Positions 1 through 64,000 of a stretch of DNA of 64,000 nt are shown here, piece after piece. The notes beneath the pieces are model-generated. The model made no database searches and had not been told where the DNA came from. It was given only the letters and a program-made list of their open reading frames with translations. The DNA lies in the NCBI GenBank assembly GCA_003971905.1, contig RSEE01000029.1:620001-684000 (forward strand), written 5' to 3'. The DNA is from Moniliella sp. 'wahieum'. Lineage: Eukaryota > Basidiomycota > Moniliellomycetes > Moniliellales > Moniliellaceae. How positions within the stretch are numbered: position 1 is the stretch's first letter; every line of letters starts with the position of its first letter. The position numbers and the translations under genes were made by a program.

Positions 1-110
1 GTGGCTCCGGTGGCGCCTCAGGGGGGCGGATGTTGCAGCCACACTAACCCCGCCCTTCTTCTTGCCTCGGCACATTGCCGCCCAACCATCCCACCCAACC
101 ACCACCGCCC

Positions 111-1147
111 ATGTCTGCCGACACCCCCCAGCACCGCCTCCGCTACATCAAGAGCAGCACCGCCGCCCTCGTCGGCTGCCCCAGCACCGCTGGCCAGGGC
201 AAGGCCGGCGTCGAGCACGGCCCCAACGCGCTCATCGAGGCTGGCCTGCCTGCGCAGCTCGAGCAGCTTGGCTGGCACGTCGAGTTGACGGCCACCAGGA
301 CTTTGCCACGATTGCCACCCCCGAGTTCGTTGCCAGCGACACCGATCTCGACGGCATGAAAAGCCCCGGACCGTGTCGGCGATCACCAAGCACGTGGCCG
401 AGGTCGTTGCCGCCCACGCCACGCAGGGCAAGATTCCCGTCACCTTGGTGGCGACCACAGTCTGGTGCGTTGCTCCCCGCTTCGTTTTGTCTGAGCTAAC
501 GCGCTAACACGGCTGTTGCTAGGGTTTGGGCACTGTGCTTGGCACCCTCACTGCCCACCCCGAGCGGGCTGATCTGGGTCGACGCTCATGCCGACATCAA
601 CACGCCCAAGTCGACCGAGAGTGGCAACCTGCACGGCTGCCCGTTTCCTTCCTGCTTGGGCTCAAGGACAGCTGGTGCACCCGTTTGAGTGGCTCCCTGG
701 TCCGGCAGGCAAGTTCCTCGACCCGAAGCGGCTCGTGTTTATTGGCCTACGGGATGTGGATGCGGGGGGAGAAGCAGATCCTACGCGAATACGGCATCAA
801 GGCCTACTCGATGTTTGAGGTGGACAAGTATGGGATTGGTGCGGTGGTGGACAAGGCGCTGGACTACCTCAATGACGGCGTGCAAGGCAAACGTCAACGC
901 CCCATTCACCTCTCCTTTGATGTCGATGCCATGGACCCCACTGTCGCCGCTAGCACGGGACCCCCGTTCGCGGAGGCCTCACCTTCCGCGAGGGCCATTC
1001 ATCTGCGAGGCGCTGTACGAGACGGGCAATTTGGTTGCCATGGACATTATGGAGGTCAACCCTGCTCTTTCTCCTGAGAACGCAGAGGCAACCGTAGCGA
1101 TTGGCTGCTCCCTTGTCCGCGCTGCGTTGGGGGAGACGTTGCTCTAA
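111..1147 (+). CDS. CAR1: Arginase
   Basis: Hydrolyses L-arginine to ornithine and urea; a cytosolic binuclear-manganese enzyme of the ureohydrolase family. The start at 111 gives [10 protein letters not shown], followed by the fungal arginase N-terminus [14 protein letters not shown]. Three family metal-binding blocks can be read: GGDHSL just before the intron, DAHADINTP near 585-612, and SFDVDAMDP near 913-940. The C-terminus ends near 1147 with [19 protein letters not shown] and a short tail. One intron, 465-522 (GTGCGT..TAG, branch CTAAC), splits HSL from GLGTVLGT. The blocks lie in different frames, so at least four single-base shifts are present, one of them GGG read as GG in GGDHS. All blocks are in order and no region is missing, so I take these as consensus errors rather than a dead gene, though a recent pseudogene is possible. 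Confidence 0.9.
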
Positions 1148-2604
1148 GGCTGAGCGCTTACCGCAACCCGCTTTCCCCGCCTCGCCCGCCCTTGTCCGTC
1201 ATACTATTTGCAACAACTTATCAAGTTCGCAATGCATTATCAAGTACTTGTCCACCACGTGTGCCGCTGGCCCGATCCAATCCAGTTGGATGGGGGGTTA
1301 ACGGCAGCGGTGCTCGTATTCATACAACAACGTTTGAGGAGGCCACGAGAGGTGTGTGCTACGCAAACTAGAACGAGATAGCATTTGCCAGGGACGTTTG
1401 ATACCATTGCTGTCCCTATCGACTATCCCCCACCAAATCAAGCAGACCAGTAGACATTTTTGCTGTCACCATGTCATTGACATCCACCCTGCCCTCGGAC
1501 CAGACTGAGAATACTGCATGGCTACTGCACTAGCAGTCATCGATCTTGTGCCCGCTGTGGCACGATGAAAAGTAGTGCCAATGAGAGCGCAGCCTTCCTT
1601 CCACGCTGTGTCTATAGGCGGGTCGGGTGTCACGGGCGTCAGGTGTGCTGTATGCTGGGTGGCGAGTCACTGGGGGTGTCGACGCAGGAGGAAGGTGGCG
1701 CAAGGGCGGGGCGGACGGGTGGATGGCCAAGCCAGGGGCGAGATGGATAAGGAGTTGGACGCGTTGGAGGGGAGGCAGGTGCTGGGCCTGAGGGGCAGAG
1801 GCTGAGCCAGGAGCAATCGCAGTCCGCTGGCAGCTGTGGCCAGAGTGACCCGTGGCATGCGGCCGTACACTAACTCAGGCCAATTATGGTGCGCATCAAA
1901 ATGTGGGTGTGCTAGGGTGTGGATTCGCTTGCCCCAGTACGCCGTAGTACGCACATCCGTCCTATCCTCCTGGCGGCATGGGCCACCGCTGCCGCCTAGA
2001 TCAGCCAGCAGCGCCCTTCTTGCCCGCCAGATCCCAGCGCCACGCCACGCAAACGAGCGGGCAAGCGGACGAGTGGACGCACGCGTGGACCGTACTGGGA
2101 ACGCCCACGACTGGGAGAGCAGCCGGCAGCGCGCTAGGCTGGCACGTTACTACGCTTGGACGTCCCTCTGCCAACTCAACCACCTCCCTCCCTCGGCCTC
2201 ATGGCGTCGCCATCGAGTATATCATCGCTTACTAGTGCTTCCCCTTTGCGGATCCTGCCAGTGGTCCCTCCTGCATCCTGTACGATGGCCCTAGCCCCCC
2301 CCAGGCACAAACCTGGGCACCCCCCCCGCATCGTAACCGTACTAGACAGCCACTGGTGCCCCCCCCAAGAAGAAGAGGTTCACAACCCCCGCCTGCGCGT
2401 GATCCTACGAGGAATATGATCTGTGCCCAACCAGGCCAAATAGCACACAGCCATGTAAGACACCCACCCCCTCTTGTCCCCCAACAGCACATATCTTCCA
2501 CGCTTGATCAGTCGCGCCCTCGTTTCCCGCTTTCCTCTTTCTTGTGCCGTCTTCCCTCTGCCTCCCACCACCACCACCTGCGCCTCGCTCCTACCTGCCC
2601 CGCC
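1148..2604. other. Intergenic region, arginase to histone H1
   Basis: About 1.45 kb without a gene I can support. It has GC-rich stretches, several C-runs near 2297-2370 and pyrimidine-rich sequence approaching the H1 start, which fits the H1 promoter and 5' leader. I see no RNA gene. Confidence 0.5.
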
Positions 2605-3333
2605 ATGCCTGCCGCCAAGACTGCTGCGCCCAAGAAACCCGATGCGCTCCTACGAGGTACGTGCTCTCCCTCGCGTGCCGTTGGGCGCCCTGCGCTCGCC
2701 GCGCGCTCTGAGGCTGTGGAACGACAAGGGACAAGTTTGCCACCTGGACTCTGGCGCTGCCTTGCTGCCTCGCTGCTCAATATTCAATACTCAATGCTCA
2801 ATGCTCGGTACTGACACGCTCCCTGGCTGATGCAGGCAATGATCAAGGAAGCATTCTTGCTCACCCGGAAGCCGCGCGAGCTGGGCTGTCGCGTCAGCTG
2901 CTCAAGAAGTGGATTCAGGCGCAGCACCCGACCACCGCCGAGAGCCCCGCAGCTACCTTTAGCGGACTGGTTGCTCGCGCCATTGCCAAGGGCGCGGAGA
3001 AGCATGTGTTCCTCCTCCCAAGGGCCCGGCCGGCAAGGTGAAGCTGGCTCCGACAGCCAAGGTCGCAGTAAAGAAGGTGCCGTCCAAGTCCGCTGGGCCA
3101 AAGAAGGCTGAGAAGAGGACGGCCAAAAAGACGTCGAGCACAACAAAGAAGGCGAGCTCGGCCAAGAAGGCGGGTACGAAGGCTAAGACTCAGACGAAGG
3201 CTAAGGCTAAGCCTACCACGACCAAGGCCAAGGCCAAGTCTACCACGACCAAGGCGCCCAAGGCCAAGGCCAAGACGTCAAGGCTGCCAAGCCCGTCAAA
3301 GCCGCGCCCAAGGCAAAGAAGGTGGCGGCCTAG
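2605..3333 (+). CDS. Linker histone H1
   Basis: Binds linker DNA and the nucleosome dyad. The protein starts MPAAKTAAPKKP, has one winged-helix H1/H5 globular domain (SYEAMIKEAF.. RQLLKKWIQAQHP.. FSGLVARAIAKGAE, roughly residues 14-85), then a long Lys/Ala/Thr-rich tail with repeated AKAK and PTTTKAKAK steps, ending KAKKVAA. One intron, 2657-2835 (GTACGT..GCAG, branch ACTGAC), sits inside the first globular helix, between SYE and AMIKE. The globular domain is spread over two frames, so two or three single-base shifts are present, one in the A/C run before the intron. Fungi often have a single H1 gene. H3 and H4 lie 6-8 kb downstream. Confidence 0.88.
2779..2806. repeat. Heptad array inside the H1 intron
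   Basis: Four consecutive 7-bp units in perfect register: AATATTC, AATACTC, AATGCTC, AATGCTC. The first is a 6-bp palindrome plus C; the others differ from it by one or two bases. It belongs to the 7-bp family found across the intergenic DNA of this window. Confidence 0.85.
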
Positions 3334-3791
3334 GTCGTACGAGCCTTGTGTCTGCTCTTGTCGTTTGACAGCGTGGCTCGATCGACTGGGTTCGCGCGTG
3401 ATCCGTCTGTGTACTATTTCCTTTCTCCTTCTCCTTCGCCTTTCGCCTTTCGCCTTCGGCCTTTCTCCTTTCGCCTCCCTCTGTCCCCTTCTGTCTTACC
3501 CTTTCCCCTCCTTGGTGACATGTTCTCACTCCTGTACTATGTACTACTTCATCCGCTCCCCTTATGCTCTGTTCCGTCTGCACAAAATGGACGGGGTTCA
3601 TTTATAGAGCAGACTAGCTAGGCCGTGGGCGCGAGAGCAAGGAAGCTGTCCACTACCGTTCAAGCTTCTATGTGCATTGGCTCGGTACCGTGCCGAGGCA
3701 AGGGACTAGAGCGATCAAATCAAATCAAATCTAACCAGTAATAGTACATGGCAAGAAGGGAATAGAGGGGGAGATACAACAAGGCCACGAA
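3334..3791. other. Convergent 3' region between H1 and NUF2
   Basis: It holds the 3' ends of H1 and the oppositely oriented NUF2. The H1 side is a pyrimidine tract of repeated CTTTCGCCTTT and TTTCTCC steps (about 3420-3520). A short ATCAA run lies near 3716-3731. No gene seen. Confidence 0.5.
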
Positions 3792-5227
3792 TCAGATCCC
3801 AGTCCCAAAGGGAGGGTGCAACTGCTCGAGACGAGCTAGAAGGCAATGCCCAGGCTCTGTGCAATGCTTCATGTACGACTCGGCAAGACGGGTGAGCGAG
3901 TCGCGCTCCTCCTGCAACTTGAGCACTTGCGCATGGTGCTTCAGGTGGATCTCCTCAATGTGCAGGTAGGTCAGCAAGTGTGTCGTCGTGGAGCAGGCTC
4001 TAGAGTCAGGGGGGACAGGAACATACCTGGTTCTCCAATTCGCGGCATGTCTTGTCCCGGGCTGTAGCTTCTTGCAATTTGGCCTGCTTGTCGGCGGTAG
4101 CGAGCTTGAGTGACTGTTGCAGTTCCTCCCGCTTCTTGGTCCATAGGTTACGTTTCTGTTCCAAGTTGGCCAAGAGGCGTTCGGAACGGGCCGTGTCCAC
4201 TTCGATTCGCTGGGCAGCCTGCTTGTGTTGGAACAGGAGGTCGTCCAACTCGGTTCGGTCGCGGCGACATGAGCCTCCAACTCGGCCGCAGCCGTTTTCT
4301 CCTTATCGGCACGCGCTTGCTCACTGACCACACGGTGCATCGCTTCGTTGGCAGTGGCCAACGCGGCGGCCAAGGACGCGGCCGAGTCGCGCTGCCGCGC
4401 CGCATCCGACGCATTGCGCTCCTCCTCGGCTAGCTCGAGCTTGGCAATGCGCAGCGCCTCGTGAGCTGCGTCAAGGCCGCCAACAAGGCTTCGGGACTTT
4501 GACGTGTGCGTCGCCGGAGCGCTTCGACCTCGGTGGCGAGGTTGTGAGCATGCTTCGTCCCGAACGCGCGCGCTTCGCGCGTCGCCTTTTCCCGCTGAAA
4601 CTTCCAACGTGGTCAGGCGCGGTTTGCTCGGCACGCAATTCGCGCAGACGCTTGTCCAGCTATCGTTCCTGCGAGAAATTTCGCCCAGTTCGGCTTCTTC
4701 GGCTTTTTCTTGCGCTTTGATCGCGGCAATTTCCTCCTCCTTGCGCGCCACCTCGCTGCGCAACTCGTCCCGCTCCACCACAAGGGCATCGCTATTGGAT
4801 GTCAAGGCTTCGAACTCGTGGATGCGGTCGTGGCGGTGGCCCCAAAAGTTGTGCAGGGCAGAGAGGTGGCGCTTGAAGCGGCCCTTTTGAGGGCGGGTGA
4901 GGTCGAGCAGGGTAAAGTCGGTAATGGTAGCTGCGGTCATCAGCTCGCGCATCTCCCGAAAGAGGTAGAGGATGTTAAAGGAGGACACGTAGAGCTCCTC
5001 GTGCTCCAAGCCACTGACGGGGTACGTCTGCGCTGGTCAATCAGGTCTTGGTTCACCCCGCTGAGGCCCTCGAGAAAGGCACTGAAGCAGGCCTCGGCCA
5101 CCGCCCGGTTGGGCGACGAGATCTGCTCGGCAGAGATGGGACAGCCGAGCTCGGTCTGCAGCAGCTCGCTCAGCGCCTTGGCGGACACATGCGGGAAGGA
5201 GGTGGAGGTGACACCGGGCGCGGCCAT
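3792..5227 (-). CDS. NUF2: Kinetochore protein Nuf2 (Ndc80 complex)
   Basis: A subunit of the Ndc80 complex that couples kinetochores to spindle microtubules. The N-terminal part (about residues 1-150) fits the Nuf2 calponin-homology domain: FPHVSAKALSELLQTELG, then AFLEGL, GLEHEELYVSSFNILYLFREM, and the family block TRPQKGRFKRHLSALHNFWGHR. The rest, to about residue 450, is Glu/Lys/Arg/Leu-rich coiled coil ending near LQEERDSLTRLAESYMKH. Length matches the usual 440-480 residues. Single-base shifts occur between the N-terminal block and GLEHEEL and again in the coiled coil. A possible very short intron (GTATGT..CTAG, about 27 bp near 4012-4038) lies near the 3' end, so the exact C-terminus is uncertain. 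Confidence 0.85.
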
Positions 5228-6565
5228 GGCGTGCTGCAGGGCAAGGAGCGGATGGTGGGGGGGAGGAGGGAGGACAGCGGACGGTAGACGAGTGTTGAAC
5301 TCGACGTTGATTTGCGCTGGCTCACGCGTGCCATCAGCGGTGGGCCCTCACCCATCGCCGCCTCACCGCACGCGTGAGTCACGCGCCCAGAGGGGTGCAT
5401 CACGTGACAGGACCTGTCTTCAACTTTGCTACCGACGGTGGTGGGGAACGTTGAACATTGAACATTGAACATTGAACATTGAACATTGAACATTGAACAT
5501 TCCTACAACGCTGGCGTTGCACCGATGGGGGAGGACCACGTGCCACGCGCAAAGACGGGGCTAGCGCCTCCCAGCCACGTCCTGGGTCCAATGTACTGTG
5601 TACCCGCCGTGTGCGGTGGAACCAAGGAGGGGGGGGGCAGGCACTGGACAGCACTGCACGTGCGCAACGCGGCGTGTGCTGAGTGGATGGGGTTGTATTT
5701 CAAACGGAAGCGCTGGCGTAGCGTAGCCCTGGTGTCTTTGCCTCCGCACGGTCCAGCTTCCGATCCAAGTTGAACGTTCAAGCGCATTGCCTTCCAACCA
5801 GCCCCCTTCTGGGTAGGATGCTGCCTGGGCAGCGTGGGCCTTGGCCCCAAAGAGGGGGGAAAGGGGCGCACGAAATGGGAAAGGGCCAGCGGAGGATAGG
5901 CTGTGGAGGCGACGCGGCAACGGAGCGGCGGGAAGCGCCGACTTGGAGCCAGTGGGAATTCAAGTTGAATATTGAATGCTGGCGGGTGGGAGGGTGATGC
6001 GGACGGGTGACGCGCAGGCGTGTGTCGAGCATGGCGCTCGTAGCAGCTGTGGCCCGCAGCGGCAGAGGGGCAGTGTGTGCACCGGGTTCGTTGGACGATG
6101 GATGATCCTGTCGAGGTGCCTCGGCTGCTTCCGCCCAGCAGGCGCATCCACCCTCGAGACGCTCGGCATCACCAACTGCCTGCCCTCACCGCCTTGCGTC
6201 GCCTCCTCTCCTGCTCTTCTCCTTCTCCTCCTCCCTTGGGCCAGCGAGCGCGCGTGCTAGTGCCCGTGCCAGTCTCCGCGTCAGCACCACAGGCAGCACC
6301 GGTGTCCCCGCCCTGCCTCCGTACCCTCCCTCAGTCCTCAGGGCCTCATCCTGCACCCCCTGGCCACAGACCACCACGCCTCCCTGACGTTGACCCTCTG
6401 CCGTCACCCAGCCCCCACCGCCGCTGCGCCCCCCCCCACCCCCATTGCCGCCCCTGTCGCTAGCCCTGTCTCAGTCGCTGTCGCCATCGCCATCACCATC
6501 GCCATCACCATCATCATCACCATCGTCCTCCTACCTCCCACCACTAGCCCCCCCACCCCCGCGCC
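5228..6565. other. Divergent intergenic region, NUF2 to Pho80-like cyclin
   Basis: It separates two genes transcribed away from each other and carries a 7-bp tandem array at 5446-5501. From about 6190 it becomes C-rich with CATCACCATCGC-type triplet repeats (6480-6530). That stretch could be leader or an upstream exon of the cyclin gene; I cannot decide which. Confidence 0.45.
5446..5501. repeat. (AACATTG)n heptad array
   Basis: Eight tandem 7-bp units. The first is AACGTTG, which contains the palindrome AACGTT; the others are AACATTG, which is the same unit with CpG changed to CpA. It lies about 220 bp upstream of the NUF2 start. Confidence 0.95.
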
Positions 6566-6676
6566 ATGTCGGCCCCGCATCCCACTCACCCCATCTGCCC
6601 CTCCTTGCCCCGGCAACCCTCCTCTGGGTCTGCCAGCCCCCGTGCGCATGCTGACCCTCCCGGTCCCCGCCAGAGT

Positions 6677-6709
<33 letters not shown>

Positions 6710-7952
6710 GCCCCCTGCATCGTCTTTGCATGGCCCGCAGTCCCTACCCCCACCCGGGTCGGACCCAGCGGACCAGCCCAGGCCACATCTCGACCTGGCC
6801 ACCTACCCCAGCCGGGACTTGTGCGGGTGTTGGCCGCGCTATTGCAGCAGATTGCCAGTGCGAATGACCGCTTGAGCCCTCGGACCACCAGTGCTTCCCA
6901 TTCTCACTCCCAGTCCCAGTCCCAGTCCCAATCCCAATCTCAGTCCCAGTCTCAGTCCCAGTCCCCGTCCCACTCTCATACGCGGCAGGCAGCTGCGACA
7001 ATACCCGATTCGACGCCTGGGGAGGACGGGAAGCAGCCTACGACGACGGATTCTGCCAATTCTACTGGCTCTGCTGGTACGGTCAATCCAGCTGCCCCAC
7101 CTGCTGCGAACCGGTGGGAAGCGCTCGAGTCGAGTCTGGACCGGATTAGTGGTACTCCACAGATGACGTCGGCAGCGCAAGGGGCGCTCACCACGGTAGT
7201 AGCACACTGTGTTTCCATGCACGCACCGTACCCAGCATCTCGATTGCCGACTACTTGTTGCGCATCCTCAAGTACTGTCCCACCACCAATGAGGTCTTCA
7301 TCTCCCTCCTGGTCTACTTTGACCGCATGAGCCGCATGGGTGGTGCTACCTTTTCCGCCTCCCCTTCTCTCGGCGACGACAAACCCACTACGGCCGTCAC
7401 GGCCGACAGTCTGACCCAGGCTAGGCTTTCGCCGCAGGACAAGCTCCCACAGACCGCTCGCCCTGGTCGGGCTGCGCAGGACGAGCCCGAGGCCGAGTTG
7501 GTGTACCCTGGCATGAAGGGCTTTGCCATTGACTCGTTCAATGTGCACAGACTCGTCATTGCCGGGATCACGGTAGCGAGCAAATTTTTCTCGACGTGTT
7601 CTACACCAACTCGCGCTACGCCAAGGTGGGTGGACTGGGCGTGACCGAACTGAACCAGCTCGAGTTACAGTTCCTGCTGCTCAACGACTTTCGCCTCTCC
7701 ATCCCGCTCGACGAGTTCCAACGCTACGCGGACCAGTTGCTCCAGTTTGGTTTGGGCCAGCTCCCGCCGCCCGGACCCGAAGCAGCCAACAACACCCCAC
7801 CTTGCTTCCCACCCGCACTCGACCCACACTCGCACCCACACTCGCACCCGCACTCGCACCCACACTCGCATTCCCACACCGAACCAGGTGCACACCCTTC
7901 GGCACCTCGCCAACCTCACGCCCACTTTGCCGTGCCCTCGGGCCACAGCTAG
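6566..7952 (+). CDS. Pho80-like (Pho85-type) cyclin
   Basis: Cyclins of this family bind the Pho85/Cdk5-type kinase and act in phosphate and nutrient control. The N-terminal half is low complexity: a poly-proline run from a 30-base C tract, then alternating Ser-Gln (about 6898-6965). The cyclin box follows: FHARTVPSISIADYLLRILK, NEVFISLLVYFDRMSR, FNVHRLVIAGITVASKFF, YTNSRYAKVGGLGVTELN, LEL(Q)FLLLNDFRL, all typical of the Pho80 domain. An insert of about 45 residues rich in Pro/Thr/Ala splits the box after FDRMSR. The C-terminus carries a His-Pro/His-Ser repeat (7830-7880). Single-base shifts lie before FHAR and after ASKFF. The start is uncertain: 6566 is the first Met in frame, but an upstream exon is possible. 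Confidence 0.85.
6678..6707. repeat. 30-base C homopolymer within the coding region
   Basis: An unbroken run of C encodes poly-proline in the N-terminal half of the cyclin. Its true length is likely uncertain in any sequencing method, so the upstream reading frame is not secure. Confidence 0.9.
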
Positions 7953-8638
7953 TACCGCATCTGGCCTGCCCCATGTCCACTTGCACTTGAGGCGCAACGC
8001 CCTCCCCCCCCCCCACTTGCCTGCTGAAGGCGCTGAAGCTTGAAGCAGGATCGGCTACGCTGGGCCCGGTACGCCCCCCCTTCGCGCTCTCTCTTGCGCA
8101 TCGATGTGCTGTTCATCCATGTCGCACCCCCCGCGTGCATGGCGGGTCGTTCGCTCCGAGCTCAGATCGGAGACTCAGATCAGAGACTCAGATCTATTCT
8201 CTATTCCACTCCCTCATCTGTTCTGTCTTCGCTGCATGTAGGTAATCGGTAAATCGGTAACCTTCTCTCCGATCTAATGCCTTACTTGCTCTTACCCAGT
8301 TCCTAGTTACTAATTACTAGGTTCCTGGTACCCGGGAACCAGATGTCCCGCGCGCGAGGGTATCGGCGAGGCCAGTTGTCAGCGCTCAGCATTTAGCCGG
8401 TAACCGGTAACCAGCCAAGTCACTAGTTGGTGACTAGTCACTACGTAGGTGGCCAGCTGCAGGCGTAACCCTAAGGAGAGACAGGGCTGGTGCTCCCCAG
8501 AAAAGGGGGGACAGTAGGTACAGCGCTGGGACAGCTCGCGTGGCGGCGCAGCGCTGCGACGCTTGCATGGGCCTCTTCCCCCTGGGGTTCCAGGCACCAC
8601 ACGAGCACAACAGGGCGCGACCCAGGAGCAGGGGGGGT

Positions 8639-8662
8639 ACTAGTTACTAGTTACTAGTTACT
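8639..8662. repeat. (ACTAGTT)3 heptad array
   Basis: Three and a half tandem units of the palindrome ACTAGT plus T. Confidence 0.9.
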
Positions 8663-8845
8663 ATGCAGTCCCAGCTCCCCCGGCAACCAGCCCACCTCTA
8701 CCGGCTACTCCACCAATGCCATCCGTGGTCGAGGGATCGCAATTACATATACATACCCCAACGCCCACGCTGGCTCCACCCCGGCGCCACCTCTGGTCCT
8801 CCCAGGCTCAACGCGCTCAACGTTCAACCAACCGTCAAGCTCATC

Positions 8846-8865
8846 AAGCTTCAAGCTTCAAGCTT
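8846..8865. repeat. (AAGCTTC)3 heptad array
   Basis: Nearly three tandem units of the palindrome AAGCTT plus C, preceded by related CAAGCTCATC sequence. Confidence 0.9.
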
Positions 8866-9191
8866 GCCAATGCGCAGTGGAGCACCAGGGGCCCCTCAAT
8901 GGCCATACCGATTCCGAGTGCCCCCGAGCCTGTCCAGCCCCTTGTGGGCTGTGGCCTACCTCCTTTCCGCCTGTCTTTCTCTTCTTTCCGCGCCCCCTCG
9001 CAAGCAATTTCCAGTGCAACTGGATGCTTGATTTATACACTCTGCAGTGCCCGCCGTACCGTCATGGATCGATGCTATCGCTGGATGATGCATGATGCAC
9101 GGCGCATAGGCCCAACTATACGACAGAAGACGAGCTCCATACGAGGAACATGTATTGTACATGGTAAAGTACATGAGCGCATGCGCGGGGC

Positions 9192-9753
<562 letters not shown>

Positions 9754-9759
9754 TCAGCT

Positions 9760-9766
9760 TATATAT
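9760..9766 (-). promoter_or_regulatory. TATA box of histone H3
   Basis: TATATA lies about 80 bp upstream of the H3 start codon, at the spacing expected for a core promoter with a short leader. Confidence 0.65.
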
Positions 9767-9851
9767 GGGGGGTGGTCCTTGCTGCCTCTGCCGCCTTGAA
9801 CGTAACCCACGCGCCTGTCTCGCATGGCGTTGGGTCGGTTGAGCCTGGTCG

Positions 9852-10138
9852 CGTTCACACTAGTTTCAAAGTTTGAACATTGTTCGCACGTTCACAACGC
9901 GTTTCCTCTGCCGTGCAGACACAAAGCCGCGTTCACAACGTTCACATTCACCAGACCTCCCAGCGAAATGCGCGCGTTCACAAGCTACAGCGCCTATGCG
10001 GGCGACTGAACGTTCAAGTGGGCTGTTGAAATTGAAACCAGCGGATTGCAACTTCAAGCTTCAAGGTGGCCTCACATGGGTGCGAGCCAGGCCAGTTGTG
10101 AACGTGGCCTGGCGCGGAGGAAGCACCGGACGTTCACA
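9852..10138. promoter_or_regulatory. Repeated CGTTCACA element in the H3-H4 divergent promoter
   Basis: Seven exact copies of CGTTCACA occur in 290 bp: plus strand at 9852, 9889, 9930, 9939, 9975 and 10131, and reversed (TGTGAACG) at 10097. Several extend to CGTTCACAACG. They sit between the TATA boxes of H3 and H4. Histone gene pairs in fungi share upstream elements for S-phase expression; that this octamer is such an element is my inference. Confidence 0.6.
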
Positions 10139-10423
10139 AACCCCATTCGACAGGCAGGAAAGGAGAGGTGTCTCAGCCGTGTGTAGGCGCCATCCCTTCC
10201 CATGCCCAGCGCGCTAGCCAACTCATCATCTCATCTCGGTTTGGTGCGTCGCCCGGTTTGGGGGGCGATAGCAAGCGTCTGGGCCGGGCAGCAGCCCAGT
10301 CACAGCCTTTCCGGCAGAGTGCATTCCATTCAACCGCCGCAGGCGCCGCGGGGGCAGCCTCACCAGCCTGCCAGTTGCCTGAGCAACAGCATGGTGCTGT
10401 CCCGAGCGACCTCAGCGCACTGG

Positions 10424-10947
<524 letters not shown>

Positions 10948-12250
10948 AGGCGCCAGTGCGTTGCCTACTTCGCACTTCCCTTATTGTATTACGGCCCTTG
11001 GAAGTCTGCTTCCTCTATGAAGATGCTTCTGTCATGCTAGCTGTCGTGTCGGGTACGCCTTCGACAGGTACTCAGTAGGTTGGTAGTGGTAGTGCTGTAG
11101 CCAGCGTCGCTTCGCAAGGCAGTGTGTCTGTTGGTGAGCACGAGCAGAGGGCAGTGTTGGGCCCGCTTGGAGCTCGAAGGCTGCCCACCGCCACCTGCGT
11201 GTGCGGCGCCCAAGCGAAGGCGACCTGTTGACGAGATGGGGGTCGGACTCGCCACCCCTTCTCGGCAACAGCCTCCGGCACTGGCCCCCAGCCAGCATCC
11301 CCAGGGCAGCACAGGCGCAGCACAGTGGCCGGCCAGGTCGGCATGTGCTGTTACGTATACCCCGAGCTCAGGCACGCTGCGACTGTGCTTGGTCTGGGGT
11401 GAGCTCCCTGCAGAAGACAGGCGCAGTGCCTGCACGCTCCGTTCGCCCCCCAGCAGTGGCCAGGGAGAGCGACCAGTGAGCGCCAGGTGGGCGACGCAAG
11501 CAACGCACGGCTGCGGGCCAACCTGCTCTTGCACCACCACCGCTCTCTGTGCCGCGCGCCTCTCCCCATCTCCAAGCATCGCAAATGGTCAGCATCCATC
11601 CGTCCATCCATCTGTCCATCCATCCCATCCATCCCACCCGCTCCTCCCCTTTCTCCTGAGCTCTGCTGCGCGTGGCCCGCGTCCATGGCCCGCTCGGCGC
11701 GTCGCGTGTTGCCTCCTGCGCCCCGCATGCAGGAGCCGTGTCCCCGCATCTGCGTGACGTGTGCTTGTGCTCGTCCGGCAGAGACACAACCCTCGCCCCC
11801 CTCTCCCCCCCTCCCTCTACCCCCCCTGCTCTCACGGCATGGACGTGGCCCAAGCGGGTGTGTTGAGCGGCCGTCGGGTTAACAAGCGGTCCGTGTGCAG
11901 CTGGCCTTGCCGTCTCTCTCCTTTGAGTCCTGGCCCCTGGTGCTTGTGCTGCGTTTGGGCCGTGAACTGCGCGAGACTCCATGCGTGTCTGCTTGGTCGA
12001 GGGCAGCGGTCGACCAGGACGCTGTCGGTCGACCGAAGCCGGACTGGGAAGCGCTCGTCTCACGCTAGCTTGACTAGGCGTGATGGAGCGGCGTCTCTCT
12101 TCTCAGCCTCCCCCTCACTCCTCCCTTCCCAGCCCCTTTCTCCTCCACTCCCCACCTCGACTTGAACTAACTCATCGTCTTGATGTCTGCTCGCTGTTTC
12201 CACTTGCTGTTTGATCCGCCCTGTCTACCGTTCCACCGCCTCAGTCCTCC
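10948..12250. other. Intergenic region, H4 to YRA1
   Basis: GC-rich sequence with a CCATCCATC run near 11589-11640 and C-rich, pyrimidine-rich tracts toward the YRA1 start (12100-12170). Several open frames on both strands show no domain I recognise. It probably holds the H4 3' region and the YRA1 promoter and leader. Confidence 0.5.
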
Positions 12251-13024
12251 ATGAACATTGACAAGCGTACGCTATTTTCTCCTCATGTGCACTTGGCAGG
12301 CAACTGACACGGGTCTCCCAGCCCTCGACGAGCTGATCAAGGCCAACCCGTCCGCACCCAGGCGTCGCTCGTCCCGTGATGGGGGGCGAAAACGGTCGTC
12401 GGCCTCACGTGCGCCCGTACCGGCTAGCCGAAACGCTCTCCCGCCGCGCCCGCGCGTGCCGTTCCCTCCGCGTGTGCCTATTGGCACCACGAGTGCTCCG
12501 GCTCCCCCCCGCCCCCGCTCCTCGTACGGCTCCTCGATCGGAAGCAAGATCATCCTCTCCAACCTGCCCACAGATGTGACCGAGGCGCAGGTACGGGAAC
12601 TGTTTACCACGTCGGTAGGACCGGTGAAGAAAGTGGTGATGAGCTATCAGCAGAACGGAGTGTCGACGGGAACATGCACGGTGATTTTTGACCAGGCTGC
12701 CGATGGCCAAAAGGCATATGATCAATTCAACAGTCGTCTCATTGACGGTACGCGTCCGCTTCGTGTGGAGGTGGTGGTGGATTTCGCCCAGGTACCGGCA
12801 ACTACACCGTACGCGCCTCCCATTGTGCTTGGAGGCCCTCCGCGCGGCAGTCGTGGTGGTGCCCCTCGTGGTTCCCGCGGTGGCGCGCGGGAAAGTGGTC
12901 GTGATGGACCGCGGGGGGACCGCGCGGCGGCTCGGCTCCCCGCCCGCACAAGACGCTCGAAGACCTGGATGCTGAGATGGATGACTACCTCAAAGCCGGT
13001 GCGGATGCATCCCCGGAGGCCTAA
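12251..13024 (+). CDS. YRA1: mRNA export adaptor Yra1 / ALYREF
   Basis: An RNA-binding adaptor of the TREX complex that passes spliced mRNP to the Mex67-type exporter in the nucleus. Exon 1 (12251-12266) encodes MNIDK; after a 55-bp intron (12267-12321, GTACGC..CCAG) comes PLDELIKANP, the N-terminal Yra box. A basic Arg/Pro/Ser region follows, then one RRM with RNP2 IILSNL and RNP1 GTCTVIF (about residues 98-175), an RGG-like stretch (PRGSRGGAPRGSRGG) and the C-terminal box KTLEDLDAEMDDYLKAG ending SPEA. The C-terminal box is in another frame from the RRM, so one single-base shift lies in the RGG region near 12915-12950. Confidence 0.9.
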
Positions 13025-13686
13025 GTCATCGTCGATCAACCGGATCCCCAGGCAACGTACGTTGCGCCCCCCCCCCCCCATTGGATCTGATCCACGTTGG
13101 TCTCCAAACATAATTTGGCGTTTTTGCAGTGGGGGCTGCGTTGGGACAAATGGTATCGTATCCACAGTTCAAATATCATCGACATCTATCATCCTTTCCA
13201 CCATAGGCGAGGAGACGGGGCAGCACAGCTTCTACCCGGTGCCCCCAACTAGTAGGCTTATGTGTAGCCAAGCTCTCTCCATTCCCTCGTCCACCTCTTC
13301 CCGTCTTCCCGGCCGGTTCCTGCCTCACTGGTCACCTGGACCGCCAAGCCTGCTTCCGAGCCCTAGTTCTCGTCTTGCGTTCTAACCGAGACCTCGCTCA
13401 ATCTCCACTCGTCGAATCGTTTTATGGTGCGCATGCTACCTCGATATTCCAATGCAGCCTGGGGAGGGGGGGATGAGAAAGCGAACTAGGGCAACAGCGG
13501 CAACATCGGTTCCAAACGAGACAGAATGGGGTAGGTGGCGTGACGTTGATAGACAGTAGACAGAGCTGGGAAAGGGACGGGGTACAGGGTAGGGTAAGTA
13601 TACGTGTGGCAAGCTTGCGAATCGGATCGGATCGAATCGGATCGAATCGAATCGGATCGGATGCTAGCGCCGCATAAAGCGAAGTG
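13025..13686. other. Convergent 3' region, YRA1 to MNR2
   Basis: No gene seen. An imperfect 5-6-bp repeat, GGATC/GAATC, occupies 13619-13661 next to the MNR2 stop. Confidence 0.5.
13619..13661. repeat. GAATCGGATC simple repeat
   Basis: Alternating GAATC and GGATC pentamers over about 43 bp. Confidence 0.85.
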
Positions 13687-16647
13687 TCAGAATAAACCGC
13701 CCACGCCAATGGCAACCATCACGGCCACAATGCCGCCAAACCAATGCAGGTTGTCATTCTCATCCACTTGGCCCGGTACCTGCACGCACAGTCAGTCGTC
13801 AGCCAAGGTGAGAAAGGAGCAAAAGCAAATGCAAACGCAAACGCAAACGCACCTTTACGTTCATCCCCCACAGACCGGTCACAATGTTGAGCGGTACAAT
13901 CACCGTACCAAGCGCGGTAAGCTTGGACAGCACATCGTTGATCTGGTTGTTGGCGTCGGTCATTTCGATCGAAATTTGGGCGAGGTAATTGGAATGGGAG
14001 CGGGATAGAATTTTTTCGTAGTGATTCAAGTTCTGGGTCATGGTGATCAAGTGGTCTTGAATGTCGGAGAGGTACAGACCGATATCCGACTTGGGCGCCA
14101 CGGACCAATTCTCGTTGCACCGCTTGGCCAGGCCCTTAACCACATCCGCCTTGCTTCCCATCAACCGCAACAGCCCCATCACCTTTTGCGACACGACCCG
14201 ATCCGCCGCAACATATCACTCTGCTCGGCCTCTTTTAAAATCAAGACCAGCTCGTCAATCGAGTCGACCTCGTACTCGATGCTTTGGATCAACGGGCCAA
14301 ACGCATCTGTAATATCGTCAATCAAAGCATACGAGATCCAGTCCGAGGTGACCTGAATGTAATCCTTGAGCTGCTTGATGCGTCGCCGCACATTGTGCGG
14401 GTGCGGGGTGCTGCGGAAGTGGAAGGAAAGCGTTCCTTCGCGGAAGACGATAATGTACATGTTGAGCGGTTGGAGGTAGGTGGGGCTGTAGGGGTCTTGG
14501 TCAAACGAACGGAAACAGACCAGGTAGTAGTTGCGGAACAATTCAATCTTCTCCGCGTCTCTTCCATAAGAATGTCCTCGGTCGTCAAAGGATGAATCCC
14601 AAACGCACGACTGATCACCTTCATCTCCTCCACAGTGGGACTCTGGACATCGAGCCACCAAGTATTGGGTTCCTCATCAGCCGCCGTGGTAGGCATTCCC
14701 CCCGCTGGCAAACCTCTGCCCAACGGTTCGGGCGGGGCGCGACCAGGCCCAGTGGGGAGCGTGCCAGGCGCCCGCCCGGTCGTACCACGAGAAGCATCGC
14801 GCCGCCCTGGGGGAGCATCCGCTCGCAGGGAGCCATGTTTCGCACCACCGCCAAGGGTGTCCGTGTCGACCTCTGTCTGCTCTGGCACGGCATCCATTTC
14901 GGGTTTGGACATCGGCCGTCCCTTGAGCAAGTCCTCAAACGTTTGTCCTGGCGCAGGCAGCTCATACAGCTGGCGCGCATGGATGGTGCTGTTGAGCGCA
15001 TTGCTATAGAACGCAAACCGGAACGGTTTCTGTTTCTCGCCTGCGGCATTGTAGCGTGCCTCGGCGCCCACCCGCCCACGGCCACCTGTAGCCGAATGAC
15101 GCGTACTTTTGCGCCGCAGGAAGGAAACCGGACCGCGTGGGGGAGAAGAAGGCGCTTCGGGCATCTCCTCGTCCTCCCTTACTCCGTAGGTTGGTTGAGC
15201 CTTGACCTCCTTGCGATCCAAAAGAGAGGTATAGGGAGTAGCTTGGCCCGTGCCTCGCGGCTCCGCCGCATGCTCATCCCCATTGGGAATTGCCGTCGGC
15301 TCATCCCACTGGCCAGGAGGAGGTGGGGGGGGCGTTCCTACCTGGTCCTCAAACAAGGCGAGTTTACGCTGGTACCGTCCCGCCACGCTCGACGGCTCCA
15401 CAGACGGAGCGGACGCAGGCTGGGAAAAGCGCGACGAAGCATGGGTCGCGCCGGCATCTTCCTCCTGCCCCGTGTACTTGCGCCGACGACGAGCATAGAA
15501 GGAACTGTCATTGGCAGTGTAGTGTAGCTGCTTAGCGGCTGACTCTTCCCTCCGGCCTCGGAGCCCCGCTGCCCCGTCACGACGCGCGACTGGATCGGAA
15601 TCGCATCCGCCTGCTCGCGCTGTTGTCGGACAAAGTCATCGAGCGAGTCGAGATCAAACGTGTACGGGTAGCCGGGGGGCAATTCGGGCTCGGCACGCGG
15701 CGTCTGTGTACCGCCACCATAGTGTGCCGACGCGTCCCCAGCCCGGTCCGCGTCCGGATTGATGTTGTCGGGCAGATCGGGGGGGGAGCGAGGGAAACAC
15801 ACGTCATCTTCCGCGTTGGCCTCACTGGGTGGCTGCGACAAGCCAGGGGAGAGTTGAGTGGGGTCGAGCGAGCTCGGGCCAACGGGGGGCGAGCGGGCAG
15901 AATGGAACGCCATGCTGCGCGCTGTCGAGGGCGACTGTCCAGAAACCATCTCGACAGGCGAGTAGTAGCTGCTGCGGAACAGACCAGGCGATCGGGCGGA
16001 AGAAGCAATGTCCAGCCGAGAGGGAACGGCTTGCGAAGGTCGGTGATCGATCCAAGTCGATCCATGCTCCGCGTGGTCCCGGTCCGAATCAAAGCTACCT
16101 GTGCGCAGCCGGTGGCTCATCCGGAACCGATCGGCAATCCCTTGCGTGTTACCAAATTCGAGGGCCGAAGAGGCTGGCCACGCCGAGTTGCGCTGCGTCA
16201 GGAGCGCCGAATTGCCTTCGAGCACGGTGGCAGGGGCCGCAGAGGCGTGGACGCGCATGTCCTCGTCCTCAGCGTCGTCGCGAGGATGAGAGGGGCGCAT
16301 CATAGCTGGCAGCACAAGGGAACCTGAAAAGGTGCGTCAGTCTCGGATCGTTTTAGAAGCCAGGGGACGAAGAAAAAATGGATGAGAACCCAGCTCAGCA
16401 ACTGCGGCAGGCGGGAGCCCGCCCAGCTTGTTACAGGCGTTGCAGGGTGAAGAGAGAGATGGGGGAGGGGGGGGGGGAAAGAAGGGCAGAAGCCGGGAGC
16501 ACAGTGGCGCACGGCAAGGGACAAGTTGGGGGAAGAAGACATACTGTTGCGACGAGCACGCTGAATCTCGCGCGCCGACTCGAGATCTTGTTGCAGCTGT
16601 GCGTCCTCGACGGGCGAGGGAGGGCGGGTGGCGTCGGGGCTAGACAT
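13687..16647 (-). CDS. MNR2: CorA-type magnesium transporter, Mnr2-like
   Basis: The family moves Mg2+ across membranes; yeast Mnr2 works at the vacuole. Start MSSPDATRPPSPVED. Exon 1 is 16545-16647, followed by a 221-bp intron (16324-16544). A long cytosolic Ser/Pro-rich N-terminus follows, then the Mnr2 core: NTWWLDVQSPTVEEMKVI, FGIHPLTTEDI, ELFRNYYLVCFRSFDQD, PLNMYIIVFREGTLSFHF, TSDWISYALIDDITDAFGP, DMLRRIGSCRK. TM1 ends with the diagnostic GMN (GLWGMNVKVPGQ), split by an intron at 13780-13852, and TM2 is WFGGIVAVMVAIGVGGLF just before the stop. The match to yeast Mnr2 over the core is close, except that the acidic insert before the GMN region is absent. At least three frame shifts lie in the N-terminal half and one near TEDILMEE. 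Confidence 0.92.
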
Positions 16648-16984
16648 GGGAGAGCGCGCGCAAAGAGGAGAAAGGTGGCAGGCGCAGAGAGGAGGGGAGG
16701 AAAGGCAGACGCCCCAATGGGCAGCAGAACGTGGCAGGCGGGTGCGGGAGGTGCGTGTGGATGGTGCGGATGCACACAAGCGAAGTCGGCGCGAGGCGAG
16801 GCAATCGTGCCAGACGCAGAGCGAAACGGAGGGTGCACCGACCAGGGAAGGGCAAGGAGGAGGGGAAGAAGAAGGGGGGGTGGCGGTCAGAGCTCACTAC
16901 GGCTAGACTGACGCTTCGACTCCGAGCGTACTCAGTCGGGAACCTTTTCCGTCCAGCGCGCAAGGCCAAGCGTGCTGGTCACTC

Positions 16985-17005
16985 ACTAGTCACTAGTCAC
17001 TAGTC
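16985..17005. repeat. (ACTAGTC)3 heptad array
   Basis: Three tandem units of the palindrome ACTAGT plus C, about 340 bp upstream of the MNR2 start. Confidence 0.92.
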
Positions 17006-20000
17006 CTCGTCAAGGCCCCATCGCCCTCCGGCCAGCCAGACAGCTCACCGGTCACCCGTCACCGTCTCAGGGCGCTCCCCAACAGGCTGCCTCTCAGCTC
17101 TCATCCATCCCACCGTGCGCAGACCCGCGCCCACTGCCCCCGTGCCTCTCCCTAGCCGCACCTCAAAAATTCGCCCAGCGGCACAGCCACAGTGTCTAGA
17201 ACAGGGTGACGTCAACAGTCCCCCACCCCTGGGCCCCCAGCTTCAACTTGCAACTTCCATCCGTCCATCTTCAAGCTGCAATAAGCTTCAAGCTTGAACT
17301 TCAAGCGTCGACGGCGCCACGGACTCTCTTCTATACATTTTGAGAGCGTACCTTTTACCGCAACATGTTTGGCTCCACGACCCACGCCACGCCACGTCCT
17401 TCTCCAAGAGCTCCTTCTCTGCTAATGGGGAGATACGCTGCTTAGGTGTATTGGAGCAGGTGCTTATCGATGAATATCGGTATGTGGTCACCGTGATGAA
17501 ACTGGAGCCCTCGTCTGATGTGTGTGCTGGCCCTCGAGACTGCCTTCATGATTCACTCCTGGGCATCGTTTTCTTCTGGGCCCAGCCTCTCCGCCTTCTA
17601 TCGTTGAAAGATCCTCGCATCAAGCTCTGGCTAAAGACTGGCTGGGCGACGCAGTCCTATATACTAGCTCACTGACAGTCCCCGCAGCGACTATTATAGT
17701 CGACGGATCATACCCTGCCCGATGATGGCCGAGAGATATGTCTCCATCAACTATACAATACCCTTTGTATGATCTCCGATGGCGAAATTCATCGCCCCAT
17801 ATCAGCTTTCTTTTCTATCCTTGTTAGCACACGCGGTTCTCAACTACAACTAACCTCAGATTGCCCATTTTTGTTTCTCTTGTCCCTAAAACATGTGGGA
17901 ACAGAGTCAATATCCCCAGTCGATGATCCCCTTGATTTTTCCACAATCCACCATTGTCTTCTCCCTCTTTCTTCCGCTATTGAGTTGTTGGGCTTTGCGA
18001 CCTCCTGTGCGCGCTCATGAGCGCGAGACCATTTTGCGTTTCCCTCACACGGTCTGTCCTTTTTTGCCCATCTTCTAGTGGTGGCACCCCTTCCCTTCCT
18101 GAAACGTGTGTGCACTTTTCGGACTCACCGTGTGCTCCAGGTTCCACACCCATTATTGACGGTGACAGTGATAAGCAATTGCATTATAGTGATGAGGGCG
18201 GCCGGTACAGTCCATTTCACGACTCCATATATGCACTGGCATTATCAAAACAACTCAAGAGCTGTCTCTGCGCCTCTAGCTCCAGCCTGAGAGCTCTCGC
18301 CTACTGCTGAAGAGATGAGGCTCCAACTACGTATGGGCGCTACGGTATACGGGAAATCCCAAATAAGGGATAGCAGAAAAATCGCGTCTCAGACCCCCAC
18401 TCTTCTTCTCCTTCATCCGCGTTTCCTCTGGTACAGGCCAGGTGGGTTACCAGACGCAGGCTTTCTCTTCACCACACCCCCATCTCCCCCTATCTCTCAC
18501 GTTTGTTGTGGAAAGGTCAACGGAAGATTTCCTCGCACTTAACCTAAGAAAGCTATAAGAATATGGAAAACTGCAAGCTCGCATTAGAGGGATGCTGTGT
18601 CTGTCATAATTAGTTAGCTGATCTCCTCATCGCTCCTATTTCCAATTTTTCTTCGTCTTGAGCGTATCGCTCTCTCCCTATTCTTCCGCTTCGCACCATC
18701 ATATCCTCTGCTGTTTTGCTTCTTCCCCACAAACGATTGCCACATCCCTGGGACTAGTCCCGAGACTCTGGTCTCCCTTGCCTCAGTCCCGACTGTGACA
18801 CTGATGTTTGCTCCTTTTCGCTTCCTGTGCATTTTGTTTTTTGACTTGTGATATTTTCAATGGCTCTGCAACAATGTCCGATACGATGACGAACATCTTC
18901 CTCATCTCTGTGTGTATGTACGACAGTTCACCATTATCTGTAGTGGCAAAGAATCATGCAAACCCCCGCTCATCCCACTGTTGACAGAGGAGATAGACTG
19001 TTGTGCTGGCGACCGATCCAACCTAAACATAATTGTGGCTGTGGATCTCTCAGAAAACGGGCAAAGAGACGAGGCGAGCCCGAATTGATCAGGCGTGAGT
19101 CGTCGCATGACAACAGGTTGGTTTGCATATACGGGGGGATCGGGCGACCAAGATTATATATATTAAGACTAATACTGGCGTATAACTCTATATGTTGCTT
19201 GTGTGGTATCCTAAAGGCCGTTGGTTGGGAGGGTGGTACACGTAACGACAGGCTCGCGGATAGGGCCTGGGCCACTGAGAAAACCCAACCCTTTATATAT
19301 TCACAGAAGGTCGCACACGCAGTGGAATGGAACATTCTCGATCCGCTTTTGGACACAAAACAGAGTATACTATATGTGGGTTTTGTTTAGCGTTCAGACG
19401 AACTGTCCTAACAGTCATTACGCAGATGCAACCCAGGCAATAGAGGCAAGGATCGTTTGAATGCTCTCGTCCGGGAGGGTCACCGCCCCCCACCAGCCTT
19501 CGCTCATGACGACCTCTCATCGGATCTGCAGAATCCTTCTCCACATAATACTTTAACGGTGGTTTCTTATATATCGCACCGACTAGAAGGCTGTCGGGCC
19601 TACTGCCAGGTCTGCCAACAGCGTACTGTATTGATGCTGGTTTTCCTTCGGTGGTCTGCATTGTATACCTGGGGCTTCGCCTCAGCCTGTCCCCGGGTAG
19701 ACGGCGACGGTCAATTCTCATCACATCTTTCCGCCGTCGTCCAGTAGGTTCCATAGTCCACATACCGTTCCTTATAGATCACCACGTGACGATATTCCAC
19801 GGCTCCATATCGTCCACACACACTCCACCGTACCATGATGCATTTTATTACGGTTAACGTTCCATCGTATTCTCACGGTATCCATATAAGTAGTACACTG
19901 TTTCAAAGGCAGGTGTTGCAAAGAAGCATCACACCTTACACACTAGTGATAACACTCCCACTTTTATATACTCCTCTACATATACCATGTTGAATCCCCT

Positions 20001-20763
20001 CTGTTTTAGCATGATGGATCACGCCGACGATTTGTCTTCTCTTCTTTTCGTTAGCTTTCTCGTATACTTTCGCCGCGCTAATACATGATACATGAAATGG
20101 GGAATAGTGCACGGAGGGGCAGGCTAATAGATCAGAAATGGCATGGCCTCTGTCATGGAGCGGTAGACAAACAACACAGTTATATACATTATGGATGAAC
20201 GGTAAAGCATATCTCGGTGCCGAGCACCTATTTATATATACGGCAAGTGGGGTCGCACGGGCCGCGGGGGGTACGAAAAGGGAGGTGGGAAGTAGTGTAT
20301 TCCCTGTACTGTCATGATGACAGTGTACTATGGCGTGTATATACACCAAAACCATATGTTCACCAGGCATCCCCGTTCAAAAGTGCGACCAAATATTTCC
20401 AGAGATCCGTCTGAACTGCAGCACCACACCATGTCGACGAACATGTTATAGAGAGTCCGCGTAGTAAACGCATATGCGACGGCGTTTTGAGGCTATAGGG
20501 GGCATTTTCCGGATAACCCCGGTAACCTGGGTGACCGCCGGTGGCCCGTCCACTACGACTGGGAAACTGTCCTGCCAGTGTGCAGGCCATGGATAATACA
20601 GCGACTACTAGGAATATGTTACAGGCACAACAGCAGAAAGAAGTACTCAGTCTCTGATAATCGAAATGGTAATCGATAGCTCTCTCAGTTGCATAATGTT
20701 ACAACGCCAATAAAAAGGTGTGACACACACTTGTTCGTTTAGACGTTTACTGACCTCGTCAAA

Positions 20764-20856
20764 ACTCTTGAACCTCTTGAACCTCTTCAAAAGCTTTTGA
20801 AGCTTGAAGCTTGAACAGCTTGAACAGCTTGAACGTTGAATCTCTTGAAGCTTAAA
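20764..20856. repeat. Mixed heptad tract based on AAGCTT and AACGTT
   Basis: Runs of CTCTTGAAC, AAGCTTG, AACAGCTTG and AACGTTG follow one another with mostly 7-bp or 9-bp spacing. It ends about 45 bp before the LINE fragment. Confidence 0.75.
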
Positions 20857-20902
20857 ACTTCGCTACATGGGCTTAGCGCTTACTCGCTTACTTTATTAGA
20901 GT

Positions 20903-21269
20903 CGTGACAAGAACGCCAAGTACCACAGGGACGCGCTCAAGAGCCGTTTTTCCCCCTGGTTTTTTGACGACGCGAGGATACTGCGGCACCAAGACAGCGG
21001 GCAAGATGCTCGGGCACTGGAAGGACTTGACTACTGACTCTCAATGGAAATGGTTCCTCGCTCGGATGTCTACTACGTTCATCCGTGTCCACACGCGCTA
21101 CCGGGTACGGGAACGGATGGCGGTCACACCAGAGGTCTTCATCTCCTGGCGATTCCCTTGGTTCCTTAAGCGGGGTTGGCACTACCAAGCATCACACGCA
21201 AGACGAACGGGTGGTTTATAGGCGTAGCGTTTCCCTGTTCCAGCCTTAAGCTCTGTCGATGATATGGAT
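20903..21269 (+). mobile_element. 5'-truncated LINE 3' end
   Basis: This segment is about 80% identical by eye to the reverse complement of 49338-49710, which is the 3' end of the longer LINE in this window. Shared blocks include GACGACGCGAGGATACT, CTCCTGGCGATTCCCTTGG, TAGGCGTAGCGTTTC and CAGCCTTAAGCTCTG. Both copies lose similarity after ATATGGAT/GTATGGAT, which marks the 3' end. The coding part is the end of the LINE protein plus the 3' UTR. Only the last 370 bp are present, as expected from incomplete reverse transcription. Confidence 0.85.
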
Positions 21270-21960
21270 CAATTTATTATATAGTAAACGAAGAAGAGAA
21301 TATATGTTCAGAGTACCTCTTACGGGGAGATTCTACAAGGAAGAGAGCGCTAGTTGCCCGATTTCTTATTGTTTTTTTTTTTATTGAGTTGTAACCCTCC
21401 TTGAGTTGGTTTCTTTTCAAAAGGTAATATAGCACGTCTCAACGCTCTCGTATCCTTTGTGTCGCTCCAATCGACCATCGGCCACCGGCCATTTAAGCTG
21501 ATCAATGGGGAATTACTAGCTTTATTATTGGACCCGTTAAAGACTGCTAGTCTACTACTGACTGTCTTCCCTCTCTAGATCAGCCTTTCTCTTCTATACA
21601 ATGTTGGGGCGATGCCCCAGCGGGGGGGCTTCCCTTTTCTTTTTTCACGAGCTTTTCAAGCACATACCAAGATCAATGTTCATCAATCTTTTCCAGACAA
21701 TGTGCCACAACAATGTATCTCAGCCATCAAACCCAACAGATTTCCTGTGTGTCATACCTGCGTTACCACGCCAGTCCTCTCTGCAGAGATCACCCTGTTT
21801 GGGGAGGAGTTACTAGTTACTATTAGTCATTGTGATGTACATATTAAAGTAATCAATATATTTAAGTCTCGCACACACTGTTCCTTCCTATATTTACTGG
21901 TTCAACGGTGGGGAGGTGAGTATACACTGAGTACTGAGGTCACTAATTACAGAACTCCTC

Positions 21961-22011
21961 TCCTCCCTTCCTTCCTCCCTCCCTCCCTCCCTCCCTCCCT
22001 CCTCCCTCCTA
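21961..22011. repeat. (CCTC)n pyrimidine tract
   Basis: About 50 bp of CTCC/CTTCC repeats; an ordinary microsatellite. Confidence 0.9.
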
Positions 22012-24162
22012 TACATTGAATCATCCAGCGGGCACTACATCATCAACTCCACAGATTCACTGATGCCACACTCGACGCCAAGTGTGGCAAAAACGCCAAA
22101 AGTTTTCTCAGGGACACGCAACACAGTTCTGCATTTGCTCCCTACAATATACGACCACACTTTGGCGGCTGATGCTCTTGCTATGTACACTGGCTCTGTC
22201 CGTCGGTCTCTCACATATCGATCAGATCTCAGATCTCTGGTCTCAACACGATGGGCCCTCTCTCACGCGCTCATGCACTTGCACCATGCACATTTTTTGC
22301 TCATGCTCTCGAGCTCCGAACAATTATATCAAACGCCCTTCGCGCCGGCAATCCGCTGTCACAATAACATGCAACATCCCGGCATTTTGTTACTGTAGTA
22401 CTGAGCAAATGAGAGTCTCCTGCCTGATGAGTGACCGGTGACCCCCGACCCGGTGACGTCAGGACTGAGTACATATATGGAATACGAGTGCCCTGTGATT
22501 AATGATGGTGAGTTAGTCACTGAAAGTACAGCACAAGTGCTTAGCTATTAGCGCTTTGCTGTGGCGACGGTCAAAAACCCTCATGCCGGCCTCTGGTCTC
22601 TGCAGGAGAATTCAAGACTCAGAACTCAGTGAGTCCCACTCAGGCCGATTGGGGCCTGACAATACTTCTCATCGGGTTTAATGTGTAACGCGCCTAACGT
22701 CGAACGCCATGGCGCGCGTGTGCGGCGCTCGCGCCCTCTCTCGTTGTCTTCGACGAGCCCATGCCACCCTATTGAAATTAATGAAAGGATGTATACCCAA
22801 GCTAAAACACCCCCCCCCTCTGGTTTTTGTCCTTGAGAAGCGGAGGGAGCGGCCCCTGTGGGCTTCAAGCTTCAAGCTCAAGCACCCCCTATATCATAGG
22901 CCCCACATTCAACCGTCGAACCTGTGTCACATGCCTGCACCACATGATCAATCCATGTAAGGATGATCGATGAGATTCTGAGTTCTAAGATCAGCTTATA
23001 TAGGCGACGGTACTACATTTTGATGGAGCTTATTACTTGCATCGGAGTCCTGTGTGATCACATGCACCATATAGAACACTCCTGGCCCTACTAGCTACTA
23101 CACACTGCATCCATCTGAATCATCCACTCATACTACATTCAATTTGAACACCAGTCGTGCGGGGAGTCAGCAGGACCTGCTGTTGGCGATGCATTTCCGG
23201 TCCTTTTGTGGTGGGGGTGAGCAGCAAATGCATTGATTGAGGGAAGAGCCTCATTAATTGAATGTACCGAATTCTGTTTTGTCCACGACCGTGGCTTGAT
23301 ATGCTGCGCAAAGGATACAGTTTTGTATATTCAGGCAGTAGTTATGAGTTGGAAGAGGTAGAGGAGGATCATGGTTCAGGAGACATTCATATATCCCCCG
23401 CATCTGATGCATGATTTGCATGGTGCCTCCTCCAGAACGAGAAGGCCAAGGCGAACGAGAGGAGCTGCTTCGCTGCTTAGCGCTTATCCGTAAGAGGTGA
23501 GGTGTTAGGGGGTGCAAAGCTTGCTTAGGTGGGAACCACTTGGCCACCAGGGTCAAAGCCGGGAACGTCGAGGAAGGGAAAAGAGCGTACTGCATCGGAG
23601 AACAGATAGAACTGGGCAACCGAGGAGGGGAGCCAGACCTTAGGGACTCCAGGCCGCAGCGAGTTTCAGGGCAACCTTCTTCGCTCCAACAACATTCCCG
23701 GCCGGCCGCAGTCCCACTCCCATCACAATCAAGTCCGAGGGTCCGAGCGATGCGGATTTACGTATTAAGTTACGTTGGCTTTGTATGGTTCGATGGGCCC
23801 GTCGGGCATCGTGCGCGATCGGCTATGATATATGACGGTATCGGATAGTGCGGCGGCAATCTGAGGGACAGAGGGTAAAGAGTTGGGGTTGGAATACGGG
23901 GAGGAATCGATGAATGGATATTGAATCGCTGTGCTAGTGTACAAGAGGCGGGTTGGCCAAGCCCGCCGGATGAAAATGTTGAAGCAGGAGTAGGAGTAAT
24001 AGGCCAATGTCCAAGAGATGGAACTCAGAGAAGGGTCAAGGGTAAAGGGGAATCTGGAGAGGCTTGCGTAGGGAAGTGGGTGAAAGGCAAGCTCGAACGG
24101 GACAGGCAAAGAGGCTAACAAGCGGCCGCGAGTATGTCAACGGGCAACATAACCATCGCGGC

Positions 24163-26057
24163 TCAGAATGAACGGCTTGGAGAGGTCCGCAGCGACGCCG
24201 AAAACGCCGGCCAGGAATCAGGCTGACCAGCATTGTTGAATGGTTGGACGTGCCACCCAGGAGGCATGCCCGCCACCGTGCTCGCTCCCTCCTTGGAGTT
24301 CGTCTCGGCCCAGTGTGGCGGAGTGTAAGGTGTCGCGACGGTGGGATACGTGGGCGTGTGGTACGCCGGGGCCAACACCGTAGAAGGAATGCCAAACAGC
24401 GATCCACTGGCCAGTTGGTAATATGTCAGCGCATTGGGCTTGGGCGCCACACCTACGCCCCTCCCATACGAGAAAGGCGCTACCAGCGTCTGTGGGGCGC
24501 CAAGTGGGGTGCCCATCATGGTAAAGTACCCATTCTCTTGCGGAGCAAGCACGTTGGAAGGACATGCTTGGGTCCCCATCCCCACCTCGTTGCACAACGA
24601 AGGCCCAGCAGAGGGGCACCGGCCCAACCGTTCGTGCCACCGTGTCGCTGCGGCCGGGTGAGCCGGGGAAACACAGGGTGGAGCAGTCGAAGAGGGCGGA
24701 AGGGAGTAGGCAGGGGACAACATGCGTGCTCTCTCCTCCCACGGTACAGTAGACGGGGCGGTGCTGATGGTGCTAAGGGTGGCACTGTCCAATACAGATG
24801 CTGGTGAACCGGTAGAGGGGTAGCCGTGGGGACTGGAAGCACTAGGAGTGGTGCGCTGCGTGCCTGTGGCTGGAAAAGATGACGCTGGAATTGGCAAAGC
24901 GGGCGGGAGGTTTGGCAGGTGGTCCCATTGCCGCGGCGGAGAGATGGAAGGGTAAGTACGACCAATGGACCGGCTACGGAGGGGCGATAGACGGTCTTGA
25001 AGTCCACGGGTCGTGAGCAGACCGATGGATGCGGGTCGGCTTGGACGGGGCTGATCCGACGGACGCTCCTCCGTCCTGGATCGCGGGAAGCTACCTGCGG
25101 CGCACACGCTTCCCTCCGCTCAGCGGTAATGGCTTGGATGCGATGGGACCAGCGGTCAAACTGGTCCGCTGGTACGTGCACCGTCATCCCCAGTCCGCGC
25201 CACAACTCCACCTCGGCATGAGTGAGGGAAGCAAGCGGAATGTTGCTCAACTCGGACCAGGTTTTGGTCGTATAAGTGTTATCGTCCAAGTACTTGTTGG
25301 CCAACATCAGGGACACGATGGCGGCGCGGAATTCGGAGCCGGGAGAGCAACTCAAGTGTGGCTGGGACTCCTTGAAACGGTGGAGATAGTACAGCGCCAA
25401 CAGCACAATGGAGGTAGAGAGTTGTGTGGTGCGCAAGACCTTATGCACAAAGCTGGTGAATTCGGCAGTGGGGTGCAGACGCATTTGTCGAGACTCGCCA
25501 GCCAGCGGAGGGGAAGGAGACCTAGGCGAGCTCACCGTTCCCAATGAGGATGGCCTGCTGGGCTCGGGGGAATGTGCAGCGGAACAAGGAGAGGTGGGCG
25601 GGGCATACCAGATGTAGCAGGTTAGACTCGCAAACCACTCCGCACGGGAGAGAAGAGCGGCATCATGGGTATGGCGTCGGCGCTTGTGAGGGTTGGGACG
25701 AGTATCGGCGGAGGTAGCGACGGGGGGAGCGACGGGGGGAGCGGCGCTCGTCGTGGCCGTCACTGTCAGTGCGGTGGGAAGAGCCGTGGAGGGAGCGACG
25801 ACGGCGGGGGCAGCCAATGCAGGCAGCTGGGCAGCAGCCAGAGACGAATGGTGGTCCCGTGGCTTCTGCAGCTCGGGGAGTGGTGGGAGCGGGAGCTGTG
25901 GTAGGGTGTGGGGTGGGGAAGCGGGAGGCGAAGAGAGCGGGGGCGGGGTGAGGGTGAACGACAGCTTGCGCTTCAACGGAGCGGCGTCCACATAGGGCGC
26001 AGCGACTGGCGACATGGGGGAGGCAAGGGCGAGAGGTGGTGGGGGGGCGAAGGCCAT
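24163..26057 (-). CDS. Pcl-type (Pho85-associated) cyclin
   Basis: Probably a partner of a Pho85-type kinase. The start at MAFAPPPPLALASP is the second Met of the open frame and follows a TATA-like, GC-poor stretch. The N-terminal 170 residues are Pro/Ala/Ser/Thr-rich with a basic patch HKRRRHTHD. The cyclin box covers about residues 170-330: AEFTSFVHKVLRTTQLSTS, IVLLALYYLHRFKE, GSEFRAAIVSLMLANKYLDD, TYTTKTWSELSNIPL, HAEVELWRGLGM, FDRWSHRIQA. The last 300 residues are low complexity and end PSRSF. The box is continuous; a frame shift near 25090 separates it from the tail. It belongs to the Pcl1/Pcl2/Clg1-like branch and is clearly different from the Pho80-like cyclin at 6.6-8.0 kb. Confidence 0.85.
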
Positions 26058-26645
26058 GAATGATATGGACGAGGGGGTGGGGGGCGAGCACGGGGAGTAG
26101 CAGCGGTGGTATGTGGGTTGTGCAAAGAGTAGTATATTTTGGAGGTGTGTCACGCGTTGGTGCGGTCTGCGTTGTGTGCGAGTGACGAGTTGCTAGCAGC
26201 GTTGCCAGTTAGTCGCTAGTAGCTATTAGCTGCTGGTGCTAGGGACTAGGTACCGGCCCTGGCCCATGCATCAATTGAGTACGGGGTCTGCGCACCAGCA
26301 CTTCAAAGGAGCTGTCACGCGTGAAGATGAATGAGATGATAGATATGCGATGCATGATGCATGACGGCTGGTGTGATGGGATGGATGAATACACGATGGA
26401 TGATACAATGTGAGACCCAGATCGGAGAGGAACGCGAAGGCCCTACCCAAGTGTGTGTGATGCCTCTGGAAAGTCGATGTTAAATGACATGCGACACTAT
26501 GTATGGTCCACGTTCCTCCCATCTTGTCCGCAGCTGTGGCACATGCCCCCTGTCACATGTCACACACCGTCGGTCACACATTGCCGCTCCCCGCTGCCCG
26601 ATCACTAAGTACTAACGTTTATAGTACGTTTAACGTTTAACATCA

Positions 26646-26675
26646 ACCATTAAATATTAATCATTAATCATTGGT
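26646..26675. repeat. ATTAATC heptads
   Basis: ATTAAATATTAATCATTAATCATTGG: two exact ATTAATC units with decayed flanks. This is the A/T-only member of the family. Confidence 0.8.
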
Positions 26676-26811
26676 CACAAGCACACATGACATTTCGCGC
26701 CCCCCAATGGCACCGTCGGGGTGGGACACAGTGGGACCTGGGGCCTGGTGGGACTGGTAGGTGGGACATGGAGCAGGTGGCAGGCAAGCCGGGATTGAAT
26801 ATTGTGTAGTG

Positions 26812-26860
26812 GTGCATGATGCATGATGTATGACGCATACCATGCATGCATGATACATGG
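26812..26860. repeat. ATGCATG heptads
   Basis: ATGCATG, ATGCATG, ATGTATG, ACGCATA and related units in a 7-bp register. Confidence 0.85.
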
Positions 26861-27675
26861 TTCAGTCCTCGGGTTTCGTTGCAAGGCGGGGACGGGGTGC
26901 ACCAGGTGCAGTTGGTGCAGTTGGTTAAGCGGGCCATGGCTGCGCCATACGACGCGGTGGGATATGGGTTGCGCTGCCGCCACGCATCATGTTCCGAATG
27001 CACATACCGTCCATGCAGTCAATTCTTCACATGCTTCACATCTCCGCAGCGAACCCAGTGCTTTTTGCAGCGTTTCTTTTTGTTTTGGCAAAATAGAGAG
27101 CAACTGGTGTGACTAGTGACTGTAATAGTACTTCCAAATACTGGCAGCACGGACGAGAACTACAGATACAATGTTGCGCATCTCATGTACGTAGAAGACA
27201 CCCTCGCCGCTGTTGAATAGATCATTCTTCCTTCTACGTAGTCGCTTTCATGGCCACGATGCCGGTGGAAACGGAGGATTCTTGTTTGCTGCTCCTGCGC
27301 CACCCAGCTTACCCAGCCTCGGACCCAGGGTGCTCCTTGGCGCCCCTGTATGGGTCTCACAGGCCTCGTGCCGGTACCAATCATTAAATTAATCACGAGT
27401 GACCGGTGACTCGCCTAATGGCCTACACAGCCCCTCTGCCCTGCCGTAGCAGGTTGCATCTCTGCCTTCTCATCCTATGCTCCACACCTTCACCTCTTTT
27501 TTTCGGTCGGTCGGTCGCGTTCGCGTTTAGCGTTCACGGTCACAACTTAGTGCTTGCCGGTTACCCGAGTCTAGGTGAGCCGGTGACACTAGTGGCGCGG
27601 ACATTGGCCATCGATGCCCAATTAGAAATGGAAATGTAAATGGAATCAGCAAAATAGGGAGCAGTCTTCAAGCTT

Positions 27676-27722
27676 CACTATAGTCACTAGTCACTAGTCA
27701 CTGTCATTAGTTACTATAGTCA
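27676..27722. repeat. ACTAGTC heptads
   Basis: Exact units at 27686 and 27693, flanked by ACTATAGTC and ATTAGTTACTATAGTC variants. Confidence 0.88.
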
Positions 27723-28571
27723 CTTAGTATTCAAGCTCAGTTCGTTGCGGCGCCGGTGTTTGCTTTGCTCGCGCTCCAGGCACTCTGTGAGAAACACCTA
27801 CAACAGCCAAAGGGCCAGCGACTGCGACGGAGAGAGACGTCTATGTTTTAGATGCCTTCCCGAGGGCCGACGCTCCACCCGCGCTCAGCACAGCTGCACA
27901 AACCGCACCCACACCAGCCCCACACTGCGAGCGTCGGTGACCGGTGACCAACATCCAAAGTCCAATATCCAATTCGCCCTACCCTATCTTTTGGCCGCAG
28001 GGCCCTAGATGCGTTGGCCGTTCGCCGGCCAGGTTGCGTTCGATGCATTGGGGAGGGTGTTACATGTTACTGGTTACCGGGTGCATTCGCATACTGGGCC
28101 TCAGGCAGGCCTGAGCCTCAGGCCTCAAGCTTCAAGGATCTCAAAAGCTTCAAGCCTTCCCCGGGTCACCGTCACCGGGTCACCGCGGTCAGCCGCTCAC
28201 CTCTCAGGGTCTTAAGGCTTCAAGCTTCAGGGCCCCTCATGCACCATGCATGATGAACGTATGGACAGCCGCAGCAGGCCGCAGTCCCTTGGCTTGGAGC
28301 CCTTGAGTTAAGCGCTTAAGCACAAAAGGGATTGTGCAATGCGTTGTGGTGCCTTGGCTTGGTGCGCGCACCACCCTCTCCTATTCTTGTCGTATCGATC
28401 GTATCATGCATGACGCATGACGTTCAACGGAACAGTCAGACATCTCAGATGCCACAGACTACCCCACGCTTTAGTTCTAAAACGACCAAAGCCATCCCCC
28501 TGAGCCTTAGGGCCCTCGGCCTGAGGGCGTAACCACTGCCTCCCTCAAGGGCTCGGCCTAAACGTCCTCTC

Positions 28572-28599
28572 AGATCTCAGATCTCAGATCTTAGATCTC
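28572..28599. repeat. AGATCTC heptad array
   Basis: Four phased units: AGATCTC, AGATCTC, AGATCTT, AGATCTC. Only the spacer base varies. Confidence 0.95.
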
Positions 28600-29343
28600 A
28601 ACCTCCCAACTCACAACGTTCAACCGTTCAACGGGCAACGTCAACTGCCTCACGCCGCAACGTCTCAGAGTTGGTTTCAACTGCCTCCTGGGCAGCGATT
28701 AATAAATGGCTTCACCAGTCACTAGTCACTGAAGAGTGAGGTGGTTTGGATCTGAGATCTGAGATCGCTTATTCATGGTATGAACCTGACGCAGCGTAAT
28801 TCTCTGGGGCTTAGTCGTTCTCTTCGGAGCTCGACGCAGTAAGACGTTAAGGCTGCTTAATTTGGCTAAAGCGCGATATGGCAGGAACGTGAACGCCGAC
28901 AGGGAAAGAGCGTCCAGGATCCGATCACATGATCACTAGGCCACTTGTTCCCAGTCCCATGTCACATGTCGCAGTTACATGTCACACAATTGGATTGGGC
29001 GTCGAACGTTGAACACTATTGGTACCGAAGTTCACTTCAGCAACTGAGGTGGAAGTTGAACCTCAGCTCAGCACGGTCAGCTGTTCCATGTTCAGGCTGA
29101 GCATCCCAGCGCCCAGCTTTATTGGGTGACCAGTGACGCGTGACGCGGAGACGGAGCGGAGAGCGTCGGAGAAGTGTAACGCATGACGCATGACGCGTGA
29201 AATGACCTGTGATTCCCTGGACACCGATCATCGAGATCACCGATCATCGATCATCCCCTTGTACTTAAAATGGCAAAAGTAGGCTTGTAGCATGTAGAGA
29301 GAGTAATTTAGAAGCTGAACGTGTGAACGTAGCGTAATGTTCA

Positions 29344-29361
29344 GGTGACCGGTGACCGGTG
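29344..29361. repeat. ACCGGTG heptads
   Basis: GTGACCGGTGACCGGTGAG: two exact units of ACCGGT plus G. Confidence 0.88.
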
Positions 29362-30219
29362 AGCGTGGAGTGCCACAAAGGACAGGAGAAAATATCTAAC
29401 AGCCTCTTTCTCAATTGTCAACATGTCAACGTCTATGCACTGTGCCAGCTCTGATCTGCACGCTTTGGATCTGTGCTGCATGTGCCTACGGATAAGAGGC
29501 ACGCCAGGGGTACGATGTACCAAGAAAGACGATGTACCATGGTCGATGGCCGGTGGCCGCGGCGCACCTCGGCTCGGTGCTCGGCGGCCAGTTGAACGTT
29601 GAATGGAACATTGGGCCGAGCAGGCACAGGAACGGCCGGCTTCGAATGTTAAACGTTAAACATTAAGGGCGTTCCGCGCGTTACGCGTTAGGCGGCAACG
29701 CGGGTAACATTAACACCTAAGGCCTAAGGCGTTAAATAAGGGCCAGGCGCGAATAAGGGGGGCGTTGGCATTGTGAAACAAGGAAATTAATCAGCAAAAA
29801 AGTTTCGCATCATACGCATGCCCTTGAAGCTTAGCTTGAAGCTTGACCGGTGGAGTGGCTGGTTCGTGGCTGGGCCGAAAGCAAGGTCGGCAACGCATTG
29901 CTGTGCGCGGGGTGCAATACGCAATAGCAGCGGTGCGTCCCGCAGCCCCAGCCCAAATTGGCCGAGCAAGGGGCGCAAGCAGGCGCAAGCCCTTTCCGCC
30001 AAGCACCCGGTCCTGAGTGCCCTATAGGTTTCCCATGCGGCCACAACGTCGATACTCGGTTGCCCAGCTCAGTGTGGCTCTCAGCAAGCGCTGAATCTCT
30101 CATTGCCACCATTGTCGGTAACTACTGGCATATTAGCTCGCATTAATTCAACTCGAGTGCAACCCCTGCCGCGTGAAGTAATAATAGTAAAACTGCAGTA
30201 CTATAACTATTAGCTATAG

Positions 30220-30240
30220 TAACGCGTAACGCGTAACGTA
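30220..30240. repeat. ACGCGTA heptads
   Basis: TAACGCGTAACGCGTAACG: ACGCGT palindromes with spacer A. Similar pairs occur at about 32003-32022 and 33007-33026. Confidence 0.9.
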
Positions 30241-31220
30241 TACCCAACCAAAGGAACAGTGGCACCCCGGAGTTCCACTGAAGTACAGAAGCCACAAAGA
30301 GTCCACTGCATTGCAATGCGGTGCGTGAGCTGTGCACAGCGTGTGTGAACGCATGAGTTTTCCGTTTCGGCCACTCGTGCAGGTGACGGACCCTGGCGGA
30401 CTATAGAATGCCTACGTGGCGTACTGACTTGCGCGTAGTGCACACGACCCTGGTCGAGGCGCTGAGGCGCTGAGGGCCCTGCGGCCTGAAGCCCTGAGAC
30501 GCGCTGACGCCTGACGGGCCTGACGCCCCCTGGCGCCTCAGCCGGAGGCCTGATGGCGCTGAGGCGCTGTATGATGTAGGACGAGCAGTCTAACGGTGTG
30601 CCCGCGATGAGATCGATGAGCCGCGCACCACGAGGACTCATTATTACGGTTTAAGAGACGTAAGATCTGTAAGAGTTGCGCTAGCCAGTAGCACGCGTCG
30701 AGAATATACTCGCTCCATCAGTAATAGGGTTTGGCGGGGATAGTCGATAGCATGACACCGCCGCCACGCCGACAGGTACTGATGGCAACATGTAAAACAG
30801 AATGCCTGTCCTGGTGCCCTGGAGCTCAGCGCTCAGACTGAGCTTTGACCGGGACGGGCCTGAGGCTCAGATGCCCGGGACTCATGAGTGCATGAGCTCA
30901 GGCCGGCTCAGGAGTTCAAGCCTCGGGCTGCGTTATTTTATCGGTGCCAATTAAACCTGCACGGACCCGTCCAAAACAATAAGAGCAAAACTGATCATCG
31001 ATGCTCGTAGATAGCCGGATGACCGATGACCGGCCAAACCCGGTAACGCGGTAACGGCCGGTAACCATGAATCAAGAGCCGACAACCCGCGCTCAAGCGT
31101 GCGAACGCCCCCAAACGCCCTCAAAGGCAGAGCGTGTACCACCGCAACGTAAGGAAGAGTGTACAAGACCAGAGCAGGCAGTTCATGACGTTGATGTGCG
31201 TTGGACGTATGTTGAAATTG

Positions 31221-31248
31221 AATATTGAACGTTGATGCATGATGCATG
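31221..31248. repeat. Phase-locked mixed heptads
   Basis: Four units in exact register but with three different palindromes: AATATTG, AACGTTG, ATGCATG, ATGCATG. A near-unit AAATTG precedes them. Confidence 0.93.
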
Positions 31249-31380
31249 ATGGTACGTTGATGGTGCATTGCACATATGAGCTACGGACAGAAAATTCCTA
31301 CCCTCCAATATTGGGAGGGATGTACCAGATGGACCCGGACTTGGGCTACCCGCGCCACTGGGCCAGTGTGGCGCCACAAA

Positions 31381-31570
31381 GTGTACTCGGATGAGTACGA
31401 TGAGTACTGAGTCTCAGTACGGAGGTACTCAGAACTCTGAACGCAGAACATAGAACTCAGACTGAATCCTTAGTTCGATCCGAACTCAGATCCAGATCCA
31501 GACTGAGTAAGTCCTGAGTACTTAACGGAAAACTTATCTGAGTACTGAGTAGTACTGAGTTACTGAGTGT
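31381..31570. repeat. AGTACT-rich tract
   Basis: GAGTAC, AGTACTG and GAACTCAG units recur through about 190 bp at 7-bp or near-7-bp spacing. A similar tract lies at 33640-33715. Confidence 0.75.
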
Positions 31571-31736
31571 GCAACGAAGTATGCGCGTCACGCGTCACGC
31601 GACATGCCTCGGTGCCCCGGCATCCCATGTCCATATCCACATCCTTCGCGCTCCTGCTGCTCCCTGCTGCTCCAGCTCGACCAAGCTCAACAAAACCGCG
31701 CCGACCAGCAACCACGTGATAAGCCCAGTAACGATG

Positions 31737-31771
31737 ACATGTCACATGTCACATGTCACATGTCACATGTC
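31737..31771. repeat. (ACATGTC)5 heptad array
   Basis: Five exact tandem units of the palindrome ACATGT plus C; the longest perfect palindromic array of the block. Confidence 0.97.
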
Positions 31772-32356
31772 ACTGGCGCCTCGGCCAGTAAATATGAATC
31801 TTTGATTCGATCAACATCCGTGACGCATGTGTGATTGGGACGGATCACATGTATCGCAACCTACAATTGCATGTTACACAGTGCTTATTATTTGGTGCTC
31901 TGTTTGGGTTGACGCGTTGATGCGTTGACGCGGTGACGGTGATATACATACTTGACGCCCGTTTGAGCCGCCTGTTCCCATTTCATCTTGGCACGCATGG
32001 GAAAACGCGTAACGCGTAACGCACAACTGGCCGGGAAACGTAAGTGTCACAATAGGATCGATAGTCGATTGAATATTGACCACGAATCCCCTGCTCAATA
32101 CTCCAGAACTCAGTGTCCTCAAACTCTTTTCCTTGTTCATTGTTCATTGTTCCATGTTCATCCTTCGTTCGTGATTAAAGTGTGACACGTGAAGAAGAGG
32201 TGAATATGAATGCGATTGCGACGGGTGACCTAGGTGGAACAGGCATGTTACGCGTTACGTACGTTCCTTTTATTCGCTTCGTTGTGATGCTGTGCTCCTT
32301 GAGGGCCTGAGATCTGAGAACCCGAGCGCCCGAGCGTCTCAGGCGTCCGCTTCAGG

Positions 32357-32380
32357 TGAAGCTTGAAGCTTGAAGCTTGA
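32357..32380. repeat. (AAGCTTG)3 heptad array
   Basis: Three exact units of AAGCTT plus G. Confidence 0.95.
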
Positions 32381-32904
32381 AACGTATCAATATCATATAT
32401 CACACATCAAGAACGTCACCCGTCACGCGCCGACGAAGTGCCGATGTGACAGTCCGCTCGGCTGCGGCTATGAGAATTCACAACGATTAATTACGTGTGT
32501 GGGGCAAGAGGGGCAAGCCAACAGCGTCTCGAATTCCGTAAGCGTCGGGCGCCCGCTGTGGGACCTTGGGCCGCCAGCTGCCCTCGGCGCCCCCCTTCTC
32601 CCCCAACGTTACGCGTGACGTCACGTGACGCGTAAAGCCTAAGCCCTGAGACGGAGGCCCGAAGCTTGCTTGAAGGGGGGGATTCGGCCTTGTTCTGCCG
32701 GGCAGCCGGCCGGGCGCTTATGCCCATTTGGGCATGTAGCGAAACTACAATGTGCACTGGGTTGTCGACAGCCTGGTGTCGCTCCAAAAAAAAGACGCCG
32801 GGCTACCCGAAGCACCGGCCAATGGCGAGGGTTGAAGAGGGGACAGTCCCATCTGGTGCGAAACGTTTTTACGCGTTACGCGTTCAAGACGTTGTTCAAG
32901 CGTG

Positions 32905-32932
32905 ACGCGTGACGCGTGACGCGTGAAGCTTG
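32905..32932. repeat. ACGCGTG x3 then AAGCTTG
   Basis: Three ACGCGTG units are followed in the same 7-bp register by one AAGCTTG unit, so the palindrome changes while the spacing does not. Confidence 0.95.
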
Positions 32933-33743
32933 AAGGTCTAGAAACTAGTAACTAGTAACGAGCTACTTGCTGGTATGTAGCAACTAGGAACTAGGAACTT
33001 ATAACTTGTAACGCGTAACGCGTAACGATTCATCGATATTCAAGCTTCAAGTGTTCTAAGATCTGGATCTGAATCTGAGGCCGGAGGCAGGCCCTGAGGA
33101 CTCAGGCTCAGATCTGAGTTTGGATATCAGGCAGTGGGCTTTGATATATTGATGACGGCTTGCTTGTGAGCGCATAAGCAGGTGACATTGTGGGCCCCAT
33201 GTGACATATGTGCGCTAGCGCTGAGCATGGGACATGACGCATGACGCACGTGATTGGTGATATGTGATGTGCATGGCATGTGAGCTGTGAGCTGTGAGCT
33301 GCGTGTGCGCCGAGCTCAAGCAGCCAAAATTTTGGGAGCTGAGACCACCGAGACTTGACACTAGCTTGAAGCTTCAAGTTGAAGAGCTCTTGATGTAAAG
33401 CATCAGTGCATCAGTGCCATGATGCATGAGTGCATGAGTGCCCTTCAGAGCCGGCGCTCAGTCTCAGCTTGTCCATTGCCAATATGCCAATTCGAAACTA
33501 GTAGAATTTGCCTGAGAACGTCGTGCGGGTCTGCGCTGCGTTCAGCCTGAACCCTGAACAGCGCGGCTCAGTCGCTCAGGCGCTCAACGTTGAATCGTTC
33601 AATACGTTCCATGTATTGCTGTATACTCCCGTACTCGGTAGTCAGAACGGACTCAGAACTCAGAGTACTGAATTCAGAGTACTAGAACTCAGTACTCTGA
33701 GAACTCAGATCCAGACCCAATGATGCTAAAGCCCAGTACGTTC

Positions 33744-33764
33744 AACGTTGAACGTTGAACGTTG
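33744..33764. repeat. (AACGTTG)3 heptad array
   Basis: Three exact units of AACGTT plus G, flanked by CGTTC and AACAAC. Confidence 0.95.
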
Positions 33765-34256
33765 AACAACAACTCCCATTCAGAGGGTTTACTACGTACT
33801 CCCCAGTGGCGCAGGCCCTGGGTACGATTGTTCCGGGTGCTCCCTGTTGTTCCTGGGCTTTGCACCCATTTGTCTAGCCGGCCCAGGCCAGCCCTATATT
33901 ATCCTCCCCGCGCCGACACGGGTAATATCACACATCACGTCTCACGATGATCAGGCCGTTGCTTCCGTCCCATACCGTCCCATACCGTCCCATGCCGTAA
34001 GCGCGAAACCCGTACCTTGGGCATTACGCGTTCGTTACGCGTTACGCACCGCCTCTTCCTGCCTTTTTCCGGCCCCAGCGTTCACCGGTCACCAGAACCC
34101 GCGGCCGTGGGCGTGCCAGGCCGTGCCACGTGACGCACCGGACGACGGAGTCGGCAGTACTAGTACTAGCGGCTAGTGGCTGAGACTGAGGTGCCGCCTG
34201 GTGCCGCCTGGTGCATCGTTTGCGATCATCGATCATGCACCATGCATCATCGAAGC

Positions 34257-34305
34257 ATTAATCATTAATCATCGATCATCGATCATCGATCATCAATCAT
34301 CGATC
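34257..34305. repeat. Seven phased heptads, ATTAATC / ATCGATC / ATCAATC
   Basis: In exact 7-bp register: ATTAATC, ATTAATC, ATCGATC, ATCGATC, ATCGATC, ATCAATC, ATCGATC. Decayed units with ATCGATC and ATGCATC continue upstream to about 34220. Confidence 0.97.
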
Positions 34306-35099
34306 ATCCTTTATGTGTCACATGCCACGGTACAGCTCCCCTGCGACGGGCAGTGTGGGCGATGGTGCCGCTCTGTGCCGCGGCAGCCTATGGCATTCCC
34401 TGCGCACTCTCAGATCTCAGCCACAAGGAACGGCAGACATGCTCTACCCCGCAAAGCCACGCGCCACGTTGTTCCTGCATCGAAGTGTGTGTCGATATTC
34501 GATAGAGCGGCCCGGACGCCACCCGTGGTTGTGCCCCCCCCTAAGACAGGTCGCCGGCAAGGTGTCGAAGTGGGGACTTTTTCTGAGAGGCTCTGATGCG
34601 TGATGCGTGATCAGCTTGTTGCATATGGTGGAATCGAGCGTCTAAGGCCGTAGGCCCATAGAATGTTTTGAGTCTGAACCATTAATCAGGTCCAATGAGT
34701 ACTCAGACTGAGTGAGCAGTGATGTAGTGACGCGAGTGTGGCGTGGGGACATTTTCTGGTTTGGCGTAGTAGCGTGGAAGAGTGGAGCGCGTGGGCGTTG
34801 CAGGCCTATCTGGCTTGTGGTGCAAAGGGGGCGGGATACCGAGCTCGGAACCCCCGGGAGCGTGCCCACAAAAACCCGCAGTCATCATGCTCAAGCTTAC
34901 TTCTAATTGATTAATGCTTGACTTCAATCGAAAGTGACGGTATACTGACTCAGACTAGAGAAAGAGCTTCAAGCTTCAAGCTTCACGCGTCACGTTTCAA
35001 GTGTGCGCCACCGCGCCCATGCTTGCCGAGATTGGACCAGCTGCACCAAAAAACCAAACAAAAGAGAACAGGCAGAAGGTCTGAGGATGACTTCTGGTA

Positions 35100-35127
35100 A
35101 CCGGTGACCGGTGACCGGTGATCAATG
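35100..35127. repeat. ACCGGTG x3 then ATCAATG
   Basis: Three exact ACCGGTG units followed in register by ATCAATG. Confidence 0.94.
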
Positions 35128-35350
35128 AGCACTTCGATCATTTCTACTTCGTACGTAGTACAGGCACTGGGCGTTAGGCTGTCATGCGCATGTGTGTCAC
35201 TTCTGCCACAGAAGCAACTCTGCTCGCCAGGAGACAGAAGGTCTGGCAGCTTGACCAGTGCCAACAAGCCCCCGTGGCGTTGTTCAACGTTCAGGCCTGA
35301 GCGCCTGAGCGCCTGAGCTGAGGGGTGACACCGCACAGGTCACCGCCATC

Positions 35351-35375
35351 AACGTTCAACGTTCAACGTTCAACT
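35351..35375. repeat. (AACGTTC)3 heptad array
   Basis: Three tandem units of AACGTT plus C, the complement-strand form of the AACGTTG unit. Confidence 0.94.
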
Positions 35376-36166
35376 TGAACGCCCAAGATGAGGCCGATGA
35401 AGCCGAGGTGCGGCAGGCCAGGCCTTTAACAAGCCTATGGCCTTAAAATTTAAAAGCCTCACATGTCACAGCCTCTGAGCATCGAAGTAAGTGCCCTATT
35501 TTAAGCACTCTGTGGAAGCGGCAAGCGGCATACCAGGCCCAGTACGCCCCTCTGTGATGCCGGTGATATATGATACGGGTCCGGGTAATTATTAAATGCC
35601 GCGCTGAAATGCAAATGATTAATCGATGATGAATAATGTACTCGAAAGACTCCCGAGACTGGGTTCTGACATCTGACAGATCTGACCCTAATATCGACTA
35701 CCTATGTCAAGCTTCCCTCGAATCGATCGGTACAACGACGACTGGGGGGCGGCTGGATCAGCTGACGGCGGGCGGGAGGCTTTCGGCTTTCCCCGGTTAT
35801 CGAGTTATCGGTTAACCCGTTCAACGTTCGACAGGCTGTTGTCTCCGTCCACAGCCTCCCCGGCATCAACACCGGGAGGCATCTTGCATCATGTGCATCA
35901 TGCATTATGCATTACCGCCATTTATTATTCTGTCTTTTTCCCCATCGACCTCATCGGCCTCAGGGCCTCATCAATCATCTCGTCATCGATCATCGCTCAT
36001 CTCAGCCTCAGGCGTCATCAGCTTCTTTCGACTCGATGGCACCTCGGCGGTATCTCAAGGGTCCTGTGGTCATTTCGCGTTTTGTTGCCTCCAACGGTTC
36101 CGGCTTGTGCTTCTCGTCCTGTCTGACTTCTGAGGCCCTCAATCGAATGTGCGAGCTCTGTAACGG

Positions 36167-36180
36167 AGTACTGAGTACTG
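36167..36180. repeat. (AGTACTG)2 heptads
   Basis: Two exact units of AGTACT plus G. Confidence 0.85.
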
Positions 36181-36648
36181 AGTGGCTGAGAGCGGCTCAA
36201 GTGGCTTAAAACTTGAGACTCTTCTTTGTTACAAGCCAACGACCAAGAACTAACTGTCCGATGCCCCACCACTGAATTTGAAGCGAAGGATGTCAGCCTC
36301 TTTTTTGCTTCGGGTTCCACATTCAGTTGCTCCGCCTCTTAAATTGTGGGAGGACCATCGTTCTTTTCTTCACAGGTTGTCAGTACTGTCCGTACTGAGA
36401 CTCCGTTGGATATACTCAGTTGCTGAGTGTAATACTACTCATAGACACTCCTACAGGTGCTCACACCGTTGATCAGGAATGTCATACTTTTGCCATTCAT
36501 TTACTCAAGCCGCGAACTCACAACACATTGTGCCTCTTTTTGAATAGTACTCCGTTCCACGTTGACTCTGCGGGTGCGGGCCTGGACTCTGCCCGTGACA
36601 CGTTTAACCGCGTCTCGTGAAATAGTCAGGGTGCTTTGGCCTCGCCTC

Positions 36649-36669
36649 AGGCCTCAGGCCTCGGGCCTC
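36649..36669. repeat. AGGCCTC heptads
   Basis: AGGCCTC, AGGCCTC, GGGCCTC in register, showing that the GGCC core also occurs. Confidence 0.9.
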
Positions 36670-37298
36670 ACAGCCTCACCTGTGGCCGCCCAAATGTCAC
36701 AGCTGTGAGGGTCAGCCTGTGAGCCACAGAGCTCAGCCTGAGCGGCTCACTAGTTTCGACATTTTCTCTGTTGACATTCATCACATCAAAAATGCCCATC
36801 TGGAAAAGGGTGTTGCGAGCTTTGGTTGCGGCATCCAATAATGTGTGTGCTCGCCATTGATTCTTTCCATCGGCTTTCACACAAGGTTACGATCCTGAGG
36901 CCACGAGGGTGTCCCATCAAATGTGTCCCTCTCCGTCCACACAACCCGCCAAAATGTTGAGTAACAGGGTTCCACACCACGGGGAAGGAGAAACGTCAAC
37001 GTCTGTATAACACACACACACCCTGAGCAGTCTGCATGCAAAAACTGTCTCTCTTTTATCAAGTTTTGGAAACGTATAGAGACAGCCATACCACGGAGAC
37101 ACAGGGACAAGGCTCTCGTTGTCATCAGTGTGGGCGGACGTCGGCCCGGGGCCCGACCTACAGTTTAGAGGTGCTTTCCCTTGGAGAAGGGCTGGCCACA
37201 CTCAGTATGTAATCAGTACTCAGTACTCACGGTGGACCAAGCCTTCTGAACCCTGAACCTTGAGCAACACTTTTAGCGGATCTGAACTCTGAATGGGG

Positions 37299-37724
37299 CT
37301 AGAGAAGACGAGGCAAGAGGACTATTAATTGGGGCGTCGGCTCGCGTGATAAACGTGTGTAATATGTGCCAGAACGAGCAAGACTAGCGGGCCTGTAGTC
37401 CGTGGGCCTAAAGGGTTGGCCAGAAGGTTGACGCAGGCAAAGCGCAGGGGATGAGGTAGGTAATGCGCACGGTCGAACAACTCGATACTCTTGTAGAATA
37501 GCCCCGGGGGGATCCATACAGAGTTGACTGATTGTTGGAGATCGACGGCAAAATTGAAGCCCGGTCGAAAGGATACTGGAAAGCCAAGATATTGGCTGGA
37601 AGCTGGATGGAGGGACCGGTGGTGAACCATGAGAAACGCGAAAGTTGCCTCGTGGATCAAGAATGGATCGGCAAAAGGATGTTGATACAAAATGACCCGC
37701 TAAGGGAAATGGAACATGGATCAA
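37299..37724 (-). other. Unidentified open frame in the lower-GC block
   Basis: Two overlapping reverse frames (37299-37724 and 37325-37690) lack stops for 120-140 codons. The second reads VSFRPGFNFAVDLQQSV and GLFYKSIELFDRAHYLPHPL, with protein-like composition, but I recognise no family. It could be a decayed gene or chance; I assign no function. Confidence 0.25.
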
Positions 37725-38797
37725 ACTGATGGAAGTCGATCAAGGGTCATACAAACACAGAATCCATAACGAATAGACAACATAACGAAGAACGTGGTGG
37801 GTCTCATGATCATGATCTTGGCTCTCAGAAAGGAGCACAGACCAAGTAAGGAAAAGTTACCACACTCAGCCACAGGAACGGAGAAAGTCAAAACCAGCAA
37901 AAGGCCTAAAGTAAGCTAAGGGCAGGTTCTCTGCCCTCATCCACAGGAGCGAGAAAAGCATGAGAGAAGAGTCTCGCAGCGAATACACACACACACACAC
38001 CGGGAAACTATAACGCCCAGATGCGGGTGTTGTTTTTTTCTCACATGGATGGATAAAAACAAGTGTCCAATGAAGGCAAACTCTGCTTCTTATCCTTGCA
38101 CCGCCTCTCGACTGCAAAAGCAAAACAAAATCGAAGCCATGGGAAGCGGTCTACTGACTCAAACGTGATAAGGAAGGTCGGTTTCGGTGTGAAGAAACGT
38201 GTCATTTTAGTGCATATAACACACTGAGAAGGAAGACTAAGGTGCCTCTTTTCTACTGCTCTCTGAAAGGCCCACATCCCTGCCCCGCTTTATTGACAGA
38301 TCTGGACCAAAGTGGAACAGCAGAGGCAAAGAATGTGCACTATACTATTTATTAGGTTACTCTCTGCAACTATTTTACTAGTACCCCTTGCCAGCATCGT
38401 CGTCTCTTCTGCCCTTGTTCCGGTTCCTCATTCCTTCGTTATCCTTGCTGTGGGTCCAGCCCTATTCGGTTGGGCCCATACATCCATGGGCAGCACCTGT
38501 CACAGTGACAACTGTCACTGATATGAGAGATGCGTTTTTGAGCCAATGTCTCCTGGTTAGGGCTGACCTACTATCATCAATGAGTCCGCACTACTTATAC
38601 ACTTATACATGGGAAGAACCTACGTGTCCGTGAGTGGCATCCGACGTTCTGATGCTATGCAAAAAAGGGAAGACGGTCACGAGGGAAGGCTGGCACATGC
38701 ATGGCGGATGGATGCAGGGATGGGGGGTACAGGAGACAAGAGAGGCGATAGGCATTGAGGGTAGGCTTGGCGATAGGTTGTGGGCCTAGGTAGAGAG

Positions 38798-41418
38798 CTA
38801 CTGGGGTGCGGTCCAGTCAAACTGAGCAAATGCTTGGTCTTCCGCCGGGGTAGGGGGAGAGTCAACGGATAAGGTGGGCTGGGCGTGGGTGTGGAGTTGT
38901 TCAAAGTGGTGCGTGTCCAGGGCGGCTTGAATGTGCGGCAGAAATGGAGGTGGAAGTTGCTTGGCCAAGAGCAGGTCCCAGTCCAACGTGCGAAAGAAGG
39001 GATGCACCTTGACTTCGGCCGCATCGGCTTGTCCGCCGCCCAAGCGGCAGCGCGGGTCGTGCGCTAGTAGACGGTCAATCAAATCTTCACTGTATTCGGG
39101 CCATTGCGCAGCGTTCTCCTTGTAGTACTTGCCTTCTTGCACCCGCCCTGCAATTTCCGCAATGTCGTCTCCAAAAAAACGGCGCGACATTGAACAGCAG
39201 CTCGTACAGCAGCACCCCAAACGCCCACCACTCGACCGCACGCGTGTATTAGCAGCAGGGAGAATCAAAGATCTGATCCACATATGTCATGTCAGTGCCA
39301 TGGTCCAGAACAGGGAGGAAACTGGCACAGTCAGTTGTCCCTAAAAGCGCACAGCGTACCTCGGGAGCCATAAATTCCGGCGTGCCAGTAAACGTATCGG
39401 TTGTTGTGTTGTGGAACATGTTGCCGTACAAATCGATCAGGAACGGGTGCCCTTTGGGGTTGGCGCTGACAATATCAATAAACGTGTCACGCTCGCGGTA
39501 CAGCAACCCCAATTGCCTCTCTGTTTCGGCCAACAACTCGGTCTTGACCACCGCCTTGAGCGCCACCAGCCGCCCTCCCCCGCGTGCTAGGAACACCGTT
39601 CCAAATGCTCCGCGACCCAAGATACGTAGAAGAGTGTAGTCCTCCAACTTGGTCGGCATGCGAGGCAGCACCGCGTCCCTTCTTTCGCGCTCTCACCACC
39701 GGCAACTCTTGCTCGGCTGGCACCTGGAAGCATCGCCCGCCACATCGCCCGCCACACCGCTTTCTGCAGGCACCTGGGAAGCACCGCCTGCCACACCCTT
39801 TCTTCGGCAAAGTGAAGGCGTGGGATGAGGGGGACTGTGGATGCAGGCGTACGCGCACGTATAACTACCTCCACCCCATCGTCGACGCCGCACCCGGGCC
39901 AACGATTCCCCTTCTGTGTGGGAAACAGTGGCGAAGGACGGGTCCATCTCGAGCGGAGACGGCGGTGGATGCAGTCCCAGGGGTCGGAGATGGGCATGGG
40001 CGGAGATGGGCATCCGTAACTTGACTAGGTGAGTAGGGGTTGTAGAAGAAGGTGGCGTTAGGGGAGACGGTTGAGTTGGCACTGGGGATCTGGATCTCAG
40101 TAACAGGGGAAGTGGCGATGGCTGAGCGGGGGGGGTCAGTGGCCGTCTCAGAAGGGGCTGGGGTGGGTCCGGGACGTAGAGATTGGCGTAGTACGGCGGT
40201 GGATAGGGGACCGACGGTGGGTTGGGGTTGATGCTGGCCACTGGCGTAATATGGGTGGACGCGGTGACGGTCCGCCTGGGAACGACCGACGGGGGCGGGG
40301 CCGGGGTTTCGGAGGGGAGAATGACAGAGGTAGGAGCGACGGTGGTAGTGGAGGTAGGAGCGACGGTGTAGTGGAGGTAGAGGAGGTAGAGGATGTGGTG
40401 GGGCGGTGGTTGCGACGGCTGCTGCTACGAGGACCGCGGCTGAAAGTCTGGTAGAGCTGGAGCGTTTCTCTGGGCTTTCTCCACAGGTCAAAGGCAGGCG
40501 GGGCGCACAGGCTTCGTGGGCCCGAACCGAACAGCGAGAGCACTTGCTCCCCTTGGCGCTTGGCACACTCCGCTTGCCGCAGTGGGCGCACCAGTCCCTG
40601 CTGAGCACCACCATCTTTGGTGGTTCAAAGTCGTGAGGGACTTGAAGCGACTGACAAACCCTTTTTCCTCTTCGGTCACCGTCGAAGCAAAGCAAGGGAC
40701 CCAGACCTGCTCTACACACGCTCCGTGGCACCCGTACGAGCAGCGAGAACATTGCACTTCAGAGTCCTTGTTCTTTTGTCCACAGAGCGCGCAGACAATG
40801 CGAGGGAAACTGGTGCTAGCCACAAACTGGTGCCCGTGTCGGCCCTGAATCAGCCCGACCGGGGCAGGATTTTTAACATCACGGCGTTGCGGCCCAAGCG
40901 CCTCTCGTCCTGCTTAATGTAGAGGCTGATCTGCATTCGTGCGCCCACCGGTTCGAGCAGGAGCAGGGCGGTGGCCTCGGGCTTCTCCAGCTTCTTGCCC
41001 GAGTTGACGCCCACCACATAGTTCATCGATAGCTTCCGCTGTATTTCTAGCACTTTCGCCAAACAGATCCATCCGATTGCAACCGGCGTGGGGGACGGGG
41101 CCGCGCTGTCGAATCCCACAAGTTGGTCGTACACGATCACTTCGACGTACTGCACGCTCTCCAACGTGACCTGCAGTTGACTGAGGCGGATCCGACGGGC
41201 TTACCACCTCCACCCCGACCCCCATCTCGTCCAAGGCAGCGGGCTCGGTCTTGTAGCTGAGCCCTTGTTGGCCCGCATCTCAAAAAACGTCCGACGCTGC
41301 TCGGACCGACACTGGGGCCAACGTGCTCAATCCCACTCACCGTATACACTTTGCAGATAAGCGTGCCCGATACCTTGGGCACCTCTTGTCGCTTCAATTC
41401 GGGGACTTGCTCCTTCAT
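38798..41418 (-). CDS. PKC1: Protein kinase C homologue lacking the central kinase core
   Basis: Fungal PKC acts downstream of Rho1 in the cell-wall integrity pathway. Order seen: a C2-like region from EVPKVSGTLICKVYTVSG to GRNAVMLKILP; two C1 zinc fingers with full H-C-C-C-C-H-C-C spacing at about 40843-40690 (HQFVAS..CALCG) and 40635-40485 (HDFEPP..CAHCG); a Pro/Ser/Thr linker; then an AGC kinase with GRGAFG loop and ALKAVVK lysine. After HPFLIDLYGNMFHN the sequence passes directly to TFTGTPEFMAPE, so about 100 residues holding the hinge, the catalytic HRD-type loop and DFG are absent. The C-lobe continues WWAFGVLLYELL, DPRCRLGGG and HPFFRTLDW. The hydrophobic motif is FAQFDW, with Asp at the phospho-site. 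No HR1 repeats are seen upstream. Several frame shifts and a probable intron after MAPE are present. Confidence 0.85.
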
Positions 41419-41705
41419 CTAAGGGATCATTTGTACCCCACCAATCTGGGTGAGTCCCATGACAGGGCCCCTGTGACAGGGTCGTCGTAATTCACGTTCC
41501 ATGGATCGAGCCCACCTCTGGACCACCGATCATCCTTGCTCATCTCCTCCTTGCTCCACCACTTCGCCTGTGCCACGGTTACTCTTTGCACCACCGCTCG
41601 ATATAGAAGTAGAGATCGAGTACTCTCAGGCAGTACTCTACGTCCTACGTACAACCCCGACACTGATGCCCCGCTGCGTCTGCTGGCGCCAACCGTGCAT
41701 TGCGC

Positions 41706-42866
41706 TCACGTGACCTGCGCCCGCTCCAGCAGCGCACACACACTCCAGTGCGCCCGCTCGTCGTACTCGGGCTCGAGCCCTGGCCGCGCCGTCTGGGCGG
41801 GGGGCAGGCGCAGCCTGCTGCCGTCCCACTGCGGCAGGTCCGGGTCGCCGCGCCAGCCCACCGAGCGCACCTCGCCCCCCGGCGCCAGGTACCGTTCCCA
41901 CACGCCCTGCGCAGGCGCCTCCCGGTCCGGCACGAGCCCCGTCTGCGCGGCCAGCGCGACAAACGTAGCCAGCGGTCGTCGTCCCGTGTGCAAGCCCGAT
42001 GATCAGGACCTTGCCTCGGGGCGCGAGCAGCGCGAGCAGCGTAGTCAGCAGCGTATCGGCGCCGATGTCATCCACAGCACGTCCGAGCACAGAATCAGGT
42101 CGTACCCCCCCCCTTGGGTCCAGCCGCGCGCGGCTTGCATCTGCTCCTCGTTGCCCACAGCAGCGCTTGCGCCTCGGCGCGGCCCCCTTGGCCGGTTGCG
42201 GTCCACGTTCGCCTTCAAGCACGCAAGAAGCATCTCATCCGGGTAGTCGTTGCCAGGCTCTGTCTCACACACACACATACACGCACACATCCCACAAAAA
42301 CAGATGGTTAGTGAGGGAGTGCCACCGGTATCGGGCAGGAGATGGATCGGGGGGGGGGGGGGGATCCCGCGTTCCAACCCGGGCTACGCGCAACAGCGAG
42401 CAAAGATCAATGCAGGGCGCGGAGACGTACGAGAGAAGCGCGAGCTGGGCGGCTACCAGGCTGGGCAGGCCGGTGCCCGAGCCCAGTTCCAGCACGGCTT
42501 TGGAGCGCACGTCGAGGGCGGTGCGGATGTGGGCGTGGGGCAGGGGAAGCGAGGTGAGTTCGCGGCCGCGGCCAAGGTGCACGTCGGCCAAGAGCTGGGC
42601 CATGTCCGCCCACTGGCCCATTGGTACTGCGCCGCAATCTTGGTGTTGGCAGCCTCGACATCGGGGACGGAAAAGTGCAGGTCGTGGGCGAGGGCAGGAT
42701 GGGAAAAGGCGAGCTGAGCATGGGCGCTGCCCTCGGCAGGCTGGGACAGGCCAAAGATGCTGCCCAAGGCATCCTCAAACACGTCGCTGGCGTCGAGCTC
42801 AGCAGGAGATGGAGATGGAGACGGAGATGGAGATGGGATGGACAGCGGCGCGGTGGTGGCAGCCAT
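41706..42866 (-). CDS. EFM7: EFM7/NNT1-like protein methyltransferase
   Basis: A seven-beta-strand SAM-dependent methyltransferase of the METTL21-like group; yeast Efm7 methylates the N-terminus and a nearby Lys of eEF1A. Start MAATTAPLSIPSPSPS; a Met 26 codons upstream is possible. Family blocks: AFSHPALAHDL, DVRSKAVLELGSGTGLPSLVAAQL (SAM motif I), then after an intron at about 42260-42430 (GTACGT..ACAG) DYPDEMLLACLKANVDRN, GGGYDLILCSDVLWM, LLALLAPRGKVLIIGLAH, and the end ERAHWSVCALLERAQVT. The N-terminal Pro/Ser repeat comes from GGAGAT-type triplet repeats near 42803-42840. Several frame shifts. Its stop is 287 bp upstream of the PKC start on the same strand. Substrate is inferred from family only. 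Confidence 0.75.
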
Positions 42867-43763
42867 GGGTGGGGCGGAGCTGATGGCCACGGCTGCGGCT
42901 GGGTGGCAGCGGCCGAAGACAGGAAGGAGCAGACCAAAAGCCAAGACCTGGCGAGGTGGTCTCGGTGTGTTACTCGGTGGCGCCTCTAGCTCTGAGATTC
43001 TGAGATCGGAAGCTGAAGTCTAAAGCGGAAGTGTGGCAGCGTGTCACATGTCAGGCGGTACGTAGCATCATGCATCATGCATCATGCATCATGCACCAAC
43101 GCCGCCGCTTTTTGTCTGGCGCACCACCACAGCGCCAGTGCGTGGGCGTGCCTGCAGGCTGGGTGGGTGAGGACACAGTTCCAATGCCAGGCACCCTCGC
43201 ACTGCAACAGGCGGCGTGTGGAGACATGCGGCGATGCGAGCCTCTCGGCTGTCTGTCGCACAGCAACGTTATGCGTGCGTTCGCAGTGCCTGGTGCGTAG
43301 CCCCCGTCTCACACACTCCTCCCTGGTGGCCGTCATCTTCTTCCTGGGCGGGATGATGATTAACGTATTAATATGATTTCTGTCACCGGTCGCCCGCCTC
43401 GTCGCGACGCGACGCTGGGCCTGGACGCGGCAAGAACAGGCAACAGCCGCCCAACACGCAAAAACAGGCAAGAACCCACGCCCGCTTCCCTGTCCGAGTG
43501 CGGTGCTGTCCAGCGCGCGGAGCGTGGCTGCCGCCTCGCCACTAGGGACTATATACTAGCCGCACTCGCCACGGCCGATCGGGCCGCGATGCACAATGGT
43601 GCATGGTGTGACATGTGACATGCCACATGCGATGCATGATGCACGACACAGCCCCCTGCAGCACCAGCCCGTCGCTGCCCTTCTTCCGTCCGGCCCACTT
43701 GAGCCGCAATCCTCCGCAGCCGTCCGCCCCCGCTCCTCGCCTGGGAACAGCCCCCCCTCGCCC
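42867..43763. other. Divergent intergenic region, EFM7-like to CYC8
   Basis: It holds two heptad tracts: ATGCATC at 43067-43096 and ACATGTG/ATGCATG at about 43606-43650. No gene recognised between them. The second tract lies just upstream of, or in, the 5' part of the CYC8 open frame, which argues against a start that far upstream. Confidence 0.55.
43067..43096. repeat. ATGCATC heptad array
   Basis: About four tandem units of ATGCAT plus C, preceded by ACATGTC. Confidence 0.94.
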
Positions 43764-45617
43764 ATGCCCATGCCCCCGCCCCCCGCCCCCCGGCGCCCCC
43801 ATGTCCATGTCCATGTCCATGTCCATGTCCATGTCCATGTCCATGTCCATGTCCATGTCCACGCCCATGTCCACGCCCATGTCCACGCCCATGCCCATGC
43901 CCATGGCCCTGCAGACGCACATGTCCATGCCCCTGGGCGCCCGCATGCACATGCCCATGCCCATGCGCCCCGCCCCCCGCCCGGTGCTGCCCCGCACCCG
44001 CACCTGTACTACGCCCCCCCGCGCCTGGCCCTGGCCGCAACCCCAGCCCCGTCCCCAGTCCTGCCCGCCCGCCCTCCGCGTCGAGCCACGTGGCCCGGCT
44101 GACCCAGCAGCTGACGCGCGCCAACGTCGATACCTGGCTGGCGATTGCCTCGGCCATTGTCGTTGTTGGCGGAGAGGGCGCGCCGAAAGATGCGCTGGCG
44201 TCGGTGCAGCATGCGCTGCGCCACGACCCGCAGTCTGCAGCGGCCTACCGTGTGTTGGGACGCGTGTACCTCGACCTGGGCCAGCAGCCGGACGACCATC
44301 ACCGCCCTCCACACCTCCCTCTCCCTCGCGCCGGACGAAGGCGCAACGTATCAAATCTTGGGCGACGCGTACCTTGCCTTGGACCAGCTCAAGCCCGCGT
44401 ACGAAGCGTACCAACAAGCTCTGCGTCTGCTGCCGGACCCCGATGTACCCGAACTGTGGTACCCGATCGCCATCCTGTACGAGCGCTATGGCTCGCTCGA
44501 GTACGCCCAACAGGCACTGGAGCACGTCGTGGCCCTTGTCACCCAGTCGCAAGACAGGGAGGACGAGAGGATACGTCACGTGCTCGCTAGCCCCGCACGC
44601 TTCCCTCACCTTCCCGAGGTGCTGTATCGTCTCGGCTTACTCTATCGCCAGCAAGGCATGTACCCCGAGAGTGCGCGCGCCTTTCTCTTGCTCGTCGACG
44701 TGCCGCCGGCCCAGCTGACCAGGGGCGACGTGTACTTGGAACTGGGGCAAGTGTATGCGCTGGCGGAGGAGTTTGGTTCGGCGCGGGACGCATTGGAGCG
44801 CGCTTTGACCAGCTCGCCCCCGACCCAGCTGCAAGCTCACCAAGCCCTAGCCTCGCTCTACCTGTCCCGCTACTCGGGCCTGCTGGACCTGGACCAGGCC
44901 AGGATGCACATCTTTGCTGCGCAGCAAGGTGCGCCCATCGACGCCGATCCCGTCCTGGCCGCCCGCACAGCCTACCTCTCTGGCCGCTTACACGCCGAGC
45001 ACGAGCAGGTAACCGAAGCGTTTTCGGCGTACCAACAAGCCATTCGCCTTGCGCCACAAGACGCGCGGACCTGGACCGCGATCGGCGTGCTGTACTACCG
45101 CACCAACCAAGCTGAAGACAGCTTATTTGCCCTGGCCCAGGCGGCCCAACTGGCACCCACGTTGCCCGAACCGTGGTTCAACCTCGGATGCTTGTACCTC
45201 CACACCCCGGACCGCTCCGACGACGCCCACCAGGCACTCCGGCGCGCCCAATCCGCTGCGCGGGCCCAGGCGCTCGCATGGACCACTTACGCGCTTGCTT
45301 GGCCGACTGGGACCGCGAGAGAACCGGTGGACATTGATACCCTCGTCCCGCTTCCTCCCACGGACGAGACGGCGCATGGAGCGACGCCCAAAGGAGCTGA
45401 AGCGGACACGGAAGCGGACGCGCAAGCGGCAGTGGAAGTGGCAGTGGAAGCGCCAGTGCCAGTGGAAGCGGGAACGCCAGCAGGCGCAGGTACAGGTACA
45501 GGTACAGGTCCCGGCGACCGGGACGGCGCGGCGGTGGATGCGTTGCTGGGCTTGGCCTCGGCGCGCTTCTCGCCCAAAAAGAAGAAACTCGTGTCGCCGC
45601 GGCGGGGGCGGAGGTAG
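43764..45617 (+). CDS. CYC8: Cyc8/Ssn6-type TPR corepressor
   Basis: Cyc8 pairs with Tup1 to repress many promoters in the nucleus. About ten TPR repeats span 44090-45290. Blocks that match Cyc8 order are NVDTWLAIASAIVVVG, ALRHDPQSAAAYRVLG, YQILGDAYLALDQLKPAYEAYQQAL, PELWYPIAILYERYGSLEYA, VLYRLGLLYRQQGMY, ASLYLSRYS, AFSAYQQAIRLAPQDARTWTAIGVLYY and EPWFNLGCLY. The C-terminus is acidic and Ala/Val-rich, then ends in a basic patch KKKKLVSPRRGRR. The N-terminus is His-Val and His-Ala repeat from a hexanucleotide expansion. Frame shifts occur before HVARLTQQ and near 44290. The Met at 43764 is a cautious choice; an earlier start or 5' exon is possible. Confidence 0.88.
43801..43905. repeat. ATGTCC/ACGCCC hexanucleotide repeat in CYC8
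   Basis: Ten exact ATGTCC units (43801-43860) pass into ACGCCCATGTCC and ATGCCC units. In the frame that leads toward HPHLYYAPP and the TPR domain it encodes His-Val and His-Ala dipeptides; in another frame, Met-Ser and Met-Pro. Confidence 0.95.
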
Positions 45618-45686
45618 GTGGGCCTAGGCGGTGGGCCTAGGCGGTGGTCCTAGGCGGTGGTCCTAGGTGGTGGACCTAGGCGGTGG
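45617..45686. repeat. 13-bp minisatellite after CYC8
   Basis: Five tandem 13-bp units, GGTGG(G/T/A)CCTAGG(C/T), begin at the last base of the CYC8 stop codon. Each unit contains the palindrome CCTAGG. Confidence 0.93.
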
Positions 45687-46604
45687 CGGTTGGTTTGTTC
45701 GCTGTCGTCGGCCCCGCGGCGAACGCGGCTGATGCGGGGCGCCAAAAGGCCCTTGGCTGGGCTTGCTTGTAGCATACATATGCCAGTGTACACCTACATG
45801 AGGGCTGTGCTGGGTAGCGGGGGGGGTAGAGGGTAGTAGATAGAGTAGATGTCACATGGGGCGTGGGAGATAGGCGGAGAGAGAGGCAGCGGCTGGGGGA
45901 AAGCTGAAAGGTTCAACATTCGCCTGAAGAAATGGCAACCGGGATGGCTGAAATTGACCGGGATGGCTGAAATTGCAACTGTGTCATGATGGCATGGAAA
46001 TGGTGCTTCTGACATAAAGGAACGTCTCAGCAGCCAGTAGCTAGCAAAGAGTAGCCAGGAGCAGGCGCTGCGCTGGCTTAGTGACCGTGGCTGGCGGCTG
46101 GGCCGCGGAGGCGTGTCGCATGTCGCAGTGGCCCAAGCCAGGGGGGCGCAGGGCGTGGTGCGGTGGGCTGACCGGTGACTGCCGGGCGCCCCCCCGCTGC
46201 CCCAGCCCTGGCAGCGCAGCGCAGCGCCAGTGTCAGCACGGGCCCTGCACCCACACCTCACCCTCACGCCTTCGGCCTTCCCCGGCCACCCCGACCCCTC
46301 AGCGTGGGGCGCTGGCTGGCCAAGTATGAATATGACGTGGGACGCGTGATGCAGATGGACACCTGCCAATATCCAACGCATCTTTGCTGTGCGCTGCTAC
46401 GCCCCGAGCCCAGCCTCTAATCTCTCGCCGTGCCCAGCCCAGCCCGTTTTCCTGTGGCCAGCTTGCCACCCCGTCCCTGCCTCTGCCTCTGTCCTTGCCC
46501 TCGCCCTCGCCCTCTCCTCCGCCTTTGCTCTGCCTCTGCCTCTTCCCCCCATCAAGCCCACGCCGCCGTTGGCCCTGCCCGCTTGCTCCTTCCTTCCTTC
46601 ATCC
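45618..46604. other. Intergenic region, CYC8 to endosulfine gene
   Basis: It contains the 13-bp minisatellite, a perfect 19-bp tandem duplication at 45938-45975, and a CCTCTGCC/CTCGCC-rich tract at 46480-46560 just upstream of the endosulfine start. No gene recognised. Confidence 0.5.
45938..45975. repeat. 19-bp tandem duplication
   Basis: ACCGGGATGGCTGAAATTG occurs twice in direct succession without a mismatch. Confidence 0.95.
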
Positions 46605-47505
46605 ATGGCTGTACGTCTCCCTACCTCCTCCTCCCCCCCCCGCCCTCGCCCGCCGCTTACCTCCCCCCTCTCTCTCCATCCCAGACCCCCTTTGCAGCGC
46701 AAGAAGCCCAGCTGGCGGCGCGCTACGGCGGCAAGCTACCTGGCAAGAAACCGTGGCTGCAACAGCGCCTCAAGGAGCGCAAGTACTTTGACTCGGGCGA
46801 TTACGCGCTGAAGCAAGCAGGCAAGCCGACGGACAATGAGGTGGGACAGCAGATTGCCACCCCGCAAGTCCTCGGCGCAGGGACGGTCGATGTGTCGGAC
46901 GCTACGACGCCCTCTTCCCCGCTCGACGTTCAAGGGGTTTAGCTTTGCGAAGGCTACCAAGCCGGACTTGACTGCCGCCAAAGACGAGTTGCCCCCCGAC
47001 GAGATGGCTCCGTTTGTGCCCCCGCCTCGACCGACGTATTCACATTCGACCCCAACCTCAACCTCCACCTCCACCTCCACCTCGGCCACGGCCTCCGACC
47101 CAACCTCCGTTCCCGCCCCAACCTCCACCCCAGCGCCTATCTTGAACCCCGTCTCCCTTGACCCTCCTTCGTTCCTCTCGTCGTCCCCGCACTGCCGAGC
47201 TGCTACGGCGCTGCTTCCCTCTTCGTCCTCCCTTTGCGCACGCGCACGATCCGCTGCCCTGTGCCCATGCCCAGACCCAGACCCAGACCCACGTGTCCAC
47301 CATCCCCATTCACCATGCCGGTCTGCCTCATGGCCGATCGAGCGTCGCGGGCTCCTTCTCCTTGCCTGGTCAGCCGCCGTGGCAGGCAGCCGTGCCCAGC
47401 GGCGAACCGATCGAAGAGGACACCCAGGCTCAGGCTCGTACCTCCTCCCACCTCTCCAGGGAAAGTTTCTCCGCGGACGAGCTGGGGGACGCCACATTGG
47501 ACTGA
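46605..47505 (+). CDS. IGO1: Endosulfine family protein (Igo1/ENSA-like)
   Basis: When phosphorylated by a Greatwall/Rim15 kinase, endosulfines inhibit PP2A-B55 at mitotic entry or quiescence. Exon 1 is only ATGGCT (46605-46610); after a 74-bp intron (46611-46684, GTACGT..CCAG) exon 2 gives TPFAAQEAQLAARYGGKLPGKK, LQQRLKERKYFDSGDYALKQAG. FDSGDYA is the invariant phospho-site motif. The family core ends near GQQIATPQV; a long Pro/Ser/Thr-rich extension follows with SFAKATKPDL and a last segment ending RESFSADELGDATLD. At least two frame shifts lie after the core, so the extension and the stop at 47505 are less certain; the shortest reading stops at 46942. Confidence 0.88.
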
Positions 47506-48213
47506 TGACAATGGACGGACGGACGGACGGACGGACGGATCGATGGACTTTTTGTTTGTTTGGGCCTTGTTGGCTCCGTTTGCCAGTTGCTCTTGCCGGT
47601 TGCTGCTTGGACTCCTACGCGCGCACAACTTTCATCCATGCTTGTCTCTTTTTGCTCTCAGCTCTCGCGCGACGAGGGGGGGAGGTAGGCGCCACCTCGG
47701 CCGTAGCTCGCTAACGGGTTGGCTTGGCTTGACTTGGCTTGGCTTGGTAGACCTCAGCAGCCAAAAAGCGGTCGGAAAGGCGAGGTAAGATAGGCCAGAC
47801 CAGGTGCCAAAAGGTACTTACGGCTGCAGAGGCAGACTGCCCTGCGTATCGCACGGTCGTGCACCTGACACAACGGTGTTAACCAATGCCCCTTTCGGCT
47901 GTGGTTAATGATTATGCATTATGGGATTGCGGGCCAAGGGGAGGAGCTAAGACCACCAGTGGCACTGGGCTTTCTGTACCTCTGTAGTACGGCCTACGGA
48001 GAGAGACTCAGTCGGGTGGGGAGGAGGGGGTAAGGCCTAAGGTAGGGCAAGGTATGTGGGAAAGTGAGTAGCACAGTGGGATCCGGGACACTGGGGAGGA
48101 CTGAGCCTAACCTCAGAGGTCAGGGCCTCAGTACTGAGACTCAGTAGGGATCGGTTTTGGGCTAGGGCGGTGAGGTGAACGTGTTAAACGAGGTTAAACG
48201 TATGAAGACGGTG

Positions 48214-48295
48214 ACCGGTGACCGGTGAACATTGAATATCGGCATCATGCATCACCGGTCACCGGTCACCGGTCACATGTCACATGTCACATGTC
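48214..48295. repeat. Mixed heptad tract ACCGGTG / AACATTG / ACCGGTC / ACATGTC
   Basis: Left part: ACCGGTG, ACCGGTG, AACATTG in register. Right part (48254-48295): three ACCGGTC units followed in register by three ACATGTC units. The spacer is G on the left and C on the right, so the tract forms an imperfect inverted repeat. Confidence 0.94.
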
Positions 48296-48569
48296 GTATT
48301 CATAGTGACGTCACTTGTGACAGAGGGACGTGGGACAGGTGCCCGGTGCAACGTGCACCCCCGCGGCGGAGCCAATAAGACAACGATTAAATATTAAAGC
48401 GATTAACGAGGCCAGCAGTTGGCTGATCGTGCCGTTGGCACTGCCCCTGTCTGCTCCTGCCTTACACGCCCACACTGTGCACTATACCCTACTCGGGCCC
48501 TCACTAGTCACTCTGTCCTCGTACTACTCACTCCCTACCATATACTACGCCCGACCAACTAACTGCTTC

Positions 48570-48629
48570 AAGCTTCAAGCTTCAAGCTTCATGCACTTCA
48601 TGCTTCAACAGCTTCACTAGTCACTGGTC
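48570..48629. repeat. Mixed heptad tract AAGCTTC / ACTAGTC
   Basis: Three AAGCTTC units, then looser ATGCACTTC, ATGCTTC and AACAGCTTC, then ACTAGTC and ACTGGTC. TTC or GTC endings are kept throughout. Confidence 0.9.
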
Positions 48630-49337
48630 ACTTGCCCCTGTCTGTGACCTTCATGAGGGAGACACCGGCACCAAAAGAAGAGAGAGAACAGAGGGGATAT
48701 CCACAGCGTACCCCAAACACAGCGTCACGACCTTACAAAAACCAAAACAGACTGTTGTGTATAGAGCAGCTGGAACTATAAGCTCTGGCATCAATAGTCA
48801 TTGCTCACGCTCATCCCATAGCCCGCAAGCCAGCTGAACGCTGAACAACCTGCTAGAACCCCGTCATCATTTCCATGCCACAGGTGGACGGAGGATGGGC
48901 CCTGCGCCCTGGTAGCCACCCTACGGCACGGTGATAGTGAGGATACTCAGCCCTCAGCCTGAGCGCTCAGCAAACTGGCTATAGATGCAAGTGCTGTCAA
49001 GAAGCACTAAAATGCATAATGCGTAGTGGCCATGGTGGCTGGAGACCGGTCATCGTCAGCCTTGCAGGCAAAGCCACCAGAGTGCTTAATGAGACGAAGT
49101 TAGTGAACGTTGAACGTGTTGAACCCAGACTAGTAGTAAATGTAGTGAAGACCGCCTCAGCCAGCCCCTGACAGCCGCCCACCTCCCCCCTCTAAATCCC
49201 TACCACCGAAAACAATAGGCGCGGAGAATAGGGCAATCCGAGGGGAGGGGGTGGCGACTAACGACAGCTCTATGGGGCCGGACCCACACGCCCCGCCACG
49301 CATAAGCTTCGCACCCAGTGAGTCTAACTCTCTCTGC

Positions 49338-51650
49338 ATCCATACCATTGGCAGAGCTTAAGGCTGGGACAAAGAAACGCTACGCCTAAACCATCATGCC
49401 AGTGCTGTTTGGTAGCGCCAACCCCGCTTAAGGAACCAAGGGAATCGCCAGGAGATCAGGACCCTCCGGTGCCCGCCATCCGTTCCCATACCCGAGGTAG
49501 CGCGTATGGATACGGATGGACGTGGTAGACATCCGAGCGAGGAGCCACTTCCATTCAGAGTCAGTAGCCAAAGACTTCCAGTGCCCAAGCATCTTTTGCC
49601 CGCTGTCTTGGTGCCTTAGTATCCTCGCGTCGTCAAGACCAGGAAACGGCGCTTGAGTGCGTCCTTGGTGCTAACAAGGCGTTCTTGTCGCATTCTGCTT
49701 GCTCCAGCAGCCGAAAGCAGCTCCTTCTCCCGACGTTCCAAGGGCGTCGCGGTGCTCTCACATGCATTACCCTCCGGTTCGCGCTCTGCGCCTCCTGCGA
49801 CCCCGTGTCGCGCAGCGTGTCCACCTCCATTCCTGAACCTCCGATTGCTCCAGGCCCCATCACGCGGTAGTCGGTGCGCAGTGCCCTCCTCCCGCGCCTC
49901 GCCCCATCCTCTTCCTGCACAGTAGGATTGTTGTGGACGTGGGTGCGGGGATGGAGCGCATGAGCTGGAGAATGGGCTCCCGCACTGCCGCATGCGACGC
50001 AGTAGTAACTTGGCCTGGCTGCGGGTGCACACCATGATGTGCTGCAGCGAGGACATGACGCCGCACTTACACATGCTGCGCGTGGTGCGGCACAGCGTGC
50101 GGAGCTGGAGACCAACCTGGACTGCTGGTCAGAGAGCTTGAGGCACGGGGTGGATGGAATGGCGGAGAGCCAATTGTGGCTCAGCGGGTTGCTGTGCTCA
50201 ACCACGTGACGACCATCGGCATCGTCCAGTTTATGGAGCAACAGCTGTTGTCGACTCTGCTCTCACATCGGCCGGCAGCGCTGGCATTGCTTCGTAAATG
50301 CGTTTGCCGTCTTCGCCGTTTGCGGTCCCGATCGGTCAACGTAGTGGTAATAGGAAAATCGTTGACCTCGGTGGCCGCGGCACAGGCGTGGGGCGCAATA
50401 TACAAGTAAAGCCGGCTGCCACATCCTCCCATCCGGAGAGGCAGGATCATGAGCATGTCGAACTGGTCGTCCTTGGCACCTTGGGGGACCTCATCGCCCC
50501 GGATCCGCCTGAACTCCGTACAAATGAAGGCATCAATCTCGGCCAGCACATCGTCTAGCTCTCCCCATCTGCATGGTGCGCACAGCAGATGGCGCAGCTT
50601 GGTCTGAGTACTGTATGCCATAGTAAGAGGCGTCCCTGCGCGGTGGTGCCATCATACTTGGGCATGTTCTCCCTCAAACAGGCTGGCCAGTTGGTCCCGG
50701 AGCCACGATCGACGACAGTCTACCTCTCCCACACAAGTCCCCAGGACCTGCAGACCATCCTCCCGAATCCGGTCCCGACCCGCTCGACGCACTTGCGCAG
50801 GTTGATGCGTGAGGCCTGACGCGTCGTCTTCCAAATCTTCGCAGCTAGGCCGGTAATGCCGGCTCGGTCCGAAAATCGTATGTCGTCCAGGTATGCCATC
50901 ACAGGTGCCCCGGCGGCAGCTCCTTTTCCAACCTCTCCAGCGTGGGCCGCACTGCGATGGAGAAGAAAAGGCGGCGAGGGGATCTCCCTGCCGAACGCCC
51001 TCTGCCGACAGAACGCCTGTCTCATTTCCGCCCGACGCAACCCAAAGCTGGGTGGGGGTACCATAGATCCATCGACCCAACGAGAGGAGATGGGGGGGCG
51101 AAGCTGTGGAGCACCTTGGCAAATGTGCGACGGCGCAGTGTTGAAGGCATGGGTAAAGTCGAGCATGGCGACGTGGTTGAAGTCGCCCAGTTCCACATCG
51201 TTCTCCCTGCCTGTCGCTGCCATGCGCTCGACCATCCGTACGATAGACTCCACCCGTTGGCGATGCTACTCCCAGCTGAGTGGGGAGAAGCCAGCTGTTC
51301 GGGGCGATCGCTCGAGCGATGCCTTTGGCCAACAGACGAGAGATCAGTTCCCCACAGGCGATGTGGTGGATACCTCCTGATGCCTTCTCCAGCGGGGCAA
51401 GACGGGAGGGCAACACAGCTCACGGCCTGGAGCAGTGCCGTGGTAAATACTCTTGGTGGGGGCTGTGAGAAAATCAACGAAGCGGTCGCATTCGAGGACC
51501 GCACGTAGGAAGGGCTGGGTCCACCCGGATAGACCTACTGCCCCAACGTCCGGTTGAATGTGGCAATCAAAGCAGCAAAAAGTCGATTTTGTCCAAGTCC
51601 ACCACGGTGCGGTTACTGTCTGCCGCGTCGGTGAGGGTAGTGCCCGGCGG
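49338..51650 (-). mobile_element. LINE (non-LTR retrotransposon) with reverse transcriptase
   Basis: Read on the reverse strand, RT blocks occur in order: a palm start like RLAPLEKASGGI..IACGELISRLLAKGI, QLGVASPTGGVE, motif A MLDFTHAFNT (near 51150), EGVRQGDPLA (non-LTR style), and motif C AYLDDI (near 50885). Downstream come a C-terminal region (about 49633-50600, with REKELLSAAGASRMRQERL) and a 3' UTR that ends near 49338 and is shared with the fragment at 20903-21269. The coding region is broken by frame shifts and stops, and the 5' end near 51650 is approximate because ORF1 and any endonuclease are not recognisable. No target-site duplication could be confirmed by eye. An older, immobile copy is likely. 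Confidence 0.8.
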
Positions 51651-52500
51651 TACCACGCGGCCTGGGTGGGTAGGATGAGCTGTATACTATAACTCTCGAC
51701 GACGACGGTTTTTGGAGAGAATGCATGATGCATTATGGCCCTTGAAAAATATATATTTGATCCGCCTTTCGCCCTGCCGTCTTTCTGGTTGTTTGGTGTG
51801 CCGGGCAGGCAGTGGGGGTAGGCGCAGTTAGTAGATACCAGATCAGCTCGATCAGCTTGATGGATGGCGCAGGCACTCAGGGCGCTCCGCCGGCGCTCAG
51901 GCCGGAGAGTATAAGTTTCTTGTGTACCTCGCTCGGTAGTACATGACAACCATGGTTCATGCATGTTTTGCTCCGTTCAAATACTCGAAACAAATAAACG
52001 GCGGTGGTAGTCAGGCCGTGATGCGATGCGTGACGTGATGGTTTGCTGTGGGCAATTTGATAAGTAACTGAGCACGCGGTGAGTGTACCGATGCTTGAGG
52101 ATTCCTGGGGTGATTGATGATCTGATCGATGATCGGCATCCCAGCACCAGCACGCCATGGCCGCGTGACACACTGCCCCGCCAGCCCGAGCACGCATGCT
52201 TGTTTGTCCTGTCTGGCTGGCAGTGCTGCCGTGCCTGGGCTGCAGGGCTCCCGCCTGCTCCAGCTCGCCCGCCGGCACGCACGGCAGCAGACGATACGCG
52301 GCTGTTAGCGCGTTAGCCCCGGCATGCTGTATCTCCGTTGTGGGCTTTTTTCTTCTTCTCGACGCCCGCTGTCTCTTCCACCGTAGTGTAAAGACGGCTC
52401 CTCGCGCCTCCCTTGAGCGTTCCCCTCCTCTCCCGCCCCTTGGTCCTTGTTCCCTTTCCCCTCCGTATCCTCTCTGTCCCCCTTGTGTACCACCACGGCC
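51651..52500. other. Intergenic region upstream of MsrA
   Basis: No gene seen. An ATGCATG unit with decayed copies occurs near 51720-51735 and a TGATCTGATCGATGATC palindrome-rich stretch near 52115-52135. The last 100 bp are pyrimidine-rich and probably the MsrA leader. Confidence 0.5.
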
Positions 52501-53134
52501 ATGTCTGCCTCTGCCGCCACTTCGACCCCGCCGCCCACCACGGAAGTCGCCACCATCTCGGCCGGCTGCTACTGGGGGCTGCCACCTATCTTTGAACAGC
52601 ACTTTGGCAAGGGCCGCGGCCTGGTGAGTGGCGAGGTGGGCTTCATTGGTGGCAGTGCCTCCCACCCCACCCCCACGTACGAGGAAGTGTGCACGGGCCG
52701 AACGGGCCACGCGGAAGCGTACCAATTGGTCTACGACCCCTCGCTGGTTTCCTACGCCCAGCTGATTGAGCATTTTTACCGCACACATGACCCTACCACT
52801 GTCGACAGACAGGGCGAGGACCGCGGGACCCAGTACCGCTCCGCCATCTGGGCTCACTCCCCGGAACAGCTCAGCATTGCGCGCCAAGTGACGGCTGAAG
52901 TTCAGAAGAAGGTACGTTGTGCCCCTTCCCCTCTTCTTCGCCACCACGCGGTGTTGGAGACTGACAACTCGTTTGCCTTGCCTCCTAGCACTTTGACCCC
53001 AAGGGCGAGAAGATTGTTACGCTCATGAAGAGCGTCGGCCCCAAGACTTTTTTCCCGCCGACGAGTACCACCAGGACTACCTCTTCAAGCATCCTTCCGG
53101 CTACCACTGTTCTACCCACGTGCTCCACTGGTGA
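52501..53134 (+). CDS. MXR1: Peptide methionine sulfoxide reductase MsrA
   Basis: Reduces methionine-S-sulfoxide in proteins. Start MSASAATSTPPP, then the active-site segment AGCYWGLPPIFEQHF (the family usually has GCFWG), SGEVGFIGGSASHPTPTYEEVCTGRTGHAEA split over the usual block, VSYAQLIEHFYRTHDPTT, RGTQYRSAIWAHSPEQ. One 77-bp intron (52912-52988, GTACGT..CCTAG, branch ACTGAC) follows EVQKK; exon 2 gives HFDPKGEKIVTLMKSVG, then, after a one-base shift in the T/C run near 53050, ADEYHQDYLFKHPSGYHCSTHVLHW. Length about 185 residues, normal for cytosolic MsrA without a targeting peptide. Confidence 0.92.
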
Positions 53135-53939
53135 TCGTATTGGTGATGTCACGATGTGACCTGCCTGCCAAGGTGGACCCCTGCTACATGTTACCCTTGT
53201 ACTTCCCTCCCCCCCCTATCGCTCCCTTTCCTACATCCTGCCGACGTCTGGAGCTTGCATCCAACCGCTGCCCAGCACCCTGCGCCCCCGGATTCCGATT
53301 CTCTACCCCATCGCCTCTTCCCTGCCGTCTTCTGGCTGTTGTCTGCATCCTCTGCCTACCCATGTACCCTGCCCTGTGCATCCAACACTGCATCCGTATT
53401 CCCCATTGGTAACCCTCTGCGCTTGCTCTGCGCAGCCCCGCACGACAGGCGTAGAGACGTGTATGACGTGATTGCCTCTGTGTAGGTGGGCGGATGGATG
53501 AGGAGGAGGCGAGTGCGCGTGCGGCTGCGGCGTGAGATGGAGGAGGGGGGATGGATGATGGGTGGGCGAGGCAGGCGGTGCTAAAAGCGCCGTGGGCGAA
53601 GCGAAGAGGCGCGCAGGCGCGACGCCTGCGCCTGTCGTGCCGCATGCGGTCCTGAGTCTGAGTGCTGCGGTGTGCGGCGGTGTGCGCGGTGTGTGCGGCG
53701 GTGTGCTGGGCGGTGCGCTGCGGTGGATGGGCGGCGCGGGGCCAGTGTGGGCGGCGGCGGGCGCTGTGGCGCGGCGCCTGCGGATGCGTGCCTGCATGCC
53801 GCCCGCGCTGCCCAGCCGATCGGCGGGGCCAGGCGTGCTTGAGCCACACAGGCACCCCTCGTGTAGAAAAGCCCAGCCCTCTTCGTTTTTTCACACCGAC
53901 GCCTCCCTCGCCTCTCCTGCCCCCCCCACCGCCACCGCC
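53135..53939. other. Intergenic region, MsrA to Sel1-repeat gene
   Basis: MsrA 3' region, a GTGTGCGGCGGTGTGC-type degenerate repeat near 53668-53712, and a C-rich leader before the next start. Open frames here have no recognised domain. Confidence 0.45.
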
Positions 53940-56273
53940 ATGGCCACGCCCCCGTCCCCTCCTTTGCGCCTCAGCCTCTCCTCCGCCCCCTCCGCCCCTC
54001 CGCCCCCTCGGGCCCTGCCAACCCGCCCCTGCGCCCGGCCAGTACGCATCCCAGCCGCTCCAGCCCGGCCGGTATGCATCCACGTCCTTGCACCCCGGCC
54101 AGTTCGTGCCCCGCCGCCCCCACCACAGCCCATGCCGCGCACAGTCAGCGACGGCAGCATCGCCCACCACGCCTACTCTCGCTACGCTGCCCCCCCCGCC
54201 GCCGCCCGCACCCGCGCTTGCCTACTGCTCTTCCCCTCCGCCCGCTGCCTACACCCGCAGCCCACCCCCCCCGTGCCCGCTGCCGCTTCCGCCCCTGCCC
54301 TGGCCAACCCCTATCCCGAGGAAGCTCCTTCTGCCGAACCGACTAGTCCAACGCCCAGCTCACTGCCCCCTTGCCGATCTCCCCGCCCTCGTGACGGAGC
54401 GGGAGAAAGCGCTGGCGCTGGCCGAACCGGCGCGCGTCTTGCGCTGGATCACCTCCCTGATGATTCCTCGAGCGCGACGTTGATGGTTCGCGCCGATCCG
54501 ACGTGCCGTGGAGCGCATGATTGATGATGCGGCTGCTTGGGTACGTGTTGTTTGTTCATGATTCCCGCCTTGTCACCCTAGTGGATTCAGCGCATTCAGT
54601 GGGGACAGTGTGCTGACCTATGGATTCCCCCCGTCCTGCCTTGCTCCTTTCAGGTCTTGCGTCTTACCGACGGCCAGGGCATCCCGCCTGTCGTCCAGGC
54701 CGAAGCGTTTCTGGTCCGTGGCGACCTGCGCGCCAGTGGAACCATGTTCCCGCGCCAGTTCCGCCGAAGTCTGCGTCAGGCCTTTACCGACTACGAGCAT
54801 GCGGCGCGCGGCGGGTGCGCGACGGGGTGGGCGCGGATTGGGCGCGACTACGAAGGATTGAAAGATTATGTGCATGCCAAGGTGGCTTATGAGCAGGGCA
54901 TTTCCAAGGCCGAAGTGGGATGTCAATACCGCATTGCCATGGCTTGCTTGATGGGGCAGCTGGATATGGTACCGGATCACCGTCGTGCCCTGTCATTGCT
55001 CCGCCAGGCCGCATTGCAAGCTACCCTCGACGTTCCCCAACCAGCCTACATTTACGGCATGCTTCTCGCGCAAGAGTTTACGGCGCTGGCCATTGCGCCC
55101 GAACTGTTGCAGGCGTCGGTGGCGCAGGGCGGGAGTGGTCGGACGCTCGAGATGGAAGCAGCCCAGTTCATTGAACGCGCCGCATACCTCCACTACGCCC
55201 AGGCACAGTACAAGATGGGATGGGCGTACGAAAATGCTCGGTTGGACTTACCGTATGAGCCGCTGTTGTCGGTGCAGTGGTACAGCTTAGCGTCGCAGGG
55301 TGGTGTGGCCGAGGCGGATATGGCACTGAGCAAGTGGTTCCTCTGTGGCGCGGACAAGTGCTTTGACATTAACGAATCGCTAGCCTATTCGTTTGCCGAG
55401 AAGGCTGCTGCGGCGCACCTGAGCTCGGCGCAGTTTGCCCTGGGCTACTACACGAAATCGGGGTGGGATGCACAAAAGATGTAGTGACCGCTACGCGCTG
55501 GTACACCCAAGCTGCGGCCCAGGACAATCCCGATGCCAAAGAACGCTTGCGCGCATTGCAAGCTCCCACTCAGCCTACCCTACCCTTACCTCTGGCACCG
55601 TGTCCCCGCAACCCCTCTCGCGCCACGAACACCAACAAAATGTCAATGCGACCATCCAGCGATCCCGCACCCTCGCCGCCCAACGCACCATTGCCCGCCG
55701 CACCAAGGCCGCCGGCCAGCGTCGCGACCAAACCCCTGCCTACGACCACGCCGCACAGGAACAGGCCCGTGCCCATCCTCTACCCCCGCAGTCCAACCCG
55801 GAAGCTCAAGCACGCTACCCTTTCGCTACTCACGCGCCCGCACCCGAACCCCATCCTCACCGGCGCCCGTGCCGGCGCTCCCGTCGGCTCCCACCCCCGT
55901 TCCGGCCGGCGGGGTCGCCGGCACGCACCTCCCCCCGTGCGACCCGGTGCGGACAGCACGGGGTGGCAACAAGAACCGTTGCGACGCAAACAGACCTTGT
56001 CCATGGCCCAGGCCGCGGCGGGGGAAGACGGTACGGTCGCGGAGCGGGAGCCGGAGCGGGAGCCGGACGCGCGCGGCCGTCAGTCGGCCCAGGTGCGAGT
56101 GCAGGTAACGGCGGACGGACCGTTTCGATGGGCGCTGCCCCCCCGGGTCTGGGTCTGGGTCGGGACCAGGACCTGACCTGGCACCTCCCAGCACCGGCGT
56201 CAGGTACAACACGTTTTCCGAGATGGGCTTCCAGCCCAAGAAGCAGAAGCAGGAGGATTGCGTGGTGATGTGA
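53940..56273 (+). CDS. Sel1-repeat protein with CaaX box (Skt5/Chs4-type)
   Basis: Members include Skt5/Chs4, which tethers chitin synthase III to the membrane, and related Nif1/Dsf2-like proteins; which one this is cannot be settled. Start MATPPSPPLRL, a Pro/Ala/Ser-rich N-terminus, then EREKALALAEPARVLRWI. A 113-bp intron (54541-54653, GTACGT..TTCAG) precedes VLRLTDGQGIPP. Sel1-like repeats run to about 55560: QAFTDYEHAARGG, YVHAKVAYEQGISKAEVG, QFIERAAYLHYAQAQYKMGWAYE, LSVQWYSLASQGGVAEADMALSKWFLCGA, SSAQFALGYY, ATRWYTQAAAQDNPDAKERL. A basic segment LSRHEHQQNVNATIQRSRT follows. The protein ends KQEDCVVM, a farnesylation or geranylgeranylation CaaX motif. Frame shifts lie in the N-terminal and C-terminal low-complexity parts. 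Confidence 0.82.
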
Positions 56274-57694
56274 TGTGTGGTGGGAGCGTGCCAGGATACT
56301 CGATACCGGCCACGAAGGTCACCGGCCACGGTCCAGCCCAGCCAGCCACGTTTACTCCACCAAGTCCAACCCGCTGCCAAGAAAGGGGCAAGGGAAAACG
56401 AAATGGAAATGGGAAAATTGAAAATGACAGGAACGGAAAATGAAGAGGGGAAAGGAGAGGAGGAGGAGGAGAAGAAGAAAGAAGAAGAAGAAGGTGTACG
56501 ACGTCTCTACCAGAAAATACCATCTTTGCATCCGAACGAAACGAGAAGCCGGGTCCGGTAGGGTAGGGTGTTCCATAGCACGGGGTTGGCTTGGTCCAGG
56601 CCCATGTCCATGTACATGCTACTTACCTCGTAGACGCATTGGCATTGGCATTCGCGTTTCTTCCGCATCGGGATCCGGCCGGGTCCGACCGAGGGGAGGC
56701 GACTAAGTACCCAGTACCACGTCCCACGTACAGTACAAAGTCAACGGGGTTCGCCGCGCACGCCCAGGCACCCATCGGACCCAACCGGTCCTGGCACCAC
56801 CCACGCCAGCCCACCAAAGCGTACTAGGCGGACAGACGGGCTGTAGGAGTCCTGACCGGCGCGAAGGCACACGTGTACCCAGGACACAGAGAGGTACGCG
56901 CGGGTACAACAGTATGCTACGTCATGGTTGGTTGGTCCGAGGGATATATAATAGGTACGAGGTAATAGGTACGACGTGAGAGCTACAGGTGTTTAGTGTG
57001 GGTTGACTAGTCAACGGCGCTCCAGTTACGCGTTACGACGGCTTGCTTTCCTACGGCCTAGACACCGCCCCTACCGGGCCCAGGGGACCGGGGGACTGGG
57101 GGACCGCACACCGGGGTTGGGGGTGATGCATGATGCGCAACCTCTTCCCTCTGCCAAATCCAACCGGCCCCGGCCTTGCCCTGCTCGTCTGTGTCTGGGC
57201 TGCGTCGCGCTCGCGCCTTTCCCACGCCTGGGGTCCCACGAGACCGACCAGGCCCCGTCACTAGTCACTAGTCACGCACAAGGCCGGGGGCGCATGGCTC
57301 TACATCCGTAAACTTGGGTGTATTAAGAAACGGGCAACGCGTACGAGCGAAAGGAATGCGCAGGTAGGGGAAAGGGAAAGGGGAAGGGGAAGGGAAGGGA
57401 GACGTGCGCAGAGGGAGGGGGGAGGATTATCAGTAGAGGGGCCAGGGGGGCGGATGGCGGGTGGTGAGCCAGTACAGCCCAGCACAGTCAACCGCGGGCG
57501 TGGGCGTGATGAGGCCCTGAGGAAACGAGGCGGGCACGGGGGTTAGGGGGAAGGAGTGAGTGGTGAGGAGGTATATCGGTGGTGGGAACAGTGTTGAAAT
57601 ACCCAATGCTTAGGCTTAGGTATCGCAAGCCACGTCGTGTCCCGCGAGAGGGGGATGAGGGGAAGGGGGAGATGCAAAGGAGGGCAGGGCGGGA

Positions 57695-57724
57695 CGCAAC
57701 GTGCAACGTGCAACGTGCAACGCG
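57695..57724. repeat. (CAACGTG)n heptad array
   Basis: Tandem CAACGTG units, the last one CAACGCG. The unit can also be written around the ACGT core. Confidence 0.92.
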
Positions 57725-57794
57725 TACCGGTTCCAGGCGCCTCCCAAGAGAAAAAGGCGCAGGCTGCAGGCGTAGAGGGAGGCCCAGTCTGCAA

Positions 57795-57817
57795 AGTACA
57801 ACGTACAATGTACAACG
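57795..57817. repeat. GTACAAC heptads
   Basis: GTACAACGTACAATGTACAACGG: three phased units with ACGT or ATGT cores. Confidence 0.88.
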
Positions 57818-57886
57818 GGAGGCGGGGGGGGAGGGCAGGGGTAGGCCAACGGAGGCGGCCGACACATGCATGCTGTATCATTCTTA

Positions 57887-59334
57887 TCACACCAACGTCC
57901 TTCCTGAAGAATCGGAGCTGCTGCGTACCGAGGCAGGGTCGAGGGCCGAGCTGGGAGCAGGGTAGGGCGCCGACCCATCCTGCTCTTTTGCTCGTGGGTC
58001 CACAGGCTCCATGCGGACCAAGGACGAGTCTGACGCCGCTGATACAGGCACCACCGCGGCCATAGGAATGTCCGAGGGGATGGGCTGCCATGCGTGTTGT
58101 CGCTCGCTCAAGCCGAGGCAGGGTAAGGGGAAGAGAGGAGGAGGGGGCAAGGTGCTGGACCGGTCCGCATGGCTCAGCGATATGGCCGACGCTGGTGGTG
58201 CGTCACGAAGTAGGAGACGGTCAATGCCGCGGGTACTAAGGTGGGCCGTATGCTGGTGCTCAATTCTTCGTAGTGGGCCCAAGACAGCGCCCGGAAAGAA
58301 GAGGAGCGTCAAGGCACTCCCGGCGGCCAAATCAATCGCCCAGTGATGGTGAAAGTACATCGTCGAGTAAAACATCATGGCCGTATAGAGTGCCATCAAG
58401 CCCGTGCCCACCCGGGCACAGTAGCGCGCTACAACAACGACGAGCACACTGCCGTCGCCGCATGCAACGACGGGATCGCTCCAAAACAACGGGGCCCTTT
58501 CGGAACCCATCGGTGTAGAGGTGCGTGCCTAGCACTTGGTCCACCCGCACCAACCCGGCCGCGTTGCCCGGAAAAGAATAGTCAGGCACCGTGCCAGGCG
58601 GTACGTGTCGTAGTACCACGGCCCGCATGTGGGTTGAGCAATGCAGTGCCAGCCCGTCAAGTTCTGCAGACCAAGGCACCAGCCAAACACGTTGGCCGCA
58701 CTGGGCGGCGCAAAGAACCAGAGCCACCAGCCTACCAGGAACGGCGAGGCGAAATGCAACACGCCATAAAACAGCCACGCCACCACGTCCAGCACTGGCG
58801 CCGGGTCCAGACCCAACGCCAGCTCATTCAGCACGCGCAAGCCCACGGGGAAACATAGCACGGCTGCGGGCCAGGCTAGGGCGCCGGCCACCGCCATTGG
58901 CTTGGCGAGCGCGGATGTGCACAAGGGCCAAGGGAACTAGCAGCAGCGTGCTCACCACCACGCCGGCCGTCGAGAGCATCTTGGCCTCGAGCACGGGCAG
59001 CACGTCGGTGTGGATCTGGTAAGGGAAGGGGGGAGGGGGGTCAGGCGAGGCCAGGGAGGAGGGGGTAAGAAACAAACGCACAGTGGGGCGGATGTGGTCG
59101 GGGATGCGGGCCTGCTTGAAGGCAAAGGTCCAGACGAGGGGCGGGCCATGCCGAAGAGCAGGCCAGCAAGCCAGCGGAGGGGGTGCTTGCCGTTGAGCAG
59201 GACGCGGGTGCAGTGCACGACGAGGCGGCGGACAGGGCGGCAGACGAGGGCGAGGGCAAGGATGGAGGCGAGGAGGGCGAGGATGGGGCCGACAATCTTG
59301 GCCCAGACGGCCAGAGGGCGTAGGCGAGGGCCAT
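57887..59334 (-). CDS. AUR1: Inositol phosphorylceramide synthase (Aur1, PAP2 superfamily)
   Basis: Transfers phosphoinositol from phosphatidylinositol to ceramide in the Golgi; essential in fungi and the target of aureobasidin A. Start MALAYALWPSG; TM segment AKIVGPILALLASILALALV; GKHPLRWLAG; an intron at 59016-59081 (GTGCGT..CCAG) lies between IRPT and IHTDVLPVLEAKML. Then TM segments LDVVAWLFYGVLHFASPF and AANVFGWCLGLQNLTG, the family block PDYSFPGNAAGLVRVDQVLG THLYT, the PAP2 motif AIPSLHAATAVCSS, and YSTMYFHHHWAIDLAAGSAL with the catalytic HHW..D. The tail is Ser/Pro/Asp-rich and ends RTLV. Frame shifts occur near 58450, 58560-58640 and 59140-59320. Confidence 0.87.
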
Positions 59335-59980
59335 GCTGGGGTGGGGAGAGAGGAGAGGAGGAGCAGAGGCGAGGACGAGGACGAGGAGCCCAACCTCGGG
59401 CGAGCGTGGTGGAGGCGGCGGGGGGGGGCACTGGCGGGTGGGGGGGAGGAGGAGCAGCAGACAGGGTCGGAGCGAAGGGCCTGCGAGTGGGTGCGGGCTT
59501 AGCATTCGCTTCGCTTCGTGCCAAGTGAAGTGCTTAGCCAGTCGGGCGGTCGTGCGATGCGCCATCTGCAGCCTGGGCAAGCGCAGCACAGCCCAGCACG
59601 CACCATCGGCCAGCTGTGCCCAGCGCCCAGTGCCACGCCCAGTGCCCAGCACTCTGCCCGCGTCCGAGCCGCCGCACCCACCCGCTCGCGCCATCGTGCA
59701 TCGCCTGCCGTCCGGTGCCGTCACGCGTCACCGCCCCCACACACCCGCCCCGTGCCTCCCGCCCACACCGCGCCGTGCCACCCCCGGGTGGCTTGCCGCT
59801 TGGCCGCCCGGGGGCTGCTGCGGTGGCACCGCGGCCCCGCAGGACTGCGCAGCTCTGCGCAGCCCAGCGCCCCGCCAGTGTGCTTGGCACACGACCGGGG
59901 CCCCTCGGCCGTCGCCTCCACGGCCCCCGATGCATGATGCTTGCGCCTCGTGTGGGACAGGGGATGCTGCGGGCGCCCCC

Positions 59981-60056
59981 ATGCATGATGCATGATGCAT
60001 GATGCATGGTGTCTGATGCATGGTGTCTGATGCATGATGTGCGATGTGTGATGCTG
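59981..60056. repeat. ATGCATG / GTGTCTG phased heptad tract
   Basis: Ten units in exact 7-bp register: ATGCATG x4, GTGTCTG, ATGCATG, GTGTCTG, ATGCATG, ATGTGCG, ATGTGTG. Non-palindromic GTGTCTG units keep the phase of their neighbours. Confidence 0.95.
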
Positions 60057-61370
60057 CGCAGAGGCAGTGTCCAGTCTCTCCCGCTGCCACCGCTGTCGTA
60101 CGGTCGTACTAGTCCGCCCAGCCTGCAGGCCCAGTGCGATGTGAGACTGATCGTTGAACGGCGCTGGCCTGGAGGGCTTGGCACTGCGCCGCTGGGCAGC
60201 CGACAGCGAACGTGACGCGTGACGTGTGAACATGTTGAACTTCAACTTGAATAGTGAGATGGAGCGGTGCATTCGGTCAGTCCCAGGAGGCTGCCTCGGA
60301 CTGGCGCGGTGCGCAGCCCCCTGCGCCACCCCGGTGGACCGGTGCTTCCGCGGAGCCTCCCCTCTGTGGGCTACTGTGGGCGTCCATCTTGCCTGGGGCC
60401 GACGCTTGGGCCTTAGGCTAAGGGTTACCTAGTACCTAGCCACTAGTCACTGGCTAGTCACTGGTTAGTCACCAGTCCGCGGGATGGCTCAGGCGCGGTG
60501 TTGAGCCTCAGCTTGCCTGCGCCCTCATGCCGAGGCCGATGCAGGCCGATGCCGGCCGATGGATGGACTGGGTACACCGACTCATGCTTGCCCGACCTGA
60601 CCGACCGGATGGGTGGTCTGGTCGATCGGATGACCGAGGTTCGACTGCTGGCCAATACATATCGTAGAGGCCATCGATGCCAGTCGCTCGGGCAGGCGGC
60701 ACTGGCGCTGCGCTGCGCTGCGCTCGGTCGCGCTCGGCGGGGGGCGCACCACACACTGCTCTCCTGCCCCTGCCTGCTCTGCTTCGCTCGCTCTCTATCG
60801 TGCCTCCCATTTCAGGCGCCAGCAGGCCAGCGTGCGTCGAACGTACTTCCCCTCAGTTACGCGTTACGCTCGCAGAGCACCTGTACCTAGCATGTAGCAC
60901 CCCCCAGCAGCCACTAGCCACTAGCCCTCCACCATCGGCCATCCACCATCCCATGTCGCCCCCCGTGCCAGCCGCTGGGCAGAGAGAGTGATGGAGAGGG
61001 GCGTTCAAGCTCAAGCTTCAAGGACCCTAGAGTGGCCAGAGAACCCCCAGTGACTGGGGACCGGTGATCAATGACCGATGGTCGCTCCAAGCTACACAAC
61101 CGCTCCACCACTCTTCTCCACAACACTGATTGATTGCGACAAGTTGGCCACGTACAGACGATCCACCCACGCAGCAGCCCCCGCCGTCCCCGCCACCTCC
61201 CACTGCCCACCTCCCTATCTCTCCCCATCTCAGATCCCACACCTCCCTGTGCTTTCTACCGCGCCAAGCCATCAGCCAGCCGCACTGCATCACACCAAGC
61301 TTGAAGCTTCATGCACGTTGCACGAAGCGGCTCGAAAAGCACATACTCCCCGCTCCATGATCCCACTCCA

Positions 61371-61393
61371 CGCTCCACGCTCCACGCTCCACA
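61371..61393. repeat. (CTCCACG)3 heptad array
   Basis: Three tandem units of 7 bp, not palindromic. Same period as the other arrays. Confidence 0.88.
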
Positions 61394-62157
61394 CGCTCTC
61401 CGCCACGCTCCCCCGTCACGCGCCACGCGCCACCGCCCCCCCTTGTTTGGTCGCCAGGGGTCGCCTTGGGCCCCTTGAAGCTTGACGTTGGAGCTTGAAG
61501 CTAGATGCAATGCTTTGTCGACTGGATTTGCCCGCTTTTTCCTGCCCGCCTAGTACTTAGTACTTAGTAGGTACATCGATGCTACCAGCCCAAATCTTGA
61601 TAAGGCTCACAGTGAGTACGTACGGCTGCCGCCGCCGAGAATCATTTCCTAGCACTAGCCACGAGTTACTAGGTAGCCTAGCGAGTAACTAACTAGTAAC
61701 CAGCCACCAGTGAGGTTACCTGACCATCATCCACATGGCCTCGCGTATCGAGTCTGCATCTGCATACCTGAGAAGCGCAACGCAATAGGGGGTGCAGAAA
61801 CGCATAACTGGTAGCCGGTAACCGGTAACCTCCCTTGCCGCTGCGGCTTGTGTCACATCTCAGCGTCATCACTTAGACCACATCACACATAGTCACGTGA
61901 CTGACCCACGTGCGCCCTTGGGTGTCTGCGTCTCTCCAGCCTTAACCATTGCTTTGCTGCACCTACCAGTCCCCCAGCGCCCTCAGCTGAAGACTCCTTG
62001 GAAGCTCACCCCCACCATCCCATTTTCTCACTTTCCTTTAGCAGCTTGAGCCCACACTTGACTTGTGGACAGACGTGTGGGCCACTCGCCTGCTGCCGCG
62101 CCACCCTCCCACACGCTACCCCTTCCGTATCTGATGCGCGTACCCAAGCCGTCTATA

Positions 62158-62936
62158 ATGCCTGCCGTCCCCGCCGCCCCGGCTGCCCTCACGGTGGACG
62201 ATGGCGCCCTGGCTCTTCCGCCGGCCCACGTGCACTTGTGCCGTCCATGTCGCGGCCAACAACACACACCCACTCGAGCTTGCCTTTGCAGGCTCTATGC
62301 GGACCAAAGTCCTCTCCCTGGCAGATGCCGCGGCCCAGATCCAGAGCCCGGCGCACGCCAAGGCCTTGATTCACTTCTTGACCGAGGAACGTGGGTACAC
62401 CCTCGCGGAGGTCCTTGCCGAGGTGCCGAATGGCTGTGTGCCCGTCACCCCCCGATCTACCCGGATTCCACGCGCTCGCCACGGACCCGCCTACCGTACC
62501 TTGACCATGATGGCGCCCGCCCCAGCGGACAAACCGTGGAAGCTCATTGACCGTATCATCTCCTCCCAGGTGTTCCCTCCTGGCCTGCCTGCCCTGCCTT
62601 GGGCTCCAGCAAGTGGTACATGCTCATGAAGAAGGGGTTACTGCAGTGTGTGGTCTGTGGCACATTCTCGAGAACGGTCCTGCGACAGCCGACGAGGTGG
62701 CACTCGATTATGAATTGCCCGCCTGCCTCGCCGTGGGCATGGATGACGAGACCAGGTACATGGTACAGGACCGATCGGGACACGTGTGCGTGTTCCTACG
62801 CAACCTGCACCGCCAGTACGGCGACGGGCACGACTTAGCCATGCGGGAAGTGTACCTGCGGCAGTTACTAGTTACTAGTTACTGCAGCTCCAGCCCAAGC
62901 GCGGAGAGATGTTGCAGGAAATTTGTCGCGCATTGA
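62158..62936 (+). CDS. Hypothetical protein, family not recognised
   Basis: A start at 62158 gives MPAVPAAPAALTVDDGAL; a probable intron (GTGCAC..TGCAG, about 62228-62291) leads to SMRTKVLSLADAAAQI, HAKALIHFLTEERGYTLAEVLAEVP, and after another probable intron (about 62570-62610) EEGVTAVCGLWHILENGP, ATADEVALDYELPACLAVGMDDET, HVCVFLRNLHRQYGDGHDLAMREVY. Composition and spacing look like a real protein, but I cannot name a family. The frame continues toward the integrase-like region downstream, so this may be its 5' part rather than a separate host gene. An ACTAGTT heptad pair sits at 62867-62883. Confidence 0.4.
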
Positions 62937-64000
62937 GGTGTGAGCCCGCGATGCGTCTTGCTCGTCGAGAGCGATTCGGTGGCTTGTATGACCCTCCGCT
63001 CCGCTCGCTCTCTCGTCCACCCCCTCGGCATGATCAACCTCGCCTCGCGCACCGCACACACACACGCATCCAAGCTGTGCACCTCAGTGGCCTCGCGCTC
63101 GAGCTCCAGCCAACTACCGTTCCAGCCAGGCGGGATCGCGCCTGCCGCCGTGTGGCCAGCGGTCCGGCCAGGCCCGCGCAAGCGACCACCGTCCAACGGG
63201 GGACCGCCTGTCCATCCACCGCTCCCGCTACGCCTCCCACAGCCCTGCGGCACGCGCGTCCTCCACCCTTTCTCCCTCCTGCACCTCCACAGTCCCTGTC
63301 CCGCGCCACGGCGGGGGGACCGAGGTACGCGCTGACCGTGACAGATGCCTGTACGCAGTACGCCTGGACGCAGCCGTTGGTGCGGCAGCAAGATGCGACG
63401 GCGGCGGTGCAGGCGCTGATCTGGCGGGACCTTGCTCGTCCTGACCGGCGCCTTGAGACCGTGCGGTGCGACCATGTCCCCCCGCTCTCTACGGCTTTGG
63501 AGACGTTTTGTGCTGAGCTGGGCGTGGTGCGGCAGCGTGCGGATGCGCATGCGCATCCGGACCAAAAGGCGTCCGGGGGGAATGACACGGCCGGCGCACA
63601 CCGTCCATCATCCAATCTACCTTGCACTCTTGCACCGTGCCTGGAGCATGGTACGGTCCAACGGCTTGGTCTGGGACCAGTGGTCCACCACAACTCTCCT
63701 GGCCGCCACGTAAGCTGCCAACCAGGCCCGGCCCCGGTCCGCCCCACGGCCCCAACCCGGGCACCGGGAACGGCACCAGGAGACTGTGGGACAGACAGTC
63801 GGTTTGTGGCGTACCATGGGTTCCACCCCTTGGCTCGGCATGCCAGCGGCCCAGTTTGGCACGCCTCGCGTACCTGCCCGTGCGCCCGCGCATCAGCCCC
63901 ACGAGAAGACCGACACGCGTCCCCCTCCGCGTGCCAAGTCGAAATCGAATCCCGATCCGAATCTGAGCTCCAAGCCGAACGGCGGGCGCGTGCCATAATG
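62883..64000 (+). mobile_element. Possible Ty1/copia-like fossil, pre-integrase and integrase region
   Basis: One frame stays open to the window edge. From about 63320 it resembles a copia integrase core: RYALTVTDACTQYAWTQPL, spacing of about 43 residues to VRCDH, then FCAELGVVRQ and a HPDQ segment. A His/Cys-containing stretch upstream is compatible with a pre-integrase domain. The core is diverged and I judge it broken or far decayed. No LTR, reverse transcriptase or RNase H is visible in the window; the element would continue beyond the right edge. A domesticated host gene is the alternative. Confidence 0.45.

Follow-up and report, generated by a model that had tools for sequence, protein, structure and literature searches.

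What generates tandem arrays that share a seven-base-pair period and a palindromic form while their sequences are unrelated? The window analysed here, 64,000 nucleotides from Moniliella sp. 'wahieum', contains 61 period-7 runs of at least 16 nt before low-complexity filtering, and 58 once 3 low-complexity runs are dropped. The unit is a 6-bp palindrome plus one spacer base in 45 of these 58, and every one of the 45 palindromes has the form A....T; the spacer is C in 20 runs, G in 14, A in 6 and T in 5. Palindromic hexamers repeated at lag 7 have the same form, with 61 of 61 starting with A and ending with T. The original prediction that unrelated sequences share one A-palindrome-T-spacer formula is thus borne out. 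Thirteen of the 14 units it named occur as runs in 26600..36700, where 25 of the 31 listed period-7 runs are palindromic; AATATTG is present there just as a single unit (ATTGAATATTGA, 32068).

The excess stands against shuffles in the window, and against other lags both there and in a 200-kb sample. In the window, 20 dinucleotide-preserving shuffles of 1-kb blocks average 0.55 lag-7 palindromes of any kind and 0.0 of the A..T class, and counts at other lags are 0-9 (lags 6 and 8-13) and 24 at lag 14, a harmonic of lag 7. A 200-kb sample drawn from 20 contigs holds 39 lag-7 palindromic hexamers (36 A..T, 3 C..G) versus 1-7 at lags 6 and 8-13, and 34 of its 53 period-7 runs are palindromic (32 A..T, 2 C..G). 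Over the 69.5-Mb genome, the pattern TCAN4TCAN4TCAN4TCA occurs 3108+3340 times, compared with 578+620 for its reversed control, a count probably inflated because some heptad arrays contain the control too. The three-unit 21-mer of the ACATGTC array has 162 copies genome-wide and its reversed control none. The heptads are therefore a genome-wide phenomenon, and 26600..36700 is just its densest part. Chance, ordinary microsatellites or an assembly artefact can be given almost no weight as the source: the window does also carry ordinary 6-, 12- and 5-bp repeats, but the A..T class vanishes on shuffling, nothing comparable appears at other lags or in other triplet classes, and the same grammar distinguishes two haplotype contigs at two loci.

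The rule can be rewritten as TNA-(4-bp palindrome)-TNA, with the same N on both sides. Across 264 kb, 327 of 587 lag-7 TNA pairs (56%) enclose a palindromic core, 164 of these units coming from the 200-kb sample. For other triplets at lag 7 the fraction is 3-7% (ANT 8/260, CNG 37/514, GNC 38/639, all others 412/6768), with raised values in a few such as ATG (29/183) and CCA (27/205). No other lag approaches the TNA fraction except the harmonic at 14; there is a slight excess for TNA pairs at lags 8-10 (20/192, 10/230 and 7/122). All 16 possible 4-bp palindromic cores are in use, which bears out the claim that nearly every core is represented. The N of TNA is C or G at 106 of 135 sites, and around the sites there is neither a strong motif beyond TNA nor a strand bias.

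Isolated units give an indication of how the palindrome arises. Among 152 such units, the match to the flanks is on the left only in 51, on the right only in 51, on both sides in 28 and on neither in 22. Since most match just one flank, the palindrome is more likely a product of the event than its recognition site. In units whose 5-bp direct duplication at lag 7 is confined to one side, the 2 nt of filler equal the inverted copy in 102 cases, differ from it by one mismatch in 36 and are something else in 7. The length of the inverted copy is sharply 2-3: 102 isolated cases fit 2-3 bases (29 of them also 1) and 28 fit 0-3, the remainder fitting 1 only (4), 0 (17, of which 8 also fit 1) or 4-5 (15). 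Two and three inverted bases are indistinguishable because T and A are complementary.

Individual events are visible because the assembly carries a second haplotype (Table 1). Over 27,073 aligned bp, 7 bp is the commonest length among indels of at least 4 bp, with 33 indels of 7 bp versus 22 of 6 bp and 7 of 8 bp. A script classes 15 of the 33 as exactly palindromic (left type in 9, right in 5, both in 1), and all 15 match a flank. In the left type pqTNAXY becomes pqTNA[q'p']pqTNAXY, and in the right type it becomes pqTNAXY[Y'X']TNAXY (primes denote reverse complements); the left type is the right-type event on the opposite strand. A sixteenth event, at 26649, is non-palindromic in the register first scored and exactly left-type in the TAA register. 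In the 14 one-sided events the new core repeats one flank in inverted form and does not reproduce a neighbouring unit. Ordinary micro- or minisatellite slippage, which adds whole copies of an existing unit, does not describe these 14 events and was rejected; growth at 35100 may be slippage. At a second locus, two of three 7-bp indels are exactly right-type (TCATC to TCATCGATCATC and TTACT to TTACTAGTTACT), and a further allele stretch of 1,885 alignment columns contains no 7-bp indel. Event length is not absolute, since a TNA is also duplicated in 5 of the 22 indels of 6 bp and in 3 of the 7 of 8 bp; among the 33 of 7 bp, 18 duplicate a TNA as aligned and the other 15 do not. For the double hit at 34081..34093, where both haplotypes apparently changed one TCA, we infer the ancestral state. 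Some event sites (for example, 29688) already adjoin an older unit with a different core.

Table 1. Heptad arrays and haplotype-specific events in the window.
Positions	Strand	Feature	Basis
26600..36700	.	Densest TNA-pal4-TNA stretch, 13-23 units per 2 kb (26001-36000), without long ORFs	unit and ORF counts
26604..26610	+	Left-type, ACTAA to ACTAAGTACTAA; seven bases missing from other haplotype	haplotype alignment
27681..27702	+	Array (ACTAGTC)3.1	period-7 run
28568..28591	+	Array (AGATCTC)3.4	period-7 run
30846..30850	+	Empty site; right-type TGACC to TGACCGGTGACC in other haplotype	haplotype alignment
31219..31249	+	TGA-phase run, cores ATAT, ACGT, TGCA, TGCA; core varies, phase and spacer constant	
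31737..31773	+	Array (ACATGTC)5.3, TCA sites, core CATG	period-7 run
32068..32074	+	Left-type, ATTGA to ATTGAATATTGA, haplotype-specific	haplotype alignment
32357..32381	+	Array (AAGCTTG)3.6	period-7 run
32390..32396	+	Left-type, TATCA to TATCATATATCA, haplotype-specific	haplotype alignment
32900..32926	+	Array (ACGCGTG)3.9, then in-phase AGCT core	period-7 run
33356..33360	+	Empty site; right-type TGACA to TGACATGTGACA in other haplotype	haplotype alignment
33546..33552	+	Plain TGA-centred 7-bp duplication (two copies of CCTGAAC), without inverted copy, haplotype-specific	
33744..33767	+	Array (AACGTTG)3.4	period-7 run
34081..34093	+	One TCA, both haplotypes apparently hit: right-type TTCACCGGTCACC here, three left-type units TTCAACGTTCAACGTTCAACGTTCACC in other	
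34256..34306	+	Mixed-core array, single TCA phase: TTAA, TCGA x3, TCAA, TCGA	run and haplotype alignment
35100..35121	+	Array (ACCGGTG)3.1; one more 7-bp unit than other haplotype, insertion at 35100	run and haplotypes
35282..35288	+	Left-type, GTTCA to GTTCAACGTTCA, haplotype-specific	haplotype alignment
35349..35374	+	Array (AACGTTC)3.7	period-7 run
36166..36183	+	Array (AGTACTG)2.6	period-7 run
36644..36662	+	Array (AGGCCTC)2.7	period-7 run
48209..48295	+	Second array cluster: CCGG cores, then TGCA, CCGG x3, CATG x2, one TCA phase	
59981..60039	+	Array (ATGCATG), partly decayed	period-7 run

Neighbouring units have the same core in 63 cases and different cores in 15. Around the mixed-core array at 34256..34306, 64 bp are missing from the other haplotype, as aligned. 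The densest heptad stretch is a gene-poor 12 kb. With respect to genes, 141 of the 163 window units lie outside ORFs and 22 within ORF-covered sequence, which accounts for 56% of the window. Selection for a DNA- or RNA-binding function that needs palindromic heptads, such as a dimeric regulator, a chromatin mark or a hairpin transcript, could place units in this way, and long arrays could fold. Nonetheless, avoidance of ORFs is expected anyway for 7-bp frameshifts, and such selection is very improbable given the use of all 16 cores without a strong motif beyond TNA, the 102 of 152 isolated units that match one flank alone, and the gain of perfect units in one step by single haplotypes. The proposal of a heptad-reading protein or chromatin signal thus finds no support.

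What is truly constrained is the TNA site, the 7-bp gain and the inverted copy of 2-3 adjoining bases: the unit arises by duplicating 7 bp around the N of TNA, and at the junction 2 (or 3) bases give way to an inverted copy of those next to them. Where the constraint had been placed in shape or copying, it is copying that survives, with a few bases templated in inverted orientation, and the palindromic heptad as the constrained unit does not. We consider it probable that the arrays are scars built up by a single mutation that keeps recurring, a staggered break specific to TNA and resolved via hairpin-like ends. A putative TNA-specific enzyme would cut both strands, with N at the centre of a 7-nt stagger. 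Once filled, the ends might adopt a hairpin or fold-back form that is then opened 2-3 nt from its tip, with one palindromic overhang retained and the other trimmed (+2 on one side, −2 on the other, net +7) before end-joining closes the break. A 5-nt asymmetric stagger with 2 added bases would yield identical products. Because each product holds two TNAs, the event can re-fire in place; outward events begin another core without changing the phase, and array growth at later stages is probably aided by ordinary slippage. The other products of the hairpin model are rare, both for overhangs kept on both sides (+11; two palindromes in 3 of 142 TNA-N8-TNA) and for both trimmed (+3; TNA duplicated in 1 of 46 three-bp indels). 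In this genome, small repeats numbering in the tens of thousands seem traceable to one very precise mutation type.

A simple simulation of this event alone with array re-entry, using hand-set event numbers and 6% point change, comes close to most statistics. It gives left, right, both and neither classes of 52, 66, 10 and 23 (observed 51, 51, 28 and 22), same and different neighbouring cores of 35:8 (63:15) and palindromic cores in 45% (56%); the both-sided class is larger in the data than in the simulation. Simulated plain 7-bp duplication leaves palindromic cores in 7%, versus the observed 56%, and an ordinary microsatellite with an arbitrary unit was rejected on this figure and on the 45 of 58 palindromic A..T runs.

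Replication slippage or template switching would dispense with a dedicated enzyme, the nascent strand folding at TNA, copying 2 of its own bases and re-annealing 7 back. It yields the same product in principle, the left type being a 7-nt hairpin extruded and recopied, and whole-unit array growth is slippage-like (the insertion at 35100; the 63 same-core neighbours). However, the new 3' end must pair upstream on its return, and by hand count the needed bases are present in 2 of the 14 one-sided haplotype events. Slippage also leaves unexplained why TNA alone is active among symmetric triplets, and a loop of one base closed by T-A is sterically unfavourable, the triloops known to be stable being GNA. 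We therefore judge this route improbable. Of the templated slippage through small hairpins originally suggested, the inverted templating is retained, and usual slippage is unlikely to be primary.

For the staggered break at TNA, we tentatively entertain an endogenous sequence-specific mutator, not tied to a transposon: a breaker of TNA with a 7-nt stagger, whose self-templated hairpin repair may write palindromic heptads across non-coding DNA and be the chief source of 7-bp indels between haplotypes. If so, the repeat class would be defined by grammar and not by sequence. A special case of the staggered-break explanation, with a named agent, is that the units are excision footprints of a cut-and-paste transposon with a 7-bp TNA-centred target-site duplication and hairpin flanks as in hAT. 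The event products are footprint-shaped, the target being duplicated in full while one side loses a few bases and the other gains as many inverted ones, and the symmetric target (T at −1, A at +1, free centre) fits DDE target sites, for which such symmetry is typical. Yet among inserts of 60-4000 bp with inverted ends (window and 30 loci), the 8 of 11 that are TNA-centred at duplication length 7 prove by eye to be heptad arrays or two overlapping loci beside a solo LTR; none of 7 large haplotype indels has a 7-bp TNA duplication by eye, and the unit density extrapolates to tens of thousands of excisions. No convincing element with a 7-bp TSD was found in the scanned loci. Profile searches for five domains related to DNA transposons (PF05699, PF18759, PF18758, PF13359 and PF03184) gave no match, with a positive control that matched for PF13359 only (1 of 14 genomes) and nowhere for PF05699 (hAT); PF00665 has 148 matches in this genome, showing that the search works here. 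We thus regard a transposon origin as rather unlikely.

A repeat class with free sequence but fixed form is unusual, and here a comparison of two haplotypes shows directly the event that generates it. It adds a new source of tandem-repeat birth, most models covering growth and not origin, with a mutational signature scannable in any genome, and it offers a lead to a putative enzyme that targets 3 letters and processes ends very uniformly. Caution is also warranted, as mutation can produce palindromic, AP-1-like or restriction-site-like motifs in such genomes without any selection.

Several known systems share parts of this behavior. In hAT-type excision footprints (Ac/Ds, Tam3 and relatives), junction bases are replaced by inverted flank copies, which is attributed to hairpin ends opened off-centre, and duplications are usually 8 bp. 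The heptad event is likewise a target duplication with a few junction bases as an inverted flank copy, as seen in the haplotype events, the second locus and the filler counts. Unlike hAT footprints, it has 7 bp with an invariant T.A pair, an inverted length that is sharply 2-3 instead of variable and sites that fire again to build arrays; neither an element nor a hAT domain was found, the control for the latter giving no match either. A hAT footprint by its 8-bp duplication was rejected, the gain here being 7 bp and 8-bp indels few (7). V(D)J coding joints carry P-nucleotides, about 2 inverted bases from hairpins opened by Artemis and nicked about 2 nt from the tip; heptad junctions carry similar copies, but at a single symmetric site that gains 7 bp, with no signal sequences and no intervening deletion seen. 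The IS1031 group and PIF/Harbinger make 3-bp TNA/TWA target duplications, and PIF-type excision is usually precise. The absolute three-base T.A target is shared, as TNA without a strong wider motif, whereas the gain here is 7 bp; a PIF/Harbinger or IS5-like origin was rejected, DDE_Tnp_4 (PF13359) giving no match in a search with a control that matched in 1 of 14 genomes. Abr1 of Agaricus bisporus, also a fungal case of 7-bp duplication, is an element with 7-bp direct repeats, unlike anything in the scanned loci. Cyanobacterial heptanucleotide STRRs have a few fixed unit sequences; like these and minisatellites, the heptads are tandem 7-bp units in intergenic DNA, but their sequence is free and their form fixed.

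Fungal mitochondria contain mobile palindromic (A)n/(T)n microsatellites and double-hairpin elements (PMC7218506), which are likewise optional short palindromic repeats in fungal intergenic DNA. Unlike the heptads, they are mitochondrial and consist of mononucleotide runs or fixed elements, and the passages of that paper considered here describe no 7-bp rule. LTR retrotransposon insertion, with 5-bp duplication and TG..CA ends, was rejected for the heptads, which are 7-bp gains with no ends. An LTR-like repeat in this genome does show a 5-bp duplication in 18 of 20 sampled copies (one end judged by eye).

In the window, 58 period-7 runs were found (61 minus three of low complexity), and in 45 of these the unit is a 6-bp palindrome with a single additional base; the palindrome starts with A and ends with T in all 45. 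The original prediction, that A-palindrome-T hexamers recur at lag 7 in excess of shuffled sequence, is borne out: 61 palindromic hexamers recur at this lag, all 61 of the form A..T, versus 0.55 (0.0 for A..T) in shuffles. Non-palindromic hexamers at lag 7 are also increased (692 versus 24), as expected if all rotations of the unit are present in the arrays. The predicted extension of this grammar beyond the window likewise holds. A 200-kb sample from 20 contigs has the same pattern at lower density (36 A..T and 3 C..G), and four in-phase TCAs occur 6448 times genome-wide versus 1198 times for the reversed control. For these TCAs, extrapolation from the window plus the 200-kb sample (the 264-kb sample), in which dense DNA is over-represented, gives 10,529. 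That the arrays are real and follow the rule is nearly certain.

Seen from its flanks, the unit is a 4-bp palindromic core between two TNA triplets with the same middle base, or spacer. Among all trinucleotide pairs with gaps of 1–14, TCA-N4-TCA ranks first by z-score (5.0-fold) and TAA-N4-TAA third (8.9-fold), behind GGA-N3-GGA. Flanking triplets share their middle base in 587 pairs versus 116 in which it is flipped (TNA...TN'A). A palindromic core occupies 327 of the 587 same-N pairs at lag 7 in the 264-kb sample; the corresponding counts are 8/260 for ANT, 37/514 for CNG, 38/639 for GNC and 412/6768 for other triplets, and among individual triplets other than TNA, ATG (29/183) and CCA (27/205) rank highest. 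Over lags 5–15, only the harmonic lag 14 (66/303) comes near lag 7. TNA pairs are slightly in excess at lags 8–10 (20/192, 10/230 and 7/122), and the background at lags 5 and 6 is high because the comparison there covers one base pair only. All 16 possible cores were found, ranging from AGCT (51) to AATT (3). Neighboring cores within a chain are the same in 63 cases and different in 15, with a non-palindromic member in another 82, so that the core may change along a chain while phase and spacer are kept. Spacer-dependent orientation of units was looked for and not found. Flipped-spacer pairs include a minor class of perfect 10-bp palindromes (TNA-palindrome-TN'A; 30/116 palindromic, ∼4-fold over background in the 264-kb sample), which fits inverted copies of four to five bases.

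Single events are visible between haplotypes. The source assembly, in which the window spans positions 620001–684000 of contig C29, comprises 69.5 Mb in 223 contigs. A second copy was present at all three loci probed, so a haploid set may amount to roughly half of this size. Contig C102, the second haplotype of the window region, aligns in 14 blocks (27,073 bp, 96.0% identity), with 17, 17, 22, 33, 7 and 11 indels of 4, 5, 6, 7, 8 and 9 bp, respectively. With pq and XY denoting the two bases left and right of TNA and primes the reverse complement, a right-type event converts pqTNAXY to pqTNAXY-Y'X'-TNAXY and a left-type event converts it to pqTNA-q'p'-pqTNAXY. Script scoring of the 33 seven-bp indels yields nine exact left-type events, five right-type and one that is both; the remainder are one plain TNA-centered 7-bp duplication, two non-palindromic cases, of which one (at 26649) is exactly left-type in the TAA register, and 15 without a TNA duplication as aligned. 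TNA duplications thus make up 18/33 indels of 7 bp, together with 5/22 of 6 bp, 3/7 of 8 bp, 1/46 of 3 bp and 0/17 each of 4 and 5 bp. Examples are TGACC to TGACCGGTGACC, TTAGG to TTAGGCCTTAGG, GTTGA to GTTGAACGTTGA and GCTAA to GCTAAGCGCTAA. A TCA near 34083 appears to have been the site of independent events on the two haplotypes, of which one carries a right-type insertion and the other three left-type units. An unlinked locus (contigs C6 and C83; 1,171 alignment columns) has three seven-bp indels, of which two are exactly right-type. A third locus (C19 and C14) has no seven-bp indel in 1,885 columns, and one of its two eight-bp indels duplicates GGTGACGT. These haplotype pairs at two loci leave us highly confident that array growth starts from 7-bp insertions at TNA, each made in one step and templated on one side. 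Derivation of the core from transposon ends was rejected, because every one of the 15 palindromic events between haplotypes has a matching flank.

Coordinates of features in the window and in sampled sequences
Feature	Position	Description
Second-haplotype region	window 20295-51343; C102 133001-168000	96% identity in aligned parts
Insertion	window 20898-20905	2.29 kb in the other haplotype, without obvious target duplication
Further haplotype differences	window 35803, 37591, 39423, 41410, 43335, 50001	0.25-2 kb
Stretch of highest heptad density in window	window 26209-38800	12 kb, no stop-to-stop ORF of 150 aa
Tandem repeat	window 33965-33998	10-bp unit CCGTCCCATA; one extra unit in the other haplotype
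Repeat of ~845 bp	sampled sequence L007, 236-1078	ends TGTCA...TGACA
Array matching IMG/VR contig	sampled sequence L009, 1341-1440	repeat of the contig GGTCACC / GGTCCCT

One-sidedness is also evident in 152 isolated palindromic units (157 isolated non-palindromic pairs were kept out of this count). In 51 of them the two outer bases agree with the core on the left alone and in another 51 on the right alone; 28 agree on both sides and 22 on neither. Independence would predict, by our own arithmetic, ∼41 both and ∼35 neither; left and right matches are therefore negatively associated. If a palindromic site present beforehand had been duplicated, the class matching on both sides should dominate, and this origin was rejected on account of the one-sided matches. 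Among isolated one-sided 5-base duplications at lag 7 (TNAXY or pqTNA), the filler is an inverted copy in 102, has one mismatch in 36 and is some other sequence in 7; further isolated cases at this lag are 17 plain 7-bp duplications and 28 two-sided matches with a palindromic core. Templated slippage through small hairpins had been proposed for such arrays, and the flank matches support the inverted templating. Replication slippage as the first step fares less well: re-annealing would follow fold-back, such that bases beyond the copied pair must equal the inverted copy, and a hand count finds this in only two (at 21256 and 30846) of the 14 events that are one-sided, which is near chance.

One-sided insertion could proceed by 7-bp duplication of pqTNAXY to pqTNAXY-pqTNAXY, in which the k bases opening the second copy would give way to an inverted copy of the last bases of the first, or the mirror image of this. 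As T complements A, k=2 and k=3 yield an identical sequence, which is the class observed. Plain duplication corresponds to k=0, whereas k=1 is almost absent (four unambiguous isolated cases) and k=4–5, with the spacer flipped, accounts for 15 isolated cases. Hairpin ends nicked 2–3 nt from the tip, with one overhang retained and the opposite one trimmed, would produce exactly this class, with a constant net gain of 7. We lean towards a staggered break made specifically at TNA, with hairpin-like ends, as the cause. After a second event on the product, the core would be the same three times out of four and new once; by hand count, 7 of 38 two-core, all-palindromic chains are mixed. Simulation of the rule (event numbers set by hand, 6% point change) gives left, right, both and neither classes of 52, 66, 10 and 23 with 45% palindromic cores, and simulated plain duplication gives 7%. 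Both-sided units exceed the simulation (28 observed versus 10), which points to heterogeneous sites or to ordinary slippage in addition.

Units avoid ORFs, as expected for frameshifting insertions: ORF-covered sequence holds 22/163 units although it forms 56% of the window, and 44/327 units in the 264-kb sample, where ORFs span 141 of 264 kb. Possibly the agent is a mobile element with a 7-bp TNA-centered duplication, unseen in the scans made. Genome searches for hAT dimerisation, Plavaka, KDZ, DDE_Tnp_4 and DDE_1 domains, with a working control for DDE_Tnp_4 only, gave no match. The integrase core domain gave 148, which indicates that domain searches work here and that LTR elements are probably abundant in the genome. 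A fixed-size transposon or MITE was rejected, as searches for inserts flanked by TNA and bounded by terminal inverted repeats returned heptad arrays and one LTR neighborhood, and so did a scan of the window and 30 loci for 3–9-bp duplications with inverted ends. No 7-bp TNA duplication was seen by eye at seven large haplotype indels. The ∼845-bp repeat was rejected as a heptad-making element, since TG..CA ends and a 5-bp duplication identify it as a solo LTR. The duplication is present in 18 of 20 sampled copies (absent in L045 and L073; the left end of the L071 copy was read by eye), and at least 39 further near-full copies at 92–97% were found with 40 of 605 candidates scored. This repeat is a young solo-LTR family, and its L007 copy lies within a TCACCGG heptad array.

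Our limited literature search revealed no publication recognizable by title as treating the 7-bp palindromic rule, and to our knowledge the rule is undescribed so far. The window codes for fungal-looking genes (Nuf2, cyclin, CorA, arginase, C1, Sel1 and TPR), which, taken with genome size and the presence of two haplotypes, point to a fungus. Distant TPR proteins were the only matches in a protein search. A phage collection queried with one window stretch gave no match. One array, in L009, exactly matches an IMG/VR contig of 74% GC that has its own degenerate 7-bp repeat.
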